Origin: Mesorhizobium sp. NZP2077
Lineage (GTDB): Bacteria > Pseudomonadota > Alphaproteobacteria > Rhizobiales > Rhizobiaceae
Length of the DNA: 64,000 nucleotides
Direction: 5' to 3'
Assembly (NCBI RefSeq): GCF_013170805.1
Contig: NZ_CP051293.1
Span: forward strand, 3,044,001-3,108,000
The notes beneath the pieces were generated by a model that was not told where the DNA came from, searched no databases, and saw only the letters and a list, made by a program, of their open reading frames with translations. This document shows positions 1-64,000 of the stretch, piece after piece; positions within the stretch are counted from its first letter, which is position 1; the number at the start of each line of letters is the position of its first letter. The position numbers were made by a program, and so were the translations under genes.

Positions 1-161
1 TATCTGGCCGAGCGTTCCGCCACCTCGCTGCCGAATTCCTGGATCGACAGCGGCGAGTGGAAATCGATGGTCGCGGCCAGCCGCGCCACTTCCGGGTCGA
101 CGGTGCCCGATACGCTCAGATCCTGGGTGACGTCGCGAACAAGCTGGCTAGCGGAGGTCAT
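1..161 (-). CDS. TelA-like (toxic anion resistance family) protein, 5' part only
   Basis: Only the first 53 residues lie in the window; the gene runs off the left edge. It starts at the ATG at 161 and overlaps the end of the preceding gene by 14 bp, so the two are probably co-translated. Residues 32-46 hold the IDF...I..FGSE pattern seen near the N-terminus of TelA/YaaN proteins. The family is linked to tellurite and colicin tolerance, but its biochemical role is not settled. The family call rests on this short stretch and on the TelA-like neighbour. Confidence 0.65.
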   Translation of the reverse strand, partial: MTSASQLVRDVTQDLSVSGTVDPEVARLAATIDFHSPLSIQEFGSEVAERSAR

Positions 162-915
162 GAGCGTCGTCCTGTTTGAGGTAGGAGATCAGGTTCTGGT
201 GCGATGTGACGAAGTCGCCGGCGGCGGTGCGGCGCGTGTCTGCGCCCGCGGCATGGGCAAGCGCCAGCACATTGCGCTGCCATAAGGGCAGGAGCAGCGT
301 GTCGACATCGGTGAAACGGTCGAGCAGGCCGGTCAGCACCTCGCTGGACAGGTTGAACTGCTGGATGGTGAGGATGTTAGCTGCGTGCATGGCCATCATC
401 GAGGCCAGGCGGCGCTCGAAGCGGGCGACGACGAAATCGTCGCTGCCGGGCGAGGTGGCCAGCAGCCGTCTTGCCGCAGCGATAACGCCTTCCAGCCTGG
501 ATTGCTCGGCCATGAGATCCGCGCGCGCCTTGGCCATCAGCATGCGCAGGCGCTTGCCGTTCTGGGCGGCCTGGCGCAGCTGCCTGGCGGCGATCATGAC
601 CTGCTGGCCGGCGAGTTCGAATTCCAGCCGCGCCTCGACATCGGCGCCGGTCATGCGCGCCAGCATGCCTTGCCTGGCCAGCAGCCTGCGATGGTCGACC
701 TTCTCCAGAAGCGCCACCATGGCCTCGATCTGCAGGCGGATGTCGCGCGCTGGCGTGGCGCGCAGCAGGTCCGGATCGAAGCCGGTGCCCTTGGCTGCCT
801 CGTCGAGCGCGACAACGGCGGATTCGTCGAGCGTGGCCGGCAGCGCGCCGACAGGTCCGGTTTGCGCAAGCGCCGATGTCGTTGCTTCAGTCTCCGGCAA
901 TGAACCCGTCTCCAC
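148..915 (-). CDS. TelA-like helical protein
   Basis: A 255-residue, mostly helical, soluble-looking protein with no signal peptide. The C-terminal half (about 165-220) has the TelA pattern of a helix rich in charged and small residues followed by PLWQRNVLALA (210-220), which matches the PLWKNQ..IAL signature of TelA/YaaN. It is shorter than TelA proteins (usually about 350-400 residues) and lacks their N-terminal IDF/FGS part, which the next gene has. The start is a GTG at 915 with a weak ribosome site, so the start is uncertain. It forms a two-gene unit with the downstream telA-like gene. Function is inferred only from family resemblance. Confidence 0.6.
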   Translation of the reverse strand: METGSLPETEATTSALAQTGPVGALPATLDESAVVALDEAAKGTGFDPDLLRATPARDIRLQIEAMVALLEKVDHRRLLARQGMLARMTGADVEARLEFELAGQQVMIAARQLRQAAQNGKRLRMLMAKARADLMAEQSRLEGVIAAARRLLATSPGSDDFVVARFERRLASMMAMHAANILTIQQFNLSSEVLTGLLDRFTDVDTLLLPLWQRNVLALAHAAGADTRRTAAGDFVTSHQNLISYLKQDDAHDLR

Positions 916-1145
916 GCCCCGGGCCGGATAGTGTCGGCCCCAAGTCTGCGGCAGGAAAATTGCACATAAATCTGAAGTTTCGCTTTAACAGGCCGCGAAA
1001 ATTAGTTCTGTTTTGACTGAAATTCTTGGCGGGCCGAGCTTTATTGTGTGGCTGGGGCTCGATTGATCAGCGGGTGGAAAGTGGGGGGTATTCTTTAGAT
1101 GTCTCTTATCTAGGCGAGTACCAGAAATCCGGGTTGGGATGCCCC

Positions 1146-2387
1146 TTACACCGCCGCGAACACCACCGTCTGCGCCAGCCCGCCACCCCTGCGGTTCTCC
1201 AGCGTCACCGTCCCGCCATAGCGCTCGATGATCTCCTTGGCGATGGCCAGACCCAGCCCCGCGCCGGGGATGAATTGCTGGCGGCCGGGGTCGACGCGGA
1301 AGAAGGGCTCGAAGGCCTTGTTGATCAGGTCGGGCGGGATGCCCGGGCCGTGGTCGGAAATGGTCAGCACGGCGCGCTTGTCGTCCAAAGCGAGGTCGAT
1401 GCTGCAGGCCTTGCCGTGGGTGGCGGCGTTGACGATCAAATTGCGCAGCGCGCGGCGCAGGCCAAGCGCGCCGGCACGCACCGACACCTTGTCGACGTGG
1501 CCGATCGAGACGGCATGGCCGAGCGTGGCCATCTCGGCTTCGATATCCTCCACCATCTTGCGCAGGTCGAGCGGCTCGACGGCATCCTGGTTGACCTCCT
1601 CGCGCACCAGGCGGATGGCGCTGTCGGCGATGCGGTCGAGCTCGTCGAGGTCGTGAAGCCATTTGTCGCGGTCTTCGTCGAGGAACTCGGCGCGCAGGCG
1701 CATGCGCGTCATCGGCGTGCGCAAATCATGGCCGGCGGCGGCGACCAGGCGCATGCGGCTTTCCATGGCGGTGCGCAGCCGCGACGAGAGCTGGTTCAGC
1801 GCATGCGCCGTCGCCTTGACCTCGGCCGAGCCCGCTTCCGGCACAGCGGCCAGCACGCCGTCCGAGCCGATCTTGGAGACGGCGGCCTCCAGCATTTCGA
1901 GCGGCCGGATCAGCACCGAGGTGAAATAGACCGAGACGGCGGTGGCGCCGGCCACGATCAGCGAGATCCAGCCGGCCAGGATCAGCCATTCGCGCCCGGG
2001 CGGGTTGAGGTGAGGCACCTCGATGATCGCCCAGCGCCTGTCGGGCATCTGCACCGAGGCGATCTGGCCCGGTTCGTCCGGCTTCTTGCTGATGATCGCT
2101 AGGAGGTCGAAGCCGCGGCGTTGCAGGATGTCGTTGAGCATTTCCGTTTCCGGGCGGGCGACCTTGCCGGCGGCCGGATGGTCTGAGAATTGCACCCGCA
2201 GCACGTCCGGTATCGGCCCCGGCAGCAGCCGCACCACGAGTTCCATCTGCTGGGCAATCCAGGGCACGGTCAGCTCCGGCGGCGGCCCGCCGCCGCGCAC
2301 GCTGATGACGGCGGCCGTCGCCAGGCCGACGACGCCGACGATCGAAATAACCAGCAGCAGGATGAGGCGGCGGCGCAGCGAGTTCAC
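1146..2387 (-). CDS. EnvZ-type sensor histidine kinase
   Basis: Inner-membrane sensor of a two-component system, 413 residues. Transmembrane helix 1 is about 8-29, a periplasmic sensor region about 30-133, helix 2 about 134-160, then HAMP, a HisKA domain with phospho-acceptor H220 in GHDLRTP, and an HATPase domain with N316/N320, the DHGPGIP box (345-351) and GAGLGLAIAK (375-384). The GTG start at 2387 overlaps the stop of the response-regulator gene as GTGA, so the pair is translationally coupled. It is transcribed away from the CpxP-like and efflux genes, which suggests envelope stress as the signal. That link is inference. Confidence 0.93.
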   Translation of the reverse strand: MNSLRRRLILLLVISIVGVVGLATAAVISVRGGGPPPELTVPWIAQQMELVVRLLPGPIPDVLRVQFSDHPAAGKVARPETEMLNDILQRRGFDLLAIISKKPDEPGQIASVQMPDRRWAIIEVPHLNPPGREWLILAGWISLIVAGATAVSVYFTSVLIRPLEMLEAAVSKIGSDGVLAAVPEAGSAEVKATAHALNQLSSRLRTAMESRMRLVAAAGHDLRTPMTRMRLRAEFLDEDRDKWLHDLDELDRIADSAIRLVREEVNQDAVEPLDLRKMVEDIEAEMATLGHAVSIGHVDKVSVRAGALGLRRALRNLIVNAATHGKACSIDLALDDKRAVLTISDHGPGIPPDLINKAFEPFFRVDPGRQQFIPGAGLGLAIAKEIIERYGGTVTLENRRGGGLAQTVVFAAV

Positions 2388-3108
2388 GCCTGCGCCTCCA
2401 CCGCGTCGACACGCGCGGTCAGCTGGTAGCCGCCATTGCGCACGGTCTTGAACAGCGGCCCGTCGCCGGTGTCGGAGAATTTGCGGCGCAGCCGGCTCAT
2501 CAGCACGTCGACAGAGCGCTCGAGCGGGTCGCGCTCGCGGCCTTGCGTCAGATCAAGCAGCTGGTCGCGCGACAGCAGCCGGCCCGGGCGGTCGAGGACA
2601 CCTGCAACAGGTCGAACTCGGCGCCGGTGAGGTCGACAAGCTCGCCCCGCGCATCCATCACCTTGCGGGTGTCCGGCTCCAGCCGGTAGCTGGCAAAGCG
2701 GTAGATGCGGGCGCGCGGCGCCGGCGCCTCCTCGGGTGCGGCGCGCCGCAGCACGGCGCGGATGCGGGCGGTGAGTTCGCGCGGGTTGAACGGCTTGCCG
2801 AGATAATCGTCGGCGCCGAGCTCCAGGCCGATGATGCGGTCGACATCTTCCTTCAGCGCCGTCAGCAGGATGACGGGGACATGCGGCTTGCGGTCGCGCA
2901 TGGCACGGCAGATGTCGAGGCCGGAGCCGTCGGGCAGCATGACGTCGAGCACGACGAGGTCGAACTGGCCGGCGCCGAGCTTCTGCTCGCATTCGCGCCG
3001 GTCGGCCGCCACCGAGACGCGAAAACCCTGGCCGTCGAGGTAGCGGCCGAGCAGCGTCCTGATCTCGCGGTCGTCGTCGACGACGAGGATATGGGGTTGT
3101 GACTGCAT
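2384..3108 (-). pseudogene. OmpR-family response regulator, broken by a single-base frameshift
   Basis: The receiver domain is intact: acidic residues D11-D13, phospho-acceptor D55, T83 and K105. The winged-helix domain begins in the same frame as far as residue 170 (GAEFDLLQV), then the reading moves to a second frame that carries the rest of the OmpR domain (LDRPGRLLSR ... SVDVLMSRLRRKF ... VRNGGYQL) and ends at 2384. One missing base near 2598 (GTGTCCTCGAC where GTGTTCCTCGAC would restore the frame) explains everything. As read, the product loses DNA binding and ends with 16 unrelated residues. It may be a sequencing error or a real recent mutation. The ATG start at 3108 is clear. Confidence 0.85.
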
Positions 3109-3317
3109 TGCTCGTGCCCTTGCTTAGGCGTGATTATAGGGAGCGCGCGCCAAAGCGGCATGGAAAATTGCAACGCAATGTTTCTGACCCGGAGCCAGAA
3201 ACATTCGGAAACAAATTGCCCTTTTGCGGAAACCTTCGGCAACACGCCGACGTGAAGCAGACAAACAGGCTTCCTATCCTCATGGCCGTCCGATGCATGA
3301 GAGAAAGGAACATCGTC

Positions 3318-4025
3318 ATGCGAAGCAGACTTCTTGCGCTCGGCCTGTTTTCCGTCGCCGCAATCCACCCCGTGCTGGCGGCTCAGCCCGACCCCGGCGC
3401 CGCGCCCGGCGAACCGCCGGTCATGGCTCAGGATGGACCGGACCATGGCCCGATGCCCTGGTTCGGCCAGAATGGACCGCATGGGCCGATGCGGCCCGGT
3501 CCCCAGGGTTTTGGCCGGCAGGGTCCCGAAGGCTTCGGCCCGCACCGCATGGGACCGCCGCCGGAATTCATGCTGGCCGCCCGGCTGGCGGCGCTGGAGA
3601 CGCGCGTCGGCATCCGCAGCCAGCAGCTCGACGCCTGGCGCGACTATACCAGCGCGCTGCAGGCCGTGCTCTCGCCGCCACGGCATGACCGTGGTCCCGG
3701 TGGCACTGGTGGCCCCGGCCCTGGCGAGCCCGAGGCCAAGGGCCCCGATGCGGCACCGGGCGGCGGGCCCGATCCCTTCGCCATCCAGGAAAGGCTGGCC
3801 GATGACGTCACGGCTCGCGCGGCTTCAGCCGCCAAACTGAAAGACGCGATCGCCGAGCTGCGCACCAAGCTCACGCCCGAACAGCTCGAAATCCTGGCTT
3901 CGGCGGAACGCCCCCACGGACCACCCCCCGGTCCCTGGGGCGGCCCGCCGGAAGATGCAGCCGGACCTGGAGGTCCGCCCGACCAGGGCAGACAGCTTCC
4001 GCCACCCCAACCCGGGAATGGCTGA
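3318..4025 (+). CDS. CpxP/Spy-like periplasmic stress protein, Gly/Pro-rich
   Basis: A 235-residue secreted protein. The ATG at 3318 follows GAGAAAGGAA and opens a signal peptide (residues 1-21, cleavage after VLA-A). Longer upstream extensions lack this logic. The mature protein has a Gly/Pro/Met-rich segment (about 25-82), an amphipathic helix (83-117), another Gly/Pro linker, and a helix with AAKLKDAIAELRTKLTPEQ (171-189). LTPEQ is the LTxxQ motif of CpxP/Spy chaperones. It is transcribed divergently from a two-component system and just ahead of two RND pumps, matching the usual setting of such stress chaperones. Residues 200-235 are again Gly/Pro-rich. Confidence 0.7.
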   Translation: MRSRLLALGLFSVAAIHPVLAAQPDPGAAPGEPPVMAQDGPDHGPMPWFGQNGPHGPMRPGPQGFGRQGPEGFGPHRMGPPPEFMLAARLAALETRVGIRSQQLDAWRDYTSALQAVLSPPRHDRGPGGTGGPGPGEPEAKGPDAAPGGGPDPFAIQERLADDVTARAASAAKLKDAIAELRTKLTPEQLEILASAERPHGPPPGPWGGPPEDAAGPGGPPDQGRQLPPPQPGNG

Positions 4026-4043
4026 CAACTCCCTCCGGCTGCG

Positions 4044-4089
4044 CCGGCCGGCGCGGTGTCCAACCCGTTCTCGGGCCGGCCGGTTTTTT
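4044..4089 (+). terminator. Rho-independent terminator after the CpxP-like gene
   Basis: CCGGCCGGC (4044-4052) pairs perfectly with GCCGGCCGG (4075-4083) and is followed directly by six T (4084-4089). The 22-base loop is long. It starts 18 bp after the stop codon. Confidence 0.65.
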
Positions 4090-4091
4090 CA

Positions 4092-4130
4092 GGGATGGCG
4101 GGCCATGTCCGCCATCCCACCGTTCGAACG
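4092..4130. promoter_or_regulatory. Hairpin plus palindrome ahead of the first efflux operon
   Basis: A perfect 10-bp stem, GGGATGGCGG (4092-4101) with CCGCCATCCC (4109-4118) and a 7-base loop, is followed by the 10-bp palindrome CGTTCGAACG (4121-4130). The 317-bp space between the CpxP-like and adaptor genes holds only the terminator, these elements and a doubtful short reading frame. They could be operator sites for the efflux operon; no regulator can be assigned. Confidence 0.35.
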
Positions 4131-4149
4131 ATGCACTGGAAACACGGCA

Positions 4150-4362
4150 ATGTGGGAAGCCATGATGATGCTGCGGCTGATCGCATCGATGAGCCCGAGG
4201 CTCTCGGTCAGTCAGCGCGCCAATCATGCCGCCGCGCCGGCGGCGTTGCCCGCCGACACGCTGAAGGGCGCGGTGCGCTTGCACTTTGCCGCCTGGCGGC
4301 TGTCGCTGCCGGTTTCGCAGCAGCCCAACAGCCACGGACATCATGACCGCAAGATCGCGTAA
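4150..4362 (+). CDS. Possible small protein upstream of the efflux adaptor
   Basis: A 70-residue reading frame from the ATG at 4150 that overlaps the start of the adaptor gene by 20 bp. It is rich in Ala, Met, Arg and His, with a hydrophobic stretch near the N-terminus (MMMLRLIASM) and a His-rich tail. There is no clear ribosome binding site and I recognise no family. It could be a leader peptide or a chance reading frame in GC-rich DNA. Confidence 0.2.
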   Translation: MWEAMMMLRLIASMSPRLSVSQRANHAAAPAALPADTLKGAVRLHFAAWRLSLPVSQQPNSHGHHDRKIA

Positions 4363-5496
4363 GACTTATCTTGTCATGGGCGGCGTGCTGATCGTCCTGG
4401 TCGCCATGGCGGCGCTGAGCGCCTATGGCCGCTCGACAGTCGAGCCAGCCGCGCAGGCGGTCGCGGCGCCGCGGGCCAGCCTGACGGTCGCGGTCGAAAA
4501 GGTGCGCTCCGAGGCGATCGCCTCGTCGATCAGCGCCACCGGCACCGTCGCTGCCTGGCAGGAAGCAACCATCGGCGCCGAGACCTCCAGCCTCAAATTG
4601 ACCGAGCTTCTGGTTGGCGAAGGCGACCATGTGCGGGCCGGCGATGTCGTCGCCCGGCTCGACGCCTCAGTGCTCAAGGCACAGCTGGCCGAGCAGAAGG
4701 CCGCGGTCGACCAGGCGCAGGCGACGCTGGACGCCGCCGTGTCCGCCGCCGGCCGCGCCGACAGGCTGCTGGCCAGCAAGGCAATCAGCGCCGAGACGGC
4801 GGAAGACAAGGCGACCGCCGTCAAGACCGGCCGGGCCTCGGTCGAGCAGGCCAAGGCCGCCGCTGACAGGCTGCAGGCCGAGCTCGACCAGGCGACGATC
4901 CGAGCGCCCTTCGACGGCATCGTCTCCAGCCGGCCGGCGGTTGCCGGCTCGATCGTCCAGGCCGGCACCGAGCTGATGAAGATCATCCGCGACGGCAGGC
5001 TTGAGGTCGGCGTGCTTGTCCCCGAAAAGGACCTGCCGGCGATTTCGGTCGGGCAGGCGGCCAGCGTCGTCGACGCTTCGGGCCGGACTTTTGCCGGCAG
5101 CGTCTCTTCGATCGCGCAGACGGTCAGTTCGACGACGCGGCTCGCCACCGTCTATGTCGCGCTCGGCGAAGGCTCGGGCCTGAAGCCGGCATGTTCGCCC
5201 GCGTCTCGATCGCAGGCGCCGCCTCTCAGAGCCTCAGCGTCGCCGAGGCCGCGCTCGTCTGGCAGGACGGCAAACCTGTTGTCTTCGTCGTCGATGCCGC
5301 CGGCAAGGCCGCCGCCCGCACAGTCACCACCGGCGCGCACCAGAACGGCCGCGTCGCCATCGAAAGCGGGCTGTCGGAGGGCGACAGCGTCGTGGTCGCC
5401 GGTGCCGGCTTCCTCAGCGACGGCAATCTGGTGCGTATCGCCGACGCGCAAGCGGGCACTGACGCCGGCGGCAAGGTGACGGAGGCGGCGCGATGA
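4343..5496 (+). pseudogene. RND efflux adaptor (membrane fusion protein), broken by a single-base frameshift
   Basis: HlyD/AcrA-type adaptor that would join the inner-membrane pump to an outer-membrane channel. The ATG at 4343 opens one membrane anchor (about residues 8-26), then a barrel-sandwich/lipoyl half, a coiled-coil hairpin (about 115-180), the second lipoyl half (ATIRAPFDGIVSSR) and a beta-barrel domain. The frame breaks at about 5188, after about 282 codons: ...GLKP is followed by CSPAS, whereas the +1 frame continues as GMFARVSIAG to the proper C-terminus at 5496. A single missing G (CCGGCATG for CCGGGCATG) accounts for it. The restored stop overlaps the next start as ATGA. Confidence 0.87.
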
Positions 5497-8400
5497 ACGC
5501 CATTTCCTCCTGGTCGATCCGCAACCCGGTGCCGACCATCGTTTTGTTCCTGTCGCTGACCATTGCCGGCCTCTACGGCTTCACTGAGCTGCGCACCAAC
5601 AACATGCCCGACATCGACCTGCCGACGGTCACCGTCACCGTCTCGCAGCCGGGCGCGGCGCCGAGCGAAATGGAAGTGCAGGTGGCGCGGGTGGTCGAGA
5701 ATGCCGTGGCGACGCTCGAAGGCGTCGACGACGTCTCGACTTCGATCAGCGAGGGCTCGTCCGTCACCACCGTCGAGTTCACGCTCGGCATCGACCCCGA
5801 GACCGCCACCAACGATGTCCGCAACGCCGAGTCCGAGGTGCAGTCGAGCCTGCCGGCGGCCGCGCAGACGCCGGTCGTGGCCAAGATGAACGCGTCAGGC
5901 AATTCGGTGCTGACCTATGTCGTCGAGGCGCCCTCTATGTCGCCGGACGCACTGAGCTGGTACATCGACAATGATGTCGCCAAGGCGCTGCTCGGCGTCG
6001 ACGGCGTCTCCAAGATCACCCGCTCGGGCGGCGTCGACCGCGTCATCCGCGTCGAGCTCGATCCGGACCGTCTGACGGCACTCGGCATCAGCGCCGGCGA
6101 TGTCAGCCAGACGCTCGCCTCCAACAACGTCAACCAGCCGGGCGGCCGCACCAGCGTCGGTGGCCAGGAGCAGTCGGTGCGTACGCTGGCCAGTGCCGGC
6201 ACCGTCGGGGCGCTGGCCGATACCCGCATCGCGCTGTCGGGCGCCGGCGGCGTCAAGCTCTCGGATCTCGGCCGCGTGGTCGACAGCTGGGAAAAGCCGC
6301 GCCAGGCCGCCTATCTCGACGGCAGGCAGGTCGTCGCCTTCAACGTCTACAGGTCGGTCGGATCGAGCGAGATCGACGTGGTCAAAGCCGCGCGGACCGC
6401 AATCGCGGAGATAGCGACGAAGACCGACACCGCGAAATTCACTGAAGTCACCTCATCCTCCGGGTTCGTGCAGGAAAGCTATGACGCCGCATTCGAGGCG
6501 CTGTGGCTTGGCGCGCTGCTGGCCATCGGCGTCGTCTGGCTGTTCCTGCGCGACATCAGGGCGACGCTTGTCTCGGCGGTCGCCATGCCGCTGTCGCTGA
6601 TCCCGACCTTCGCGGTCATGGCCGCATTCGACATTTCGCTCAACAACATCACCTTGCTGGCGCTGTCACTGGTGGTCGGCATCCTCGTCGACGACGCCAT
6701 CGTCGAGATCGAGAACATCGTGCGCCATATGCGCCAGACCGGTGCCAGCGCCTACCAGGCGGCAATCGAGGCCGCCGACGAGATCGGGCTTGCCGTGGTG
6801 GCGACCACGGCGACCATCGTGGCGGTGTTCCTGCCGGTCGCCTTCATGCCCGGCATTCCAGGAAAATTCTTCTTCTCCTTTGCCGTCGCCGTCTGCGTGT
6901 CGGTGCTGTTTTCCCTGCTGGTGGCGCGCATGCTGACGCCGCTGATGGGCGCCTATCTGGTGCGCGCTGGCGGCCACAGCGAGGACGACCTGCCGGCCTG
7001 GGTGCCGACCTATCTCTGGCTGCTGCGCAAGGCGCTCGATCATCGCTGGATCACGCTTGTCGCCGGCATCGCCTTCTTCGCCGGTTCGCTGGCGCTGGCG
7101 ACGAAACTGCCGACCGAATTCATGGCGGCGACCGATCGCGGCCGCTCGATGATCTCGGTCGAGCTGCAGCCGGGGTCGACGATCGAACAGACGACAGATG
7201 TCGTCCAGGACATCACACGGCGCCTGAAGGACGAGCCGGCCGTCGACAGCATCTTTGCCACCATCGGCACCGCGGCCACCTCGGGCGGCGGGCCGAACCG
7301 TGGGTCGACCTCCGCCGAGGTGCGCAGCGCCAACGTCACCGTTAATCTGAAGCCGCGCGGCGAGCGCAGCGTCAGCCAGCAGCAGTTCGAGGCCGAGGCG
7401 TCACCGAAGCTCAACGACATCCCGGGCGCCCGCATCCAGTTCGGCGCCGACGGCTTTGCCGGCGCCAAGGTGGCGATCACGCTGGTCGGCGACGATGGCG
7501 GGGCGCTGCAGAAGGCGAGCGATGCGCTGATCGATGGGATGAAGTCGGTGCCCGGCCTCATCAATCCGACCTCGACGTCGGCGACGACCAAGCCGGAACT
7601 GATCGTGCGCCCCGACAGCGCCAGGGCGGCCGAGCTTGGCGTGACACCGACCGAGATCGCGTCGACGGTGAAGATCGCCACCATCGGCGATACCGACACC
7701 AGCCTGGCCAAGTTCAATCTAGGCGACCGCCAGGTGGCTGTCGTCGTGACCTTGCCCGACGGCGCTATCGACGACCCGGCGAAACTGGCCATGCTGCCGC
7801 TGATCGGCAGCAAGGGCACGGTGCCGCTGGGCGCCGTCGCCGATATCGGCTTCAATGCCGGGCCAAACAGCATCACAAGGGTCGGGCGCAGCCGCAGCGC
7901 CACGATAGAGGCGGATCTTTCCGGCATGACGCTTGGCCAGGCGACCACGGCCATCCATGCCTTGCCGGCGATGCGCAGCCTGCCCGCCGGCGTGCAAGAG
8001 CTGGCGCGTGGCGACGCCCAACGCATGCAGGAGCTGTTTTCCGGCTTTGCCACCGCAATCGCCGCCGGCATTCTCTTGATGTACCTGACGCTGGTGCTGC
8101 TTTTCCGCGGTTTCGTGCAGCCGGTGACCATCCTGGTCGCGCTGCCGCTGTCGGTCGGCGGTGCGCTCGGCTTCATGCTGATCACCGGCAAGGCGCTTGG
8201 CATATCGCCGCTGATCGGGATATTGATGCTGATGGGCATTGCGGCCAAGAACTCGATCCTGCTTGTCGAGTACGCCTTGGTCGCTCAGAAGGAGCGTGGC
8301 ATGAGCCGCTTCGACGCACTGCTCGATGCCGCCCGCAAGCGGGCACGGCCCATCGTCATGACATCGATCGCCATGGGCGCCGGCATGTTGCCGATCGCGC

Positions 8401-8642
8401 TCGGCATCGGCGCCGACGCCGAGACGCGGGCGCCGATGGCGATCGCCGTGATCGGCGGGCTCATCTCCTCGACCGTGCTCAGTCTCGTCCACGTGCCAGT
8501 CGTCTACACCTTCATGGACGACATCCAGCACTTCATTGGCCGGCATCTTGCCCGGCTGCTGGTGGAGCGATCCGATCCCGACAGCCAGACGGCGACCGCA
8601 ACTCCAGCGAAAGATCATCCAGCCCATGTCTATCCAGTCTAG
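5493..8642 (+). CDS. RND multidrug efflux pump, inner-membrane permease
   Basis: A 1049-residue proton-driven exporter of the AcrB/HAE1 superfamily, the usual length. Visible features are the N-terminal helix, the large periplasmic loops, the TM4 proton-relay pair D400-D401 in GILVDDAIV, and the TM10 lysine K919 in GIAAKNSILLVEY. Twelve hydrophobic helices can be traced. It overlaps the adaptor gene by four bases (ATGA) and the next adaptor by 17. It resembles the single-component MdtB/MdtC-like branch more than AcrB itself, and the substrate cannot be told. If the frameshift in its adaptor is real, this pump may lack its own partner. Confidence 0.95.
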   Translation: MNAISSWSIRNPVPTIVLFLSLTIAGLYGFTELRTNNMPDIDLPTVTVTVSQPGAAPSEMEVQVARVVENAVATLEGVDDVSTSISEGSSVTTVEFTLGIDPETATNDVRNAESEVQSSLPAAAQTPVVAKMNASGNSVLTYVVEAPSMSPDALSWYIDNDVAKALLGVDGVSKITRSGGVDRVIRVELDPDRLTALGISAGDVSQTLASNNVNQPGGRTSVGGQEQSVRTLASAGTVGALADTRIALSGAGGVKLSDLGRVVDSWEKPRQAAYLDGRQVVAFNVYRSVGSSEIDVVKAARTAIAEIATKTDTAKFTEVTSSSGFVQESYDAAFEALWLGALLAIGVVWLFLRDIRATLVSAVAMPLSLIPTFAVMAAFDISLNNITLLALSLVVGILVDDAIVEIENIVRHMRQTGASAYQAAIEAADEIGLAVVATTATIVAVFLPVAFMPGIPGKFFFSFAVAVCVSVLFSLLVARMLTPLMGAYLVRAGGHSEDDLPAWVPTYLWLLRKALDHRWITLVAGIAFFAGSLALATKLPTEFMAATDRGRSMISVELQPGSTIEQTTDVVQDITRRLKDEPAVDSIFATIGTAATSGGGPNRGSTSAEVRSANVTVNLKPRGERSVSQQQFEAEASPKLNDIPGARIQFGADGFAGAKVAITLVGDDGGALQKASDALIDGMKSVPGLINPTSTSATTKPELIVRPDSARAAELGVTPTEIASTVKIATIGDTDTSLAKFNLGDRQVAVVVTLPDGAIDDPAKLAMLPLIGSKGTVPLGAVADIGFNAGPNSITRVGRSRSATIEADLSGMTLGQATTAIHALPAMRSLPAGVQELARGDAQRMQELFSGFATAIAAGILLMYLTLVLLFRGFVQPVTILVALPLSVGGALGFMLITGKALGISPLIGILMLMGIAAKNSILLVEYALVAQKERGMSRFDALLDAARKRARPIVMTSIAMGAGMLPIALGIGADAETRAPMAIAVIGGLISSTVLSLVHVPVVYTFMDDIQHFIGRHLARLLVERSDPDSQTATATPAKDHPAHVYPV

Positions 8643-9909
8643 CCCGTCTTCCCAGCCGGTACGCCGGCTCGCGCCATGGGCCGCAGCGCTTGCCGCCACG
8701 GTTCTTCTGGCGGCCTGTTCGCAGGAGGGGAGCAAAGCTCCCGCCGGCATGGCCGGTGCAAGCAAGCCGGAGGTCGGTGTCGTCACGCTGCATCCGCAAT
8801 CGGTGGCGATCACCGCCGAACTGCCGGGACGCACGTCGGCCTCGCTCACCGCCGATGTGCGCCCGCAGGTCAACGGCATCATCCAGGCGCGGCTGTTCAA
8901 GGAGGGCAGCGAGGTGGTGGTCGGGCAGCCGCTCTACCTCATCGACCCGGCGAGCTACCAGGCATCCTATGACAGTGCGCAGGCAGCCCAGCAGAAGGCC
9001 GAAGCGGCGGTACCGACGGCGCAGGCCAAGTTCGACCGCTATGCCGGCTTGTTGAAGCAGAACGTTGTTTCGAAACAGGATTATGACGATGCCGCGGCAA
9101 CGCTGGCGCAGGCCAATGCGGATGTGGCGTCCGCCAAGGCCAGTGTCGAAACCGCGCGCATCAATCTCGACTACACCAAGATCACCGCGCCGATCGACGG
9201 CCGCATCGACAAGTCGTCGCTGACGCCAGGCGCCCTGGTCACCGCCAACCAGGACACCTTGCTCACCACCATCCGTTCGCTCGATCCGATCAATGTCGAC
9301 GTCACGCAGTCGAGCACCAATCTGCTCAATCTGCGCCAGGCGATCAATGAGGGCCGGCTGAAGTTCAGCGGCCCCAATGTCAGCGTCAAGCTGAAGCTCG
9401 AGAACGGCACCATCTATAACCAGACCGGTAAGCTGGAATTCGCCGGCGCCAATGTCGACCAGACGACCGGCACCTTTGCGCTGCGGGCCGAGTTCCCCAA
9501 TCCCGACCGACTGCTTCTGCCGGGCATGTATGTGCGGGCGCTGGTCGAAGAGGGCGTCGCCCAGAACAGTTTCCTGGTGCCGCAGCGCGCCGTCACCCGC
9601 AACACCAAGGGCGAGGCGACCGCCATGGTCATCAACGCGCAGGGCAAGGTCGAGACGCGCGTGCTCGCAGTGCGCAACAGCGTCGGCAACAACTGGCTGG
9701 TGGATTCGGGCGTCGGCGACGGCGACCGCGTCATCGTCGAGGGCTTGCAGCTCGTGCGCCCCGGCGGTGATGCGACCGGCGTCGAAGTGACGATCGACGA
9801 GACGACCGGCGAGGTGAAGGATCGGGCGCAAACCTCTTCGTCCGCATCTTCCACGGCGGTGGCCGATAGTGGCCAAAAACCGGCGCAAGGCGCCTCGACC
9901 GGGAACTGA
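8626..9909 (+). CDS. RND efflux adaptor lipoprotein (AcrA/MexA type)
   Basis: Periplasmic adaptor of 427 residues, anchored by a lipid. The ATG at 8626 gives a lipoprotein signal peptide with lipobox LLAAC (C31). An in-frame start at 8536 would bury this signal and is unlikely. Domains run in the usual order: barrel-sandwich half (about 50-110), alpha-hairpin (about 110-175), second half with TKITAPIDGRIDKS, beta-barrel and membrane-proximal domain, then a Ser/Thr-rich tail. The gene overlaps the previous pump by 17 bp and ends 3 bp before the next pump gene, so it pairs with that AcrB-like pump. Confidence 0.95.
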   Translation: MSIQSSPSSQPVRRLAPWAAALAATVLLAACSQEGSKAPAGMAGASKPEVGVVTLHPQSVAITAELPGRTSASLTADVRPQVNGIIQARLFKEGSEVVVGQPLYLIDPASYQASYDSAQAAQQKAEAAVPTAQAKFDRYAGLLKQNVVSKQDYDDAAATLAQANADVASAKASVETARINLDYTKITAPIDGRIDKSSLTPGALVTANQDTLLTTIRSLDPINVDVTQSSTNLLNLRQAINEGRLKFSGPNVSVKLKLENGTIYNQTGKLEFAGANVDQTTGTFALRAEFPNPDRLLLPGMYVRALVEEGVAQNSFLVPQRAVTRNTKGEATAMVINAQGKVETRVLAVRNSVGNNWLVDSGVGDGDRVIVEGLQLVRPGGDATGVEVTIDETTGEVKDRAQTSSSASSTAVADSGQKPAQGASTGN

Positions 9910-9912
9910 GCA

Positions 9913-12900
9913 ATGTCAGCATTCTTCATCAACCGGCCGATCTTCGCCTGGGTGATCGCCATCGTGATCATGCTGGGTGGACTCTTGGCGCTCAGCACGC
10001 TGCCGATCTCGCAATATCCGCAGATCGCGCCGACTACGGTCAACATCAGCGCCACCTACCCGGGCGCCGATGCATCGACGGTCGAGAATTCGGTGACCAA
10101 GGTCATCGAGCAAGGCATGACCGGTATCGACAATCTCGACTACATGACGGCGACCTCGACCTCGACCGGTGCGGCCACCATCACGCTGACCTTCACCACC
10201 GCCGCCGATCCCGACACCGCCCAGGTGCAGACGCAAAACAAGCTGCAGCTGGTGCAGTCGCAGCTGCCGCAGGTGGTGCAGAGCAACGGCATCACCGTCT
10301 CCAAATCCTCGACCGGCTTCCTAATGGTCATCGGCTTCGTCTCCAGTGACGGCAAGATGAACTCGACCGATCTGGCCGACTATGTCGATAGCACCATCAA
10401 CGACACGCTGAAGCGCGTCGAAGGCGTCGGCTCGACGCAGCTGTTTGGCTCCAGCTATGCCATGCGCATCTGGCTCGATCCCGACAAGCTCGCAAAATAC
10501 ACGCTGATGCCGAGCGACGTGGCCTCGGCGATCGAGGCGCAGAACACGCAGGTCTCGGCCGGCCAGCTCGGCGGCATGCCGCAACGCAAGGGCCAGCAGC
10601 TCAACGCCACCGTGACGGCCAAGAGCCGGCTGCAGACCGCCGAACAGTTCCGCAACATCATCCTGAAGAGCCAGACGGACGGCTCGCTGGTGCGCCTCAA
10701 CGACGTCGCCACCGTGGAGCTCGGCGCCGAAAGCTATACGACGCAGGCCAGATACAATGGCCAGCCGGCGGCCGGCGTCGCCGTCAACCTGGCGACCGGC
10801 GCCAACGCCATCAACACCGCCGAGGCAGTGCGCACGACGATCAACCGGCTGAGCTCGACCTTCCCGCAAGGAGTCGAGGTCGTCTACCCATACGACACCT
10901 CGCCCTTCGTGCGGCTGTCGATCGAGGAGGTGGTCAAGACGCTGGCCGAGGCGATCGTGCTGGTGTTCCTGGTGATGTTCATCTTCCTGCAGAATCTGCG
11001 CGCCACCATCATCCCGACCATCGCGGTACCGGTGGTGCTGCTCGGCACGTTCGGCGTGCTGTCGCTGTTCGGCTATTCGGTCAACACGCTGACCATGTTC
11101 GCCATGGTGCTGGCCATCGGCCTGCTGGTCGACGACGCCATCGTCGTGGTCGAGAATGTCGAGCGCGTCATGCAGGAGGAAGATCTGTCGCCGAAAGAGG
11201 CGACGCGAAAATCGATGGGCGAGATCACCGGCGCGCTGGTCGGCATCGCCACCGTGCTGTCGGCGGTGTTCGTGCCGATGGCCTTCTTCGGTGGCTCGAC
11301 CGGCATCATCTACCGACAGTTCTCGGTGACCATCGTCTCGGCCATGGTGCTGTCGGTGCTGGTAGCACTTGTGCTGACGCCGGCGCTGTGCGCCACGATC
11401 TTGCGGCGGCCCAAGGACCATGCCACGCAGACCGGCCCGTTCGGCTGGTTCAACCGCGTCTTCGACCGCGGCACATCAGCCTATCGCGACGGCTCGCACG
11501 GCATCATCAACCGGTCCTGGCGCTTTCTCGCCGTCTTCCTCGCCATCGTCGTCGCCATGGGCTGGATGTTTGCCCGGCTGCCGAGCTCGTTCCTGCCGGA
11601 AGAGGACCAGGGCATCCTGATCACCAGCGTGTCGCTGCCGGTCGGTGCGACGCAGGATCGGACCGAGCGTGTGCTGGCTGAGGTGACCGACCACTATCTC
11701 AAGGAAGAAAAGGAGGCTGTCCAGGGCGTCTTCACCGCTTCCGGCTTCGGCTTCGGCGGCGCCGGCCAGAATGTCGGCATTGCGTTCGTGCCGTTGAAGG
11801 AATTCAGCCAGCGCTCATCGCCGGCCCTGGCGGCGCAAGCGGTCGCCGGCCGCGCCATGGGTGCCTTCCGCAAGATCAGGGACGCGCAGGTGTTCGCGCT
11901 TGCCCCGCCCGCGATCCAGGGTTTTGGCAACACCAATGGCTTCGACTTCTACCTGCAGGACGTCAACGGCGCCGGCCATGACGCGCTGATCCAGACGCGC
12001 AACCAGCTTCTGGGTCTGGCCGCGCAGAGCAAGGTGCTGGCCAACACGCGTCCCAACGGCCAGGAGGACCAGCCGCAATTCTCCATCGACATCGACCAGG
12101 AAAAGGCCAGCGCGCTTGGCGTCAGCCTCTCCGACATCAACAACACGCTATCGAGCGCCTGGGGCAGCGACTACGTCAACGATTTCATCGATCGCGGGCG
12201 GGTGAAGCCGGTCTATATGCAGTCGGACGCGAATTTCCGCATGCAGCCGGAAGATCTGGACAAATGGCAGGTGCGCAATGCCAGTGGCGCCATGGTGCCG
12301 TTCTCGGCCTTCGCCTCCAGCCACTGGACCTTCGGCTCGCCCCGGCTTGAACGCTACAATGGCTCGGCAGCGGTCGAAATCCAGGGCGCGGCGGCCACCG
12401 GCGTGAGCTCGGGTGCGGCGATGGACGAGATCGACAAGCTCGTCGCGCAACTGCCTGCCGGATATTCGCATGAATGGACCGGGCTGTCGCACCAGGAACG
12501 GCTTTCGGGCAACCAGGCGCTGTCGCTCTATGCGATTTCGGCGCTGGTCGTGTTCCTGTGCCTGGCGGCACTTTATGAGAGCTGGTCGATCCCGTTCGCG
12601 GTCATGCTGTCGGTGCCGATCGGCATTTTCGGGGCGCTCGCGGCGGCGACCCTCTTCGGCCAGACCAACGACGTCTATTTCAAGGTCGGCCTGCTGACCA
12701 CGATCGGCCTCGCCGCCAAGAATGCCATCCTCATCGTCGAGTTCGCCATCGAGCGGCAGGCCGCCGGCATGGGGCTCGTCGAGGCGACGCTCGAGGCGGC
12801 GCGGCAACGATTGCGGCCGATCCTGATGACGTCGCTGGCCTTCATCCTCGGCGTGACGCCGCTCGCCATCGCCAGCGGCGCCGGTTCGGGGGCACAGAAC

Positions 12901-13080
12901 TCGGTCGGTATCGGCGTGATGGGTGGCATGATCGCGGCGACGGTGATCGGCGTCTTCTTGGTGCCGCTGCTGTTTGTCACGGTGCGGCGCATCTTCAAGG
13001 GCGGGGCGGCCAAGGAAGATACTGGGCAGGATACCGGGCAGGGCACCGACGAGAAGCCGGCGACGGCGAACCAGCAATAA
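9913..13080 (+). CDS. AcrB-like RND multidrug efflux pump
   Basis: A 1055-residue hydrophobic-and-amphiphilic efflux permease that trades protons for drugs. It follows E. coli AcrB closely: the N-terminus is [17 protein letters not shown], the proton-relay aspartates are D407-D408 in [16 protein letters not shown] (the AcrB numbering), and K936 lies in [13 protein letters not shown]. The two large periplasmic loops and 12 helices are intact. The C-terminal 20 residues are rich in Asp, Gly, Thr and Gln. It lies between its adaptor (3 bp away) and the outer-membrane lipoprotein (11 bp away), forming a complete tripartite operon. Confidence 0.97.
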
Positions 13081-13091
13081 GGAAACTTTCC

Positions 13092-14585
13092 ATGACAGGT
13101 TTTGAACGTGGCCCGGTTGCCGCGGGGCGGCTCATTGTGTCCATGATTACGGCTGTTTTGCTCAGCGGATGCGTCGTCGGCCCCGACTATCGGATGCCCA
13201 TCCTGCCGATGCCGGCGAACTGGAGTGGCGAGAAGCCGACGAAATCCGTCCAGCCGGCGCAATTGTCGCGATGGTGGCAGCGCCTGCGCGATCCGCAGCT
13301 CAACACGCTTGTCGAGGAAGCCGTCGCCGGCAATCTCGACGTCGCCACCGCCAAGGCCAAGATCCGCGAGGCGCGCGCCAGCTATCGCCAGAGCGCCGGC
13401 ACATTGCTGCCGTCGGCGGATGGTTCCGGCTCGGTGACGCGCAACAAGTCGGCCGCGACCACATCGGGGACCGATTCCATCTACAGCGAGTACCAGGCAG
13501 GCTTCGACGCCAGCTGGGAACTCGACCTGTTCGGCGCCAACCGCAGGGGCGTCGAGGCCGCGCGCTACGGCGTCGACGCGGCGCAAGAGGAATTGCGTTC
13601 GACTCTTCTGACCCTGGTTGGCGATGTCGCGTCCTATTACACCCAGGCGCGCGGCTACCAGGCCCGCATCGCGCTCGCCAGGCGTTCGGCCGTATCGCAG
13701 CGGCAGACCGCCGAACTCACCCGCATCATGTTGCTGGCAGGATCGGCAACGGCGGCCGATGTCGCCAAGGCAATGGGGCAGGCTGCCAGCACCGAGGCCG
13801 CGGTGCCGACGCTGGAGGCAAGCTATGCCGAGGCGGTGCATCGCCTGTCGGTGCTGACAGGCCGCCCGCCGGCGGCGCTCGCCGAGCGGCTGAAGCGGAG
13901 CAAGCCGATCCCGTCGCCGCGTTTGCCGATGCCGACCGGGATTCCCGCCGACATCCTCTTGTCGCGCCCGGATGTGCGCATGGCCGAGCGGCAATATGCA
14001 CAGTACACCGCCAAGGTTGGCCAGGCCGAGGCGGCGCGCTATCCCTCGGTCAGCCTGACGGGAAATATCAGCACGGCGGCGCTCAATCTCGGCGATCTCG
14101 GCAAGAATTCGTCGATCGGCTGGTCCTTCGGGCCTTCGCTCAGCGTGCCGCTGTTCAATGCCGGTCAGTTGCAGGCGGCCGCCGATGTCGCTCGCGCGCA
14201 GCGCGACCAGTATTTCATCGCCTACCGCGCTTCGCTGCTGACCGCGCTCGAGGATGTCGAGAATGCGCTGGTGCTGACGGCGCAGGAGCGCATCCGGATC
14301 AGCAAGCTTGCCGCGTCGGCCAAATCCTATGCCGAGGCCGCGAATCTCGAAGGCACGCTCTACAAGGCCGGCGAGACCAGCCTTCTCGATGTGCTCGACG
14401 CCCAGCGCTCGCTCTATTCGGCCGAGGATTCACTGCTGCAAAGCCGCGTCCTTCTGGCGACCAACTACATCGCCCTCAACAAGGCGCTCGGCGGCGGCTG
14501 GGACGGCGCGGTCGACAGCTCAAAGCCCGAGATCGTCGACGTCAAGACCGGGCCACGGCTGGCGGCGACGATGACGGCACAATGA
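13092..14585 (+). CDS. NodT-family outer-membrane efflux lipoprotein
   Basis: A 497-residue TolC-like channel that lets the upstream pump discharge across the outer membrane. The signal peptide ends in lipobox LLSGC (C27), followed by VVGPDY, the hallmark of the NodT/OprM group. Two outer-membrane-efflux repeats are visible, each ending in long amphipathic helices, with a LDVLDAQRSLYSAEDSLLQS region near 430. It is the last gene of the adaptor-pump-channel operon. It may also serve the first RND pump at 5.5-8.6 kb, which has no channel of its own. That sharing is inference. Confidence 0.95.
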   Translation: MTGFERGPVAAGRLIVSMITAVLLSGCVVGPDYRMPILPMPANWSGEKPTKSVQPAQLSRWWQRLRDPQLNTLVEEAVAGNLDVATAKAKIREARASYRQSAGTLLPSADGSGSVTRNKSAATTSGTDSIYSEYQAGFDASWELDLFGANRRGVEAARYGVDAAQEELRSTLLTLVGDVASYYTQARGYQARIALARRSAVSQRQTAELTRIMLLAGSATAADVAKAMGQAASTEAAVPTLEASYAEAVHRLSVLTGRPPAALAERLKRSKPIPSPRLPMPTGIPADILLSRPDVRMAERQYAQYTAKVGQAEAARYPSVSLTGNISTAALNLGDLGKNSSIGWSFGPSLSVPLFNAGQLQAAADVARAQRDQYFIAYRASLLTALEDVENALVLTAQERIRISKLAASAKSYAEAANLEGTLYKAGETSLLDVLDAQRSLYSAEDSLLQSRVLLATNYIALNKALGGGWDGAVDSSKPEIVDVKTGPRLAATMTAQ

Positions 14586-14602
14586 ACAAAATGTGTAAGC
14601 AA

Positions 14603-14636
14603 AACCGGTAGCCGTCCGGTTATAATGTGGCGGAGG
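14603..14636 (+). promoter_or_regulatory. Hairpin and -10-like box ahead of the oxygenase gene
   Basis: AACCGG (14603-14608) and CCGGTT (14616-14621) form a short stem, followed by TATAAT (14621-14626) and the ribosome site GGAGG (14633-14637). It could be a weak terminator of the efflux operon or a promoter. No good -35 box is visible. Confidence 0.3.
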
Positions 14637-14643
14637 CAACGCG

Positions 14644-15330
14644 ATGTCCCATACCTACGATCTTGCATCCGATGTGATCCGGCGTGTCTACGAAAAGCGA
14701 ATAGACGCGCCGGCGATCCTCGATACCGCCAGCGAATTTCCCAACGTGGCGAAATTCACCGATGCCTGGCGCGACATCCGCGATGAAGCGCTTGGCGTGC
14801 ATCTGGGCAAGGTCCCGCTCTTCCACGACATCATGCCGGAGCAGGCCGATATCTCGGCCAATGACGGCCTCGACTGGCGCATGTTCGTGCTCAAGGCCTA
14901 TGACATGGCGGTGCCGGAGAACCTCGCGCGGATGCCGGTTCTCAGCCGCTTGCTCGCCGAATGCCCGGAAGTCAAATCGGCGGCGGTTTCGTTCCTCGCG
15001 CCGCGCAAGCACATCCCCAGTCATCGCGGACCTTTCCGCGGCATCATGCGGTTTCACCTTGGCCTGGTCATCCCGCGACAGGCCGATGGCCGCCCGGCAA
15101 CCGTCATGATGATCAACCATCAGGAGAAACGGATCACCGACGGCGAAGGCATGCTTTGGGACGACACCTACCCGCATGAGGTGATGAACAACGCCGATGA
15201 AGCCAGGATCGCCTTGCTGTTGGATGTATGGCGCCCGGGAATGCCCTGGGACATGGAGATGCTGTCCCGGCTCATCGTGCGCGGCGTGCAGGCAGGGATG
15301 CGCCGCAGGGGCGTGTCGTTCGGCGGCTGA
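14644..15330 (+). CDS. Aspartyl/asparaginyl beta-hydroxylase-like oxygenase
   Basis: A 228-residue cytoplasmic protein of the Fe(II)/2-oxoglutarate aspartyl/asparaginyl beta-hydroxylase family. The HRGPFRG...R.HLGL motif carries H127, and the LWDDTYPHEVMN motif carries H178; these are the expected iron ligands, with the arginine binding 2-oxoglutarate. Bacterial members act on proteins or on lipids and amino-acid derivatives, so the substrate here is unknown. ATG at 14644 follows GGAGG. It stands alone between the efflux operon and a sensor kinase. Length is normal for the bacterial short form. Confidence 0.85.
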   Translation: MSHTYDLASDVIRRVYEKRIDAPAILDTASEFPNVAKFTDAWRDIRDEALGVHLGKVPLFHDIMPEQADISANDGLDWRMFVLKAYDMAVPENLARMPVLSRLLAECPEVKSAAVSFLAPRKHIPSHRGPFRGIMRFHLGLVIPRQADGRPATVMMINHQEKRITDGEGMLWDDTYPHEVMNNADEARIALLLDVWRPGMPWDMEMLSRLIVRGVQAGMRRRGVSFGG

Positions 15331-15450
15331 ACCGGCGGCGGACTATCTTGGCGGCCTAAGACGAGCGAAAATGCCCCCTCCTGCATTGTGATGGCGGGCA
15401 TGCCGCATCGCTGATATTGATGGCGCCCACGCACAGCACAGGCGCCGCAG

Positions 15451-16536
15451 ATGACATCCGATACACAGAAGGCCGAAGCGGTCGAGCAGTTGCTCGATAC
15501 GCCGGACCTTGCCAGCGCGCTGGAAAGCGAACAGTTCAAGAAGTTCCTCGACCAGGTGCCGATCGCCATAGCCGTATCGGACCTCGGCGCGAAGGAGCGT
15601 GTCGTCTATGCCAATCCGGAATTCGAGAAACTGTCAGGCCTGAAGGCGGTCAGGCTGGCCCAGAAGCACTGGGAGGCGCTTTCCGGCACCGGCCTGCACC
15701 GGCAGAAGGACCGCGCGCTGTCCGAAGCGGTGGTCGAGGAGACCGATTTTGTCGGCACGTTCCGGCTGGAGCGGGCGCAGGACACGCCGGCGATCATCGA
15801 CGTCTATTCCAACGTCATCGAGGACGACAATGGCAAGGTCTGCTTCCGGCTGGTGGCGCTGGTCGACGTTTCGGCCCATGGCGAGACCGAGGAGGCAGTG
15901 TCGGTCGAGGAACGGGTGCGCGAGAAGGACACGCTGCTGCGCGAACTGCAGCACCGGGTGAAGAACAATCTGCAGATGATCACCGCGCTGATCCGGCTGG
16001 AGACGCGCAACGCGACCGAGCCGGACCAGAAGCGCTTCGAGAGGCTGGCTGGCCGCGTCGACGCGCTGGCGATCCTTTACCAGACGCTGTCGGGCGACGA
16101 TCATAAGGACGAGGTCGATCTCGGCGTCTATCTCAGCCAGATCGCGTCGGCGGTGATGAACTCGCACGCGGTCGAGGGCATTCGCCTCGACATGAAGGTC
16201 GATACCTATCCGGTGTCGGTCAACGTCGCCATGCCGACCGGGCTGGTGGTGAACGAGCTTTTGACCAATGCGCTCAAGCATGCCTTCAAAGGGCGCGACG
16301 GCGGCACGATCACGCTGCATAGCATCGTCAACGGCGATGGCTGCCGTATTGTCGTCGCCGATGACGGCATTGGCCTCCCGGATGGCGAGACCTGGCCCAA
16401 GCCCGGCAAGCTCGGCGCGCTGATCGCGCGTTCGCTGACCGAAAACGCCAAGGCGGAGTTCGACGTGAATTCGAGCGCCAGCGAGGGCACGCGGGTCACC
16501 ATCGTCTTCAAGCGCTCGGTTGCCGCGACCGCTTAG
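15451..16536 (+). CDS. PAS-containing histidine kinase, HWE/HisKA_2 type
   Basis: A 361-residue soluble kinase. The N-terminal PAS domain (about 28-145) holds VVYANPEFEKLSG and would sense a ligand or redox state. The HisKA_2 motif LLRELQHRVKNNLQMI has the phospho-acceptor H168, typical of alphaproteobacterial HWE kinases, often acting in general stress signalling through PhyR-like regulators. The ATPase domain shows NELLTNALKHAFKG and DDGIGLP. There are no transmembrane segments and no adjacent response regulator, so it is an orphan. The ATG at 15451 is the only sensible start. A 120-bp leader precedes it. Confidence 0.9.
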   Translation: MTSDTQKAEAVEQLLDTPDLASALESEQFKKFLDQVPIAIAVSDLGAKERVVYANPEFEKLSGLKAVRLAQKHWEALSGTGLHRQKDRALSEAVVEETDFVGTFRLERAQDTPAIIDVYSNVIEDDNGKVCFRLVALVDVSAHGETEEAVSVEERVREKDTLLRELQHRVKNNLQMITALIRLETRNATEPDQKRFERLAGRVDALAILYQTLSGDDHKDEVDLGVYLSQIASAVMNSHAVEGIRLDMKVDTYPVSVNVAMPTGLVVNELLTNALKHAFKGRDGGTITLHSIVNGDGCRIVVADDGIGLPDGETWPKPGKLGALIARSLTENAKAEFDVNSSASEGTRVTIVFKRSVAATA

Positions 16537-16719
16537 GCAGGCTGCCCCAACAATGCCGTGAATGGCCGGAAGTGTGTTCTCCGACTTCCGAACCCATTCC
16601 AGCGCTTGCCCCAGCCGACTGTCTTTCCGTGCCTCACGACAGGCCTGCCCGGGGAGGCCATAGCTGCCAGTCATGCCGCCGGTCGCGATGCCCGGCACGG
16701 CAGGGAAGGGTGAGCAGAA

Positions 16720-17601
16720 GTGACATCTATACCGGTTGCCAATCGCGAAGCGGCGCCCTTGCCCGTCGCGGCGCTGATGGGCGCGATGGTGTCGATCCAG
16801 ATCGGCGCCACCTTCGCCAAGACGCTGTTCCCGGTGATCGGTGCGCAAGGCACGACGACGCTGCGGCTGATCATCGGCGCGCTGATGCTGATCGCGGTGC
16901 TGCGACCCTGGCAGATGCGGCCGACGCGCACCACCTTGCCATGGCTGGTCGCCTATGGCGTGACGCTCGCCGCGCTGAACCTTTTGTTCTACGCAGCCCT
17001 TGCCAGGATCCCGCTCGGCGTCGCAGTGGCGCTGGAGTTTTCCGGCCCGTTGCTGGTGGCGACGCTGGCCTCGCGGCGCGCCAGCGACTTTGCCTGGATC
17101 GCGATTGCCGTCGCCGGCATCGTGCTGCTCTCGCCCTTCATCCATTCGTTGCAGCCGCTCGACCCCGTGGGCGTGATGCTGGCGCTGGCGGCCGGCGGCT
17201 TCTGGGCGCTCTATATCGTGCTCGCGCAGAAGGCGGGCGCCGAGCTTGGCACCCGCACCACCGCCTACGGCATGGCGATCGCCGCCGTGCTGGCGCTGCC
17301 CTTCGGCGTGGCGCAAGCGGGCATGGGCCTGCTCGCGCCGTCGATCCTGGTCAGCGCGCTGCTTGTCGGCCTGTTCTCCAGCGCGCTGCCGTTCTTCCTG
17401 GAGATGGTGGCGCTGACCCACATGCCGGCCCGTATCTACGGCACGCTGACCTGCCTGGAACCGGGGCTCGGCGCGCTGGCCGGCTTCCTGTTCCTGCATG
17501 AGAGCCTGACCCTACCGCAACTGGCCGGCATCGCCGCCGTCATCGTCGCGGCCGCTGGCACGGCGCTGACCTCGAAGCCGCCGGTGCCTTCGCCGGAGTA
17601 G
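16720..17601 (+). CDS. RhtA-like EamA/DMT-family exporter
   Basis: Inner-membrane transporter of 293 residues with about ten hydrophobic helices arranged as two EamA halves. The pattern LARIPLGVAVALEFSGPLLVA and LTHMPARIYGTLTCLEPG is that of RhtA, the threonine/homoserine exporter of E. coli, so amino-acid or small-metabolite export is likely. It starts at a GTG (16720) preceded by AGGGAAGGG. It is monocistronic, and a small secreted-protein gene faces it from the other strand. The exact substrate is not predictable. Confidence 0.88.
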   Translation: MTSIPVANREAAPLPVAALMGAMVSIQIGATFAKTLFPVIGAQGTTTLRLIIGALMLIAVLRPWQMRPTRTTLPWLVAYGVTLAALNLLFYAALARIPLGVAVALEFSGPLLVATLASRRASDFAWIAIAVAGIVLLSPFIHSLQPLDPVGVMLALAAGGFWALYIVLAQKAGAELGTRTTAYGMAIAAVLALPFGVAQAGMGLLAPSILVSALLVGLFSSALPFFLEMVALTHMPARIYGTLTCLEPGLGALAGFLFLHESLTLPQLAGIAAVIVAAAGTALTSKPPVPSPE

Positions 17602-17656
17602 GGGGGCGGATCTGCCGATTGCGCCGTTCCAGTTTCACACTTTTCCTGGAATTGCT

Positions 17657-17965
17657 CTAGTTGGCGCAGGCCTTCGTTGGATCCGGCTTCCATTCAGCGT
17701 TTTCAAGCGGCTTGCCCTCCATGCACATGGTCATTTTGCTGCTGATAGTGCCAGTCACGGTTCCATAGGTATCGATGGCCGGCTTCGGGCTGGCCGAGGT
17801 AATTTCATATGTTTGTTTGCCATCCTGCAGAATGATGCAGCCGGCTTCGGTGCCAGCTCTTGCGCAACCGGATGCTTTGATCTGCTCTGCCTGTGCTGCG
17901 CCGAGGCCTTGGGACAAGCCTAATACCAAAACGGCAAATGCCATCTTGCTCCGTGCATGCTCCAT
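17657..17965 (-). CDS. Small secreted protein, function unknown
   Basis: A 102-residue protein with a signal peptide (about residues 1-25, ending AAQA-E). The start is the ATG at 17965, preceded by the strong site GGAGGAC; a longer upstream extension has none. The mature part holds four cysteines (in KASGCARAGTEAGCI, TMCMEG and the C-terminal KACAN), probably two disulfides, in a small beta-rich fold. I recognise no function. It is convergent with the RhtA-like gene and lies downstream of the slipin gene on the opposite side. Confidence 0.7.
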   Translation of the reverse strand: MEHARSKMAFAVLVLGLSQGLGAAQAEQIKASGCARAGTEAGCIILQDGKQTYEITSASPKPAIDTYGTVTGTISSKMTMCMEGKPLENAEWKPDPTKACAN

Positions 17966-18027
17966 CGTGTGTCCTCCGGTTGCCTGAAAAGATAGTTGCA
18001 GTCGTATCACAGCCACGCTTAGGGCCG

Positions 18028-18879
18028 CTACGCAGCCCCCTTGGGCGTTGCCGGTTGACCAGCGCGGACAAAGGCGCCTGCCGGGTTCAGGCTGTCGACC
18101 ATGGCAGTCGGGATCAGGATCGTTGCGCCGCGTTCTTTCGTCGTCTCATAGATGATGTTCATGGCGCGCAGCTGCAGCGCGGTGGGATGGCCGGCGTAGA
18201 TATTGGCTGCCTCGACGAACTTGCCGGCGACCTCGGCCTCGGCGGAACCGAGGATGACACGCGCCTGCTTCTCCCGCTCGGCCTGCGCCTGGCGCGACAT
18301 CGCATCCTGCAGCGCCACGGGAATGGCGACGTCACGGATCTCGACCGACATCACCGTGACGCCCCACTCGGCTGTCTTCTGACCTATGACATCGCGCAGG
18401 TGCTCGTCGGCCGCCTTGCGGTCGGACAACAGCGAGGACAGCATCGACGAGCCGATCATCTCGCGCAGCGATGTCTGTGCGACGCGGTCGATCGCCTCAC
18501 GGTAATTGGTGATCTCGAGCGCCGCCTGGCGTGCGTCATGGACATGCCAGAAGATGATCGCATCGACATCGACCGGCACTGTGTCCTTGGTCAGCGCCTG
18601 CTCGGCATTGAAGGCGCTGGTCTGGATGCGTTCGTCGATCACCGCAACGACATTGTCGATGACCGGAATGATCAGGAACAGCCCGGGACCCCTGACGCCC
18701 TGCAGATTGCCGGCGCGCAGGACCACGAATTTCTGCCAGGTGTTGGCCATCTTCAGCGAGGCGGCAATGAGCAGTGCGATAATAATGAATGGTGCCCCGA
18801 GCCACGGGTTCGTCGTGGCGCCGAGGCCGATGCCCGCAAGGGCGAAGACCGTGGTGAGGAACAAGGTGATGGGGTTCAT
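18028..18879 (-). CDS. Slipin / SPFH (band 7) membrane protein
   Basis: A 283-residue protein with an N-terminal membrane hairpin (about 4-45) followed by an SPFH domain (RAGNLQGVRGPGLFLIIPVID, TSAFNAEQALTKDTVPVDVDAIIFW) and a coiled-coil-forming region around 190-225 (RQAQAEREKQARVILGSAEAE). Slipins scaffold membrane microdomains and are usually paired with an NfeD-like protease or scaffold; none is next to it here. The ATG at 18879 follows GGAGTGACGATC and is preferred to a longer frame. It is monocistronic. Confidence 0.88.
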   Translation of the reverse strand: MNPITLFLTTVFALAGIGLGATTNPWLGAPFIIIALLIAASLKMANTWQKFVVLRAGNLQGVRGPGLFLIIPVIDNVVAVIDERIQTSAFNAEQALTKDTVPVDVDAIIFWHVHDARQAALEITNYREAIDRVAQTSLREMIGSSMLSSLLSDRKAADEHLRDVIGQKTAEWGVTVMSVEIRDVAIPVALQDAMSRQAQAEREKQARVILGSAEAEVAGKFVEAANIYAGHPTALQLRAMNIIYETTKERGATILIPTAMVDSLNPAGAFVRAGQPATPKGAA

Positions 18880-19049
18880 GATCGTCACTCCGTTGGCGCG
18901 ACCTCTTCCGATCGCGTAAGGCCGCGGCAAGTGTCGCAAAGGGCGTCAATCGGCCCCCGTCGGGGGACCGTTGGCCGGCAATCCATGGAAACGATCATGA
19001 CTGCGCCTCTTGGAGGACAATCGTCATCTGGCAGTGATGATATGGTGAC

Positions 19050-19215
19050 GGGCGGCGGATTTCGCCATGTCGCGGTATACGACTGCGGCTTTCATCGTCG
19101 CGCCGGTAGACGCGGCCGCGGCCCCAGCACGCCTTCGTTGCCGCGCCGAACAGCGGTGAGGCTCCGTTGCCGGTGGCGGGATCGGCAAGCCTGGCGATGG
19201 CGGGCGCCGCCGCCC
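19050..19215 (-). pseudogene. Decayed fragment of a xanthine-dehydrogenase-family molybdenum subunit
   Basis: On the minus strand this stretch reads IARLADPATGNGASPLFGA, then RGRVYRRDDESRS, matching the intact subunit at 26.7-29.0 kb (IAKLADLATANEASPLFGA, RGGRLYRRDDENRS). The match continues in another frame (VYRDMAKSA for YAEILSRA), so at least one frameshift has occurred. Similarity is also plain at DNA level and fades at both ends. It is a relic of about 55 codons from the last third of the gene. The 450 bp between the slipin and AraC genes contain nothing else recognisable. Confidence 0.65.
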
Positions 19216-19364
19216 CCTTGCGGATATTTCCGAGTATTTCCGGAATTCCACCGGCTCGATCAATGAAGTCCTGGAAATATTCTTGCCCAGAACGGCATTG
19301 GAATTGTCGCCAGGCGCACAAGTATTTCCTGCTCTGGACAGGCCGTCATCTGGTCCAATACGGT

Positions 19365-19386
19365 GCGCGTCCAAGTGAAGACGCGC
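19365..19386. promoter_or_regulatory. Inverted repeat ahead of the AraC-family gene
   Basis: GCGCGTC (19365-19371) and GACGCGC (19380-19386) form a 7-bp inverted repeat just ahead of the ribosome site AGGAAAGG (19391-19398). It could be an operator for autoregulation. GC-rich chance pairing is possible. Confidence 0.3.
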
Positions 19387-19407
19387 GCGTAGGAAAGGCC
19401 AGGCTGC

Positions 19408-20367
19408 TTGAACAAGAATGTCTTCTCATCGGTCGACCTGCCTTCGCATCTGGACCACCACGCACGGTTCGCGCTTTGGCAGGACATCCACGTCGCCGAA
19501 ATTTGGTCGGTCGAATATACGATTTCCGAAAAACTGTCGTTCGAGGCGGCGATCGAGGCCACGGCCATCGGACCGCTGGTGCTCGGGCAGATGGCCGGGA
19601 CCATCAGGCATGCCAGCCGCAAGGCGAGCAATATCGCCGCCGATGGCCGTGACGGCTATCTGCTGCTGGTCAACAATGGCGATACGGTGCTCAGCGGCAC
19701 ACAGATCGGCCGCGACTATCGTGTGGGCAAGGGCGAGGCCGCATTGGTCTCGGCTTCGGAGGCGTTGCAGATGACGGGCGGCGACAACAATGTCTGGGCC
19801 AATGTGGTGCTCCCGCGCATCGTGTTGGAGAATGCCTTCACGCATGTCGAGGACCGGTTGGCGTTGATCATCGGAGCCGACAATGAGGCGCTCGACATGC
19901 TCAAGCGCTATTGCAGCTTCCTGGAAGCTGGCCCGGCCCTGGTCTCACCCGATCTTGTCGGCCATGCCACCGAAACCATCGTCGACCTGATCGGCCTGGC
20001 GACCGGCGCCAAGGGCGAGGCCGCCGAACTCGCGGGTCTGCGCGGCCTGCGCGCGGCAAGGCTGCAGGCCATCCTGCAAAAAATGCGGGACAATTTCGCC
20101 GATCCCGCCATTTCAGCCCAGAGCGTTGCCGGGCAATTGCGGCTCTCCGTGCGCTATGTCCATGACCTGCTGCAGGAAACCGGGGTGAGCTTTGCCGAGC
20201 GCATTCTCGAATTACGCCTGCAGAGGGCGCACCGGATGCTTTCCGACAGGCGCAACGACCGGATGCGCATCAGCGAGATCGCGCTGCTCAGCGGCTTCTC
20301 CGACGTGTCCTATTTCAATCGCTGCTTCCGCCGCCGCTTCGGCTCGACGCCGAGCGGCGCCAGGTAG
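19408..20367 (+). CDS. AraC-family transcriptional regulator
   Basis: A 319-residue regulator. Residues 1-200 resemble the AraC-binding-like domain of the FeaR/NphR group (ALWQDIHVAEIWSVEYTI ... LLVNNGDTVLSGTQIGRDYRV). The C-terminal 100 residues form the AraC double helix-turn-helix, with VAGQLRLSVRYVHDLLQETG as the first and ISEIALLSGFSDVSYFNRCF as the second. It starts at a TTG (19408) nine bases after AGGAAAGG. Targets are unknown; the next gene is a porin, but 200 bp separate them. An XDH relic lies just upstream on the other strand. Confidence 0.87.
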   Translation: MNKNVFSSVDLPSHLDHHARFALWQDIHVAEIWSVEYTISEKLSFEAAIEATAIGPLVLGQMAGTIRHASRKASNIAADGRDGYLLLVNNGDTVLSGTQIGRDYRVGKGEAALVSASEALQMTGGDNNVWANVVLPRIVLENAFTHVEDRLALIIGADNEALDMLKRYCSFLEAGPALVSPDLVGHATETIVDLIGLATGAKGEAAELAGLRGLRAARLQAILQKMRDNFADPAISAQSVAGQLRLSVRYVHDLLQETGVSFAERILELRLQRAHRMLSDRRNDRMRISEIALLSGFSDVSYFNRCFRRRFGSTPSGAR

Positions 20368-20516
20368 TCTCGCGCCGCCAGTTCTGTCGAACGCCAAATC
20401 GACTGCGGCTGAATCGCCACACCATCCGGGAAAGCGCCGTCCCGCTGTCCGCGACAATTCCAGTGCGGCCCAGCCCAAGACGTGACCGCCTGACAATGCA
20501 ACACCGGGTGCTCGAT

Positions 20517-20539
20517 CGCCGCGGAGCATTTTCGCGGCG
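20517..20539 (+). promoter_or_regulatory. Hairpin in the leader of the porin gene
   Basis: CGCCGCG (20517-20523) pairs with CGCGGCG (20533-20539) around a 9-base loop containing TTTT, 30 bp before the porin start. It may be a terminator remnant or a stabilising leader hairpin. The rest of the 202-bp space shows nothing further. Confidence 0.3.
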
Positions 20540-20569
20540 GGGACCACAACCCTGGGGCGGCAGACAACA

Positions 20570-21274
20570 ATGAAAACGATCCTTCTCGCTACGGCCTTCA
20601 TCCTCGCGCCGATCGGCATAGCATGCGCGGCTGATATCAATGAGGTTTCGCCGGTTTCCGGCTACGACTGGTCCGGCCTCTATGCCGGCGTCGACATCGG
20701 CTATGTGGCCGGAAAGTCCAATCTCTTCATCGCCGGCGGCGGCTTCGGCGGGGCCACGGACCTTAACCTTCCCCTCGATCCAGACGGTTTTATTGGCGGC
20801 ATTCATATCGGCGCCAATTACCAGATGGCGAACAGCTTCGTGATCGGCGCCGAGGCTGACATCGCCTACAGCAATGCCGACGGACTGACGCCCCTCGATG
20901 CCAGTGGCGGTGGTTTCAGCACATTGCTTAAGAGCGAACTTAAGTGGTCGGGCGCGGCGCGGCTGCGGGCGGGCTACGCTTTCGACCGGACTTTGCCCTA
21001 CATCGCTGCCGGCGTGGCCGCGGCAAAGTATGAAGTGACTGCGATCGGCGGCAGCGGCGCCGTTCAAATACCATTCCACGATGAGACCCATGTCGGCTGG
21101 ACCGTTGGCGCCGGCATCGAGCACGCCTTCACCGACCGGTGGATCGCGCGGGCCGAATATCGCTACTCCGACTTCGGCAGCAAGGACCTCTCGATAGCAG
21201 CCGGTCTGCTCACGGAAACGCATGTCGATCTGCAGACGCACGATGTCCGCGTCGGGCTCAGCTACAAGTTCTGA
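20570..21274 (+). CDS. Omp25/Omp31-like outer-membrane beta-barrel protein
   Basis: A 234-residue porin-family protein. Signal peptide 1-20 (ACA-A), then DWSGLYAGVDIGY, the typical entry strand of the Brucella Omp25/Omp31 family, followed by alternating amphipathic strands and a C-terminal strand VRVGLSYKF ending in phenylalanine, the usual outer-membrane insertion signal. SGAARLRAGYAFDRTLPYIAAG is the family's central signature. These proteins give structural integrity and small pores and are common in Rhizobiales. Monocistronic; its own promoter probably lies in the upstream gap. Confidence 0.9.
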   Translation: MKTILLATAFILAPIGIACAADINEVSPVSGYDWSGLYAGVDIGYVAGKSNLFIAGGGFGGATDLNLPLDPDGFIGGIHIGANYQMANSFVIGAEADIAYSNADGLTPLDASGGGFSTLLKSELKWSGAARLRAGYAFDRTLPYIAAGVAAAKYEVTAIGGSGAVQIPFHDETHVGWTVGAGIEHAFTDRWIARAEYRYSDFGSKDLSIAAGLLTETHVDLQTHDVRVGLSYKF

Positions 21275-21283
21275 CGCTGGAGG

Positions 21284-21428
21284 TACAACTCTCCCTCGGG
21301 AGATGGCCGGCAGGCCAGGGGGCCGGCGGGGCTCGGCCTGCCGCCGCGGACGGGGTCGGCGCTCTAAACGCGACGACCCCCTCTGTCGCCTTTGGCGACA
21401 TCTTACCTCGAGGGGAGATTAGTAGCTT
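21284..21428. repeat. Palindromic intergenic repeat element
   Basis: The left end CTCTCCCTCGGGAGATGGCC... and the inverted right end (reading CTCCCCTCGAGGTAAGATG on the minus strand, followed by ...CAGAGGGGGTCG) are imperfect inverted copies of each other around a GC-rich core. It follows the porin stop and could also act as a terminator. A similar element lies at 60117-60292. Such short palindromic repeats are common between rhizobial genes. Confidence 0.5.
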
Positions 21429-21440
21429 CCGCGTCGCACC

Positions 21441-21535
21441 CTAAATCAGCTTCTCCAGCGTGATCGGCAAATACCGCACCCTCTTGCCGGTGGCATGGAA
21501 CACCGCCTCCGAGATTGACTCGCGTGCTGCCGTCG
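21441..21535 (-). pseudogene. 3' remnant of a xanthine-dehydrogenase-family molybdenum subunit
   Basis: The minus strand reads ISEAVFHATGKRVRYLPITL followed by EKLI and a stop, against IANAVFHATGKRVRDLPITL-EKLI in the intact gene ending at 22793. By eye about 61 of 72 bases agree. Upstream the similarity ends within some 20 bases at the leader of the secreted repeat protein. It is a relic of only the last 25-30 codons. Confidence 0.7.
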
Positions 21536-21601
21536 CAAAATCGCCGCTGTTGCGGGAAATCGTGCAGCCAAGCAGCTATGTGGAGCGAGGGGAGAGCCGT
21601 G

Positions 21602-22735
21602 ATGAAACTATCGATCATGGCGGGCTTCCTCTTGGCAAGTTCCCCTGCGTGGGCAGGCGGCATACCCTATGCGCCTTCGGCCGATGTCCCCGACTACGTC
21701 GCGACAATGACGACCGAGCAGGCATGGGGGAAATCAACCGGGCCACAAACGCGGATCGTCACACAGCATGGCGGTTGGGTGCGTGTCGACGAACAGCAAG
21801 CGACCATCTATGGAAATCCGGCAATTGAGACGTCTATCGTCATCCGCCCACATCCACAGGCAAGCTATTCGTCCGTCCTGATTTACCGCGAGACACCCGA
21901 ATCGTCGCTTGGAGTACGCGGAACAAGCCAGACCGGGCAAACGGAACTGCATGCCGGCGAAACATGCACCGTGCGGAAACTCCTGCGCGGTGATCCGGAC
22001 AGGATGAAGAACGGGCCACAATGGCTGAGTTGCCTGACAGCCGACGGGATTGAGATCGGCGCGAAGGTGCTGGGTAACAGTGGTTCGCCGCAGGAGCTTG
22101 TGACGCTGGTCAGGCTCGAACGCCGGCCTGTGCCCGCCGAGGACGTAAGGCCGCCCGCCGATCTGCTCGACGTCGCGCAATGGCTGCATTTCGACGACCA
22201 GTCGGCGCCAGGCGCAACCGACGGTGAACAGTCTCCTGACTATGCCCTCCATATGCATTCCGAAGGTGCGACAAGGACAGTGCGCCGGCACGGCGGCTGG
22301 ACATACGATGAAAGATCATATGCTGACGGGCGGCGATATCTCGTCATCTGGAACGACCGGACGGGGCAGCAACTATCCTTCAATACGCTCAAAGGTGGCG
22401 CGTTCGAACGGCTCTCCATGCTGCAGAAATACCTGCCCGGACAAAGAATCTACTTTCCCAATGGTCTTGGCAGCGCCGGCACCCCGAAAAGAACCGGCAA
22501 AAATAGTAGCGTTTTGGGCGTGCCATGCGCGTGGTTCGACATGACGCCGAACATGGCGGACGGGAGCCTTCACCACTGTCTCACGCAGGACGGCATCCCG
22601 TTGAAAATCAGAAGCGGCGGGTGGGGATCCGAGGAATTTGTCGCCGATGAGATCCAGCGCCGGGATATCAAGACCGAAGAGTTCCTTCCTCCCGCCGATG
22701 TTCTGGCACGATCGAACTGGGATATTCCCGGGTAG
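21602..22735 (+). CDS. Secreted protein with two repeated halves, function unknown
   Basis: A 377-residue exported protein. The ATG at 21602 follows AGGGGAG and opens a clear signal peptide (MKLSIMAGFLLASSPAWA-G); the frame continues upstream but without support. The mature part is two homologous halves. Each has HGGW, then a conserved G-x-x-C (GETC and GVPC), then CLT-x-DGI (SCLTADGIEI and HCLTQDGIPL), and closes with a PPAD(L/V)L segment (PPADLLDVAQW and PPADVLARSNW). Each half has its own cysteine pair, probably a disulfide. No enzyme motif is visible. It is inserted between an XDH relic and the intact XDH operon, on the opposite strand. Confidence 0.75.
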   Translation: MKLSIMAGFLLASSPAWAGGIPYAPSADVPDYVATMTTEQAWGKSTGPQTRIVTQHGGWVRVDEQQATIYGNPAIETSIVIRPHPQASYSSVLIYRETPESSLGVRGTSQTGQTELHAGETCTVRKLLRGDPDRMKNGPQWLSCLTADGIEIGAKVLGNSGSPQELVTLVRLERRPVPAEDVRPPADLLDVAQWLHFDDQSAPGATDGEQSPDYALHMHSEGATRTVRRHGGWTYDERSYADGRRYLVIWNDRTGQQLSFNTLKGGAFERLSMLQKYLPGQRIYFPNGLGSAGTPKRTGKNSSVLGVPCAWFDMTPNMADGSLHHCLTQDGIPLKIRSGGWGSEEFVADEIQRRDIKTEEFLPPADVLARSNWDIPG

Positions 22736-22792
22736 GCCGACGGAGCCGGCACGACGGCCCTCCCGTTGTGATACGAGCGGGCCGTTACGGCG

Positions 22793-25090
22793 CTAAATCA
22801 GCTTCTCCAGCGTGATCGGCAGGTCCCGCACCCGCTTGCCTGTCGCGTGGAACACCGCGTTGGCGATCGCGGGTGCCACGCCGACAATGGCCAGTTCGCC
22901 GACGCCCTTGCCGCCAAGCACCGAGGAGTGCAAATCGGGTATCCCCACCGAGATCACCTCGATGTCGGGAATGTCGGCATTGGTCGGCACGAGGTAGTCG
23001 GCGAGGTTGTTGTTGACGATGCGGCCGTGGCGGCGGTCCATGATGCCTTCCTCGAGCAGCGCCTGGCCGATGCCCATGATGATGCCGCCCTTCCACTGGC
23101 TTTCGGCGAGTTTCGGGTTGTAGAGCCGGCCGGAATCGAGCGCCGACACGACGCGCGACACACGCACCGTGCCGAAATCCTCGTCGACGCGCACCTCGAT
23201 GAAATGCGCGCACCAGGAGTGGCGGGAATAGTCGCCTTCGGTGTGCGGCAGCGACATGGCGATGGTGGTGTAGTTCTTGTAGCGCTCCTCGGCGGTCGAA
23301 TTGGCCGGCATGGTGTCGCCGGTGGCCTCGATCCGGTCGCGGCCGACGCTCTTGAACAGTTCGGCAATCGAGACATAGAGACCGTCGCCGCGCGGTGAAG
23401 CGATGCGGCCGTTGGCGACGACCAGCGTGTTGGCTTGCAGCGCGTGGAAGGGTGAACGCGGATCGCCGATGGCCAAGCCGACCAACTGGTCGAGCGCCGA
23501 GGTCGCGGCCTTGTAGACGGCACCTGTCATGACACCGGCAAGGCGCGAGCCGCCGGTGACGCCGGCGCGGGGAAAGCGGGAATCGCCGAGCTTCACCACC
23601 ACGTCGTCGGCCGGCACGCCGATGGTCTCTGCGGCGGTCTGCGCCAGGATGATGTAGGTGCCCTGGCCCATGTCGATCGACGAGCTTTCGACCTCGACCG
23701 AGCCGTCGGCCAGGATGCGCACGATCGCCTCGCCATAGGCGCGCCGCACCGGATAGGTGCCGGCGGCGACGCCCCAGCCGATCAGCTGGTTGCCGTCGCG
23801 CATCGAACGCGGTTCGGGTGTCCGTTTCGACCAGCCGAAACGTTCAGCGCCTGCGGCAAAAGCCTCGCGCAACTGCCTGGTCGACCAGGCTTTTTTCGCG
23901 TGCGGGTCCTGCTCGGCGTAGTTCCTGAGGCGAATCTCCAGCGGATCGATGCCGACCTCATAGGCAAGCTCGTCGATAGCGCTTTCGATGCCGAAGGCCG
24001 AGGGGTTTTCGCCCGGCGCGCGCATGGCGCCCGGCACCACCGAGTTCACCCGCACGACATTCTGCTTCGAGGAGAAATTCGGCGTCGCGTACATGATCGA
24101 GGTGACCGAGCCCAGCGGCTCGACCCACATGCCGTCGATGGATGTTTCATTGACGCCGCGATGCACGATCGACTGGATCACGCCGTCACGGTCGGCGCCG
24201 ATCGTCACCGTTTGCCGGGTCGCGGCGCGGCCGCCGTAGCCGGTAAAAGTCTGCGGCCGCGTCATCACCAGACGCACCGGCCGGCCGAGCATTTTGGCCG
24301 CACTTGCGGCCACCGCACCATGGCTGAGCGCCAGCGCCTTGGAACCGAAGCCACCACCGATATAGGGCGAGACCAGCCGCACATTCTCGAACGGCACTTC
24401 GAACCATTCGGCATAGGTGCGGGCCATGCCGTCGAGCCACTGGCTCGGCTCCCAGACGGTGAGATGATCGCCTTCCCAGCGCGCGATCAGCCCATGCGGC
24501 TCCATCGGCGCCTGGTATTCGCGCGGCGTGTTGTAGGCGGCACAGATCCGCACCGGCGCCGAAGCGAAGGCGGCGGGCGCATCGCCCCATTCCTTGGTCA
24601 TGGCGTCGATCGGAACGCCGTCGCCGGCCTTGCCGTCGCTGAGGTCGACGATTGCCGGCGTCTGGTCATAGCTGACCTTGACGAGCGCGGCGGCAGCGAC
24701 GGCCTGCTCGAAGGTTTCGGCGACGACAGCGGCGACATGCTGGCCCGAGAAGGTGATGTCGCGAGCCAGCGGGCAGTAGGGCTGGTCGGGCGGCGGCGTG
24801 CCGAACCAGTCCGCCGCGGTTTTCAGGCTGATGATGGTGTCTGGGGTGAGCACCTGCAGCACGCCCGGTGCAGCCTGCGCCTCTGCCGTGTCGATCGCGC
24901 ACACCTTGCCTGACGCAATCGTGCTTTCGACCAGCACGGCATAGGCGAGGCCCTCGAGCTGCTGCTCGACGGCGTACTTGGCCGCACCGGTGATCTTGGC
25001 CAGGCCGTCAACGCGGGACAGCCGGCCGCCGACGGCTTCCGCCAGCGCGCCATCGGAGGCGTCGCCATGTCTTGCGATGTGAACGGTCAT
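22793..25090 (-). CDS. Xanthine dehydrogenase family, molybdopterin-binding subunit (copy 1)
   Basis: Large catalytic subunit (765 residues) of a three-part molybdenum hydroxylase of the CO dehydrogenase/xanthine dehydrogenase type. The N-terminal aldehyde-oxidase hammerhead domain covers about 25-145, followed by the two Mo-cofactor domains with SPYIGGGFGSKA, MRAPGENPSAFGIE, SSIDMGQGTYI and GGKGVGELAIVG near the end. It is the last gene of an operon 2Fe-2S, FAD, Mo: the start overlaps the FAD gene by four bases. Fully cytoplasmic, with no Tat signal. The substrate (a purine, aldehyde or N-heterocycle) cannot be told. A 3' relic of a relative lies at 21.4 kb. Confidence 0.93.
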   Translation of the reverse strand: MTVHIARHGDASDGALAEAVGGRLSRVDGLAKITGAAKYAVEQQLEGLAYAVLVESTIASGKVCAIDTAEAQAAPGVLQVLTPDTIISLKTAADWFGTPPPDQPYCPLARDITFSGQHVAAVVAETFEQAVAAAALVKVSYDQTPAIVDLSDGKAGDGVPIDAMTKEWGDAPAAFASAPVRICAAYNTPREYQAPMEPHGLIARWEGDHLTVWEPSQWLDGMARTYAEWFEVPFENVRLVSPYIGGGFGSKALALSHGAVAASAAKMLGRPVRLVMTRPQTFTGYGGRAATRQTVTIGADRDGVIQSIVHRGVNETSIDGMWVEPLGSVTSIMYATPNFSSKQNVVRVNSVVPGAMRAPGENPSAFGIESAIDELAYEVGIDPLEIRLRNYAEQDPHAKKAWSTRQLREAFAAGAERFGWSKRTPEPRSMRDGNQLIGWGVAAGTYPVRRAYGEAIVRILADGSVEVESSSIDMGQGTYIILAQTAAETIGVPADDVVVKLGDSRFPRAGVTGGSRLAGVMTGAVYKAATSALDQLVGLAIGDPRSPFHALQANTLVVANGRIASPRGDGLYVSIAELFKSVGRDRIEATGDTMPANSTAEERYKNYTTIAMSLPHTEGDYSRHSWCAHFIEVRVDEDFGTVRVSRVVSALDSGRLYNPKLAESQWKGGIIMGIGQALLEEGIMDRRHGRIVNNNLADYLVPTNADIPDIEVISVGIPDLHSSVLGGKGVGELAIVGVAPAIANAVFHATGKRVRDLPITLEKLI

Positions 25091-26070
25091 GCCGTCTCTC
25101 CCAATTTGAGGATGGCTCTAGCTACGACGCGCGGCGCGAGCTCGATCTTGTAGTGGTTGGCGCCATGGTCGACCGCGCCCTCGACCGCGAGCAGGCTGGC
25201 GGCACGGACGGTTTCCGGCTCCAGCACCTTGCCTGTCAACGCGTCTTCCACGGCGCGTGCACGCCAGGGTTTTGTCGCAACGCCGCCGAGCGCGACGCGC
25301 AGGTCGCGGATGGTGCGGCCATCGGCTTCCAGTTCGAGGCCGACGGCGGCACTTGCGGCGGCGAATTCATAGGATTGCCGGTCGCGGATCTTCAGATAGG
25401 TCGAGCGGCGGGCGGCGGCGGAGCCGGGGATTTCGATGGCAGTGATCATCTCACCCGGCTCGATCGCATGTTCCCTGTCGGGCGTGGTGCCGGGCAACAG
25501 GAAGAAGTCGTCCACCAGAAGTTTACGCTCGCCGAGATGGACTGTCGCGTCGAAGGCGACCAAAGCGGTGGCGAGATCGCCGGGATACATGGCGATGCAG
25601 GCCTCGCTGGTGCCGAGCACGGCGTGGCCACGGGTAACGCCGCCGATCGCCGAACAGCCAGAGCCTGATACACGCTTGTTGCAGGCGGAAAAGTTGGCGG
25701 GATCGCGGAAATAGGGGCAGCGGGTGCGCTGCATCAGATTTCCACCGACGGTCGCCATGTTGCGGATCTGTGCGGACGCCGCCTGCCACAGTGCCTCCGA
25801 GATGGCGGGGAAGCGGCTCTTGATGTCGGCATGGTCGGCGACATGGCCCATTCTGACGAGCGCGCCGATGGTTGCGCCGCGCTCATTCACTTCGATCCTG
25901 TCCAGCCCCTTGAGATGGGTGATGTCGACCAGGCTATCGGGCTCGGCGACGCCGCATTTGGCGAGGTCGATCAGCGTCGTGCCGCCGGCCAGCAGCATGG
26001 CTCCGGGCAGGGCGGCCGCCTGGCGTGCCGCATCGACCGACGTGGCGCGCAGGTATGAAAAGTCCCTCAT
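25087..26070 (-). CDS. Xanthine dehydrogenase family, FAD-binding subunit (copy 1)
   Basis: Middle electron-transfer subunit, 327 residues. The FAD-binding PCMH-like domain fills the N-terminal two thirds, with LAGGTTLIDL and ATVGGNLMQRTRCPYFRD; CO-dehydrogenase-type C-terminal domain thereafter (LRVALGGVATKPWRA). It passes electrons from the 2Fe-2S subunit to FAD and an acceptor. Four-base overlaps with both neighbours (25087-25090, 26067-26070) show translational coupling. The second operon carries a clear homologue with the same motifs. Confidence 0.93.
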   Translation of the reverse strand: MRDFSYLRATSVDAARQAAALPGAMLLAGGTTLIDLAKCGVAEPDSLVDITHLKGLDRIEVNERGATIGALVRMGHVADHADIKSRFPAISEALWQAASAQIRNMATVGGNLMQRTRCPYFRDPANFSACNKRVSGSGCSAIGGVTRGHAVLGTSEACIAMYPGDLATALVAFDATVHLGERKLLVDDFFLLPGTTPDREHAIEPGEMITAIEIPGSAAARRSTYLKIRDRQSYEFAAASAAVGLELEADGRTIRDLRVALGGVATKPWRARAVEDALTGKVLEPETVRAASLLAVEGAVDHGANHYKIELAPRVVARAILKLGETA

Positions 26071-26546
26071 GATGCGACCTCCAGGGCTGCCTGACGGACT
26101 GCGGCGACAATGTGCGGATAGGCGCCGCAGCGGCAGAGATTGCCGGCCATGTATTCGCGGATTTCCTCATCCGAGCCGGCATGGCCCTCGCGGATGCAGG
26201 CCACCGCCGACATGATCTGGCCCGGCGTGCAATAGCCGCACTGGAAGGCGTCCTGTTCGAGGAAGGCAGCCTGCACGCGATGCAGTTCGCCCTCCCGTGC
26301 AAGCCCCTCTATGGTGGTGATGCTGCGACCCTCGGCTTGTGCCGCCAGTGTCAGGCAAGCGAGCACGCGCTCGCCGTCGACATGCACGGTGCAGGCGCCG
26401 CACTGGCCATGGTCGCAGCCCTTCTTGGTGCCGGTCAGGCCGAGCCGGTCACGCAAGGCATCGAGCAGCGTGACACGCGGTTCGAGCTGCAATTCGTGAT
26501 GCTGGCCGTTGATGTCGAGACGAACGGGGATTGTTGTTTTCGTCAT
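26067..26546 (-). CDS. Xanthine dehydrogenase family, 2Fe-2S subunit (copy 1)
   Basis: Small iron-sulfur subunit, 159 residues, holding two [2Fe-2S] clusters. The plant-type ferredoxin domain has GCDHGQCGACTV plus a further cysteine in VLACLTL; the C-terminal domain has CGYCTPGQ and CRCGAY. First gene of its operon; the ATG at 26546 is preceded by CTGGAG. The 35 bp before the start closely resemble those before the matching gene of the second operon at 30495, so the duplication included the leader. Confidence 0.93.
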   Translation of the reverse strand: MTKTTIPVRLDINGQHHELQLEPRVTLLDALRDRLGLTGTKKGCDHGQCGACTVHVDGERVLACLTLAAQAEGRSITTIEGLAREGELHRVQAAFLEQDAFQCGYCTPGQIMSAVACIREGHAGSDEEIREYMAGNLCRCGAYPHIVAAVRQAALEVAS

Positions 26547-26694
26547 GGCGTCGGGCTCCAGTTGCTTGACGCTGAAGGGATTGATTGCGTGTTGGACAGG
26601 CGGGGACCCACCTGTCCGTCCCTTCGCTGTCGCTCCGGGTATTCGTCATCTGAAAAGCCAGGCGCCCGGCTTTCCGTTTGTTACGCAGTCTCTC

Positions 26695-28953
26695 TCAGAC
26701 CAGCAGGTCCTCGATGCGGATCGGAAAGCGGCGGGGCCGCACGCCGGTTGCATGCCAGACCGCGTTGGCAACCGCGCCGGCCGTGCCGGTAATGCCGATT
26801 TCGCCGACGCCCTTGATGCCGAGCGCGTTGACGTAAGGGTCGTCCTCATGGACCAGAAGCGCCTCGACCGATGGAACGTCGGCATTCACCGGGACATGGT
26901 ATTCGGCGAGGTTGGCATTCTGGATCCGGCCCGAGCGCCGGTCGGTAATGGCTTCCTCGTGCAGCGCGAAGGAGACGCCCCAGATCATGCCGCCATAATA
27001 CTGGCTGCGCACAAGCCTGGGATTGATGACCCGCCCGGCGGCGAAAGCGCCGACCAGCCTAGTGACGCGGATCTGGCCGCAATCGGGATCGACCTTGACC
27101 TCGGCGAAGACGGCGCCATGCGCGTGCTTGGCGTAGGTCTCCTGGGACGCCGGATCCGGAGCACCCTTGCCATGGCCTTCGATCTCGGCGAGGCCGGCGC
27201 GAGAAAGGATCTCGGCATAGCTTTCGCTACGATTTTCGTCGTCGCGGCGATACAGCCGGCCGCCGCGCGCAACAACGCCCTCATTGCCGGCGCCGAACAG
27301 GGGCGAGGCCTCGTTGGCGGTGGCGAGATCGGCGAGCTTGGCGATCACGGCGGCGCCCGCATTGTGGATCGCCGTGCCGGCCGTCGCCGTATGGCCGGAG
27401 CCGCCGGCAATGCCCGCATTGGGCAGGTCGGAGCTGCCGGCCCTGAAATCGACCTGGTCGATGTCGAGCCCCAGCCCATCGGCGGCGATCTGGGCGAAGG
27501 CGGTCCAGGCGCCTTGCCCCATGTCCTGCGCGCCGGTCTCCATCAGGCCGCTGCCATCGGCCTTGAGCACCGCGCGCGCCTCGGCCTGGAACATGAGGGC
27601 CGGGAAGGTCGCCGTGCCCATGCCCCAGCCGGTGAGGAAACCGTCGGCGTCGCGCATCAAGCGGGGCTGCAGCGGGCGGCTCGCCCAGCCGAATGCCTTC
27701 GCGGCCTGGCTGTAGCATTCGCGCAATGCCTTGGAGGAAAACGGCTTGCCGGTCATCGGCTCGACCTCGGCATAGTTGCGCAGTCGGAATTCCAGTGGGT
27801 CCATGCCGCAGGCGTGCGCCGCCTCATCGATGGCGCTCTCGAGCGCGATCGAGCCGGTGGCTTCGCCGGGCGCGCGCATGAACAGCGGTGTACCGGTGTC
27901 GAGCCGCACCGCCTCGTGCGAGGTGGTGATGGCGGGGCTGGCATAAAGCGTGTGCGAGGCGTCCGCCGCAGGTTCGAAGAAATCGTCGAAGGTGCTCGAC
28001 GTGGTCCTGGCGTGATGGTCGATGGCCGTCAGCCGCCCTTCGCCATCCATGCCCATGCGCAAGGTCTGGCGCGTTGGCGCGCGGTGGCCGACCGGCCCGT
28101 ACATCTGCTCGCGCCGCAGCACCAGCTTGACGGGACGGCCAACGAGACGCGCAGCTAGAACGCCCAGCACCTGAGGCCCGGAAATCATGCCTTTCGAACC
28201 GAAACCGCCGCCGAGGAAAGGGCTGCGGATGTGGATGTTTTGCGGCGCGATGCCGAACAGTCCGGCTATGCGGCCCTGCGCCATGGCCAGGCCCTGGCTC
28301 GGCGTGTCGATCGACAGCTTGTCGCCATCCCAGGCGGCGACGATCGCATGCGGCTCCATGGCGTTGTGGTACTGGGCGGATGTCTCGTAGGTGGCCTCGA
28401 TGCGCGTCTTCGCCGATTTGAGGCCGGCCTCGACATCGCCCTTGTCCTGCACCGCCGGACCGCCGACGCCGACACCGCGCGGCACGAAGCTTTCGGCACC
28501 GTCGAGACCGACGCGCGCCGGCAGCGCTTCATAGCGCGGCGAGAGCAGCGCCGCCCCCTCGGTCGCCGCCTCCAGCGTTTCGGCGATCACCACGGCGATG
28601 CTCTGGTTGGGGTAGCGGACCCGGTTGTTCTGCAACAGGTCGAGCCGGAACATGAAGGGATGGTCCTTGGCATCCGGATCGATGGCGAGCGCCGGCCGGT
28701 TCTGTGGCGTCATCACCTCGACGACGCCTTTGTGGGCTTTGGCAGCCTCGACATCGAGCGAGGCAACGCGGCCGCGCGCGATGCTGGAGACAGCGAGCAC
28801 GGCGTAGAGCATGCCGGGCGGATGGTTGTCGGCCGCGTAGCGCGCGGTTCCGGTGACTTTCAGGAAGCCGTCGCGGCGGGTCAGTGGCTGGCCGATGCTG
28901 GAGCCCTGCCTGGCATGGGCTGGTTGCTGGTTGAGGCTGAGTTCAAGCGTCAT
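26695..28953 (-). CDS. Xanthine dehydrogenase family, molybdopterin-binding subunit (copy 2)
   Basis: Catalytic subunit of the second operon, 752 residues, homologous to the 22.8-25.1 kb protein but clearly diverged. Motifs: SPFLGGGFGSKG, MRAPGEATGSIALE, GAQDMGQGAWT, IKGVGEIGITGTAG. It lies last in its operon and overlaps the FAD gene by 11 bp. Divergence between the copies suggests a different substrate rather than simple dosage; this is inference. The relic at 19.1 kb is closest to this copy. About 150 bp with no recognisable feature separate it from the first operon's start. Confidence 0.93.
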   Translation of the reverse strand: MTLELSLNQQPAHARQGSSIGQPLTRRDGFLKVTGTARYAADNHPPGMLYAVLAVSSIARGRVASLDVEAAKAHKGVVEVMTPQNRPALAIDPDAKDHPFMFRLDLLQNNRVRYPNQSIAVVIAETLEAATEGAALLSPRYEALPARVGLDGAESFVPRGVGVGGPAVQDKGDVEAGLKSAKTRIEATYETSAQYHNAMEPHAIVAAWDGDKLSIDTPSQGLAMAQGRIAGLFGIAPQNIHIRSPFLGGGFGSKGMISGPQVLGVLAARLVGRPVKLVLRREQMYGPVGHRAPTRQTLRMGMDGEGRLTAIDHHARTTSSTFDDFFEPAADASHTLYASPAITTSHEAVRLDTGTPLFMRAPGEATGSIALESAIDEAAHACGMDPLEFRLRNYAEVEPMTGKPFSSKALRECYSQAAKAFGWASRPLQPRLMRDADGFLTGWGMGTATFPALMFQAEARAVLKADGSGLMETGAQDMGQGAWTAFAQIAADGLGLDIDQVDFRAGSSDLPNAGIAGGSGHTATAGTAIHNAGAAVIAKLADLATANEASPLFGAGNEGVVARGGRLYRRDDENRSESYAEILSRAGLAEIEGHGKGAPDPASQETYAKHAHGAVFAEVKVDPDCGQIRVTRLVGAFAAGRVINPRLVRSQYYGGMIWGVSFALHEEAITDRRSGRIQNANLAEYHVPVNADVPSVEALLVHEDDPYVNALGIKGVGEIGITGTAGAVANAVWHATGVRPRRFPIRIEDLLV

Positions 28954-30001
28954 GGCGCGCTCCGGGAATGTTCGAGAACGGTGAGGCAGGCAGGGCAGGC
29001 ATTCGCTCGGGCGTTCCCGCCAGGGCAGAAATCAGCGCCCTGACCACGATGCGGCGGGCAAGTTCGATCTTGAACGCATTGTCGCCGGAGGGGCTGGCAT
29101 CGGCCAAGGCGGCGTCGGCGGCACTGGCGAAGGTCGCCGCGTTGGCATCGGCGCCAAGCAGGACGGCTTCCGCCGAGCGCGCCCGCCACGGCTTGGCCGC
29201 GACGCCGCCGAGCGCCAACCTCGCGGCGCGGATCTTGCCGCCATCGACGACAAGCGCCGCGGCGGCCGAGACGACGGCGAAGGCATAGGAGGTGCGCTCG
29301 CGGACTTTCAGGTAACGGGCGTTAGCGGCGAAGGAAGCGGCCTCCGCCGGCAGGCGCACCGCCACGATCAGGTCGCCGGGCTCCAGCGCATTCTCCCGCT
29401 GCGGCGTTTCGCCGGGAAGAAGGTGGAATTCAGCCAGAGTGACGTGGCGCCGGCCCTTCTTGCCCTCGATCTCGACGACGGCGTCGAGCGCCACCAGCGG
29501 CACGCAGAAGTCCGACGGATGGGTGGCGATGCAGGCATCGCTCCAGCCGAGCACCGCGTGCAGGCGGTTCTCGCCACCCAGTGCATCGCAGCCGGCGCCG
29601 GGCTCGCGCTTGTTGCAGGCGCTGGCGGTGTCATGGAAATAGCTGCAGCGGGTGCGCTGCAACAGATTGCCGCCGACAGTGGCGGCGTTGCGAAGCTGCG
29701 CCGAGGCACCTGACAGCAGCGCTTCTGCCACCGCCGGATAGGCTTTTGCGAACGCCGCGTCGTGGGCGAGATCGGCATTGCGGACCAGCGCACCGATGCG
29801 CAGGCCGCCATCGTCCAGCCGTTCGATGCGGTTGAGTTCCGGCAGCCGCGTGATGTCGACGATGCGTTCGGGGCTTGTGATGCCGCCCTTCATCAGGTCG
29901 AGCAGATTGGTGCCGCCGGCCAGGTAGGCCGAACCCGGCTCGGCCGCCGCCGCGATGGCGTCGGGAATGGTGGCGGGCCTGATATAGTCGAAGTCTCTCA
30001 T
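28943..30001 (-). CDS. Xanthine dehydrogenase family, FAD-binding subunit (copy 2)
   Basis: FAD subunit of the second operon, 352 residues. The start at ATG 30001 overlaps the 2Fe-2S stop as ATGA; the frame extends further upstream, but only inside that gene. The FAD domain shows YLAGGTNLLDL and ATVGGNLLQRTRCSYFHD; the C-terminal domain reads ARLALGGVAAKPWRAR. It is slightly longer than copy 1, mostly in the Ala-rich stretch around 285-315. Confidence 0.92.
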   Translation of the reverse strand: MRDFDYIRPATIPDAIAAAAEPGSAYLAGGTNLLDLMKGGITSPERIVDITRLPELNRIERLDDGGLRIGALVRNADLAHDAAFAKAYPAVAEALLSGASAQLRNAATVGGNLLQRTRCSYFHDTASACNKREPGAGCDALGGENRLHAVLGWSDACIATHPSDFCVPLVALDAVVEIEGKKGRRHVTLAEFHLLPGETPQRENALEPGDLIVAVRLPAEAASFAANARYLKVRERTSYAFAVVSAAAALVVDGGKIRAARLALGGVAAKPWRARSAEAVLLGADANAATFASAADAALADASPSGDNAFKIELARRIVVRALISALAGTPERMPALPASPFSNIPGARHDA

Positions 30002-30495
30002 GCCGCGGTCCTCCGGTCGGCTGTGGCAAGTTTTTCCTGGGCTTCCACGATGGCCTCGACGATGCCGCCATAGGCCGCGCAACGGCATATGTTGCCGCTC
30101 AGCCCCTCGCGGATGCGTTCGGGATCGTCGCCGGCCTGTCCCTCGGCGATCAGGCCGAGCGTGCTCATGATCTGGCCGGGCGTGCAGAAACCGCATTGGA
30201 AGCCGTCATGGGCGATGAAGGCGGCCTGCACCGGATGCAGCTCCTCGCCGTGGGCGACGCCTTCGATGGTCAAGACATTGGCGCCGTCTTGGCTGACCGC
30301 CAGCGCCAGGCAGGAGTTGATGCGCTTGCCGTCGACCAGCACCGTGCAGGCGCCGCACTGGCCGCGGTCGCAGCCCTTCTTGGTGCCGGTGAGGTCAAGC
30401 CGCTCGCGCAAGAGGTCGAGCAGGGTTACGCGCGGATCGACCTCCAATTTGTGTCGGTGTCCGTTGATGGTGAGGGTGATAGGAAGGCTGGTCAT
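29998..30495 (-). CDS. Xanthine dehydrogenase family, 2Fe-2S subunit (copy 2)
   Basis: Iron-sulfur subunit of 165 residues with both cluster motifs: GCDRGQCGACTV ... CLAL, and CGFCTPGQ ... CRCAAY. First gene of the second operon. The ATG at 30495 has CTGGAG upstream, as in copy 1, and the frame that continues to 30714 has no signal of its own. It is transcribed divergently from a TetR-family gene, with a near-perfect 20-bp palindrome between them, so this operon is the probable target of that repressor. Confidence 0.92.
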   Translation of the reverse strand: MTSLPITLTINGHRHKLEVDPRVTLLDLLRERLDLTGTKKGCDRGQCGACTVLVDGKRINSCLALAVSQDGANVLTIEGVAHGEELHPVQAAFIAHDGFQCGFCTPGQIMSTLGLIAEGQAGDDPERIREGLSGNICRCAAYGGIVEAIVEAQEKLATADRRTAA

Positions 30496-30720
30496 GGGCG
30501 TCTGGCTCCAGTTTGCTTGACGCGGATGGGAAGTGAACTGGTGCCTTGCCGGAGAAGGGCAAGGTAACCTTATGGTCAGGACGGGGCGAAAGTGGAGATG
30601 ACAGCGGATCTCCCGAGAGGCAGGCGGGCAGGGGACAGGCGGGCAGGGGAGATGTCGGCTTGCAGGTTCGAAAGACGTGACATACTGCTTCCCCTTCTTA
30701 TATGATAAGGGCACTCCACT

Positions 30721-30740
30721 AAAGCGGAGGCGCCTCCGTT
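30721..30740. promoter_or_regulatory. Probable TetR operator between the XDH operon and its regulator
   Basis: AAAGCGGAGGCGCCTCCGTT is a palindrome centred on GGCGCC with one mismatch in its outer part (AAGCGGAGGC against GCCTCCGTTT). Its size and form fit TetR-family operators. TATAAC follows directly at 30741, so binding would cover the tetR promoter, and the divergent operon starts 230 bp away. An AT-rich stretch with TATAAG on the minus strand (around 30703-30710) may be that operon's -10. Confidence 0.6.
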
Positions 30741-30789
30741 TATAACGTGGGGGTTTGCCCGGCCGGGTTCAAGCCCCCATATTTCTTCC

Positions 30790-31407
30790 GTGGAGAAAAA
30801 ATTGGCCGTAGCCGACATCGCCGAAGAGAAGGCCGCAGTGGAAAAGCCGCTGCGCGCGGATGCACGGCGCAACCGCGACCGGCTGGTCGAGGTGGCGGCA
30901 TCGGTGTTTGCCGAGCGAGGCATCGATGCCTCGCTGGAGGAGATCGCGCGCCGCGCCGGGGTCGGCATCGGCACGCTCTACCGGCATTTCCCGACGCGCG
31001 AGCATCTAGTCGAGGTGGTGTACCGGCGTGAGGCGGAGGGCCTGTGCGCGGCCGCTGGTGAGCTCGCGGCAAAACATCCGTCCGATGTGGCGCTGGAACA
31101 GTGGATGCAGCGCTTCGTCGACTACATCGCCACCAAACGCGGCCTAGCGACCAGCCTGCGCATCCTGTTCAGCACCAATTCGACGCTGTTTTCCGACACG
31201 TCCGGGCGAGTGTCGCAGGCGTTGCGGCAACTGGTCGAGGCGGCGGTGGCCGACGGCACCATCCGTGGCGATGTCGACGCCTCCGATGTGCTGCATGCGC
31301 TTTCGGGCATCTACTCAGCGCCCGACACGCCAGAGTGGCGCGACCGCTCGCGCCGGCTGGTCAAGCTGTTGATGGACGGCTTGCGGTTCGGGGCAGGGAA
31401 AGGGTGA
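30790..31407 (+). CDS. TetR-family transcriptional regulator
   Basis: A 205-residue repressor. The helix-turn-helix lies at about 40-75 (VFAERGIDASLEEIARRAGV followed by GIGTLYRHFPTREHL). The ligand domain resembles the TetR group with an SbtR-like C-terminus (LATSLRILFSTNSTLF). It starts at GTG 30790. Divergent from the second XDH operon and 50 bp from the palindrome at 30721-30740, it probably represses both itself and that operon; the inducer would be the enzyme's substrate or a relative. Regulation is inferred from layout. Confidence 0.9.
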   Translation: MEKKLAVADIAEEKAAVEKPLRADARRNRDRLVEVAASVFAERGIDASLEEIARRAGVGIGTLYRHFPTREHLVEVVYRREAEGLCAAAGELAAKHPSDVALEQWMQRFVDYIATKRGLATSLRILFSTNSTLFSDTSGRVSQALRQLVEAAVADGTIRGDVDASDVLHALSGIYSAPDTPEWRDRSRRLVKLLMDGLRFGAGKG

Positions 31408-31411
31408 CACC

Positions 31412-31648
31412 TTGGACGATCTTGCCTTGGTGCTCACAAGGTTTGTCAGCGGCGAGGACACCAGCTTGGCAGCCGCCAACAGCTTGGAAGTGTTGCTCGA
31501 CGACGCCTATCCTGATGATGAGCTTGTTCAAAGTGCCGTTATGAGCCTTGCGATGTACAGACCCGGCGGCGGCTCATTTCTGTTAGACACGCCGGAGATT
31601 CAACGGCGCCTGCACCGCCTTCGCGACTATCTTGCACATCGCACCTGA
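31412..31648 (+). CDS. Small acidic protein, function unknown
   Basis: A 78-residue soluble protein starting at a TTG (31412) preceded by GGGAAAGGG, four bases after the tetR stop, so probably co-transcribed with it. It is acidic in the first half (LEVLLDDAYPDDELVQ), then MYRPGGGSFLLDTPEIQRRLHRLRDYL. The composition is that of a real folded helical protein and codon use matches its neighbours. No family recognised. It could be a regulator accessory or unrelated to tetR. Confidence 0.55.
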   Translation: MDDLALVLTRFVSGEDTSLAAANSLEVLLDDAYPDDELVQSAVMSLAMYRPGGGSFLLDTPEIQRRLHRLRDYLAHRT

Positions 31649-31772
31649 CGCACTCGCGCCAACCCACGCGAATTCCGATCCGCGCCTGCGCCTGTGATCC
31701 GCCAGACATGAATTATTCCCAGCTTTGCATCAGGACACCACAAGGCTCGCACAAGCGCCGGGGGCCAGAGTG

Positions 31773-31798
31773 ACGCCGCACATTCGTGCGGGCGGCGT
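31773..31798. promoter_or_regulatory. Hairpin upstream of the ATP-grasp/C39 gene
   Basis: ACGCCGCAC and GTGCGGGCGGCGT form a strong stem with loop ATTC and a two-base bulge, between the 78-residue gene and the ATP-grasp gene. There is no T-run. It could be a terminator of the tetR unit or a leader hairpin. Confidence 0.35.
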
Positions 31799-31845
31799 GG
31801 AGGCTGAACCGGCCGTAACCACCGCGTGACGGAAGGCTTCAGGGC

Positions 31846-33555
31846 TTGAAAAGCGCGGCAGTTCAAATCGAAGCATTCGACGAACAGAATCTGATCATGG
31901 GCAAGGCGCCCATCGTGCGGGCGGTCTTCGAGGGCAGGGATATTTCCCCCTTGTGGAACGAGCTGTTCGGTCGGGTTTCCGCCGATACTACCGATTCCGC
32001 CGCTTTTCTGGATGTGTCGATCCTGCTTCACGCCATAGGTGAGGAAGACAAGGCGGTGCTCAGCCAGAAGGCCGCACTCGACATCAGTCGAAAATACCGG
32101 ATACGCAACGGGAAGGGGACAGGGCCAAACGTTCTGGTATTCGTGACAGCCGGCGACTTCATGGCCAACACGCCGATCGAGTTCCTGCTCGAGGCCTCAG
32201 ACGCGAATATCCTGCTCCACTATGTCGACGCCGACACCGCCGACCTCAAGGATGTTCCAGCGCACGATGTCGCCTTCGTGGCGGTCGGCGAGTCGGCGGA
32301 AAATCAGCCGGTGCTGGCGAACCTCGACCGGTTGCTGCGCGGCTGGACCGGCCCGATCATGAACAATGCGCCGCGCCTGATCATGGCGCTGTCCCGCGAC
32401 GGGGTCGCGGACGCGCTCAAGGACGAGCCATCGATCCTTGCGCCTGCCGCCGCGCGCGTCGATCGGGCCCTACTCGAGCAACTGGCTTGCGGGGACATCG
32501 AGATCGGCGCGATCCTCGCGGCGAACGCCTTCCCGGTGATCGTCCGCCCGCTCGGCACGCATGCCGGCAAGGGCATGGAGAAGATCGCCACGCGATCTGA
32601 GCTTTCAGCCTATTTGGACTCGCACGCCGAGCGCGAGTTCTACGTCACGCCCTTCATCGACTATAGCGGAACGGACCACAAATTCCGCAAGCAGCGCGTG
32701 GCCTTCATCAACGGGCGGCCCTATGCCAGCCATCTCGCAGTCTCCGAGCACTGGATGGTTCACTATCTCAATGCCGGCATGACCGAGCACGAAGACAGGC
32801 GTGCCGAGGAAGCGCTGTGGATGGCCAATTTCGACAGCGACTTCGCCGTGCGCCACGCCCGTTCCTTCGATGCGCTTCATCGACGTCTCGGGCTGGACTA
32901 CTTCGCCATCGATTGCGCCGAACTCGCCGACGGCCGGCTGCTGGTGTTCGAGGCGGATGTCGCGATGATCGTCCACTCGATGGATTGGGAGAGCATCTTT
33001 CCCTATAAGAAGGGCGCCATGCACAAGCTCTTCGCGGCGTTCGAGAACGCGCTGGAGCGGCGCGTGGCGCGGATGCTCCCGACACCGACCACCGAATGCG
33101 CCCATACCGGAAAACCCGCAGTCTATCAGCGGACCCATGACGACTGCCTGGTTTGCGCGCTGGCGATGCTGACGGGTCGGACCTACGAGGAGATCGAGGC
33201 GATCGCGCGCGGCTGCGATCCTGCCTATCCGTTCGGCGGGCCGATGAGCCACTCGATCATGCGCGGCGTCGCCAACAAATGCGGCTTCGTTCTGCTAAGC
33301 AGCATCTACATGCTGTGGGCCAAACCGGCGATCATCGGCGTGGTTTCGCCGACCGTTGCCAACACCGGCCACGCGGTCTTCTGGGATGGCGAGAAGATCA
33401 TCGACCCCGGGTTCTGCGAACGCGTCGATCGTGCCTATGTCGACCGGTGCGGGTTGGAATTCACGCAGCGGGCGAGCGATCTCCAACCGCTGATCAGCCA
33501 TGACATCCAGATCTCCTACCTGGCCGGTGCCGTGACGGCCAATGAACCGCTTTGA
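31846..33555 (+). CDS. ATP-grasp ligase fused to a C39-like cysteine peptidase domain
   Basis: A 569-residue soluble fusion. Residues about 20-80 are helical and TPR-like; 85-180 look like a Rossmann pre-ATP-grasp domain (GPNVLVFVTAGDF). About 225-385 form an ATP-grasp domain (VIVRPLGTHAGKGMEKI, YVTPFIDYSGTDHKFRKQRV, LLVFEADVAM). The C-terminal part (about 425-560) has the C39/papain arrangement: Q428, then D433-C434 in QRTHDDCLVCALAML, H509 in NTGHAVFWDG and D520 in KIIDPG. The start is a TTG at 31846 after GGAAGG; ATG 31897 is an alternative. No transport helices, so it is not a bacteriocin ABC exporter. It may join amino acids or a peptide and then cleave or transfer; this is inference. 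Confidence 0.7.
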   Translation: MKSAAVQIEAFDEQNLIMGKAPIVRAVFEGRDISPLWNELFGRVSADTTDSAAFLDVSILLHAIGEEDKAVLSQKAALDISRKYRIRNGKGTGPNVLVFVTAGDFMANTPIEFLLEASDANILLHYVDADTADLKDVPAHDVAFVAVGESAENQPVLANLDRLLRGWTGPIMNNAPRLIMALSRDGVADALKDEPSILAPAAARVDRALLEQLACGDIEIGAILAANAFPVIVRPLGTHAGKGMEKIATRSELSAYLDSHAEREFYVTPFIDYSGTDHKFRKQRVAFINGRPYASHLAVSEHWMVHYLNAGMTEHEDRRAEEALWMANFDSDFAVRHARSFDALHRRLGLDYFAIDCAELADGRLLVFEADVAMIVHSMDWESIFPYKKGAMHKLFAAFENALERRVARMLPTPTTECAHTGKPAVYQRTHDDCLVCALAMLTGRTYEEIEAIARGCDPAYPFGGPMSHSIMRGVANKCGFVLLSSIYMLWAKPAIIGVVSPTVANTGHAVFWDGEKIIDPGFCERVDRAYVDRCGLEFTQRASDLQPLISHDIQISYLAGAVTANEPL

Positions 33556-33858
33556 TCGCGACCGGTTCGCCAACGCCCTGAATACAAAGACCATCATGCC
33601 TGCAACTCAGCGCGGGATGCCGCGGGTGCCGGAGGATCCAGACCCGCACAGCCACGGCCTGGCTCGACATCGACGCGTTTTTGGACACACTCGACCGATA
33701 CCTGGTCGATCGCGGTTTTCTTGCCGCTTCGCTCCCGTGAGCCGTCAATTCGGCGTAGCCGTTTGCCATGGCCGGGCGTCCCGGCACCATCGCACTTGCA
33801 ACTGAATGCGCACAGTTGTTAAATTCCTCACATTTCAGGGAATGCACAGGCCCAACGC
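33556..33858. other. 303-bp gap without an accepted gene
   Basis: It holds the promoter region of the DeoR gene. A frame ending at 33740 reads TATAWLDIDAFLDTLDRYLV, which looks protein-like, but it has no start or ribosome site and may be the end of a lost gene. A second frame beginning at 33542 is Arg/His-rich and looks like chance. Confidence 0.4.
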
Positions 33859-34611
33859 ATGACTGCTCGCAAAGCGCAAAGGACGGCACGGCTGATCGAT
33901 CTGCTGTCGCAGCGGCGGGTTATCCATCTCAGCGAGGCGGCGACGCTTCTCGGCGTCTCGGAGATGACAGTTCGGCGCGACATCGCCACCAACAAGGGGC
34001 AGATCGCCTATCTCGGGGGACACATATTGGCGGCGGCCGAGATCGAGGCCGATATTCCCTACGAGCTGGCGACCGCGGCCGACAGCCATGCGGCGGCGAA
34101 GCGCGAGGCCTGCGCGTATGCGGTGCGCAAGATACGGCCCGACGAGACGATCTTCATCGACTGCGGCACGACGCTGATCCATCTGATCGATCTCATTCCC
34201 GACAATTATCGAATAACGGCAATATGTTACGCCATGAATGTCGCGGAGCGCCTGAGCCGCAAAGCCAATGTCACCATCATCATGCTGGGCGGCGTCTACC
34301 ATCCGGCGTCGGCGTCGTTCTCGGGCACGCATGATTTCGAGATCTTGAACAGCGTCGGCATCAACGCCGCCTTCCTGTCGGCCGCCGGCGTCGATGCCAA
34401 GCGCGGCGCCACCTGCGAACATTTTCACGAGGCAGTGGTGAAGCAGAAGGTGATGAGCCTGGCGCGCGAGAACTATCTGGTCATCGACTCGAGCAAGATC
34501 GGCAAGCTCAAGCGCGCCTTTTTCTCGGTCATGGACGGCTTCGACGCCATTGTCACCGAGCATGGCGAAGTCGGGCCGGATTCATTCCGGCCGCCGTCGG
34601 ACTCCGTTTGA
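33859..34611 (+). CDS. DeoR-family transcriptional regulator
   Basis: A 250-residue sugar-metabolism repressor. The N-terminal winged helix has RTARLIDLLSQRRVIHLSEA and LLGVSEMTVRRDI; the C-terminal DeoR sensor domain shows FIDCGTTLIHLID, IIMLGGVYHPASASFSG and FLSAAGVDAKRGATCEHFHE, and binds phosphosugars in this family. Located 109 bp ahead of a sugar ABC transporter operon on the same strand, so it most likely controls it. The ATG at 33859 is the natural start. Confidence 0.9.
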   Translation: MTARKAQRTARLIDLLSQRRVIHLSEAATLLGVSEMTVRRDIATNKGQIAYLGGHILAAAEIEADIPYELATAADSHAAAKREACAYAVRKIRPDETIFIDCGTTLIHLIDLIPDNYRITAICYAMNVAERLSRKANVTIIMLGGVYHPASASFSGTHDFEILNSVGINAAFLSAAGVDAKRGATCEHFHEAVVKQKVMSLARENYLVIDSSKIGKLKRAFFSVMDGFDAIVTEHGEVGPDSFRPPSDSV

Positions 34612-34669
34612 CATTTCGTACTTCTGATGGAAAAGTCACAAAAAAAGTAAGGGAAGTCTCAAAAGAGAC
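34608..34669 (+). promoter_or_regulatory. -35-like box and hairpin ahead of the ABC importer
   Basis: TTGACA (34608-34613) overlaps the end of the DeoR gene, but no matching -10 is found at the usual distance. GTCTCAAAAGAGAC (34656-34669) is a perfect 5-bp inverted repeat with an A4 loop in an AT-richer stretch. Either may be part of the operon's control region. Confidence 0.35.
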
Positions 34670-34719
34670 TCTCGACAGTCTGGGTAGGGGACGCGTCAAA
34701 GGGAGGAAGTGCGGGCGTC

Positions 34720-36291
34720 ATGATCGAACAGGGTTCGATTGCGCTGATTTCCGAGGCCCCCTTGCTGCGCGTCGAGGGCGTCAGGAAGCGGTTCGGCGGC
34801 GTCAATGCGCTGCGCGGCGTCAGCCTCGAGATCCAATCCGGTGAAGTCCACGCGCTGCTTGGCGAAAACGGCGCCGGCAAATCGACGCTGATCAAAATCC
34901 TGAGCGGTGTGCATGTGCATGATGGCGGCTCGATCGAAATCGCCGGCAAGCGGGTCTCCTTCGCCTCGCCCGCCCAGTCGCGCGATGCCGGCGTCGCGGT
35001 CGTCTACCAGGATCTGAGCCTGGTCGAGTCCCTTTCAGTCGCCGACAACCTGCTTTTGGGGCGAGAGCCGAAGACGCGGCTTGGCTTCCTGAAAAAACGC
35101 CAGCTGGTGGCGCAGGCCGAAGCCTTCCTCAAATCGCAGAACATTCCGCTCGATGCCCGCGCCATGGTCGGGTCGCTGCCCTTCGCCTATCGCCAGATGA
35201 CCGAGATCGCCAAGGCGCTGATGGGCGATGTCCGCCTGCTTATCCTGGACGAGCCGACCTCGGCGCTGACCGACGACGAAGAAAAGATCCTGTTCGAGGC
35301 GATCCGCGCGGTCGCCGCGCGCGGCGTCGGGGTGATCTACGTCACCCATCGCCTCAACGAAGTGTTCCGGATTTCGAACCGGGTGACCGTGTTCCGCGAC
35401 GGGCAGAACGCCGGAACATTCGTCACGGCGCAAACCTATATGCGGCAATTGGTGGGCGCGATCGTCGGGCCGGATCATGCCGTTTTGAAGACCGACGGCG
35501 CCGGGCAAAGCACGCCGTCATCGACTTCCCCTGGTTCATCTCAAAAGCCCGTGCTCGAATTGACTGATGTCAGCAATGACCGGCTCGATCGCGTCAACCT
35601 CGAATTGCGCAGCGGCGAGATCCACGGCCTCGCCGGCCTGATCGGCAGCGGACGCACCGAAATCCTGCAGACCATCTTCGGCCTGCGGCCCGTCCAGTCG
35701 GGCGAGGCCAGTCTCGACAGCGTGTCGCTGAAGGGCACAGACCCGGCGGCGGCAATTGGACAGGGCATCGCGCTGGTGCCGGAGGACCGGCATCTGCAGG
35801 GCCTGGTTCTCGAACATTCGATCGAGCGCAATTTGACCTTGCCCCGGTTGCCGACTTTCTCGCGCCTCGGCTGGCTGCAGCGCGGTCCGGCGAGCGAGCA
35901 CGCCAATGCGGCGATGCGCCGGCTGGCCGTCAAGGCGCCAGGTGCGTCGACCCTCGTCAAGAACCTGTCCGGCGGCAACCAGCAGAAGGTGGTGTTCGGC
36001 AAATGGAACGAGCCGCGGCCGCGCGTGCTGTTGCTCGACGAGCCGACGGTAGGGGTCGATGTCGGCGCGCGCGAGGAGATTTACGGCGTCATTCGTGCCG
36101 CGGCAGCGGCAGGAAGTGGTGTGCTGCTGGTGTCCTCGGATCTGTCCGAACTGCTGCAGCTTTGCGACCGCATCTCGATCGTCGTCGATGGCCGCATCAC
36201 CAAGACGATTGCGCGGCAGGAATTCGGCAGCGCCGAGGACCTCCATCACCTGATTCAACTTTCGCAGCCATCGGAAGAGCACGCGGCATGA
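34720..36291 (+). CDS. Sugar ABC transporter, double ATPase (RbsA/MglA type)
   Basis: A 523-residue ATPase with two tandem nucleotide-binding halves, as in carbohydrate importers of the CUT2 group. First half: Walker A GENGAGKST, Walker B LLILDEPTSAL. Second half: degenerate Walker A GLIGSGRTEI, signature LSGGNQQKVV and LLLDEPTVGVDVGA. The linker around 255-275 is Ser/Pro-rich. Four-base ATGA overlap with the permease. The substrate is set by the binding protein downstream and is unknown; sugars or polyols are usual for this family. Confidence 0.95.
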   Translation: MIEQGSIALISEAPLLRVEGVRKRFGGVNALRGVSLEIQSGEVHALLGENGAGKSTLIKILSGVHVHDGGSIEIAGKRVSFASPAQSRDAGVAVVYQDLSLVESLSVADNLLLGREPKTRLGFLKKRQLVAQAEAFLKSQNIPLDARAMVGSLPFAYRQMTEIAKALMGDVRLLILDEPTSALTDDEEKILFEAIRAVAARGVGVIYVTHRLNEVFRISNRVTVFRDGQNAGTFVTAQTYMRQLVGAIVGPDHAVLKTDGAGQSTPSSTSPGSSQKPVLELTDVSNDRLDRVNLELRSGEIHGLAGLIGSGRTEILQTIFGLRPVQSGEASLDSVSLKGTDPAAAIGQGIALVPEDRHLQGLVLEHSIERNLTLPRLPTFSRLGWLQRGPASEHANAAMRRLAVKAPGASTLVKNLSGGNQQKVVFGKWNEPRPRVLLLDEPTVGVDVGAREEIYGVIRAAAAAGSGVLLVSSDLSELLQLCDRISIVVDGRITKTIARQEFGSAEDLHHLIQLSQPSEEHAA

Positions 36292-37274
36292 CCGAAACCC
36301 AAAGCCCGGCAAAAGCTGCCGTCAATCAACCGGGCGGTCGCTCGGCGCTGCGGCATCTGCTACAAGGCGAGCGTCCCTACATGCTCTACGTCGCCTTCGC
36401 CATCATGCTGATCGTCTTCAGCCTGGCGTCGCCCTGGTTCCTGTCGATCGACAATTTTCTCAACATCGGCCGGCAGACGACGCTGGTCTCGATCATTGCG
36501 GTCGGCATGACGTTCGTCATCATCTCCAGGCAGATCGACCTGTCGGTCGCCTCGACGCTGGCGCTGTCGGGCATGAGCGCATCGCTGGCCATGGCTTTCG
36601 TCGCCAACAACTGGGTCGTCGGCGCGGTGGCGGGACTGGGTACCGGCGCGCTGATCGGGTTGATCAATGGTGTCTTGACCACGCGGCTTGAAATCCCGTC
36701 CTTCCTGGTGACGCTCGGCACGTTGAGCGGTGCGCGCGGCCTGGCGCTGATGGTCACCAACACCAAGCCGGTGATCATCACCAACGAGTATTATTTCGCG
36801 ATCTTCGGCGAAGGCTCGGTGCTTGGCATCCCGGCGCCGATCCTGTGGACGCTCGGCGTCACCGTCGCCGGCATATTGCTCTTGCACTACAGCGTCTACG
36901 GGCGGCGGGTTTACGCGGCGGGTGGCAACCCGACGGCGGCACTCTATTCCGGCGTCCATATCAAGCAGGTCACGACGCTGGCCTTCGTGCTGACCGGGAC
37001 GCTCGCCGGGCTGGCGTCGCTGATCCTGTCGGCGCGTTCGCACGCGGCGCGGCCCGACGTGGTGCAAGGCATGGAACTCGACGTCATCGCCTCGGTCATC
37101 CTCGGCGGCTGCAGCCTGTTCGGCGGCCGCGGCTTCGTGCTTGGCACGCTGCTCGGCAGCCTGATCATCGGCACGCTCAACAACGGGCTGGTGCTGCTCG
37201 GCGTCAGCTCGTCGCTGCAACTCGTCATCAAGGGAGCAATCATCGTCGCCGCGGTCGCGTTCACGAGGAGGTAA
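36288..37274 (+). CDS. Sugar ABC transporter permease (RbsC type)
   Basis: Inner-membrane permease, 328 residues with eight to ten helices. Start ATG 36288 overlaps the ATPase stop; the frame extends upstream only within that gene. It has the BPD_transp_2 signatures RQIDLSVASTLALSGMSASL and LDVIASVILGGCSLFGGRG. It is the only permease, so it probably works as a homodimer with the double ATPase. Confidence 0.94.
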   Translation: MTETQSPAKAAVNQPGGRSALRHLLQGERPYMLYVAFAIMLIVFSLASPWFLSIDNFLNIGRQTTLVSIIAVGMTFVIISRQIDLSVASTLALSGMSASLAMAFVANNWVVGAVAGLGTGALIGLINGVLTTRLEIPSFLVTLGTLSGARGLALMVTNTKPVIITNEYYFAIFGEGSVLGIPAPILWTLGVTVAGILLLHYSVYGRRVYAAGGNPTAALYSGVHIKQVTTLAFVLTGTLAGLASLILSARSHAARPDVVQGMELDVIASVILGGCSLFGGRGFVLGTLLGSLIIGTLNNGLVLLGVSSSLQLVIKGAIIVAAVAFTRR

Positions 37275-37361
37275 GGCGCGCATCCCCGGATATCACCGAA
37301 TACCAGCAGAACCGCCGGCTCCAAACGGCATACGAACATCAAGAATCAACGGAGGAAAGTC

Positions 37362-38513
37362 ATGAAACATTCGGCACGAATCCTGTTCGGAACATTGAGC
37401 CTCGCCGCCAGCGCCTTCGCGCTGTCGACGTCCCTGAGTCTTGCGCAGACGCCCGACACCTGCGTTACCGGCGTCGACCTCGCCACGCTCGGCCCTAAGG
37501 GCATTGTCGGGCAGGGCCCGCATGGCGAAAAGGCAGCCTCGCCCGACGAGCTGAAATTGACCGACGACGAGGCCGCCAAGGTCAAGGCCGGCAAGTTCAA
37601 GGTCGGCATTTCCATGCAGACGGTGAACCTCGACTGGTCGCAGCTGCAAGTGGCGGGCATCAGCCAAACGCTGGCCAAATATGGCGTCACCGTCACCGGC
37701 GTGGCCTCGGCCGAATATCAGGTCGACAAGCAGATCGCCGATATCGAGAACACCATCCAGCAGCACCCCGACGGCATCATTTCCATCCCCGTTGATTTCA
37801 CCGCGACGGCGCCGACCTACAAGAAGGTGGGCGAGGCCGGCATCAAGCTGGTTTTCATGGACAGCATTCCGGTTGGCCTCTCATCGCCAAAGGATTTTGC
37901 CTCGATGATCTCGGCCGACAGCCAGGGCAATGGCCAGATCGCGGCGACGATCCTGGCGTCCTGCATGCCCAAGGGCGGCACGATCGGCCTGGTGAATTTC
38001 GGCGTTGACTATTTCAGCACCAATGAGCGCACCAAGGGCGTCAGCGAGTGGATGAAGAAGAACCGGCCCGACATCGTCATGAAGCAGGTCGACTTCACCG
38101 ATCCCTCGAAAGTGTCGCAGATCGCAGGCGACTTCCTCACCGGCAATCCCGATGTGAAGGGACTTTACGCGGTGTGGGACCAGCCGGCGCTCGACACGCT
38201 GTCCTCGATGCGCGCGCAAGGCATCGACATTCCGATCACCACCGTCGATCTCGGCCTGCAGTCGGCGATCGAGATCGCCAAGGGCGGTCCGCTCAAGGCA
38301 ACCGGTTCGCAGCGCCCCTATGACCAGGGCGTCGCCGAGGCAATGGCCATGATGAAGGCGCTGATCGGGCAACCCACGCCCGCCTGGGTCGGCGTGCAGT
38401 CGCTGCCGGTGGTGCAGTCCAACGTGCTGGAATCCTACAAGACCGTCTTCCACAAGGATCCGCCGGCCGAACTCGTCGACGCCTGCAACGGCGCCAAGCC
38501 GAAGTGCAATTGA
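37362..38513 (+). CDS. Sugar ABC transporter substrate-binding protein
   Basis: Periplasmic binding protein, 383 residues, with signal peptide 1-28 (SLA-Q). The mature protein first has an unusual 55-residue segment (VDLATLGPKGIVGQGPHGEK ... LTDDEAAKVKAGK) before the standard Peripla_BP_4 fold begins at FKVGISMQTVNLDW. Cysteines occur near both ends of the mature protein (DTCVTG and DACNGAKPKCN), perhaps bridging. It follows the permease by 87 bp, with AGGAAAG before the ATG. The ligand is not predictable from sequence. Confidence 0.92.
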   Translation: MKHSARILFGTLSLAASAFALSTSLSLAQTPDTCVTGVDLATLGPKGIVGQGPHGEKAASPDELKLTDDEAAKVKAGKFKVGISMQTVNLDWSQLQVAGISQTLAKYGVTVTGVASAEYQVDKQIADIENTIQQHPDGIISIPVDFTATAPTYKKVGEAGIKLVFMDSIPVGLSSPKDFASMISADSQGNGQIAATILASCMPKGGTIGLVNFGVDYFSTNERTKGVSEWMKKNRPDIVMKQVDFTDPSKVSQIAGDFLTGNPDVKGLYAVWDQPALDTLSSMRAQGIDIPITTVDLGLQSAIEIAKGGPLKATGSQRPYDQGVAEAMAMMKALIGQPTPAWVGVQSLPVVQSNVLESYKTVFHKDPPAELVDACNGAKPKCN

Positions 38514-38526
38514 GGTAGCAGCATCG

Positions 38527-38546
38527 GCGCGGGAGGGATCCCGCGC
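38527..38546. terminator. Terminator-like hairpin after the ABC operon
   Basis: GCGCGGGA and TCCCGCGC form a perfect 8-bp stem with a GGGA loop between two converging genes. There is no T-run, so termination may need Rho. Confidence 0.45.
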
Positions 38547-38610
38547 CCATGGCTGGCTTTGCCGGGCGAGAATGGTCTATGCGGCCGAACGATCGCCCGT
38601 TCGCAATACG

Positions 38611-39540
38611 TCATCCCTGCCAGGGCAGTCGCCCGGAAAACCGCTCGACGATCCAGTCGGCGAATGCGCGGGTCTTGTTCGGGACATGGCGGGATGAGGG
38701 ATGCACCATATAGACGGCGCCCTCGCTGGGAACCGGAAAGCCTTCGAGAATCCGCACGAGACGTCCGTCGGCAAGCTCGCGTCCAACAAGCCAGTCAGTT
38801 GCATAGAGCAATCCCTGCCCGGCAATGGCGGCCAGAACCAGGGCTTCGGCATCGTCCGAGATGAAAGGTCCTGAAATGGGCACCACGAGTTGCCGCGCAC
38901 CAGGCATGATGAACTCCCATGCATTGGGGTTCGTCTTGCCGGCGAAGACAAGGCACTCGTGACCGATGAGGTCCTCGGGCGACGCGGGGACGCCCCGCCG
39001 TCCAAGATAGGCGGGCGAAGCGCAGATCATCCGCTTTCGCTCCGCCAGCTTGCGGGTCATAAGCCGCGAATCGGGTAATACCCCCAGGCGGATGGCGAGA
39101 TCGAAGCCTTCTCCGATCAGGTCGACGAAACGGTTGGAAAAGGCGACGTCGAGCGTCACTCCGGGATAGGCCGCAAGGAAATCGACCAGCATGGGCATCA
39201 GCCACATGCGGCCAAAGCTGCCTGGCAAGGCCAGCCGCAGGCGGCCTCGCGGCTCCGCATCCGAGAACCGCCCAGCTTCCAGGCCAGCAGCCAGCAAGCC
39301 GCCCAGCAGGGGGCGAATCCGACCGAGATAGAGATCACCGGCTTCCGTCAGCACCACCCGGCGCGTCGAGCGTTCGACCAGCCGGACGCCAAGACTTTGC
39401 TCCAGGTTCTGGACACGTCGCGAGACGACGGTCGCATCGCGGTGGAGGCGATGGCCGGCGGCGCTGAACGAGCCTTCCTCGGCGACAGCGATGAACGCCG
39501 CCAAGGCTTCGGTGTCAGGAACGGAATTCGATTGCTGCAT
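38611..39540 (-). CDS. LysR-family transcriptional regulator
   Basis: A 309-residue regulator. The N-terminal helix-turn-helix reads LAAFIAVAEEGSFSAAGHRL, then HRDATVVSRRVQNLEQSLGV. The C-terminal effector domain is of the two-lobed LysR kind (RGRLRLALPGSFGRMWLMPM). It is divergent from a quinone-oxidoreductase gene 94 bp away, the usual LysR layout. I chose the ATG at 39540; a TTG at 39552 is possible but lies inside the inverted repeats that look like its operator. Confidence 0.9.
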   Translation of the reverse strand: MQQSNSVPDTEALAAFIAVAEEGSFSAAGHRLHRDATVVSRRVQNLEQSLGVRLVERSTRRVVLTEAGDLYLGRIRPLLGGLLAAGLEAGRFSDAEPRGRLRLALPGSFGRMWLMPMLVDFLAAYPGVTLDVAFSNRFVDLIGEGFDLAIRLGVLPDSRLMTRKLAERKRMICASPAYLGRRGVPASPEDLIGHECLVFAGKTNPNAWEFIMPGARQLVVPISGPFISDDAEALVLAAIAGQGLLYATDWLVGRELADGRLVRILEGFPVPSEGAVYMVHPSSRHVPNKTRAFADWIVERFSGRLPWQG

Positions 39541-39565
39541 ATCTTGCAGCAATAAACTGCAAGAT
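39532..39565. promoter_or_regulatory. Two overlapping inverted repeats, probable LysR operator
   Basis: TTGCTGC (39532-39538) with GCAGCAA (39546-39552) and ATCTTGCAG (39541-39549) with CTGCAAGAT (39557-39565) are both perfect, each with a 7-base spacer, and overlap each other. The second contains the T-N11-A form of LysR sites. The first covers the lysR start codon, which fits autorepression; the divergent oxidoreductase gene would be the activated target. Confidence 0.65.
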
Positions 39566-39634
39566 CTCTCTCTTCAATTCATTTTTTGCAGAGGTCAAAT
39601 GATATCAGTGCAATGATCCCGAAAGGACCGAGAC

Positions 39635-40645
39635 ATGCGTGCCATCATCCTGAACAAGCCCTCGCTCGACGCTCTGAGCCAGATCGAGCTGCCCGACCCG
39701 TCGGCGCCACAACACGGCCAGGTGAATGTGCGCATGCGCGCCGCCAGCCTGAACTTCATCGATCTCGCCGTTGCAAAGGGACAATATCCCGGCATCGTCT
39801 TTCCGCTGACGCCGGTTGCCGACGGATCGGGCGAGATCATAGCAATCGGCGACGGGGTGACCGGATTGAAGATCGGCGATCGTGTCGCCATTCACCCCAA
39901 GGCGCTGTGGGTCGCGGGCCGCCCCACGGCAGCGAAAGCAAATACGATGCGCGGGGTATCGCTGCCGGGTTCGCTGCTCGAGATCGCGACGGTGGATGCC
40001 GTATCGGTTGTGAAGGCGGCGGACCATCTGTCATGGGAAGCGATCGCCACGCTGCCCATCGCGGCGACCACGGCGTGGAATGCGCTCGCTTTCGCCGATG
40101 CCGGGCCGGGCTCGACGGTGCTGCTCCTTGGAACCGGTGGCGTTTCCATCTTCGCATTGCAGCTTGCCAAGGCCAGGGGCGCCCGCGTCATCATCACCTC
40201 GTCGTCCGATGCCAAGCTCGATCGCGCGCGTGCGCTCGGCGCCGACGAGACGGTGAACTACCGCAAATTTCCCGATTGGGATGATGAGGTCCGGCGCCTG
40301 ACCGATGGCATCGGCGTCGACCTGGTGCTGGAGACCGCAGGGCCCGATACATTCACCCGCTCGCTCGCCGCCGCCCGCCAGACCGGCCTGATCTACACGA
40401 TCGGCTTCCTGACCGGAACGAAGTTCGAGCTCGACCTGATGCCAATCATCGTCAAGGCCCTGCGGGTGCAAGGCAACAACACCGGCTCCGTCGAGGATCT
40501 CGGTCGTGCGATGCAAGCCATCGGCGCCGCGCGCATCGAGCCCGTGATCGACCGGACCTTTAGCGTCGCGGACATCGGTCAAGCGTTCCGCGTGCTTGCG
40601 GAGGGCGGCTATTTCGGCAAGATCGCCGTCCGCCTCGACTGGTGA
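39635..40645 (+). CDS. Zinc-independent alcohol dehydrogenase / quinone oxidoreductase (MDR family)
   Basis: A 336-residue NAD(P)H-dependent oxidoreductase of the medium-chain family. The GroES-like domain is N-terminal; the Rossmann fold has VLLLGTGGVSIFALQLAKA and the substrate-side motif LVLETAGPDTFTRSLAAAR. Structural and catalytic zinc ligands are absent, as in quinone reductases. Divergent from the LysR gene, whose operator lies just upstream, so it is probably its target. Stop and the next gene's stop on the other strand are directly adjacent. Confidence 0.88.
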   Translation: MRAIILNKPSLDALSQIELPDPSAPQHGQVNVRMRAASLNFIDLAVAKGQYPGIVFPLTPVADGSGEIIAIGDGVTGLKIGDRVAIHPKALWVAGRPTAAKANTMRGVSLPGSLLEIATVDAVSVVKAADHLSWEAIATLPIAATTAWNALAFADAGPGSTVLLLGTGGVSIFALQLAKARGARVIITSSSDAKLDRARALGADETVNYRKFPDWDDEVRRLTDGIGVDLVLETAGPDTFTRSLAAARQTGLIYTIGFLTGTKFELDLMPIIVKALRVQGNNTGSVEDLGRAMQAIGAARIEPVIDRTFSVADIGQAFRVLAEGGYFGKIAVRLDW

Positions 40646-40918
40646 CTACCCCTTCGTTTCCACCAGAATCACCAGCGACTCCGGCACGACGCCATCGTGC
40701 GTCATGGCGTCGGCCGCCGCCTTGCTCTGCATCAGCGCCGCCATCTTATCCATGTCGGGAACGTCCATCATCACGGCCACCCGTTTCGGGTTCTGCGGAT
40801 CGACGAAGGTGCGGATGTTGGTGATCCCCAGCGAGCCGAAAAGCTCCTTGCGCTTGGGTGAACTGAGCCAGTGCTTGGTGTCCTTCGAGATGTTGTGATG
40901 GCCGATTACGGTTGGCAT
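40646..40918 (-). CDS. Small conserved-looking protein, function unknown
   Basis: A 90-residue soluble protein. ATG 40918 follows GGGGAGG, clearly the right start. It reads like a dimeric alpha/beta-barrel-type small protein (TVIGHHNISKDTKHWL, ITNIRTFVDPQNPKRVAVMM, then VPDMDKMAALMQSKAAADAM), similar in rhythm to EthD/antibiotic-monooxygenase-like folds that bind small molecules. No catalytic motif seen. It lies between two quinone-oxidoreductase-like genes. Confidence 0.65.
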   Translation of the reverse strand: MPTVIGHHNISKDTKHWLSSPKRKELFGSLGITNIRTFVDPQNPKRVAVMMDVPDMDKMAALMQSKAAADAMTHDGVVPESLVILVETKG

Positions 40919-41098
40919 GGCATCCTCCCCAGGGTGACGCCGGCGGCCGATGTCGCCCGCCTGATGCTGCAATCCACCTGTACAGGCCAGTGAGCGCCGT
41001 TTCCCGCAGGCTGTCAATTAGCTGTTGCTGATGGATTGCCGCGGTGTTGGGCAAGGTGCAAAGCGAGGTCGTCAGTACCTCCGCGTCCGCGGCAGCGC

Positions 41099-42103
41099 CT
41101 AAAGCTCCAGGCAAACCTTGCCGAAATGCTTCTGGGCCGCGTAATGCGTGAAGGCGGCGGCGATGTCGCGCAGCGGGAAGCGGCGGTCGACGACGGGCTT
41201 GATGCGGTTGACATCGATCGCGCGGATCATGTCCTCCTGGTCCGCCCGGCTGCCGATGGAAATGCCGCTGATGCGGATCTGGTTCGAAAATATTGCCGGG
41301 ATCGATACTTCAGCCGCAAAGCCGGTCAGCACGCCGATCAGGGCGATGTGGCCGCCTGTCCGGCAGGCGGTTATCGATTGCGCCAGCGTGGCGGGGCCGC
41401 CGACCTCGATCACGTGATCGACACCGCGACCGTGCGTCAGATCCCTGGCCTTGCGGCCCCAGTCCGGCACGGCCTTGTAATTGATGGCGGCGTCGGCGCC
41501 GAGGCTTTTGAGCCTTTCCAGTTTTTCCTCATCGGATGAGGTGGCGATGACCCGGGCGCCGGCGGCCTTGGCGAATTGCAGTGCAAACAGCGACACGCTG
41601 CCGGTGCCGAGGACCAGCACCGTGTCGCCGGGCTTCACCTTGCCGCACGCAACCAGGCCGCGCCAGGCGGTGACGCCGGTGCAGGTCAGCGTCGCGGCTT
41701 CGACATGGGTGTAGCCTTGAGGCGCCCTGGTGAAGGCCTGCGCCGGCATGCAGACATATTCGCTGGCCACGCCGTCAAAACTGTCGCCCGGCACATCGTG
41801 CCTGGTGGCGGGCGTCATATCGCCGTCCAGCCACCAGGGATAGAAAACGCTGACGACGCTGTCGCCGGGCTTGAGCGCATCGACACCGCTGCCGACGGCG
41901 ATCACGTCACCGGCGCCGTCGGACAGCGGCACACGGCCATCGGCGAGCGGTGTCTTGCCCTGCACCGCGAAATCGTCGCGCATGTTTAGCGAGCAGGCGC
42001 GGATCCTGACCATCACGTCGCCAGGCCCTGGCTGGGGCGGGTCTTCCTCGACCAGGTCGAGCCTGTCCAAGCCACCGGGCGCCCTCAGCCTGACGAGCTT
42101 CAT
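41099..42103 (-). CDS. Zinc-independent NAD(P)H alcohol dehydrogenase / quinone oxidoreductase (MDR family)
   Basis: A 334-residue enzyme of the same family as the 39.6 kb gene: GroES-like N-terminal part, VLVLGTGSVSLFALQFAKAAG nucleotide loop region and VIEVGGPATLAQSITACR. No zinc-ligand cysteines in the expected places. The two are paralogues about 450 bp apart in opposite orientation. Start ATG 42103 follows GGAGACAGACA. Substrate unknown. Confidence 0.88.
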   Translation of the reverse strand: MKLVRLRAPGGLDRLDLVEEDPPQPGPGDVMVRIRACSLNMRDDFAVQGKTPLADGRVPLSDGAGDVIAVGSGVDALKPGDSVVSVFYPWWLDGDMTPATRHDVPGDSFDGVASEYVCMPAQAFTRAPQGYTHVEAATLTCTGVTAWRGLVACGKVKPGDTVLVLGTGSVSLFALQFAKAAGARVIATSSDEEKLERLKSLGADAAINYKAVPDWGRKARDLTHGRGVDHVIEVGGPATLAQSITACRTGGHIALIGVLTGFAAEVSIPAIFSNQIRISGISIGSRADQEDMIRAIDVNRIKPVVDRRFPLRDIAAAFTHYAAQKHFGKVCLEL

Positions 42104-42139
42104 TGTCTGTCTCCGAAATGTGGGAAGTTTGACGCGAAT

Positions 42140-42403
42140 CTAGCGGACCTGGCGGCCTGAAATGACCCGCAGCCAGGGCGCCAGGTGGAAGGCGCTCATC
42201 AAGAGATACATGGCTGCCATGCCGGTCAGCGGAGAGGCGTTGGCGCCCATGCACAACATGGCCGCGTCGCCACCTTGAATGCAGGAAAGCAGGGCCATCA
42301 CGGCGAAGGTCGGTGCCGCGGCGAGGCACAGCCAGTCGGCGATGCCGAGGGGGGCGGTGTTTTCGGCGGCCGCGCGGCCGGTACCTGAATGGATATCGCT
42401 CAT
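42140..42403 (-). CDS. Small membrane protein, function unknown
   Basis: An 87-residue protein with two probable transmembrane helices: LGIADWLCLAAAPTFAVMAL (about 20-40) and LTGMAAMYLLMSAFHLAPWL (about 60-80). The start ATG 42403 follows AAAGGAAAAAG. It lies between the DUF899 gene and an oxidoreductase on the same strand and may be in one unit with the DUF899 gene 93 bp upstream. Unrecognised. Confidence 0.6.
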   Translation of the reverse strand: MSDIHSGTGRAAAENTAPLGIADWLCLAAAPTFAVMALLSCIQGGDAAMLCMGANASPLTGMAAMYLLMSAFHLAPWLRVISGRQVR

Positions 42404-42496
42404 GGTCTTTTTCCTTTGGCGAGACTTGGCGGGGCCGAGACCAGGACTTGGGTTCCTCCCGCTCCGTGAGGGAGAGGAACCCAAGCTGGATGGCCC

Positions 42497-43249
42497 TTAC
42501 TGCTCGCCCTTGTCCCTGAACGCGGCTTCGCCTGCAGCGGACACTTCGGCCCATTTCTTGTCGGCCCCGGCTTCGTAATTGTCGTGCCAGTTCCACCAGC
42601 TGTAGAGCGGGGTCTGCGGATAGCCTTCGGGCGAATCCTCCCATATCTCCTGGCGGCCGAGCGGAGTGGCGTCGAGATAGCTCCAGACCGTGCCCATCGC
42701 CTCGTCGCCGCGGCTGTTGATGAAGTAGGTGCGGAAGACGCGGTCGCCGTCATGGAAGAAGACATTGTGGCCATGCCATTCGTCGACGCCGAAATCCTTG
42801 TCGAAGCTGTCGGTGATCGTGTACCAGGGTATGTCCCAGCCCATCCGCGTCTTCAGGCGGGCAATGTCGGCCTGCGGCGCGCGAGAAGCGTAGGCAAGCG
42901 TGGTGTTGCGGGCGTTGAGATGGGCGAGGTGGCCGACCTGGTCGGCGCCGAGCGAGCAGCCGCGGCAGGCGTGATCGGGCCAGCCATAGACGCCCGGCTC
43001 GAAGAAGGCGCGGTAGACGATCAGCTGGCGGCGGCCTTCGAACAGGTCGAGCAGGCTTTCCTTGCCATTGGGGCCCTCGAACACATAGGCCTTGTCCACT
43101 TCGACCCATGGCATGCGCCGGCGTTCGGCGGCGAGTGCGTCCTTGGCGCGCAGCGTCGCCTTCTCCTTGACGAGAAGCTGCGCGTGCGCGGCCTGCCATT
43201 CCTGCGGTGAAACGATCGGGGGGGTCTGCATCGTCATGTGCTTGGTCAT
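42497..43249 (-). CDS. DUF899 family thioredoxin-like protein
   Basis: A 250-residue cytoplasmic protein of the DUF899 family, which adopts a thioredoxin-like fold. Typical stretches are PPIVSPQEWQAAHAQLLVKE, RRRMPWVEVDKAYVFEGPNG, and GCSLGADQVGHLAHLNARNT (with the paired cysteines CRGC, residues 95-98). Biochemical function of the family is unknown; it often sits beside regulators and stress genes. It is divergent from a winged-helix regulator, with a 317-bp control region between. Confidence 0.88.
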   Translation of the reverse strand: MTKHMTMQTPPIVSPQEWQAAHAQLLVKEKATLRAKDALAAERRRMPWVEVDKAYVFEGPNGKESLLDLFEGRRQLIVYRAFFEPGVYGWPDHACRGCSLGADQVGHLAHLNARNTTLAYASRAPQADIARLKTRMGWDIPWYTITDSFDKDFGVDEWHGHNVFFHDGDRVFRTYFINSRGDEAMGTVWSYLDATPLGRQEIWEDSPEGYPQTPLYSWWNWHDNYEAGADKKWAEVSAAGEAAFRDKGEQ

Positions 43250-43566
43250 TGGTCTTTTCCTTTGCCAGTGGTGCGGTTTGTTGTTGCCTGGGTATCCAGG
43301 CTAGGGCGGTGAAGCGGGGTGGGGTGAGTTACATCCGCGACGGGATTTGCATCATCCGGCCCGGCGCAGCAGGGGTGGCGGGGCCGTGCGGTGTGTTCGA
43401 GATCTTCGGTTGCAGGCATTTTCAACTACCTCTAGTGAGATGCTTAATAGCGACAGCTAAGATGCTTATTTTAGGCGTCAACCGTGCGGCTTGCCGGCCG
43501 GCGGTGTTGATCTAAGTTAGGGCCGCATGCGGTGGGGGTGGGAGTTACAAGTGTGACGGGATTTGA
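43250..43566. promoter_or_regulatory. Divergent control region with spaced direct repeats
   Basis: A 317-bp non-coding stretch between the DUF899 gene and the winged-helix gene, locally AT-rich around 43420-43475. GATGCTTA occurs twice in the same direction (43439-43446 and 43461-43468), 22 bp apart or about two helical turns, which suits a regulator binding one DNA face. The second copy runs into TTTTAGG. Confidence 0.4.
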
Positions 43567-44787
43567 ATGGACTCGCTGATCACGGCAGCGGCACTGGCGC
43601 TGGCGGCGGGCGATCCGCTCGGCGCACTCGACCGCGTTGCGCTGCGCGAGGATGCGCCGGCGCTGGCGCTGCGCGGCATCGCCATGGCGCAGCTCGGCGA
43701 CTTCGACCGCGCCAAGCTGCTCTTGCGGCGGGCGGCTCGCGCGTTCAGCCCGAAAGAGGCTGTCGCGCGCGCCAGATGCGTCGTTGCCGAGGCCGAGATC
43801 GCGCTGGTCTCGCGTGACCTCGGATGGCCGGCCAAGGCGCTCGACGCGGCGCGCACAACGCTGGAAAAGCATGGCGACCGGCTGAACGCGGCGCATGCCG
43901 GCCACCTCAAGGTGCGGCGCCTGCTGCTCATCGGCCGGCTTGACGAGGCCGAGCATGTGCTGGCCGGTCTCGACCCGACGCCGCTGCCGCCGGCCGCGCG
44001 GGCCGCGCATGAGCTCGCTGTCGCCGGCATCGCCATGCGGCGGCTCAGAACCCGGCCGGCGCGCGCAGCACTCGAATGGGCGCGCCACGCCGCCCGCCAG
44101 GCCGGCATTCCCGGTCTCATGGCGGAGGTCGATAGCGCGTCCCGGGCGCTGGACACACCCGCCGCGCGGCTGATCACGCAAGGCGCGGAGCGGCCGCTGC
44201 TGCTCGAAGAGGTCGAGGCGCTGCAGGCATCCCCGGCGCTGGTCGTCGATGCATTTCGCTATGCCGTGCGCGCCGGGGACGGAACGGTCTCGCTGGCCAG
44301 CCGGCCGGTGCTGTTCGCACTCGCGCGTGCGCTTGCCGAGGCATGGCCCGGGGATGTGTCGCGCGAGGAGTTGGTGGCGCGGGCCTTTGGCGGCAAGCAT
44401 GCGGATGAATCGCATCGCGCGCGGCTGCGCGTCGAGATCGGCCGGCTGCGCGCCGAGCTTGGCGCGCTGGCTGACATCAGTGCCACCAAGCGCGGTTTTG
44501 CGCTGGCGCCGCGCCAGGCGCGCGCGGTGATGGTGCTGGCGCGGCCGATCGAGGAGCGGCATGCGGCGGTGCTGGCCCTGCTGGCCGACGGCGAAGCCTG
44601 GTCGAGTTCGGCGCTGGCGCTGGCGCTTGGCACCGGCCAGCGCAGCGTGCAGCGGGCGCTCGAGCCGCTTGCCGAGGCCGGCAAGGTGCAGTCTTTCGGC
44701 CATGGAAGGGCGCGCCGCTGGATGACGCCGCCAGTGGCTGGATTCACGACCACCTTGTTACTCCCGGCGCCGCTGCCAAGTAGTTAG
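43567..44787 (+). CDS. Winged-helix transcriptional regulator with helical-repeat N-terminus
   Basis: A 406-residue protein. Residues 1-200 are Ala/Leu/Arg-rich helical hairpins of TPR type (ALALRGIAMAQLGDFDRAKL). About 240-315 form an OmpR-like winged helix (WPGDVSREELVARAFGGKHA, RLRVEIGRLRAELG), and a second winged-helix-like segment follows near 340-390 (SSSALALALGTGQRSVQRAL, LAEAGKVQSFGHGRARRWM). Such regulators are found next to DUF899 and small beta-propeller genes. Start ATG 43567. Targets probably include its two neighbours. Confidence 0.7.
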   Translation: MDSLITAAALALAAGDPLGALDRVALREDAPALALRGIAMAQLGDFDRAKLLLRRAARAFSPKEAVARARCVVAEAEIALVSRDLGWPAKALDAARTTLEKHGDRLNAAHAGHLKVRRLLLIGRLDEAEHVLAGLDPTPLPPAARAAHELAVAGIAMRRLRTRPARAALEWARHAARQAGIPGLMAEVDSASRALDTPAARLITQGAERPLLLEEVEALQASPALVVDAFRYAVRAGDGTVSLASRPVLFALARALAEAWPGDVSREELVARAFGGKHADESHRARLRVEIGRLRAELGALADISATKRGFALAPRQARAVMVLARPIEERHAAVLALLADGEAWSSSALALALGTGQRSVQRALEPLAEAGKVQSFGHGRARRWMTPPVAGFTTTLLLPAPLPSS

Positions 44788-44797
44788 GAAAGGGTGG

Positions 44798-45454
44798 ATG
44801 ACCACAATCGAGGATCAAGACATGAAACATTCACCGGCCGAAATCCTGCGCGAGTACGGACCCTTTCCCGGTGTCGAGCGCATACATGGGGTGAGCTTTG
44901 ACGGCGAGAATGTCTGGTTCGCCTCGGGGGACAGGCTGAACGCTTTCGACCCGGAAAGCGGGCAGAAGCTGCGGTCGATCGATGTCGCCGCCCATGCCGG
45001 CACCGCCTTTGACGGCCGGCATTTCTTCCAGCTCGCCAATGATCGCATCCAGAAGATCGATCCCGATACCGGCGCGGTGCTGTCGACGATCCCGGCGCCG
45101 GGCGGTGGCCGCGACTCCGGGCTGACCTGGGCCGAAGGCACGCTCTGGGTGGGACAGTACCGGGAGCGCAAAATCCACCAGATCGATCCCGAAACCGGAA
45201 AAATCCTGCGCACCATCGAATCCAGTCGCTTCGTCACCGGGGTGACCTGGGTGGACGGCGAGCTGTGGCACGCCACCTGGGAAGGTGACGAGAGCGATCT
45301 GCGCCGCGTCGACCCGAAAACCGGCAAGGTTCTGGAGCGGCTAGACATGCCGGCCGGGGTGAGCATTTCGGGGCTGGAATCCGACGGCGCCGACCGCCTC
45401 TACTGCGGCAGCACATCCACCGCGGTGGTGCGGGCGGTGCGCCGGCCGAAATGA
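44798..45454 (+). CDS. Beta-propeller (YncE/glutaminyl-cyclase-like) protein
   Basis: A 218-residue cytoplasmic protein built of propeller blades of the form FDPESGQKLRSID, IDPDTGAVLSTI, IDPETGKILRTIE and VDPKTGKVLERLD, each about 45 residues apart. With about five visible blades it is short. No signal peptide. It starts 10 bp after the regulator gene (ATG 44798 after GGAAAGGG; ATG 44822 is also possible) and is co-transcribed with it. Role unknown; perhaps a ligand-binding partner. Confidence 0.75.
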   Translation: MTTIEDQDMKHSPAEILREYGPFPGVERIHGVSFDGENVWFASGDRLNAFDPESGQKLRSIDVAAHAGTAFDGRHFFQLANDRIQKIDPDTGAVLSTIPAPGGGRDSGLTWAEGTLWVGQYRERKIHQIDPETGKILRTIESSRFVTGVTWVDGELWHATWEGDESDLRRVDPKTGKVLERLDMPAGVSISGLESDGADRLYCGSTSTAVVRAVRRPK

Positions 45455-45597
45455 GCCTATTCCTCTGACGGAGGCATCAGGGTTGTGAAGTCGAGCCGCG
45501 CGAATTTGTCCGCCGGCGACTGGTCGTCGCCCCGGTCCGTGCCTAGATAGGCTGCGTTGGGCGACCGCCCGGACATCTCTTCGCAAAGGACCCGACC

Positions 45598-46428
45598 ATG
45601 CCCGAACAGATCACGCTGAACGACGGCGCCACCATCCCGCAGCTTGGCCTTGGCGTGTGGCAGGTCGATCACGGCATCACCGCTGATGTGGTCGGCTGGG
45701 CGATCAAGGCCGGCTACCGGCTGATCGACACCGCCGAGGGTTATCAGAACGAGGAAGGGGTCGGCGAGGCGATCCGCACTTCCGATGTGCCGAGAAGCGA
45801 GCTGTTCATCACCTCGAAGCTGCGAAACGGCGCCCACCAACGCGATGCGGCCCTGCGAGCCTTCGACGACACGATGAAGAAGCTCGGCGTCGAGCAGATC
45901 GACCTGTTCCTGATTCACTGGCCAGTGCCAAGCCGGGACAAATATGTCGAGGCCTGGAAAACCCTTATCGAATTGAAGCAGGCCGGCCGCATCAAGTCGA
46001 TCGGCGTTTCGAATTTCAACCAGGACCATCTGGAGCGCATCATCGGCGAGACCGGTGTGGTCCCGGTGGTCAACCAGATCGAACTGCATCCGCGTTTCCA
46101 GCAGCACGCGCTCAGGGAATTTCATGCCGGGCATAACATCCAAACGGAGAGCTGGAGCCCGCTGGGCAGCGGCCGGCTGCTCAGCGACCCGACCATAGCC
46201 GGCATTGCCGGGAAGCACGGCAAATCCGCCGCGCAGACGATCATCCGCTGGCACCTCCAGCAAGGGCTGATCGTCATCCCGAAATCGGTCCGCCAGGACC
46301 GCATCGTGGCCAATTTCGACGTCTTCGACTTCGAACTGGACGCGCAGGATTTGGAGACGATCGCCGGCATGGATTCGGCCGATGGACGGGATGGACCGAA
46401 CCCGGCGACGGCGTCGTTTTTGTTTTGA
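45598..46428 (+). CDS. Aldo/keto reductase
   Basis: A 276-residue NADPH-dependent reductase of the aldo/keto reductase family, AKR5-like. The catalytic tetrad can be assigned: D45 in YRLIDTAEGYQNE, Y50 in the same stretch, K75 in SKLRN and H108 in LFLIHWP. C-terminal IVIPKSVRQDRI is the cofactor site. Length is normal. Probable substrates are aldehydes or 2,5-diketo-gluconate-type sugars. It converges on the MocE-like gene with only one base between stops. Confidence 0.92.
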   Translation: MPEQITLNDGATIPQLGLGVWQVDHGITADVVGWAIKAGYRLIDTAEGYQNEEGVGEAIRTSDVPRSELFITSKLRNGAHQRDAALRAFDDTMKKLGVEQIDLFLIHWPVPSRDKYVEAWKTLIELKQAGRIKSIGVSNFNQDHLERIIGETGVVPVVNQIELHPRFQQHALREFHAGHNIQTESWSPLGSGRLLSDPTIAGIAGKHGKSAAQTIIRWHLQQGLIVIPKSVRQDRIVANFDVFDFELDAQDLETIAGMDSADGRDGPNPATASFLF

Positions 46429-46429
46429 G

Positions 46430-46747
46430 CTAGTCCGGTAGGTCGACCAGCACGGCGCCGTCTTCCAAGCGCGCCGCGTAGCTCTTGAGATTGATGCAGG
46501 GCGGAAGGCGTTTGGCTGCGCCGTTGCGATAGTCGAAGGCGCCGCCGTGCTTGGGGCATTCGACCTCGTAGTCCATCACCAGCCCGTCGGCGAGGTGGAC
46601 CGCCTCATGGGTGCACAGCCCGTCGGTGCAGAACAATTCGTCGTCGGGCGAGCGGAAGATGGCGTAGGTCCGGCCGCCATGATCAAAACGGCGCGCGCCT
46701 TCCTGTTCGATGTCGTCGAGGCCGCAGGCCTTGATCCAATTGGACAT
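46430..46747 (-). CDS. mocE: Rieske 2Fe-2S ferredoxin, MocE-like
   Basis: A 105-residue Rieske-type ferredoxin with both ligand motifs, CTHE (C45-H47) and CPKHGGAFD (C64-H67). MocE of S. meliloti is a ferredoxin thought to feed electrons to MocD in rhizopine catabolism. Here it is the last gene of the operon that also holds MocB- and MocD-like genes, which supports the name. No MocF-type reductase is in the window, so electrons must come from elsewhere. ATG 46747 with GGAGAAG upstream. Confidence 0.82.
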   Translation of the reverse strand: MSNWIKACGLDDIEQEGARRFDHGGRTYAIFRSPDDELFCTDGLCTHEAVHLADGLVMDYEVECPKHGGAFDYRNGAAKRLPPCINLKSYAARLEDGAVLVDLPD

Positions 46748-46804
46748 TTCTTCTCCGTTGCGATGGCTTGCCGGGACCGCCTCGATGGCGGTCCCGGTGG
46801 GCCC

Positions 46805-47746
46805 TTAGTTCTTGCTGAGGTAGTCGGCCATGTTGGCGGGCGTCACCAGTTCGAAGGGGACATAAACGACGCGATCGACCTTCTCGCCCTTGGCGAGCGC
46901 AAGGGCCGCGTCGACGCCGCCGCCGCCTTGGCCTTTGGCGTTCTGGAACACGGTCACCGCGAGGTCGCCCGCCTTCATCGACTGCAGGCCATCCTGCGTC
47001 GCATCGATGCCGCTGACCACGACCTTCTTCATGTCGACGCCGTTGGCCTTGAGCGACAGTATGGCGCCAATTGCGGATTCGTCATTGTTGGCGATCACCG
47101 CGTCCGGCGCCGGCCCCGCCGTCAGCCAGTTGGTCATCAGATTCTGCGCATTGTCGCGCGCCCATTCCGACGACTGCTTGTCGGTGACCTTGATGAAGTT
47201 GCACATGTCGGTGGCGAAGACCTGCTCGACATCCTTGGTTCGCTGCAGGGCCGCCTGGTGAACGAGGCTGCCCATGACGATGTAGGCCGTGGCGCCTGAT
47301 GATTTGCCCTTTGCACGCAACAGCTTGCAGACTTCGAACGCTTCCAGCGTGCCGGATTCAACCTCGTTGGAGCCAACATAGACCTGCTTGTCCGGCAAGT
47401 TCTTCATTTCCGAGGGTTCGAGGTTGACGAACACCAGCGGAATGCCGGCCTTGGCGGCTTCCTCGCTGATCGTCTTCGACGCGTTGGTGTCGACCAGCGT
47501 GACGATGATGGCGTCGACGCCGCTGGCGATGAAGTTCTTCACCTGGTCGAGCTGCTTGGCGACGTCGTTCTGCGCGTCCTCGACCTGGATGCCGGCGCCT
47601 TTTTCCTTGGCGTGGTCCTGCATACCGTGGATCAGGAGCGTTTGAAAATTGTTGTCGAAGTTGACGATGCTGACGCCGATCTTGGCCGCGAATGCGCTTG
47701 TCGACATCAATGTGGCCAGCGCAGTCGAAATGAGAAGTTTCTTCAC
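46805..47746 (-). CDS. mocB: Rhizopine-binding-like periplasmic protein (MocB-like)
   Basis: A 313-residue ABC-type binding protein with a signal peptide 1-20 (AFA-A). It has the Peripla_BP_4 fold and stretches close to MocB/inositol-type binders as I recall them: QVEDAQNDVAKQLDQVKNFI, ASGVDAIIVTLVDT, GIDATQDGLQSMKAGDLAVT and VPFELVTPANMADYLSKN. It probably binds an inositol or amino-inositol. No ABC ATPase or permease lies next to it; the importer at 34.7-38.5 kb has its own binding protein. Third gene of the LacI-linked operon. Confidence 0.75.
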   Translation of the reverse strand: MKKLLISTALATLMSTSAFAAKIGVSIVNFDNNFQTLLIHGMQDHAKEKGAGIQVEDAQNDVAKQLDQVKNFIASGVDAIIVTLVDTNASKTISEEAAKAGIPLVFVNLEPSEMKNLPDKQVYVGSNEVESGTLEAFEVCKLLRAKGKSSGATAYIVMGSLVHQAALQRTKDVEQVFATDMCNFIKVTDKQSSEWARDNAQNLMTNWLTAGPAPDAVIANNDESAIGAILSLKANGVDMKKVVVSGIDATQDGLQSMKAGDLAVTVFQNAKGQGGGGVDAALALAKGEKVDRVVYVPFELVTPANMADYLSKN

Positions 47747-47856
47747 GGTTTCCTCCCTTGGATGGAGTGCCGGTTCACTCCTCCCTTGATTACCGGCCCT
47801 TGCGGGATGGATGGGTGGATGGCTGGCGCCATCCGTGTGGCTGTCTGCTTGGGCTG

Positions 47857-48888
47857 TTAGTTGGCGGCGTTGGCGCGCGCCTTCTTCTGCTCATAGCGGG
47901 CCTGCATGCGGGCCTCGCCATCCTTGCTGCCGTCGTGGAAGGTGCCGAACCACCTATCGAACGGGATCAGGCCATCGCCGTAGTTCACCTCGAAATATTT
48001 GTGGTGGAGGTAGTGGATGTAGGCATGGCTATCGACGCTCGCATTCTCGCCCAGCTCGATCTTGTCGAAGCCGACATGGCCGGGAATGGCGCCGAAGCCG
48101 GCGTAGTGCAACTGATAGAGCGCGAGGATCGGGTTCGACGGGATGACCAGGTGCCAGAGCGCCACGCCGAGGTAGCCGAACTGCTCGACCGGGTGCATCG
48201 CCAGCGACGACCATGGCGACGGGTTCACCGAATTGTGGTGCACCGAATGCACCCATTTGTAGAGCGGCGGCCAGTGGATCGCGCGGTGCAGCAGGAAGAA
48301 ATGCGTCTCGTGGATGATCGGCACCGCCAGCGCCAGGCCGAAGAGGTAGACCGGGTGCGAAGTGAAGGTCAGCCACGGCACATAGCCATTGGCGTAGGCG
48401 TAGAGAATGCCGACCTCTATCGCCGTCCAGATCGGCATGCCGGTGCCGAAGGTGCGCAGCATGTTGTCGAGGTTCTGGTTCTGGAAGAAGAACGCCTTGC
48501 TCTTCTGCTCCGACGGCCATTTGCCGTTGTATTTGAATCGGTTGCCTTGGCTTCTCAACATGTAGAGTCGGAGTTCGAAGACGCCGAAGAACACAAGCAA
48601 TGCCGCACAGTTGACGAGGAACAGCCGCAGGATCCAGTCCCAGCCAAGCGTCTTCATCACCTCGACATCGGGCAGCACGAAGTGCCACCAGGCCACCGCC
48701 GAGAGCGCGAAGAGGAGATTGTAGGGCAGGAAATAGTGCGGCAGCCATTTGAGGAACGCCAGCGGTCGCGGCGGGAAGGTAAAGAGCGGCGCCGTGCCGG
48801 CAGGCTCGTTCGGAGCCCATTCGCCGCGCTTGTTGCGTGTGCCGTACTTCAGATCGTCCATGGCGGTCTCGCAAGGTCTTGGTTTCAC
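47857..48888 (-). CDS. mocD: Fatty acid hydroxylase/sterol desaturase-family membrane oxygenase, MocD-like
   Basis: A 343-residue di-iron membrane enzyme. The histidine boxes are visible: HETHFFLLHRAIHW (HxxxxH), HSVHHNSVNPSPW (HxxHH) and later HYLHHKYFEVNYG (HxxHH), with three or four hydrophobic helices. MocD of rhizobia belongs to this superfamily and acts with the MocE ferredoxin, probably in removing the O-methyl of 3-O-methyl-scyllo-inosamine. The substrate here is inferred from context only. It starts 12 bp after the PanB-like gene. Confidence 0.8.
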   Translation of the reverse strand: MKPRPCETAMDDLKYGTRNKRGEWAPNEPAGTAPLFTFPPRPLAFLKWLPHYFLPYNLLFALSAVAWWHFVLPDVEVMKTLGWDWILRLFLVNCAALLVFFGVFELRLYMLRSQGNRFKYNGKWPSEQKSKAFFFQNQNLDNMLRTFGTGMPIWTAIEVGILYAYANGYVPWLTFTSHPVYLFGLALAVPIIHETHFFLLHRAIHWPPLYKWVHSVHHNSVNPSPWSSLAMHPVEQFGYLGVALWHLVIPSNPILALYQLHYAGFGAIPGHVGFDKIELGENASVDSHAYIHYLHHKYFEVNYGDGLIPFDRWFGTFHDGSKDGEARMQARYEQKKARANAAN

Positions 48889-48900
48889 AAAGACTTGGCT

Positions 48901-49692
48901 TCACAAAGACTGGGAGAGGGTGAGGAAGCGGTCATGGGCGGCATCGTCCATGTCCACCTGGTGCTGGGCTTCGGGATAACGGCCATCGGTCACGTCGCGG
49001 CCGAAGGCGCGGAAGGCGGCGATGCGCTTCTCCTGCAGTTCGGTTTCCAACGTGACAAAATCGGCATAGCGCCTGGCGTGGCGGGGATAGTGGCCGCTGT
49101 GGGTGCCGAGCACGTCGGAGGAAAACAGATATTGCGTGTCGCAGGCCGAGCCACAGCCCATGCCCATGGTGATCAGCGGTGTCGAGCGCGTGATGTGCTC
49201 GGCAAGCCTGACCGGCACCACCTCGACCTCGATGCAGGCGGCGCCCGCATTCTCCAAATCCTTGGCGGCGCGCAGCACCGTGATCGCCTCTTCGGCTGAT
49301 TTGCCGATGGCGCGGAAATTGGTCCAGGTGGCGCGGTTGGGCACCAGGCCGACATGGCCGGTGACGGGAATGCCTTCGGCCGCCATGGCCTCGATGAAGC
49401 GCGGCGAATGCGATGAATAGACCGCATCGGCGCCGCGCTTCATCATCGCGAAGCCGAGCCGCACCGCTTCGTCAGGCGAGGCGACCGCGCCATGCGGCAT
49501 CCCTGCGGAGAGGAAGGCGAAGGGTGCTGCCTGGCGAATGGCTTCGAGATTGTGGTCGGGTTCGCAGGACAGGATGACGATGTCGCACGCGACAGCGGCC
49601 GCCGCCTCGGACGGCGTGTCGACATGCAGCTGCAGCCATTTCTTGCTGCCCTTGGCGCCTTGCAGGTCGTGTACCGTCAGCCGTCTCGCCAC
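48901..49692 (-). CDS. PanB-like (3-methyl-2-oxobutanoate hydroxymethyltransferase family) enzyme
   Basis: A 263-residue TIM-barrel protein. The start is a GTG at 49692, seven bases after GGAGG; the frame runs 11 codons further but without a better site. Family features are LTVHDLQGAKGSKKW, IPVTGHVGLVPN, the barrel segment GAACIEVEVVPVRLAEHI and ITMGMGCGSACDTQYL. PanB makes ketopantoate from 2-oxoisovalerate, but this copy is diverged and sits first in a moc-type operon, not with panC. It may instead be a one-carbon or aldol-type enzyme acting on the operon's own substrate. That is inference. Confidence 0.78.
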   Translation of the reverse strand: MARRLTVHDLQGAKGSKKWLQLHVDTPSEAAAAVACDIVILSCEPDHNLEAIRQAAPFAFLSAGMPHGAVASPDEAVRLGFAMMKRGADAVYSSHSPRFIEAMAAEGIPVTGHVGLVPNRATWTNFRAIGKSAEEAITVLRAAKDLENAGAACIEVEVVPVRLAEHITRSTPLITMGMGCGSACDTQYLFSSDVLGTHSGHYPRHARRYADFVTLETELQEKRIAAFRAFGRDVTDGRYPEAQHQVDMDDAAHDRFLTLSQSL

Positions 49693-49752
49693 CAGTGATC
49701 CTCCCATTTGCGAGAGGCGTAGCATCGCGGCCGGCGGAAGGCCGCTTGTTCC

Positions 49753-49770
49753 TTGATCAAATCAGATCAA
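49753..49770. promoter_or_regulatory. Probable LacI-family operator 1 (upstream of PanB-like gene)
   Basis: TTGATCAAATCAGATCAA has perfect TTGATC/GATCAA arms around a 6-bp centre. It overlaps the lacI stop codon and lies 61 bp upstream of the PanB-like start, where an operon promoter is expected. Operator 2, at the start of lacI, shares the core TGATC-N6-GATCA, and its centre TGATTT is the complement of the centre here. Confidence 0.7.
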
Positions 49771-50813
49771 AGGTTCTCGGCGGTGAAAGTTATGAAGCGG
49801 ATCGGCGGGTTGTCGATTGGCAGGTCGTGCAGGCCAAGCCGGGCCAGGATGAGATCGATTGCGCGGCGAGCCTGCGCTTCCGGCGCCTGGTCGAGCACGA
49901 CGTCCATGGTGCCCGCGCGCAGGGCCGCGCTGCTGCACTCGGTCAGCTCATGGCCGACGAAGAAAATCTCATGGCGGCGCGGATGGCGAGCCAGCACCTC
50001 GTTCAGCGAACCGTTGCCGCCGCCGGCATTGTAGAAGCCGGCGAGATCGGGGCGGTGCCTCAACACCTCGACCAGAAGGTCTGCGCTGCGGCGCCCTTCG
50101 TCATGGCCAAACAGCACCTCGGCGAAGGTGAGGTCGGCGCGCGGATGCTCGGCAAGATAATCGGAAAAGCCGCGGATGCGGTCGCGGTGCACCTGGTAGA
50201 TCTGGCTGTGGCAGAGCGCGACGATGCCACCACTGCCCGTCTGCATGCGGCTCATCAACTGCGCGGCCATGCGGCCGGCGGCGTAATTGTCGATGCCGAC
50301 ATAATCGGCCTTCGAGCCTGCGATGCGGGTCACCACCTGGACCGTCGGTACGCCTTGCGCCTCGACTTCGGCAAGGGCCGCACGGATCAACGGATCGTCC
50401 GGCACCGCCAGGATCAGACCGCCACGGCGCATACCAGGCTCGCGGATGCGCCGGGCCACGGCCGTGGCGTCGCCTTCGTCGAGAAAAGTCCGGTGCACGG
50501 CGACCGTGCGGTCGAGCGTGGCGGCGATGCGCTCGAAGGCACGGGACAGGCGCGAGAAAAAGGTCGAGTCCGGCCGCACCAGGATGACCTCGATGCGGAT
50601 GATGCCGCGATGGGCCTCAGGAAGCCGGCGCGGATAGTCGAGCGAGCGCGCGGCGGCGACCACTTTCTCGACCGTCTCGGGTCGCACGCCGCCCCGGCCG
50701 TTGAGCACGCGCTCGACCGTCGCGGTGCCGACGCCGGCGCGGCGGGCAATGGCGGCGAAGGTCGGCTTGGTGATGGCGGGCTCCTGATCTGATTTGATCA
50801 GGGGAGATATCAT
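49767..50813 (-). CDS. LacI-family transcriptional regulator
   Basis: A 348-residue repressor. Helix-turn-helix and hinge: KPTFAAIARRAGVGTATVER and VLNGRGGVRPETVEKVV. The C-terminal periplasmic-binding-like domain (about 75-340) binds an inducer, probably a sugar or inositol. I chose the ATG at 50813; the first ten codons contain a copy of the palindromic operator, so translation may in truth start further in. Another operator lies at the end of the gene, before the PanB-MocD-MocB-MocE operon, so it probably controls both. Confidence 0.9.
   Translation of the reverse strand: MISPLIKSDQEPAITKPTFAAIARRAGVGTATVERVLNGRGGVRPETVEKVVAAARSLDYPRRLPEAHRGIIRIEVILVRPDSTFFSRLSRAFERIAATLDRTVAVHRTFLDEGDATAVARRIREPGMRRGGLILAVPDDPLIRAALAEVEAQGVPTVQVVTRIAGSKADYVGIDNYAAGRMAAQLMSRMQTGSGGIVALCHSQIYQVHRDRIRGFSDYLAEHPRADLTFAEVLFGHDEGRRSADLLVEVLRHRPDLAGFYNAGGGNGSLNEVLARHPRRHEIFFVGHELTECSSAALRAGTMDVVLDQAPEAQARRAIDLILARLGLHDLPIDNPPIRFITFTAENL
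50784..50801. promoter_or_regulatory. Probable LacI-family operator 2 (at the start of lacI)
   Basis: CTGATCTGATTTGATCAG has perfect CTGATC/GATCAG arms and shares its core with the site at 49753. It covers codons 5-10 of the chosen lacI reading frame. Binding here would block transcription early or, if the real start is downstream, cover the promoter. Confidence 0.65.
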
Positions 50814-50829
50814 ATCTTGCTGGGAACCC

Positions 50830-51138
50830 TCAAATCCCCGACCCATCCAACTGCTGCGCGTCCTCGCCTTCCCAGGGCGCCGGCAGCGAGGCGCCGCGGC
50901 TGAGGTTGGCCGAGGGCAGGGGCATCCAGCACTTCAGCTCGGGGTCGGCGTATTCGACGACGCGGCCTGGCGAGGAGTCCGATGCGCGCCAGCCTTCGCC
51001 GGCGAACTGGTCGCCGCGCGCCCAGTAGGCGAGGTCGACTTCCGCCGGCCCCTGTTCGGACGGACGGACCGTGACCAGGATCCGGCTGCCGTCCTTGGGC
51101 GCGCTCGACATGTGGCGCCACCGTTCGGGCTCGTCCAT
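50830..51138 (-). CDS. Small conserved-looking hypothetical protein
   Basis: A 102-residue soluble protein, ATG 51138 preceded by AGGAATTGC. It begins WRHMSSAPKDGSRILVTVRP and has WARGDQFAGEGW and ADPELKCWMPLPSA. The opening W..MSSAP.DG...LV pattern is common in a widespread family of short bacterial and phage-associated proteins of unknown function. It lies between lacI and a GST gene, in the same direction as lacI. Confidence 0.65.
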   Translation of the reverse strand: MDEPERWRHMSSAPKDGSRILVTVRPSEQGPAEVDLAYWARGDQFAGEGWRASDSSPGRVVEYADPELKCWMPLPSANLSRGASLPAPWEGEDAQQLDGSGI

Positions 51139-51295
51139 CGCAATTCCTCCTGCCTTGGTCCGAGGTGAAGTGTCGCCTCGCCATCAGGGGCGGTCAACCC
51201 AAACTTTGCGCAATCCGTCCTGTTTCGATTGGCAGCCAAGCGCCTCAGTCGGCCTTGGAATGACTGAAATGTCGGATACCATCGGTTGCTTTCGT

Positions 51296-51326
51296 CCTTG
51301 GTCTGGCGATGTTCGCCAGGACAAGG
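51296..51326 (+). promoter_or_regulatory. Hairpin covering the ribosome site of the GST gene
   Basis: CCTTGGTCTGGCG (51296-51308) can pair with CGCCAGGACAAGG (51314-51326) with 11 of 13 bases matching and a five-base loop. The right arm takes in part of the AAGGAG ribosome site (51323-51328) of the gene starting at 51337, so it could restrain translation. Confidence 0.45.
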
Positions 51327-51336
51327 AGAGGCATTC

Positions 51337-52017
51337 ATGAGTGACAAGGTCGAGCCGATGCCGGCTGCGGGCGAAATGAAACTGTTCTTCAGCCGCAATC
51401 CCAATCCGCGCCTGGCGGTCGCGGTGGCGCGACATCTCAAGGCCGAGGTGACCTTCGAATTCGCGTCACCGTTCGCGCCGGGGCAAGCGGAGCGATTCCG
51501 GCCGCTCAATCCCAACCTTTCCCTGCCCATACTGGCGTGGCCGGGCGGCAGTCTTTGGGAAGCGGACGCCATAGCCTGCCGGCTGTCGCGCGGGGCGCGT
51601 TCCGATTTCTGGCGCACCGGTGATGACGAGCCCGAGATGATCCGCTGGCTGAGCTGGGGCAAGGAGAATTTTGCGCGGGCCTGCGACATGGTGCATTTCG
51701 AGCGTGGCACCAAGCAGCGCTATCATCTAGGCTCGATCGATCACCAACTGGTCGAGGAGGGGCTGACATTGTTTCACAAGACGGCTGCGATCCTTGAGGC
51801 AGAGCTTGGCAACCGGCAATGGCTGGTGGGGAGTTCGGTTTCCTATGCCGATTTCCGCATGGCGACCTTCCTGGCCTTCAACGAAGTCGGCGGCCTGCCG
51901 CTTGGCGACTATCCCGGGCTTGCCGGCTGGTATCGCCGGCTCGAAGCCATCGACGCCTGGCGCGACCCTTTCGAGGGGCTGGATGCGCCCGAACTGCCGC
52001 CGGTGAAATCCACCTGA
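51337..52017 (+). CDS. Glutathione S-transferase-like protein
   Basis: A 226-residue cytosolic GST-fold protein. The thioredoxin-like N-terminal domain (MKLFFSRNPNPRLAVAVARH, with PNLSLPILAWPGGSLWEADA as the glutathione gamma-glutamyl site) is followed by an all-helical domain from about 95 (LSWGKENFARACDM, VSYADFRMATFLAFNEVGGL). The start ATG 51337 follows AAGGAG. Monocistronic. Substrate unknown. Confidence 0.85.
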   Translation: MSDKVEPMPAAGEMKLFFSRNPNPRLAVAVARHLKAEVTFEFASPFAPGQAERFRPLNPNLSLPILAWPGGSLWEADAIACRLSRGARSDFWRTGDDEPEMIRWLSWGKENFARACDMVHFERGTKQRYHLGSIDHQLVEEGLTLFHKTAAILEAELGNRQWLVGSSVSYADFRMATFLAFNEVGGLPLGDYPGLAGWYRRLEAIDAWRDPFEGLDAPELPPVKST

Positions 52018-52070
52018 GGCGCTGCGCCAAAAGCGCTCTGTGCCAATGACACGACCTGAGCGGCCTGCGC

Positions 52071-54665
52071 TTACTTCGCCTGCGCTAGCTGTTGTTCCAC
52101 CAGGCCGAGTTCCTTCTCGTAGAACCCTTCGAAGCCTGAGGAATATTGCTGCTCGCGAAAGATGTCGCGGGCAGCGATGAAGGCGTCGCGGGCGGCCAGA
52201 AGGCTGGCCTTGTCGTGGGTCCTGGTGCCGATGGCGAGCAGGATTTCGCCGCGCACAGAATGGGTCTTGCCCCAGATGACCGGCGATTTGTCGCGCTTCA
52301 GTTCGGTGAGCGCCAGGTCCATCTGCTCCAGCGCCTTGCGGTAGAGCGGCACACTGTCTTCGGCGTCTCCCATGAAGCGATAGGCGCGGCCGATATTGTA
52401 GGTGATGGTCGCCCAGGTGAAGGGATCGCGCGCCCGGGTGATCACCTCATGCGCCTTGTCGAACGTGTCAATCGACTGTCTGAAATAGTCCGAGCCCTTT
52501 CCGCGCTGGCCAAGCGCCAACAGAGCAGCACCAAGGTTGTTTTCGGTCGATGCCCAATCGACGGGCTGCTTGTCGCGCGTGCGGACTTCGAGCACATCTT
52601 CGAACGCCGCGACCGACGCCTCGAGCATCTCGGTGCCATCCTGCAGATCGCCGAGCTGGCGCATCGAAACGGCGAGATTGGCCTCGGCCATCGCCCATTG
52701 CACCGGCACCTTCTCGCGCGTCCAGACGGTCAGCGCGCCATGGAACGCTTCGATCGCCTGGCTCAGGTTCTTCTTCGCATTGCCTGCATCCCCCATGGCG
52801 GAGAGTTCGTTGCCGATGTTGTTCTGCAGCCCCGCCCAGGCGTCGGGGTCGATCTCTTTCCTGTAGACTTTCAGGGCCTGCCGAAACGCCTCTATGGCCT
52901 TGTTGTAGTAGGCCATACCACCGGCGCGCTGGGCCATCAGATCGTAGGCGTTGCCGAGATTGATCTGCACCGTTGCCCATTCCTGCGGATTGCGCTTGCG
53001 GGTGAAGACCTTGAGCGCATCTTCATAGACGCCGATTGCCTGCTCGACGCGCGCGGTGCCGTTCTCGCGCTCGGCCAGTGCCGTCAGCGTGATGCCTTCG
53101 TTGATGGCGACGCCGGCGGGGCCGCCGAAAACAGTGACGCCGGGCAGAAGCTTTGCCGCTTCGTAGACATCGACGGCCTGCTGAAGTGCCGCGTTCTCGC
53201 CCTTGACCATGCCCTGGTCGGTCAATGCATCGGCCTCGAAGACCTTGTAGAGGAAGGCGGCCTTCGGGTCCCAGCGCTCGGTCTGGCGGAAGGCGTCCTC
53301 GTAACGCTCGGCGGCGGTGCGATAGTCGAAGTTGAGGATCGCGGTGCGGGCATGGTCGGCGAAAGTGCCAGCCAATTCCAGCCGCCTCTGCCTGATATCA
53401 GCCTCGGCCTCGTCGAGCTCTTTGCTGATCTCCTCGGCACGGGCGCTGGCCCTGGCGCGGAAGGTCAGCGCCAAATTGATCGCGCCTTCCGATTGCGCGC
53501 GGTCGGCAAGGCCGGAAAGCCGAATCAATTCCGGATCCTGCCGGGTTTCGGTGTCGTGGCGGTTGAGGATCTCGCGCAGCTTCTGTGCACCCGCCGCGAG
53601 CTGCGCCTGCAAATCGGCGGGTCCGGCCGATGTGTCGACCTGCAAGGCGCCGAGCATGCCGTAGAGCTGGTCGAGTGGCACCTCGTTCTGCGCCGCCACG
53701 GTCTCGACCATCGAGCGCTGCCCGGCCGGTGTCGCGGCGATGGTCAGCAGGAGCTTGCGCCGCGCGGAACGGATCGAGGCCTCGTCGCTGCCGGTTTCCT
53801 CCGGCGCCTGGCCGAAATAGAGCAGGCGCCGCAAGCTGGCGTTCGTCCAGGGCAATTGCCGGCCGCCGGTCTTCACATAGACCTCCTCGGCAACCATGGT
53901 CATGACATCGCCGAAGGCGAAGCCGCCGGCAGCGAGATGTTTCAAAAGGGCGGCGGCATAGGGGCTGTTGCCGCCGGGCTCCCCGTCGAGCGCCGCATGG
54001 CCGGGCTCGGCGGCAAAGCCGATGACCTCGCCCAAGCTCTGCGGCGCGCCGGATGCATCCGCAAGGGGAGCCGCACCCCGAGCGAGATCGAGCCCGGCGG
54101 CGGCGACCGGCGCCGGCCCGGACGGGGCGGCTAGCGTCGCGTCCAGCGGAAACGGGTTGGAGCGGCAGGCGTCGAGCAGCACGATCGCCACCGGCACTCT
54201 GGCTTTGAGTTCAGCCAACAGAGCGGAGACCGGCACCAGCCGATTCGCCGGATCGGCAAGCGAGGAGGCGTCCGCCTCGACCGGCACCAGGTAATTCTCG
54301 CCGCCGGCCTCGATGCCGTGGCCGGAATAGTAGAGCAGGGCGACATCGGCGCCGGCCGCGTCCTCGACGAAATGCTTGAGGCCGCGCGCCAGGCGAGGCC
54401 CATCGCCATCGGGAATGGAGCTGACCTCGAAGCCTAGGCTGGTCAAAAGCTGGGCGACGGCGCGCGCATCGTTGGCCGGGTTGGGAAGCGCGGGCAGGGA
54501 ACGGTATTGCGATTCACCGATGACCAGTGCCACGCCGCGCAACGGCCTGACGTCATCGGCCCGTGCCGGCCATGCCAGCACGAAAGCCTGCAGCGCCAGC
54601 AGCAGCCATGCAGCGCAAAAAGCAAAGCGATGCCAACCCGCCATGCAAAACCCCGATAAGCCCAA
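52071..54665 (-). CDS. Caspase-like (C14) protease with TPR repeats, exported
   Basis: An 864-residue protein. The N-terminal signal sequence (about 12-36, ending ARA-D) is followed by a caspase-family p20 domain (about 40-290) with the catalytic pair H116 in YYSGHGIE and C167 in LLDACRSNPF. About 330-430 are helical/coiled, and 440-860 hold many TPR-type repeats (ATVQINLGNAYDLMAQR, AGLQNNIGNELSAMGDA, ASTENNLGAALLALGQR, ATITYNIGRAYRFMGDA). Bacterial orthocaspases of this form are common in rhizobia; the exported location is unusual for a regulator of cell death. Start ATG 54665 or 54644. Divergent from a HerA-like gene. Confidence 0.88.
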   Translation of the reverse strand: MGLSGFCMAGWHRFAFCAAWLLLALQAFVLAWPARADDVRPLRGVALVIGESQYRSLPALPNPANDARAVAQLLTSLGFEVSSIPDGDGPRLARGLKHFVEDAAGADVALLYYSGHGIEAGGENYLVPVEADASSLADPANRLVPVSALLAELKARVPVAIVLLDACRSNPFPLDATLAAPSGPAPVAAAGLDLARGAAPLADASGAPQSLGEVIGFAAEPGHAALDGEPGGNSPYAAALLKHLAAGGFAFGDVMTMVAEEVYVKTGGRQLPWTNASLRRLLYFGQAPEETGSDEASIRSARRKLLLTIAATPAGQRSMVETVAAQNEVPLDQLYGMLGALQVDTSAGPADLQAQLAAGAQKLREILNRHDTETRQDPELIRLSGLADRAQSEGAINLALTFRARASARAEEISKELDEAEADIRQRRLELAGTFADHARTAILNFDYRTAAERYEDAFRQTERWDPKAAFLYKVFEADALTDQGMVKGENAALQQAVDVYEAAKLLPGVTVFGGPAGVAINEGITLTALAERENGTARVEQAIGVYEDALKVFTRKRNPQEWATVQINLGNAYDLMAQRAGGMAYYNKAIEAFRQALKVYRKEIDPDAWAGLQNNIGNELSAMGDAGNAKKNLSQAIEAFHGALTVWTREKVPVQWAMAEANLAVSMRQLGDLQDGTEMLEASVAAFEDVLEVRTRDKQPVDWASTENNLGAALLALGQRGKGSDYFRQSIDTFDKAHEVITRARDPFTWATITYNIGRAYRFMGDAEDSVPLYRKALEQMDLALTELKRDKSPVIWGKTHSVRGEILLAIGTRTHDKASLLAARDAFIAARDIFREQQYSSGFEGFYEKELGLVEQQLAQAK

Positions 54666-55030
54666 CCCATGCTAACCGGCATAAAGTGGCGGCTCAATGA
54701 CGGATCGAATTTGCCTAGGGGTGAAAAAACTGACGACCGGCGTATACACAAAATGAACTTGAAAACGCCGGCCGCCGTTTGGGGCGTTGGGGTGCATCAC
54801 GTTTGGGGCGCGGTGCAAGGTCAGGCTACTCGGATGCCGGACGGCTTCAATCGGAACACCGGCCCATGGTAAACAGGTGGTTACTATCCACAGGTCGGCA
54901 ACCACCCTTCGGGCTCTTCGTTGTCGCTCACAGCTGTGTGCAACACCGCACGGCCGGCCATAGGCGCTCGACGGGCAGCACCTGGGTTGCTAAGCCCCAT
55001 GCCGCGCAGGAGACCTTTTTGAGTCGAGAC
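54666..55030. other. 365-bp divergent gap between caspase and HerA-like genes
   Basis: Holds the promoters of both genes. Two direct copies of GTTTGGGGCG, 23 bp apart (about 54777 and 54800), are the only notable feature. A frame continuing upstream from the HerA-like gene to 54779 is Arg-rich with no homology or ribosome site, and I reject it as coding. Confidence 0.4.
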
Positions 55031-56536
55031 ATGACCGTTGCGATCGAGATGGGACACACCAATGCGGGCGCCCCAGCGAACCTTGATCTCGAGGAGCTGC
55101 TGGCGACCCGCCTTCTTGTGCAGGGCAATTCGGGCTCCGGCAAGTCGCATCTGTTGCGCCGGCTGCTCGAGCAGAGCGCACCCTGGGTGCAGCAGACCAT
55201 CATCGATCCCGAAGGCGACTTCGTCTCGCTGGGCGAGCGCTACGGCCATCTGGTGATCGACGCCGAGGAGCATACCGAGCGCGGCCTGCAGGCGGCCGGC
55301 GAGCGGGCACGCATCCACCGCGTCTCCACCGTGCTCAATCTCGAAGGGCTCGACGCGGAGAACCAGATGCGGCGCGCCGCCGCCTTCCTCGGCGGCCTGT
55401 TCGAGGTTGCCCGCGACCACTGGTACCCGATGCTGGTGGTGGTGGACGAGGCGCAGCTGTTCGCGCCGGCTGTGGCCGGCGAGGTTTCCGACGAAGCGCG
55501 AAAACTCTCGCTGGGGGCCATGACCAACCTGATGTGCCGTGGCCGCAAGCGCGGGCTTGCCGGCATTATTGCCACGCAGCGGCTGGCCAAGCTCGCCAAG
55601 AACGTCGCGGCGGAAGCCTCCAATTTCCTCATGGGCCGTACCTTCCTCGACATCGACATGGCGCGCGCCGCTGATCTGCTCGGCATGGAGCGGCGCCAGG
55701 CGGAGGCTTTTCGCGACCTGGAGCGCGGGCAGTTCATGGCGCTCGGCCCCGCGCTGTCGCGCCGGCCGCTCGGCTTGCGCATCGGCCCGACCGATACAAG
55801 CCCGCGCAACGGCACGCCACGGCTGATGGCCATGCCGGAGGCAGCCCTCGAGGACGCCCGCGCCATCATCCTGGCGGCACCCCCGCCCGAGACGATGCGC
55901 GCGCCGCGCCGCGTGGCGTCACCAGACCTGCTCGACCAGTTGATGGCGGCGAAGTCGGCGGCGCTGGAAATCCGCCCCGAACCGGCGGAGCCGCAAATCA
56001 GCGCCGAGGACCTGGCGGAGCGGCGCGAGCGGGTGGACCGCGTGCTGCGCGCCATTCTGGCGCAGCCCGATGCAGGGTTTCGGGTGATCGGCGTGCTCTA
56101 CCAGGAATTCGTGGTGCGCTGCCGCATAGAGGGCCTCGCCTCTGTCGTGCCTGACTTACCGGAGTTCCGCCGCATGCTGACGCGCGCCCGCGCGGGCCTC
56201 GGCTCCGACATGGCAGCGGGAGACGACGCCTGGCGGGACGTTTCCGTCCGCGCGTCGTTGCTGCCCGACGACATGCAGGGCGTGTTTATGATGATCGCGC
56301 GAGCGGCCAAGGAGGGCTGGCCTTGCCCGAGCGACGCCGCGATCGCGCGCGCCTATGGTTCGCACTCGCTGCGCCGCGCCCGGCGTCTCCTGACCTATAT
56401 CGAGGAGCAAGGCCTGATTGTCTGCCAGCTCGACGGCACGGGAAAGCGCACCGTGACGCTGGTCGAACTGGCCTGGGCCACGGCCCCCGGCGACCCCAAC
56501 GCCGAGGAGGTGGAGCAGGGGAGCCTGGCGCTGTGA
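55031..56536 (+). CDS. HerA-like ATPase (helicase HerA central-domain family)
   Basis: A 501-residue cytoplasmic ATPase of the FtsK/HerA clan. Walker A is GNSGSGKS (32-39) and Walker B MLVVVDEAQ (134-142, D139-E140). ARIH/RVSTVLNLEGLD and GRKRGLAGIIATQRLAKLAKN follow the HerA-type order; the C-terminal 200 residues include winged-helix-like segments (IARAYGSHSLRRARRLLTYI). Chosen ATG 55031 is preceded by a weak site. HerA ATPases move DNA or remodel complexes. No NurA nuclease is next to it. It is followed by a sulfotransferase gene 7 bp on. Confidence 0.82.
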   Translation: MTVAIEMGHTNAGAPANLDLEELLATRLLVQGNSGSGKSHLLRRLLEQSAPWVQQTIIDPEGDFVSLGERYGHLVIDAEEHTERGLQAAGERARIHRVSTVLNLEGLDAENQMRRAAAFLGGLFEVARDHWYPMLVVVDEAQLFAPAVAGEVSDEARKLSLGAMTNLMCRGRKRGLAGIIATQRLAKLAKNVAAEASNFLMGRTFLDIDMARAADLLGMERRQAEAFRDLERGQFMALGPALSRRPLGLRIGPTDTSPRNGTPRLMAMPEAALEDARAIILAAPPPETMRAPRRVASPDLLDQLMAAKSAALEIRPEPAEPQISAEDLAERRERVDRVLRAILAQPDAGFRVIGVLYQEFVVRCRIEGLASVVPDLPEFRRMLTRARAGLGSDMAAGDDAWRDVSVRASLLPDDMQGVFMMIARAAKEGWPCPSDAAIARAYGSHSLRRARRLLTYIEEQGLIVCQLDGTGKRTVTLVELAWATAPGDPNAEEVEQGSLAL

Positions 56537-56543
56537 GGGGGCT

Positions 56544-57359
56544 ATGACGCGCTCGACTCCTGGCGGATCGCAGACACAGCCTGGCGGCAATGCCGCCCGG
56601 GTGCGCATCATGGGGACGCCGCGGTCCGGCACGAATCTCGCCAAGCTCCTGGTCGAAACCCATCTCGGCGTGCCTGTCGTCTTCGACCAGGGCTTTTGGA
56701 AGCATGGGATCTTTCCGGCGCTGATGAACGGACGCGACCTTGGATATGGCGACTTGCCCATCATCGTGATGAGCAAGGATCCCATTACCCAGCTTCTGTC
56801 ATGGTTCCGTTACAGCAGGAACGACAGCCTCTTCAGGCCGGCCAGACATCTCGGTCCGTTCTTGAGCGGGCCTTTCGAAATCAGGCAGGATTTCACGCAG
56901 CCCAGGATGACCTACAGGTTCCGCACACCTGCCGATTACTGGAACCAGTTCTACTTTGCCCTGGAAGCCTTGCGCGGCACCGGCGCGCCGGTGCATTTCG
57001 TCAGCTACGAGCAGCTCGTTTCGACGCCGGCGCTTTGCCTCGCTTCGATTTCGCGTTTTCTCGACCTGTCCCCGCCTTTCGACGCCGGCGCCACGGTGAC
57101 CATCCCACGGCATGCGCTCGCCGCGAGCAATGACATCGACCGGCCGACGGGCCCGGCCGCCAAGCAGGGTCCGTTCGATCCCTCGCGCGCGGATCTGGCA
57201 TCGGCACTCGCCAGGATCGGATGGCGCAATGCCCGCCTCATCCTGCGCGACATCGACGATGACGTGCTCGATGCAACCGGCCGGGCCGGATTTCGCAAAA
57301 CCTGGCGGAAAGCGATTGGTCCCGCGGCGATAGCGAGGTCGTTCATCGGCTTCTGGTGA
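56544..57359 (+). CDS. Sulfotransferase-like protein 1
   Basis: A 271-residue soluble protein. The 5'-phosphosulfate-loop is GTPRSGTNL (24-32); the 3'-phosphate motif is SKDPITQLLSWFRYSRN (about 76-93), both as in PAPS-dependent sulfotransferases. A second conserved stretch, TPADYWNQFYFAL, and the C-terminal ARIGWRNARLILRDIDDDVL are shared with its paralogue at 62.3 kb. It lacks a signal peptide. It probably adds sulfate to a carbohydrate or lipid headgroup, but the acceptor is unknown. Linked by 7 bp to the HerA-like gene. Confidence 0.8.
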   Translation: MTRSTPGGSQTQPGGNAARVRIMGTPRSGTNLAKLLVETHLGVPVVFDQGFWKHGIFPALMNGRDLGYGDLPIIVMSKDPITQLLSWFRYSRNDSLFRPARHLGPFLSGPFEIRQDFTQPRMTYRFRTPADYWNQFYFALEALRGTGAPVHFVSYEQLVSTPALCLASISRFLDLSPPFDAGATVTIPRHALAASNDIDRPTGPAAKQGPFDPSRADLASALARIGWRNARLILRDIDDDVLDATGRAGFRKTWRKAIGPAAIARSFIGFW

Positions 57360-57390
57360 GGGTGGTGCGCCACGCCGCGCTTCCGACGGT

Positions 57391-57888
57391 CTATTTCTGT
57401 TTTCGGCCCAGCCCCATGGATTTGGCGAGTTTCGAGCGCGTTGCGGAATAGTTTGGCGCCACCATCGGGTAGCTGGAAGGCAGGTTCCACTTCTTTCGAT
57501 ACTGGTCCGGCGTCAGGCCATAGTTCGTCTCGATATGCCGCTTCAGCGATTTGAAACGCTTGCCGTCCTCCAGGCAGATGATGAAATCCGGCGTGACGGA
57601 TTTTTTCACGGGGACGGCATATCTGATCTCGTCAGGCCCGCCATCGGCAACGCCATCCGAAATATTCCGGATCGATGCGTGTATTTTTCCGATGAAGTCG
57701 GGAAGCTCGGCGGCGGGAATGGGATTGTTCGAGACATAGGACGAGACAATGTCGGCGGTTATGGAAATAACCGGATCGATATGCGTTCCATTTCCGGCGT
57801 ATGCGCCGGCGCCGCTGACTTCATCAGGCGTTTCTTCGAAAATCCCCCCGCCCCGAACGATGGTTGGTCTGACATAAGGCTTCTTCAA
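57391..57888 (-). CDS. MucR/Ros-family regulator with degenerate zinc-finger residues
   Basis: A 165-residue DNA-binding protein. The start is a TTG at 57888, preceded by AGGAGAAG; an upstream ATG at 57993 has no ribosome site and would lie over the promoter. The Ros-type finger is IICLEDGKRFKSLKRHIETN (103-122) followed by YGLTPDQYRKKWNLP. The ligand positions of Ros are C105, D108 (Cys in Ros), H118 and N122 (His in Ros), so zinc binding is doubtful, as in the zinc-less Ros homologues known from M. loti. MucR proteins control exopolysaccharide genes; a 17-bp palindrome fills its own promoter. Confidence 0.9.
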   Translation of the reverse strand: MKKPYVRPTIVRGGGIFEETPDEVSGAGAYAGNGTHIDPVISITADIVSSYVSNNPIPAAELPDFIGKIHASIRNISDGVADGGPDEIRYAVPVKKSVTPDFIICLEDGKRFKSLKRHIETNYGLTPDQYRKKWNLPSSYPMVAPNYSATRSKLAKSMGLGRKQK

Positions 57889-57941
57889 AAGGCTTCTCCT
57901 GGACGAGCATGGTCTGGTGGTTACATCCGCTTGGTATAGTT

Positions 57942-57958
57942 GTGGGAAAATTTCACAC
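57942..57958 (-). promoter_or_regulatory. 17-bp palindromic operator, site 1 (mucR-like promoter)
   Basis: GTGGGAAAATTTCACAC. On the minus strand TTGACA (57965-57960) lies one base ahead of it and AACTAT directly after it, so the site sits between the -35 and the -10 of the mucR-like gene. This is the place for autorepression. Confidence 0.65.
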
Positions 57959-58080
57959 GTGTCAACTGGCGTAAACCAAGATGATTTGGCCAAGTCGAGA
58001 TGTCTTTCCCCATCGGGGTGCGGGCAACCGAACTACGCGACAGAAGGACCGCCGATGTCGCTTCTTTGGCCGGCGCCCTT

Positions 58081-58097
58081 GTGGAAGCATTTCCCAC
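58081..58097 (+). promoter_or_regulatory. 17-bp palindromic operator, site 2 (DUF6502-type operon)
   Basis: GTGGAAGCATTTCCCAC, with AAGCTATTTT following on the plus strand, comparable to the AACTAT after site 1. It lies 69 bp before the chosen start of the operon's first gene. Confidence 0.55.
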
Positions 58098-58165
58098 AAG
58101 CTATTTTCGGCAGGAATTTCCGAGGGATGGATGATCGATCTCGCGATTGAGAAGTGAAGGCGACG

Positions 58166-59035
58166 ATGAGCAAATCGGCGGGACAATATCTGGATGCCGC
58201 AGGCGTCCAGGGCGCGTTGAACCGGGTTCTTCGCCCGCTGGTGCGGCTCGCCATCAAGTGCGGGGTGACCTTTCCGGCCTTCGTCGATCTGTTGCGCCAA
58301 CTCTACGTCAATGTGGCCGAGCATGAATTCGCCTTGCCCGACAAGCAGCAGACCGACTCCAGGGTCAGCCTGCTGACGGGCGTCCACAGGAAGGAAGTCA
58401 GCCGGCTGAGAGGGGCGGGCGCGCCGGTGCGGGTGGTGCCCGATTCCGTGTCCCGGACGAGCGCCATCGTCGCGCGCTGGCTGGCCGATCCGCTGTTCGT
58501 CGACGCCAAGGGCGTGCCGTTGCCGCTGGCGCGGACGAGCGAGGCGGGAGAGCCGTCCTTTGCCGGCCTGGTGGAATCGGTTACCCGCGATCTCAGGCCG
58601 CGCGCCGTTCTCGACGACTGGCTCGACCGAGAGCTGGTCGAAATCGACGGCAAGGATCGCATCGTCCTGATGGAAGGGGCGATGGTGCCGCGCGGCGACG
58701 GCGAGGTCCGGCTTTACTACTTTGCCCGCAATCTCGGGGATCATGCGGCCGCCTCGGTCGAGAACGTTCTGGCTGACGCTCCGCCCTTCCTCGAGCGCGC
58801 CGTCCATTATGACGGGCTGTCGGAAGAGCTTGCCCGGTCGCTCGAGGCCTACAGCCGCGAGATCGCGGTCGAAACGCTGCTGCGCCTCAACAAATACGCA
58901 AACCAGGCCATTCAAAACGACCCGGGCGGGAACAGCCGCTGGAACTGGGGCGTCTATATCCTCACCGCCGACGGCACGTCGCTGGTTGCCGAGGAATCGC
59001 CTGAGATCAAGGATGCCGGCGGAGAGACGGCATGA
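58166..59035 (+). CDS. DUF6502 family protein
   Basis: A 289-residue soluble protein of a family of unknown function that I place as DUF6502 (QGALNRVLRPLVRLAIKCGV, TFPAFVDLLRQLYVNVAEHE, SRVSLLTGVHRKEVSRL). The N-terminal 90 residues look like a winged helix, suggesting DNA binding. The start ATG 58166 follows GAAGG; GTG 58154 is possible. It overlaps the next gene by four bases (ATGA). The pair DUF6502-DUF5666 is found together in other proteobacteria, as I recall. Site 2 of the palindrome lies in its leader. Confidence 0.75.
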   Translation: MSKSAGQYLDAAGVQGALNRVLRPLVRLAIKCGVTFPAFVDLLRQLYVNVAEHEFALPDKQQTDSRVSLLTGVHRKEVSRLRGAGAPVRVVPDSVSRTSAIVARWLADPLFVDAKGVPLPLARTSEAGEPSFAGLVESVTRDLRPRAVLDDWLDRELVEIDGKDRIVLMEGAMVPRGDGEVRLYYFARNLGDHAAASVENVLADAPPFLERAVHYDGLSEELARSLEAYSREIAVETLLRLNKYANQAIQNDPGGNSRWNWGVYILTADGTSLVAEESPEIKDAGGETA

Positions 59036-60099
59036 GCGGCAGGCCGACGAGACGGGGTTTCCTGACGCTCGCAGCCACCGTGCCGGCGGTGTTCTTCAGC
59101 CTGCTCGCGCGGGCGACCGAACAGCCGAAAGACCAGGGCGTTGGCGGCACCGGCTGGACAGCGGGGACCGAGGGCGACCAGGGCATCGGCGGCACCGGCA
59201 TCGTCGGCACGATCCAGCGCTTCGGCAGCATTTTCGTCAACGGCGTACGGGTTCAGTACCAGCCTGACGTGCCGGTCTGGGTCGACGGCGTCCGTGTCGC
59301 CTCGAACAGGCTGAAGGTCGGGCATGTCGTTCGCGTCGCGGTGGTCCAAAAGACCGACCGCGTGATGACCTCCGCCATCCATGTTACCAGCGAGGTTGTG
59401 GGACCGGTCGAGCGCAAGACCGCCGGCTCGATGCGGGTGCTGGGACAGCAGGTCGACATCAGCCAGCTTGCGGAGGCATCGACGGTCGGGGTGGGCGATA
59501 TCGTCGCCGTCCACGGCATTCGCCGGCCCGACGGGAAAATCGTTGCCAGCCTGGTGGAGGCCAGGCCGGATGAAACGCATTATCTGGTTCGCGGCCTGGC
59601 GGTGGTGCGGTCGGGCGCGTTGCTGGTCGGGCGGCTGAAGATCGGACAGGGATCATCGCCGCTGGCAAATCGACGCGTGCAACTGACCCTCGCCAAGGCC
59701 ACGGACGGATACAAGATCGTGCATCTGGAAGCGGAAGCACCGGTGCCGCAGGCCCATGTCGCCGATGTTCTCTACGAGACGTTCCTGCAGCGCCGCGGAC
59801 ATCGGCTGGAATCGGGTCTGGGCATCGCCGTCGACAATCAGAACGGCGATGTGACATCGACGGCTGCCGTCCGGGCGTTTATCGAGGTCGGGTTCGATCG
59901 CGCGGGCAATGTCCTTTCGGCGTCGCGTGGGCACAATGCCGGCGGGCCGTCACCGAACCAGCCCGGCATGCCGCCGGGTCCGCCTCCCGGCGGACCGACC
60001 GGGCCGGGGGGACCGACCGGGCCGGGGGGACCGACTGGACCGGGCGGACCTGGGGGGGCCGGGGGACCAGGCGGCCCTGGTGGGCCGGGCGCGCCTTAG
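59032..60099 (+). CDS. DUF5666-type protein with Tat signal and collagen-like tail
   Basis: A 355-residue exported protein. The N-terminus PTRRGFLTLA (residues 5-14) is a twin-arginine signal followed by a hydrophobic stretch. Residues 35-55 have repeated GVGGTGW/GIGGTGI. Small beta-barrel domains of the DUF5666 kind follow (VGTIQRFGSIFVNGVRVQYQ, VHGIRRPDGKIVASLVEAR). Residues 304-355 form a Pro/Gly-rich tail with GPTGPG repeats and Gly at nearly every third position, encoded by three 18-bp tandem units (59992-60045). It could be a surface or periplasmic stalk. Second gene of a two-gene unit. Confidence 0.75.
   Translation: MSGRPTRRGFLTLAATVPAVFFSLLARATEQPKDQGVGGTGWTAGTEGDQGIGGTGIVGTIQRFGSIFVNGVRVQYQPDVPVWVDGVRVASNRLKVGHVVRVAVVQKTDRVMTSAIHVTSEVVGPVERKTAGSMRVLGQQVDISQLAEASTVGVGDIVAVHGIRRPDGKIVASLVEARPDETHYLVRGLAVVRSGALLVGRLKIGQGSSPLANRRVQLTLAKATDGYKIVHLEAEAPVPQAHVADVLYETFLQRRGHRLESGLGIAVDNQNGDVTSTAAVRAFIEVGFDRAGNVLSASRGHNAGGPSPNQPGMPPGPPPGGPTGPGGPTGPGGPTGPGGPGGAGGPGGPGGPGAP
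59992..60045 (+). repeat. Three 18-bp tandem repeats in the collagen-like tail
   Basis: GGACCGACCGGGCCGGGG occurs twice exactly and a third time with changes, coding for GPTGPG units. Copy number of such minisatellites can change by slippage. Confidence 0.75.
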
Positions 60100-60116
60100 C
60101 AGCAAATCTCCGGCGT

Positions 60117-60292
60117 TGGCGCTGCCCCTCACTGTCCTGCCGGACATCTCTCCCCGTAAACGGGGCGAGAGGGGCTCGCCTCGATGCCGCGCCATCTCAG
60201 CAGTACTGATGATTGGCGAAAGCAGAGATGGGAGCGTCCTTCGCCCCGTTTACGGGGAGAAGATGGCGGCAGCCAGATGAGGGGCAGCGCAA
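60117..60292. repeat. Palindromic intergenic repeat element with about 49-bp inverted ends
   Basis: The left end GCGCTGCCCCTCACTGTCCT... and the minus-strand reading of the right end GCGCTGCCCCTCATCTGGCT... agree at most positions over about 49 bp and both run to CCCCGTAAACGGGGCG. The middle of about 80 bp has no reading frame. It resembles a MITE or rhizobial palindromic repeat, with a second relative at 21284-21428. Confidence 0.65.
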
Positions 60293-60615
60293 ACGGCTGG
60301 CCGTTGTGGCGCGGCGGAATGGTCCATCGTTTCAGCAAACGCTGAACGCCTCCATTTCCTTAGCTTTGCGCATTTTCGCATGGGAACACCCCTCGCGCTT
60401 CTGCCAGCGTTCTGGAGGAAGCAACGATCCGGCCGGTCCGTCCTTTGCGATAGACAGAACCGGCCGGCACAGCCGTACGGGGCTCGTTGGGTTGGGGCGT
60501 AAGCTTTTTTTGGTACGGCTGCTTTCCGCGGACCATACGGGGGGCGGACGGTCCGCTGAATCCTATGGAATGTCCTGGCTTCCTTTCCTCTCGCAGTCGC
60601 TGACGGACTCAACAT

Positions 60616-60632
60616 GTGGGAAAATTACCCAT
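60616..60632 (-). promoter_or_regulatory. 17-bp palindromic operator, site 3
   Basis: GTGGGAAAATTACCCAT, followed by AAGTCAACTG. It shares with site 1 the wider form GTGGGAAAATT-N-C-N-CA plus GTCAACTG, so a minus-strand -35 (TTGAC) also stands at the same distance. No gene follows on that strand; it may act on the promoter 39 bp further on. Confidence 0.6.
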
Positions 60633-60649
60633 AAGTCAACTGTGTGCTC

Positions 60650-60678
60650 TTGACGTGGGTAAATTTCCCGCATACATG
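60650..60678 (+). promoter_or_regulatory. Promoter with palindromic operator, site 4 (glycosyltransferase operon)
   Basis: TTGACG (60650-60655) and TACATG (60673-60678) with a 17-base spacer. Site 4, GTGGGTAAATTTCCCGC (60655-60671), fills the spacer, the same geometry as at the mucR-like gene. Binding would block polymerase. Confidence 0.6.
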
Positions 60679-60839
60679 AAATTGACACCTGAGGACGATC
60701 ATTTCCGATCCTCGGGCCTCGGAACAAGGCAAGACAATCCGAAATGATGCGGCCGAAATGATGCGGCTTTGGCCGCGACGGATTTCGTTGCCTCCGGATC
60801 GAGTTGATTTTCGGTGCAGCAACCCTCGAAGGTAAACCA

Positions 60840-62345
60840 TTGAAAAAACTGTATAATGATCCCTCCCTGCCGTTTCGCTGGGGGCCGCATCCGCCAGTGG
60901 GTATCCCGCGCGTCGAAACGGCGCTCATCCGTCAGGCGCTGCGATGGAAGGGTTCGCCGGTCGGCTTCTTCATCGTCGACGCCTGGGGGCACGGTCAAAG
61001 GCTCGATGAAACGGAACTTCGCTATCTCCGTCGGCTGGTCGACGGCGACCTGCTGCAACCGATTGGCAGCGAGGGAAGCTCGTATCTGGCGCGGCTGTGG
61101 AAAGTGCTGTCGATCATGCGGGCGGCGCCCTTCGCCGCCGGACGCGAGTTCGATCGCGTGGCGGCGATCTTCCTCTCGGGGTCCGATAAGAGACGCGGGG
61201 TCAAGTTTCAGCTGTCGAAAACGGCGATCCGGCTGTTCAAGATCGTGAAGTCGGCGCTGCGCCCAAGCAGGCTCGATAGCGGCGATCCGTTGAAAGACGA
61301 AAACGCCATCTGCTTTCTGTCCAGCGCCAGCGTCCACGAACTGGCCTCGGGCAAGTTCGCGAGGAGAAAAGCAAAAAGCGGCATCTTCACCCTGATGCAC
61401 GACCTCATTCCGATCGATTTTCCGCAATTCGTCGGTCCGCATCACGCGCGCGGTTTCGTGCGCAACACGGCATGGCAGCTGGACAATGTGCAGCTGCTGG
61501 TCTGCGTGTCGAAATACACCGCCGACAGGGTGAAATGCCATGCCAAGGCCTCCGGCATTGGCCGGGTCCCGCGGGTCGCGGTTGCATCGCCCGGCGCGTT
61601 CCTGAGGGAAGGCGTCAGCGACCGGGAAATGTCCACTGAGCGGCAAAACCGGAACCGCAGATTCGTCCTCTACTGCTCGACGATCGAGATCCGCAAAAAC
61701 CACATCCTGCTGCTCAAGGTCTGGCAGCGGCTCTTGCCGCTGCTAGGAGAGCGGCTGCCGACGCTCGTGCTGTGCGGCCGCTGGGGCTGGATGTATGAGG
61801 AACTCACCGCCTTCATGGCTGAGCATCCCGAACTTGCCGAGCATGTCCAGTTTCGCTCCAACCTCAGCGACCGGGAGCTGGCGGAACTCTACCGGGACGC
61901 CGAATTCAGCGTCTACCCCTCAGCGGTCGAAGGCTGGGGGCTGGGCGCCGCCGAGTGCCTCGATTTCGGACTGCCGGTGCTGATTTCGGACGCGCCTTCG
62001 CTGACGGAGGCGACGCAAGGGCTGATGCCGACCATTCCCGCGCACGACGTCGAAGGCTGGTGTGCCGCGGTCGCCAAGGCCTGCACCGATCCGGTCTGGC
62101 TGGCGGAATTGCGCCACACGATCGCGACGCGCTACCGCCCGATCCGCGAGCGAGAATTTTTCGCGACCATTGTCGACCACGTCGCGGCAATCGACGCTGT
62201 CGCGGAAGCCGACGCTGAGACCGACCCTGTCGCTGAGATCGCCTTCGACGATTTCGCGCCGAGGATTTACGGGCCGGCGGCGGCAGGGCAGGTCAGGCAG
62301 CCCAGCGCATTGGCCGCCGACCAACCGGCATTTCGTGGGGCGTGA
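60840..62345 (+). CDS. Glycosyltransferase, GT4 family
   Basis: A 501-residue soluble glycosyltransferase of GT-B fold. The start is a TTG (60840) shortly after GAAGGTAAACCA; a TTG at 60804 in frame is also possible. The C-terminal GT4 domain has the EX7E-type motif EGWGLGAAE in YPSAVEGWGLGAAECLDFGL, then PVLISDAPSLTEA; the N-terminal half includes IFTLMHDLIPIDFPQF and VCVSKYTADRV, common in mannosyl/rhamnosyl transferases of exopolysaccharides. Its stop overlaps the next gene's ATG by one base (TGATG), so it is coupled to the sulfotransferase. The promoter holds two palindromic operators. Confidence 0.88.
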   Translation: MKKLYNDPSLPFRWGPHPPVGIPRVETALIRQALRWKGSPVGFFIVDAWGHGQRLDETELRYLRRLVDGDLLQPIGSEGSSYLARLWKVLSIMRAAPFAAGREFDRVAAIFLSGSDKRRGVKFQLSKTAIRLFKIVKSALRPSRLDSGDPLKDENAICFLSSASVHELASGKFARRKAKSGIFTLMHDLIPIDFPQFVGPHHARGFVRNTAWQLDNVQLLVCVSKYTADRVKCHAKASGIGRVPRVAVASPGAFLREGVSDREMSTERQNRNRRFVLYCSTIEIRKNHILLLKVWQRLLPLLGERLPTLVLCGRWGWMYEELTAFMAEHPELAEHVQFRSNLSDRELAELYRDAEFSVYPSAVEGWGLGAAECLDFGLPVLISDAPSLTEATQGLMPTIPAHDVEGWCAAVAKACTDPVWLAELRHTIATRYRPIREREFFATIVDHVAAIDAVAEADAETDPVAEIAFDDFAPRIYGPAAAGQVRQPSALAADQPAFRGA

Positions 62346-63166
62346 TGGGAAGCATTGTCGATATGTCGACGCTCGGCGGCGCGCGGGAGCGCTCCGGCAC
62401 TGTTGCGGTGCGGGTGATGGGGACGCCGCGTTCCGGCACCAATCTGGCGAAATATCTGCTCGAACGTTACCTCGGGGTGCAAATCGTCTTCGATCACGGC
62501 TTTTGGAAGCACGGGGTCTTTCCGGCGCTGGTGAACGGGCGCGACATTCAGTATGGCGACTTGCCCATCGTCGTCCTCAGCAAGGATCCCGTCAGCCAGA
62601 TCCTGTCGTGGTTCCGCCTTGCCAGGAACGATACGATTTTCAAGCCGAACGGCAATCTCGGCTCGTTTCTCACGCAGTCCTTCGACGTCAGGCAGGATTT
62701 CACCGCGCCGAAGCGCATGGAGTACAGGTTCCATTCGCCGGCCGATTACTGGAACCAGTTCTATTTCGCCATGGATGCGCTTCGCCGCTCCGGCGCGCCG
62801 GTGCATTTTGTGCGCTATGAGCAGCTGGTTTCAGAACCGGCCGAGTGTCTCGGTTCGACCTTGCGTTTTCTCGATCTTGCCTCGGTCTTCGATGACCGCC
62901 GGGTGGTGGCTCTCCCCAGGCACACGCTCGGCGCGAGCAATGATTTTGACCCGGCGCAAAGCCCGGCGGATGAGAAGATTTTCGACCCCGCGCGCGCCGA
63001 GCTCACATCGGCGCTGGCCAGGATGGGATGGCGCAATGCCCGCGCCATCCTGCGCGCCGTCGACGACGACGTGCTGGATGCCACGGGCCGGTCCGGATTT
63101 CGCCAGACCTGCCGCGAGGCGGTTGGCCCGGCCGCCATACTGAGGTCGCTCGTCGGCTTCTGGTGA
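62345..63166 (+). CDS. Sulfotransferase-like protein 2
   Basis: A 273-residue paralogue of the 56.5 kb protein. The 5'-phosphosulfate loop is GTPRSGTNL (26-34) and the second motif SKDPVSQILSWFRLARN. ADYWNQFYFAMDALRRSGAP and ARMGWRNARAILRAVDDDVL repeat the other copy nearly word for word. ATG 62345 overlaps the glycosyltransferase stop; GTG 62342 is in frame as an alternative. Coupling to a glycosyltransferase points to sulfation of a newly made glycan. That is inference. Confidence 0.82.
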   Translation: MGSIVDMSTLGGARERSGTVAVRVMGTPRSGTNLAKYLLERYLGVQIVFDHGFWKHGVFPALVNGRDIQYGDLPIVVLSKDPVSQILSWFRLARNDTIFKPNGNLGSFLTQSFDVRQDFTAPKRMEYRFHSPADYWNQFYFAMDALRRSGAPVHFVRYEQLVSEPAECLGSTLRFLDLASVFDDRRVVALPRHTLGASNDFDPAQSPADEKIFDPARAELTSALARMGWRNARAILRAVDDDVLDATGRSGFRQTCREAVGPAAILRSLVGFW

Positions 63167-63184
63167 GGCACCAGTGAAGACCGC

Positions 63185-63820
63185 TCAGCCTGCCGCCGCG
63201 ATGCCGGCGTGGTGGCTGCCCAATTGCCAGAGGGGCAGTGGGAAGCGCCCGTGCTGCACTTCGATAAGTCGAAAACCCGCCCCGCCGATCAGGCGCAGCG
63301 GATCCCGGTTGAGGTGGCAGCCGCCGGCGATCGATCCCCACAGCCGGTTCAGGCGCTGCTGCCACCGGCGGCAGCGCGGCCCCTCGGCCTGGCCGTGCTC
63401 GATAAAGATCAGCCCGCCCGTCGGCTTCAGGATGCGGCGGATTTCGCCGAGCGCGGCCTCGGGGTCGGGAATGGTGCAGAAGGCATAGGTGACGACCACC
63501 GTGTCGGCGAAGCCATCGGCCAAAGGCAAGCTTTCGCCGCCGGCGCGGATGCATTCGACCGGGAAGGGCGAGGCGCTGCTCTTCGGTGCGGCGAGGCCAA
63601 GCATGGTGCCGTCTGGGTCGACGCCGATCAGCCGCTCCACCCTGGCGGCATCGTAATAGGGCAGGTTGAGGCCGGAGCCGAAGCCGACTTCGACGACGAC
63701 ACCTTTGGCCCTCGGGATGACGCGCCTGCGCATATGCGTGAAAGCTCCGGCCGAACAGCCGACGTGGACGAAATAGGGGGCAACGCAGCGCGCATACCAG
63801 GAGAGGCAGGTCTGGCACAT
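63185..63820 (-). CDS. Class I SAM-dependent methyltransferase
   Basis: A 211-residue methyltransferase of the UbiE/Methyltransf_11 type. Motif I is VVEVGFGSGLNLPYY (about 42-56), motif II the acidic end of RLIGVDPDG, followed by VVVTYAFCTIPDPEAALGEI and LKPTGGLIFIEHG. The start is ATG 63820 with a weak upstream site; the first 12 residues contain three cysteines (CQTCLSWYARC). It converges on the sulfotransferase with 18 bp between. Substrate unknown; small hydrophobic or phospholipid-like acceptors are common in this group. Confidence 0.85.
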   Translation of the reverse strand: MCQTCLSWYARCVAPYFVHVGCSAGAFTHMRRRVIPRAKGVVVEVGFGSGLNLPYYDAARVERLIGVDPDGTMLGLAAPKSSASPFPVECIRAGGESLPLADGFADTVVVTYAFCTIPDPEAALGEIRRILKPTGGLIFIEHGQAEGPRCRRWQQRLNRLWGSIAGGCHLNRDPLRLIGGAGFRLIEVQHGRFPLPLWQLGSHHAGIAAAG

Positions 63821-64000
63821 GGCTCAGCCTCCATGCCCGGCGGCCGGGACGCCGTCGGCTAGCGGTTCTGATGTGCGATGGCTTGATGTATTGACCGGTG
63901 ACATTTCTCGCTCCAAGGGAGTTGATCGGGCCGGATCGGCTCGAATTCGCGGGGATGGATAGAAGGCCGGCGTCCCCTCAACGTCCTCTGACCGGGCGGC

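Follow-up and report, generated by a model that had tools for sequence, protein, structure and literature searches.

A palindromic operator that accompanies DUF6502 genes suggests a candidate family of autoregulatory DNA-binding proteins

Targets of the Ros/MucR regulators are mainly AT-rich and show little consensus, with palindromic sites also mentioned for Sinorhizobium MucR in the parts of PMC9779718 available to us, and for HetR the consensus GGG-N5-CCC is given in the accessible sections of PMC4192349 and PMC4649674. DUF6502 (PF20112) is held in Pfam as a family of unknown function, and within the literature searched we found mention neither of DUF6502 or PF20112 nor of the motif GTGGGN7CCCAC or the literal operator strings described below. 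We propose here a DNA-binding role and an operator for this family: on the evidence of sequence comparison, a palindrome repeated at a Mesorhizobium locus very likely serves as operator for that locus's own DUF6502 protein (58166..59035).

The window, a 64,000-nucleotide stretch of DNA from Mesorhizobium sp. NZP2077 analysed as a whole, carries four such palindromes. Site 1 (GTGTGAAATTTTCCCAC, read on the minus strand, 57942..57958) lies in the promoter region of a mucR-like gene (57391..57888, minus strand), which encodes a zinc-finger regulator (ROS_MUCR domain, E 3.6e-48) likely to start at a TTG after AGGAGA; TTGACA occupies 57965-57960, one base before the site, and TTGACAC directly precedes it on its own strand. 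Site 2 (GTGGAAGCATTTCCCAC, 58081..58097, plus strand) has one arm mismatch, is overlapped by TTGTGG-N17-TATTTT, and is the proposed autoregulatory site upstream of an operon encoding the 289-aa DUF6502 protein (58166..59035, plus strand) and its conserved partner, a DUF5666 protein (59032..60099, plus strand). Read from its translation, the latter starts with what resembles an export signal of the RR type and has a Gly-Pro tail like that of collagen. Sites 3 (GTGGGAAAATTACCCAT, 60616..60632, plus strand) and 4 (GTGGGTAAATTTCCCGC, 60655..60671, plus strand) stand upstream of a second operon, composed of a family-4 glycosyltransferase gene (60804..62345, plus strand; possibly starting from the TTG at 60840) followed by a sulfotransferase gene (62342..63166, plus strand). 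A reversed TTGAC box follows site 3, whilst site 4 falls within the spacer of a candidate promoter for this operon, with TTGAC at 60650-60654 directly preceding it; sites 1 and 3 are each followed by GTCAACTG, which is a TTGAC-type box of this kind in reverse complement. A sequence-only reading had reported these four palindromes and no further copy in the window, and both statements held: all four sequences were confirmed at their coordinates, and scanning the window with GTGGGAAAATTTCCCAC at up to three mismatches returned exactly these four sites (seven strand-matches), compared with a mean of 0.06 and a maximum of one in shuffled sequence.

The same four sites recurred in 10 of 10 congeneric loci and in five of six further loci, and were kept in all 16 Mesorhizobium genomes found with the mucR-like gene adjoining DUF6502. 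The sixth further locus (G127) has three sites; it is without both the mucR-like neighbour and site 1, and the DUF6502 and glycosyltransferase sites are still present. Within its own genome the palindrome is rare. The whole-genome scan with the 17-bp consensus GTGGGAAAATTTCCCAC (up to three mismatches), which the sequence-only reading had called for, gave not dozens of copies but the four sites plus four weak, scattered single matches, each with three mismatches (two inside ORFs, one without a nearby ORF, and one, G000:C1:258474, 56 bp before a 392-aa ORF). The pattern GTGGG-N-W5-N-CCCAC at up to one mismatch likewise recovered sites 1, 3 and 4 and two others, one crossing the 3' end of an ORF and one within an ORF. 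Because the four sites are conserved at the same promoters and rare in the genome, the earlier suggestion of one local regulon joining three transcription units is supported, with the palindromes as putative control sites common to several surface-related gene groups.

Across genomes, the operator follows DUF6502. GTGGG-N7-CCCAC was present upstream of the gene in all 80 named loci at no more than one mismatch in the 10 arm bases, with 71 exact. After upstream regions were thinned (100 kept of 122), the motif was exact in 66, compared with zero to one for spacers of 0-6 and 8-15, and at a spacer of 7 GTGGG was the best of 1024 arms (next: 5). Site density was 184 in 32,000 upstream positions against 46 in 778,468 positions elsewhere in the same loci. 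The family itself was found in 22 of 150 relatives, 15 of 385 genomes of the class, 21 of 398 of the phylum and 64 of 229 of another class; of the seven class genomes (of 385) with exact operator pairs, six belong to the DUF6502-bearing 15, and site clusters were absent from 50 congeners without the gene. A relaxed pair was detected in 15 of 54 DUF6502 genomes and in none of 26 others, the latter being hand-chosen. Two of these 15 (G867 and G869) look like unrelated repeats, and in G395 one operator pair lies within a long ORF. In G076, in which no DUF6502 was found, a secreted-looking protein is preceded by three operators, and G302 has a less AT-rich operator pair without DUF6502.

An unbiased scan of 68 held-out loci from another class returned the same half-site, with a spacer of 7 or 8 according to DUF6502 clade; the seven best of 16,384 arm/spacer pairs were registers or forms of the operator motif. 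In a pooled set of 101 DUF6502 proteins under 72% identity, TGGG-N7-CCCA was exact in 32 and the N8 form in 22, whilst other spacers (2-6, 9-14) gave zero to two. An own-upstream operator of either form was exact in 54 of the 101 and within one mismatch in 75, of which 21 had a site at one mismatch only, a level at which chance is not negligible; 26 had no site even at one mismatch. On the DUF6502 tree the operator form changes once, in step with the branching. Both paralogue kinds occur together in G1006, L278 (SRK) with N8 and L300 (HRK) with N7, and exact sites at both paralogues were not seen in G884, G925 or G1021, which also carry both kinds. The form of the other clade occurs at three sites, L280 (exact), L246 and L286 (each with one mismatch). 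Among 37 proteins, residue 74 was H or Q with an N7 site in 28 of 31, and other residues had such a site in none of six; the reading of this recognition-helix residue as specificity determinant gave way to the finding that T-type proteins have an 8-bp spacer. For the agreement between residue 74 and spacer length the p-value of 4e-14 is too strong, because the two changed together about once, so that they are linked by correlation rather than demonstrated cause.

These distributions bear on which protein binds the palindromes. The sequence-only reading had tentatively suggested that the mucR-like protein at 57.4 kb does so, controlling itself and the two operons. The protein is a ROS_MUCR member whose gene has one of the sites in its promoter region, and the MucR family controls exopolysaccharide genes and itself, through palindromic sequences in Sinorhizobium, according to portions of PMC9779718. 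However, the operators stay at DUF6502 in the 71 of 80 named loci whose fetched stretch (median 10.8 kb) has no mucR-like match, and ROS_MUCR matches numbered 1-17 in each of 34 genomes checked, including 12 DUF6502-free congeners that have no site cluster. The Mesorhizobium Ros/MucR proteins Ml1 and Ml2 are, moreover, reported to bind an AT-rich AAATA core in those portions of PMC9779718. On the operators without a mucR-like gene, the MucR-bearing congeners without clusters and the pattern in G127, the mucR-like protein was rejected as binder, a role we hold to be extremely unlikely, and its gene is read as a target. The operator groups in G076 and G302 without detected DUF6502 would fit an unlinked, widely conserved regulator for which DUF6502 is merely the most constant target, but six of the seven pair-bearing genomes of the class draw have DUF6502, the relaxed pair is confined to DUF6502 genomes when these are set against the chosen others (with the two repeat-like cases included), and the operator form shifts with DUF6502 clade and differs between the two G1006 paralogues, which leaves this reading very unlikely. 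That the palindromes are intergenic inverted repeats speaks for RNA hairpins or terminators; against these, and against chance, stand the 0.06 copies expected in the window, the conservation of the operators across the phylum with fixed spacing and the fixed register of the -35-like box, and the probability of such an origin is practically nil.

The position of the operators relative to promoters indicates what a bound DUF6502 protein would do. When 186 sites were read from either side, 62 cases had a TTGA beginning at precisely 5 bp ahead of the operator edge, and among 24 other offsets two exceeded a count of 4 (7 bp, 10; 21 bp, 17). Roughly one site in three has a TTGAC box directly adjoining the operator, which there fills the promoter spacer; the sequence-only reading had seen this geometry at sites 1 and 4, both preceded by TTGAC-type boxes. 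The spacer filled in this way is of normal length, a usual place for repressors. The operator lies within the -35/-10 spacer where TTGAC abuts, and we therefore infer that DUF6502 is an autoregulated repressor, likely of a small cell-surface regulon, with the bound protein most likely blocking RNA polymerase where TTGAC is recognisable. For the promoter of DUF6502 itself the arrangement is harder to read, because 59 of the 62 TTGA boxes point away from the gene and 17 of the 62 are followed by TANNNT at a suitable distance. Distances of 30, 39, 49 or 59 bp are frequent between paired sites, which would permit cooperative or looped complexes, and the DUF6502 model suggests two DNA-binding-like modules; both would suit a protein that binds the operators as an activator, or as a switch able to activate and to repress, but the TTGAC-abutting operators sit where repressors are usually found and we consider either of these modes unlikely.

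The window protein matches PF20112 with 103.4 bits (cut-off 27; profile 6-232 of 268), and a helix-turn-helix is predicted at residues 64-83. Seven columns are invariant in 37 DUF6502 sequences, including S65, G72 and R75, with one being the start Met; no PDB chain matched significantly by fold or sequence. We infer direct binding, dimerization and a signal for DUF6502: the protein, probably as a dimer, would read a pair of TGGG half-sites separated by 7 bp (by 8 bp in another clade), contacting them through its N-terminal helix-turn-helix, and would bind upstream of its own gene and at a small number of promoters close by, which in Mesorhizobium would place the DUF6502-DUF5666 operon, the glycosyltransferase-sulfotransferase operon and the mucR-like gene under its control. 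If so, the DUF6502 family would form a new group of gene regulators, transcription factors with a defined operator from which their regulons could be read in genomes, and the targets noted up to now suggest surface polysaccharide, export and secreted proteins.

A relationship with HetR is a more distant prospect. HetR profiles (Peptidase_S48 and HetR_C) were not among the matches listed, at E up to 1, for 19 DUF6502 proteins, and no member of the HetR family (PF03574) was found in the own genome or on plasmids. Aligning DUF6502 with HetR by hhalign gave E 0.42, with scores not above those of shuffled HetR, though a distant link may have escaped a HetR profile made of two near-identical sequences; an 86% hhalign probability (-glob -mact 0.01 -shift 0.2) was discarded as out of register and produced by a forced score shift. 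For the first model, HetR ranked second by VIA-align and was not among the 50 Foldseek matches listed, and DUF6502-HetR fold scores were not significant by either method. It is quite unlikely that DUF6502 is a proteobacterial HetR counterpart, ancient and very divergent, that keeps HetR's architecture, its autoregulation and a palindrome with GGG/CCC arms, and that controls surface polysaccharide and secreted matrix proteins rather than cell differentiation. Were it so, HetR would not be purely a cyanobacterial invention, and a small peptide or other ligand might control DUF6502, as with HetR.

Compared with known systems, the locus resembles that of Ros/MucR in that a ROS_MUCR gene, a likely target, adjoins the sites, and that family also controls surface polysaccharides (PMC9779718, in part). 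The sites themselves, as the sequence-only reading had remarked, are unlike the mainly AT-rich, low-consensus targets described in the same portions of that source, being strict palindromes whose arms are rich in G+C and whose occurrence goes with DUF6502. HetR, the cyanobacterial heterocyst master regulator, has an N5 spacer in the available parts of its sources, whereas the DUF6502 operator has N7 or N8 between TGGG and CCCA. The winged-helix repressors DtxR/IdeR, MntR and MarR gave no sequence match among those listed for DUF6502, and relative to them the DUF6502 model would add a helix-turn-helix before the putative winged-helix module and long C-terminal helices.

The four 17-bp palindromes were confirmed at 57942 (site 1, minus strand), 58081, 60616 and 60655 (sites 2 to 4, plus strand), and a scan of the window allowing up to three mismatches returned these four alone (0.06 expected), in agreement with the sequence-only reading, which had noticed no further copy. 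Across the strain's own genome (7,689,947 bases), the same search added only four single matches, each with three mismatches (two inside ORFs, one without an ORF nearby and one 56 bp before a 392-aa ORF), such that copies proved few genome-wide, with the qualification that one has a position upstream of an ORF. In addition to sites 1, 3 and 4, an AT-rich-core search allowing one mismatch recovered two other places, lying in ORFs or across an ORF end. Because these scans add only scattered weak or ORF-associated matches, the clear operator set of Mesorhizobium sp. NZP2077 is confined to this locus. A reversed TTGAC box, GTCAACTG, follows sites 1 (57942-57966) and 3 (60616-60640); at site 3 it would form a promoter pointing at the end of the DUF5666 gene, where there is no obvious gene, and several congeners have a similar GTCAA at that position.

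With gene starts chosen by rule, site 1 was found upstream of a minus-strand gene for a ROS_MUCR protein (57391-57888; profile match E 3.6e-48), and site 2 upstream of genes for a DUF6502 protein (58166-59035; Pfam match 103.4 bits) and a DUF5666 protein (59032-60099; Pfam match), whose translation reads as an RR-type export-signal-like N-terminal start and a Gly-Pro-rich tail. Sites 3 and 4 precede Pfam-matched genes for a family-4 glycosyltransferase (60804-62345) and a sulfotransferase. The latter (62342-63166) and a paralogue at 56544-57359 (66% identity, 216 residues) flank the cluster; some fetched congeneric loci carry both and others just the one after the glycosyltransferase. The gap between the DUF5666 gene and site 3 is long, and an inverted repeat seen by eye at 60150-60262 (ctccccgtaaacggggcgagagg ... 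cgccccgtttacggggag) looks like a dispersed intergenic repeat. On the minus strand at 52071-54665, the translation resembles a caspase-like peptidase with TPR-like repeats.

Groups of sites occurred in 10 of 60 congeners searched, exactly those in which DUF6502 was present, with one place at most in each of the remaining 50. The proposal of one local regulon of three units was supported by all 10 fetched loci, which retained the full layout of mucR-like gene, sites 1 and 2, DUF6502, DUF5666, sites 3 and 4, glycosyltransferase and sulfotransferase. Six more DUF6502-bearing congeners were considered and five had four sites, the exception being genome G127, which lacked both the mucR-like gene at that position and site 1, retained a single site preceding DUF6502 and a pair preceding the glycosyltransferase, and encoded a MucR homologue (52% identity, 139 residues) without a site elsewhere in the fetched 13 kb. 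Since site 1 is missing where that gene is missing, it goes with the mucR-like gene, which would thus be a target of the operator at site 1. A MucR-like protein had also been suggested as the binder, an idea not supported by its distribution: among 80 named loci, only the nine with a DUF6502 protein 81-96% identical to the query gave a mucR-like match, a further 55 loci gave none, and ROS_MUCR matches occurred in all 34 genomes examined for them, regardless of whether DUF6502 was present. The strain's own genome holds 14 ROS_MUCR matches.

The operator instead tracked DUF6502 across genera. GTGGG-N7-CCCAC lay within 400 bp upstream of the DUF6502 match, with no more than one mismatch, in all 80 named loci (Mesorhizobium, Bradyrhizobium, Methylobacterium, Bosea, Kaistia and others); 71 contained the exact motif and 79 two or more sites, and site density upstream of DUF6502 was approximately 97 times that of the remainder of these loci. 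After thinning, 100 of 122 upstream regions were retained, 66 with the exact motif and 82 at one mismatch or fewer, compared to 0-1 and 0-5, respectively, for other spacers. Exact operator pairs were found in 7 of 385 genomes of the class, six of them among the 15 with DUF6502; the pair in the seventh, G302, is less AT-rich, and in G395 one of the three pairs falls within an ORF of 682 aa. Relaxed pairs were detected in 15 of 54 DUF6502 genomes, two of which (G867 and G869) have pairs resembling an unrelated repeat, versus 0 of 26 others. In G076, a genome of another family, three operators (L048:5696-5804) precede a gene whose product looks secreted and has NPPGP...GGPG repeats; DUF6502 was not found in this assembly, which is 88% complete and has the sites near a contig end.

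A hold-out analysis was performed in another class of the phylum, that of G674 (presumably Gammaproteobacteria), where DUF6502 occurred in 64 of 229 genomes. Three loci of this kind (L103-L105), which had first suggested an 8-bp spacer, were left out; the set comprised 68 new loci, which gave 67 different upstream regions. When every pairing of a 5-base arm with a spacer (16,384 in total) was ranked, TGGGA-N6-TCCCA came first (16 regions), and ranks 2-7 were the same motif in another register or form. Among 101 pooled DUF6502 proteins of <72% identity, TGGG-N7-CCCA was exact in 32, the N8 form in 22 and each other spacer in 0-2, whilst 26 had no site and for 21 a site emerged only when one mismatch was allowed (17 own-clade form, 2 other form, 2 ambiguous). 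Only exact sites carry weight, since we estimate that one-mismatch sites arise by chance in about 1 region in 8 per spacer.

Spacer form followed residue 74, within the predicted HTH: with H or Q, 32 exact N7 and 1 exact N8 were counted, compared to 0 and 21 with other residues. When a tree was built with the HTH columns removed, a single change sufficed to explain operator form, so the difference represents one clade-level shift rather than many independent ones. Both paralogue kinds occur in four genomes, and in G1006 each has an exact site of its own kind (L278, SRK-type, N8; L300, HRK-type, N7); in G884, G925 and G1021, at most one paralogue has an exact site, and none of the wrong kind was found at either. 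Were an unlinked regulator to bind the operators, it would have to account for two operator forms at two paralogues in G1006, which DUF6502 as the putative binder would explain simply. In the N8 clade (L103, L104, L105, L243, L260 and others), the operator frequently lies immediately upstream of the DUF6502 start codon, beginning about 20 bp ahead of it and stopping just short of it, and may act there on early transcription or translation start rather than in a promoter spacer.

Promoter geometry was counted over 186 sites at 82 loci in both reading directions. A TTGA starting precisely 5 bp ahead of the operator edge was counted 62 times and, of 24 other offsets, only 7 bp (10 times; the kind to which site 1 belongs) and 21 bp (17 times) exceeded four counts; in these cases the operator falls within the -35/-10 spacer. 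Common distances between paired sites are 30, 39, 49 or 59 bp, and close relatives weigh on these and on the TTGA counts. The earlier placement of the palindrome in the -35/-10 gap recurs at about a third of the sites examined, and a fitting TANNNT at +1 after the operator was present in 17 of the 62 cases. Such a position would suit a repressor; that DUF6502 binds the operator directly and represses, like its oligomeric state and signal, is inferred. Of the 62 boxes, 59 point away from DUF6502 to the divergent side, and most loci have a second operator closer to DUF6502, an arrangement that would fit joint control of both sides.

A DUF5666 match followed DUF6502 in all seven further loci compared with Pfam, one just below the cut-off (26.8 vs 27 bits). 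Other proteins encoded near operators included a GT4/ABC-2 fusion in Bradyrhizobium, an ABC-2 exporter in Bosea, fasciclin, DUF4214 and pentapeptide proteins and, approximately 400 bp away, an outer-membrane barrel, whilst 4 of 10 operator-adjacent proteins in one examined set had no Pfam match. Taken as examples, these genes, together with the glycosyltransferase-sulfotransferase operon, suggest surface and extracellular functions for the putative regulon.
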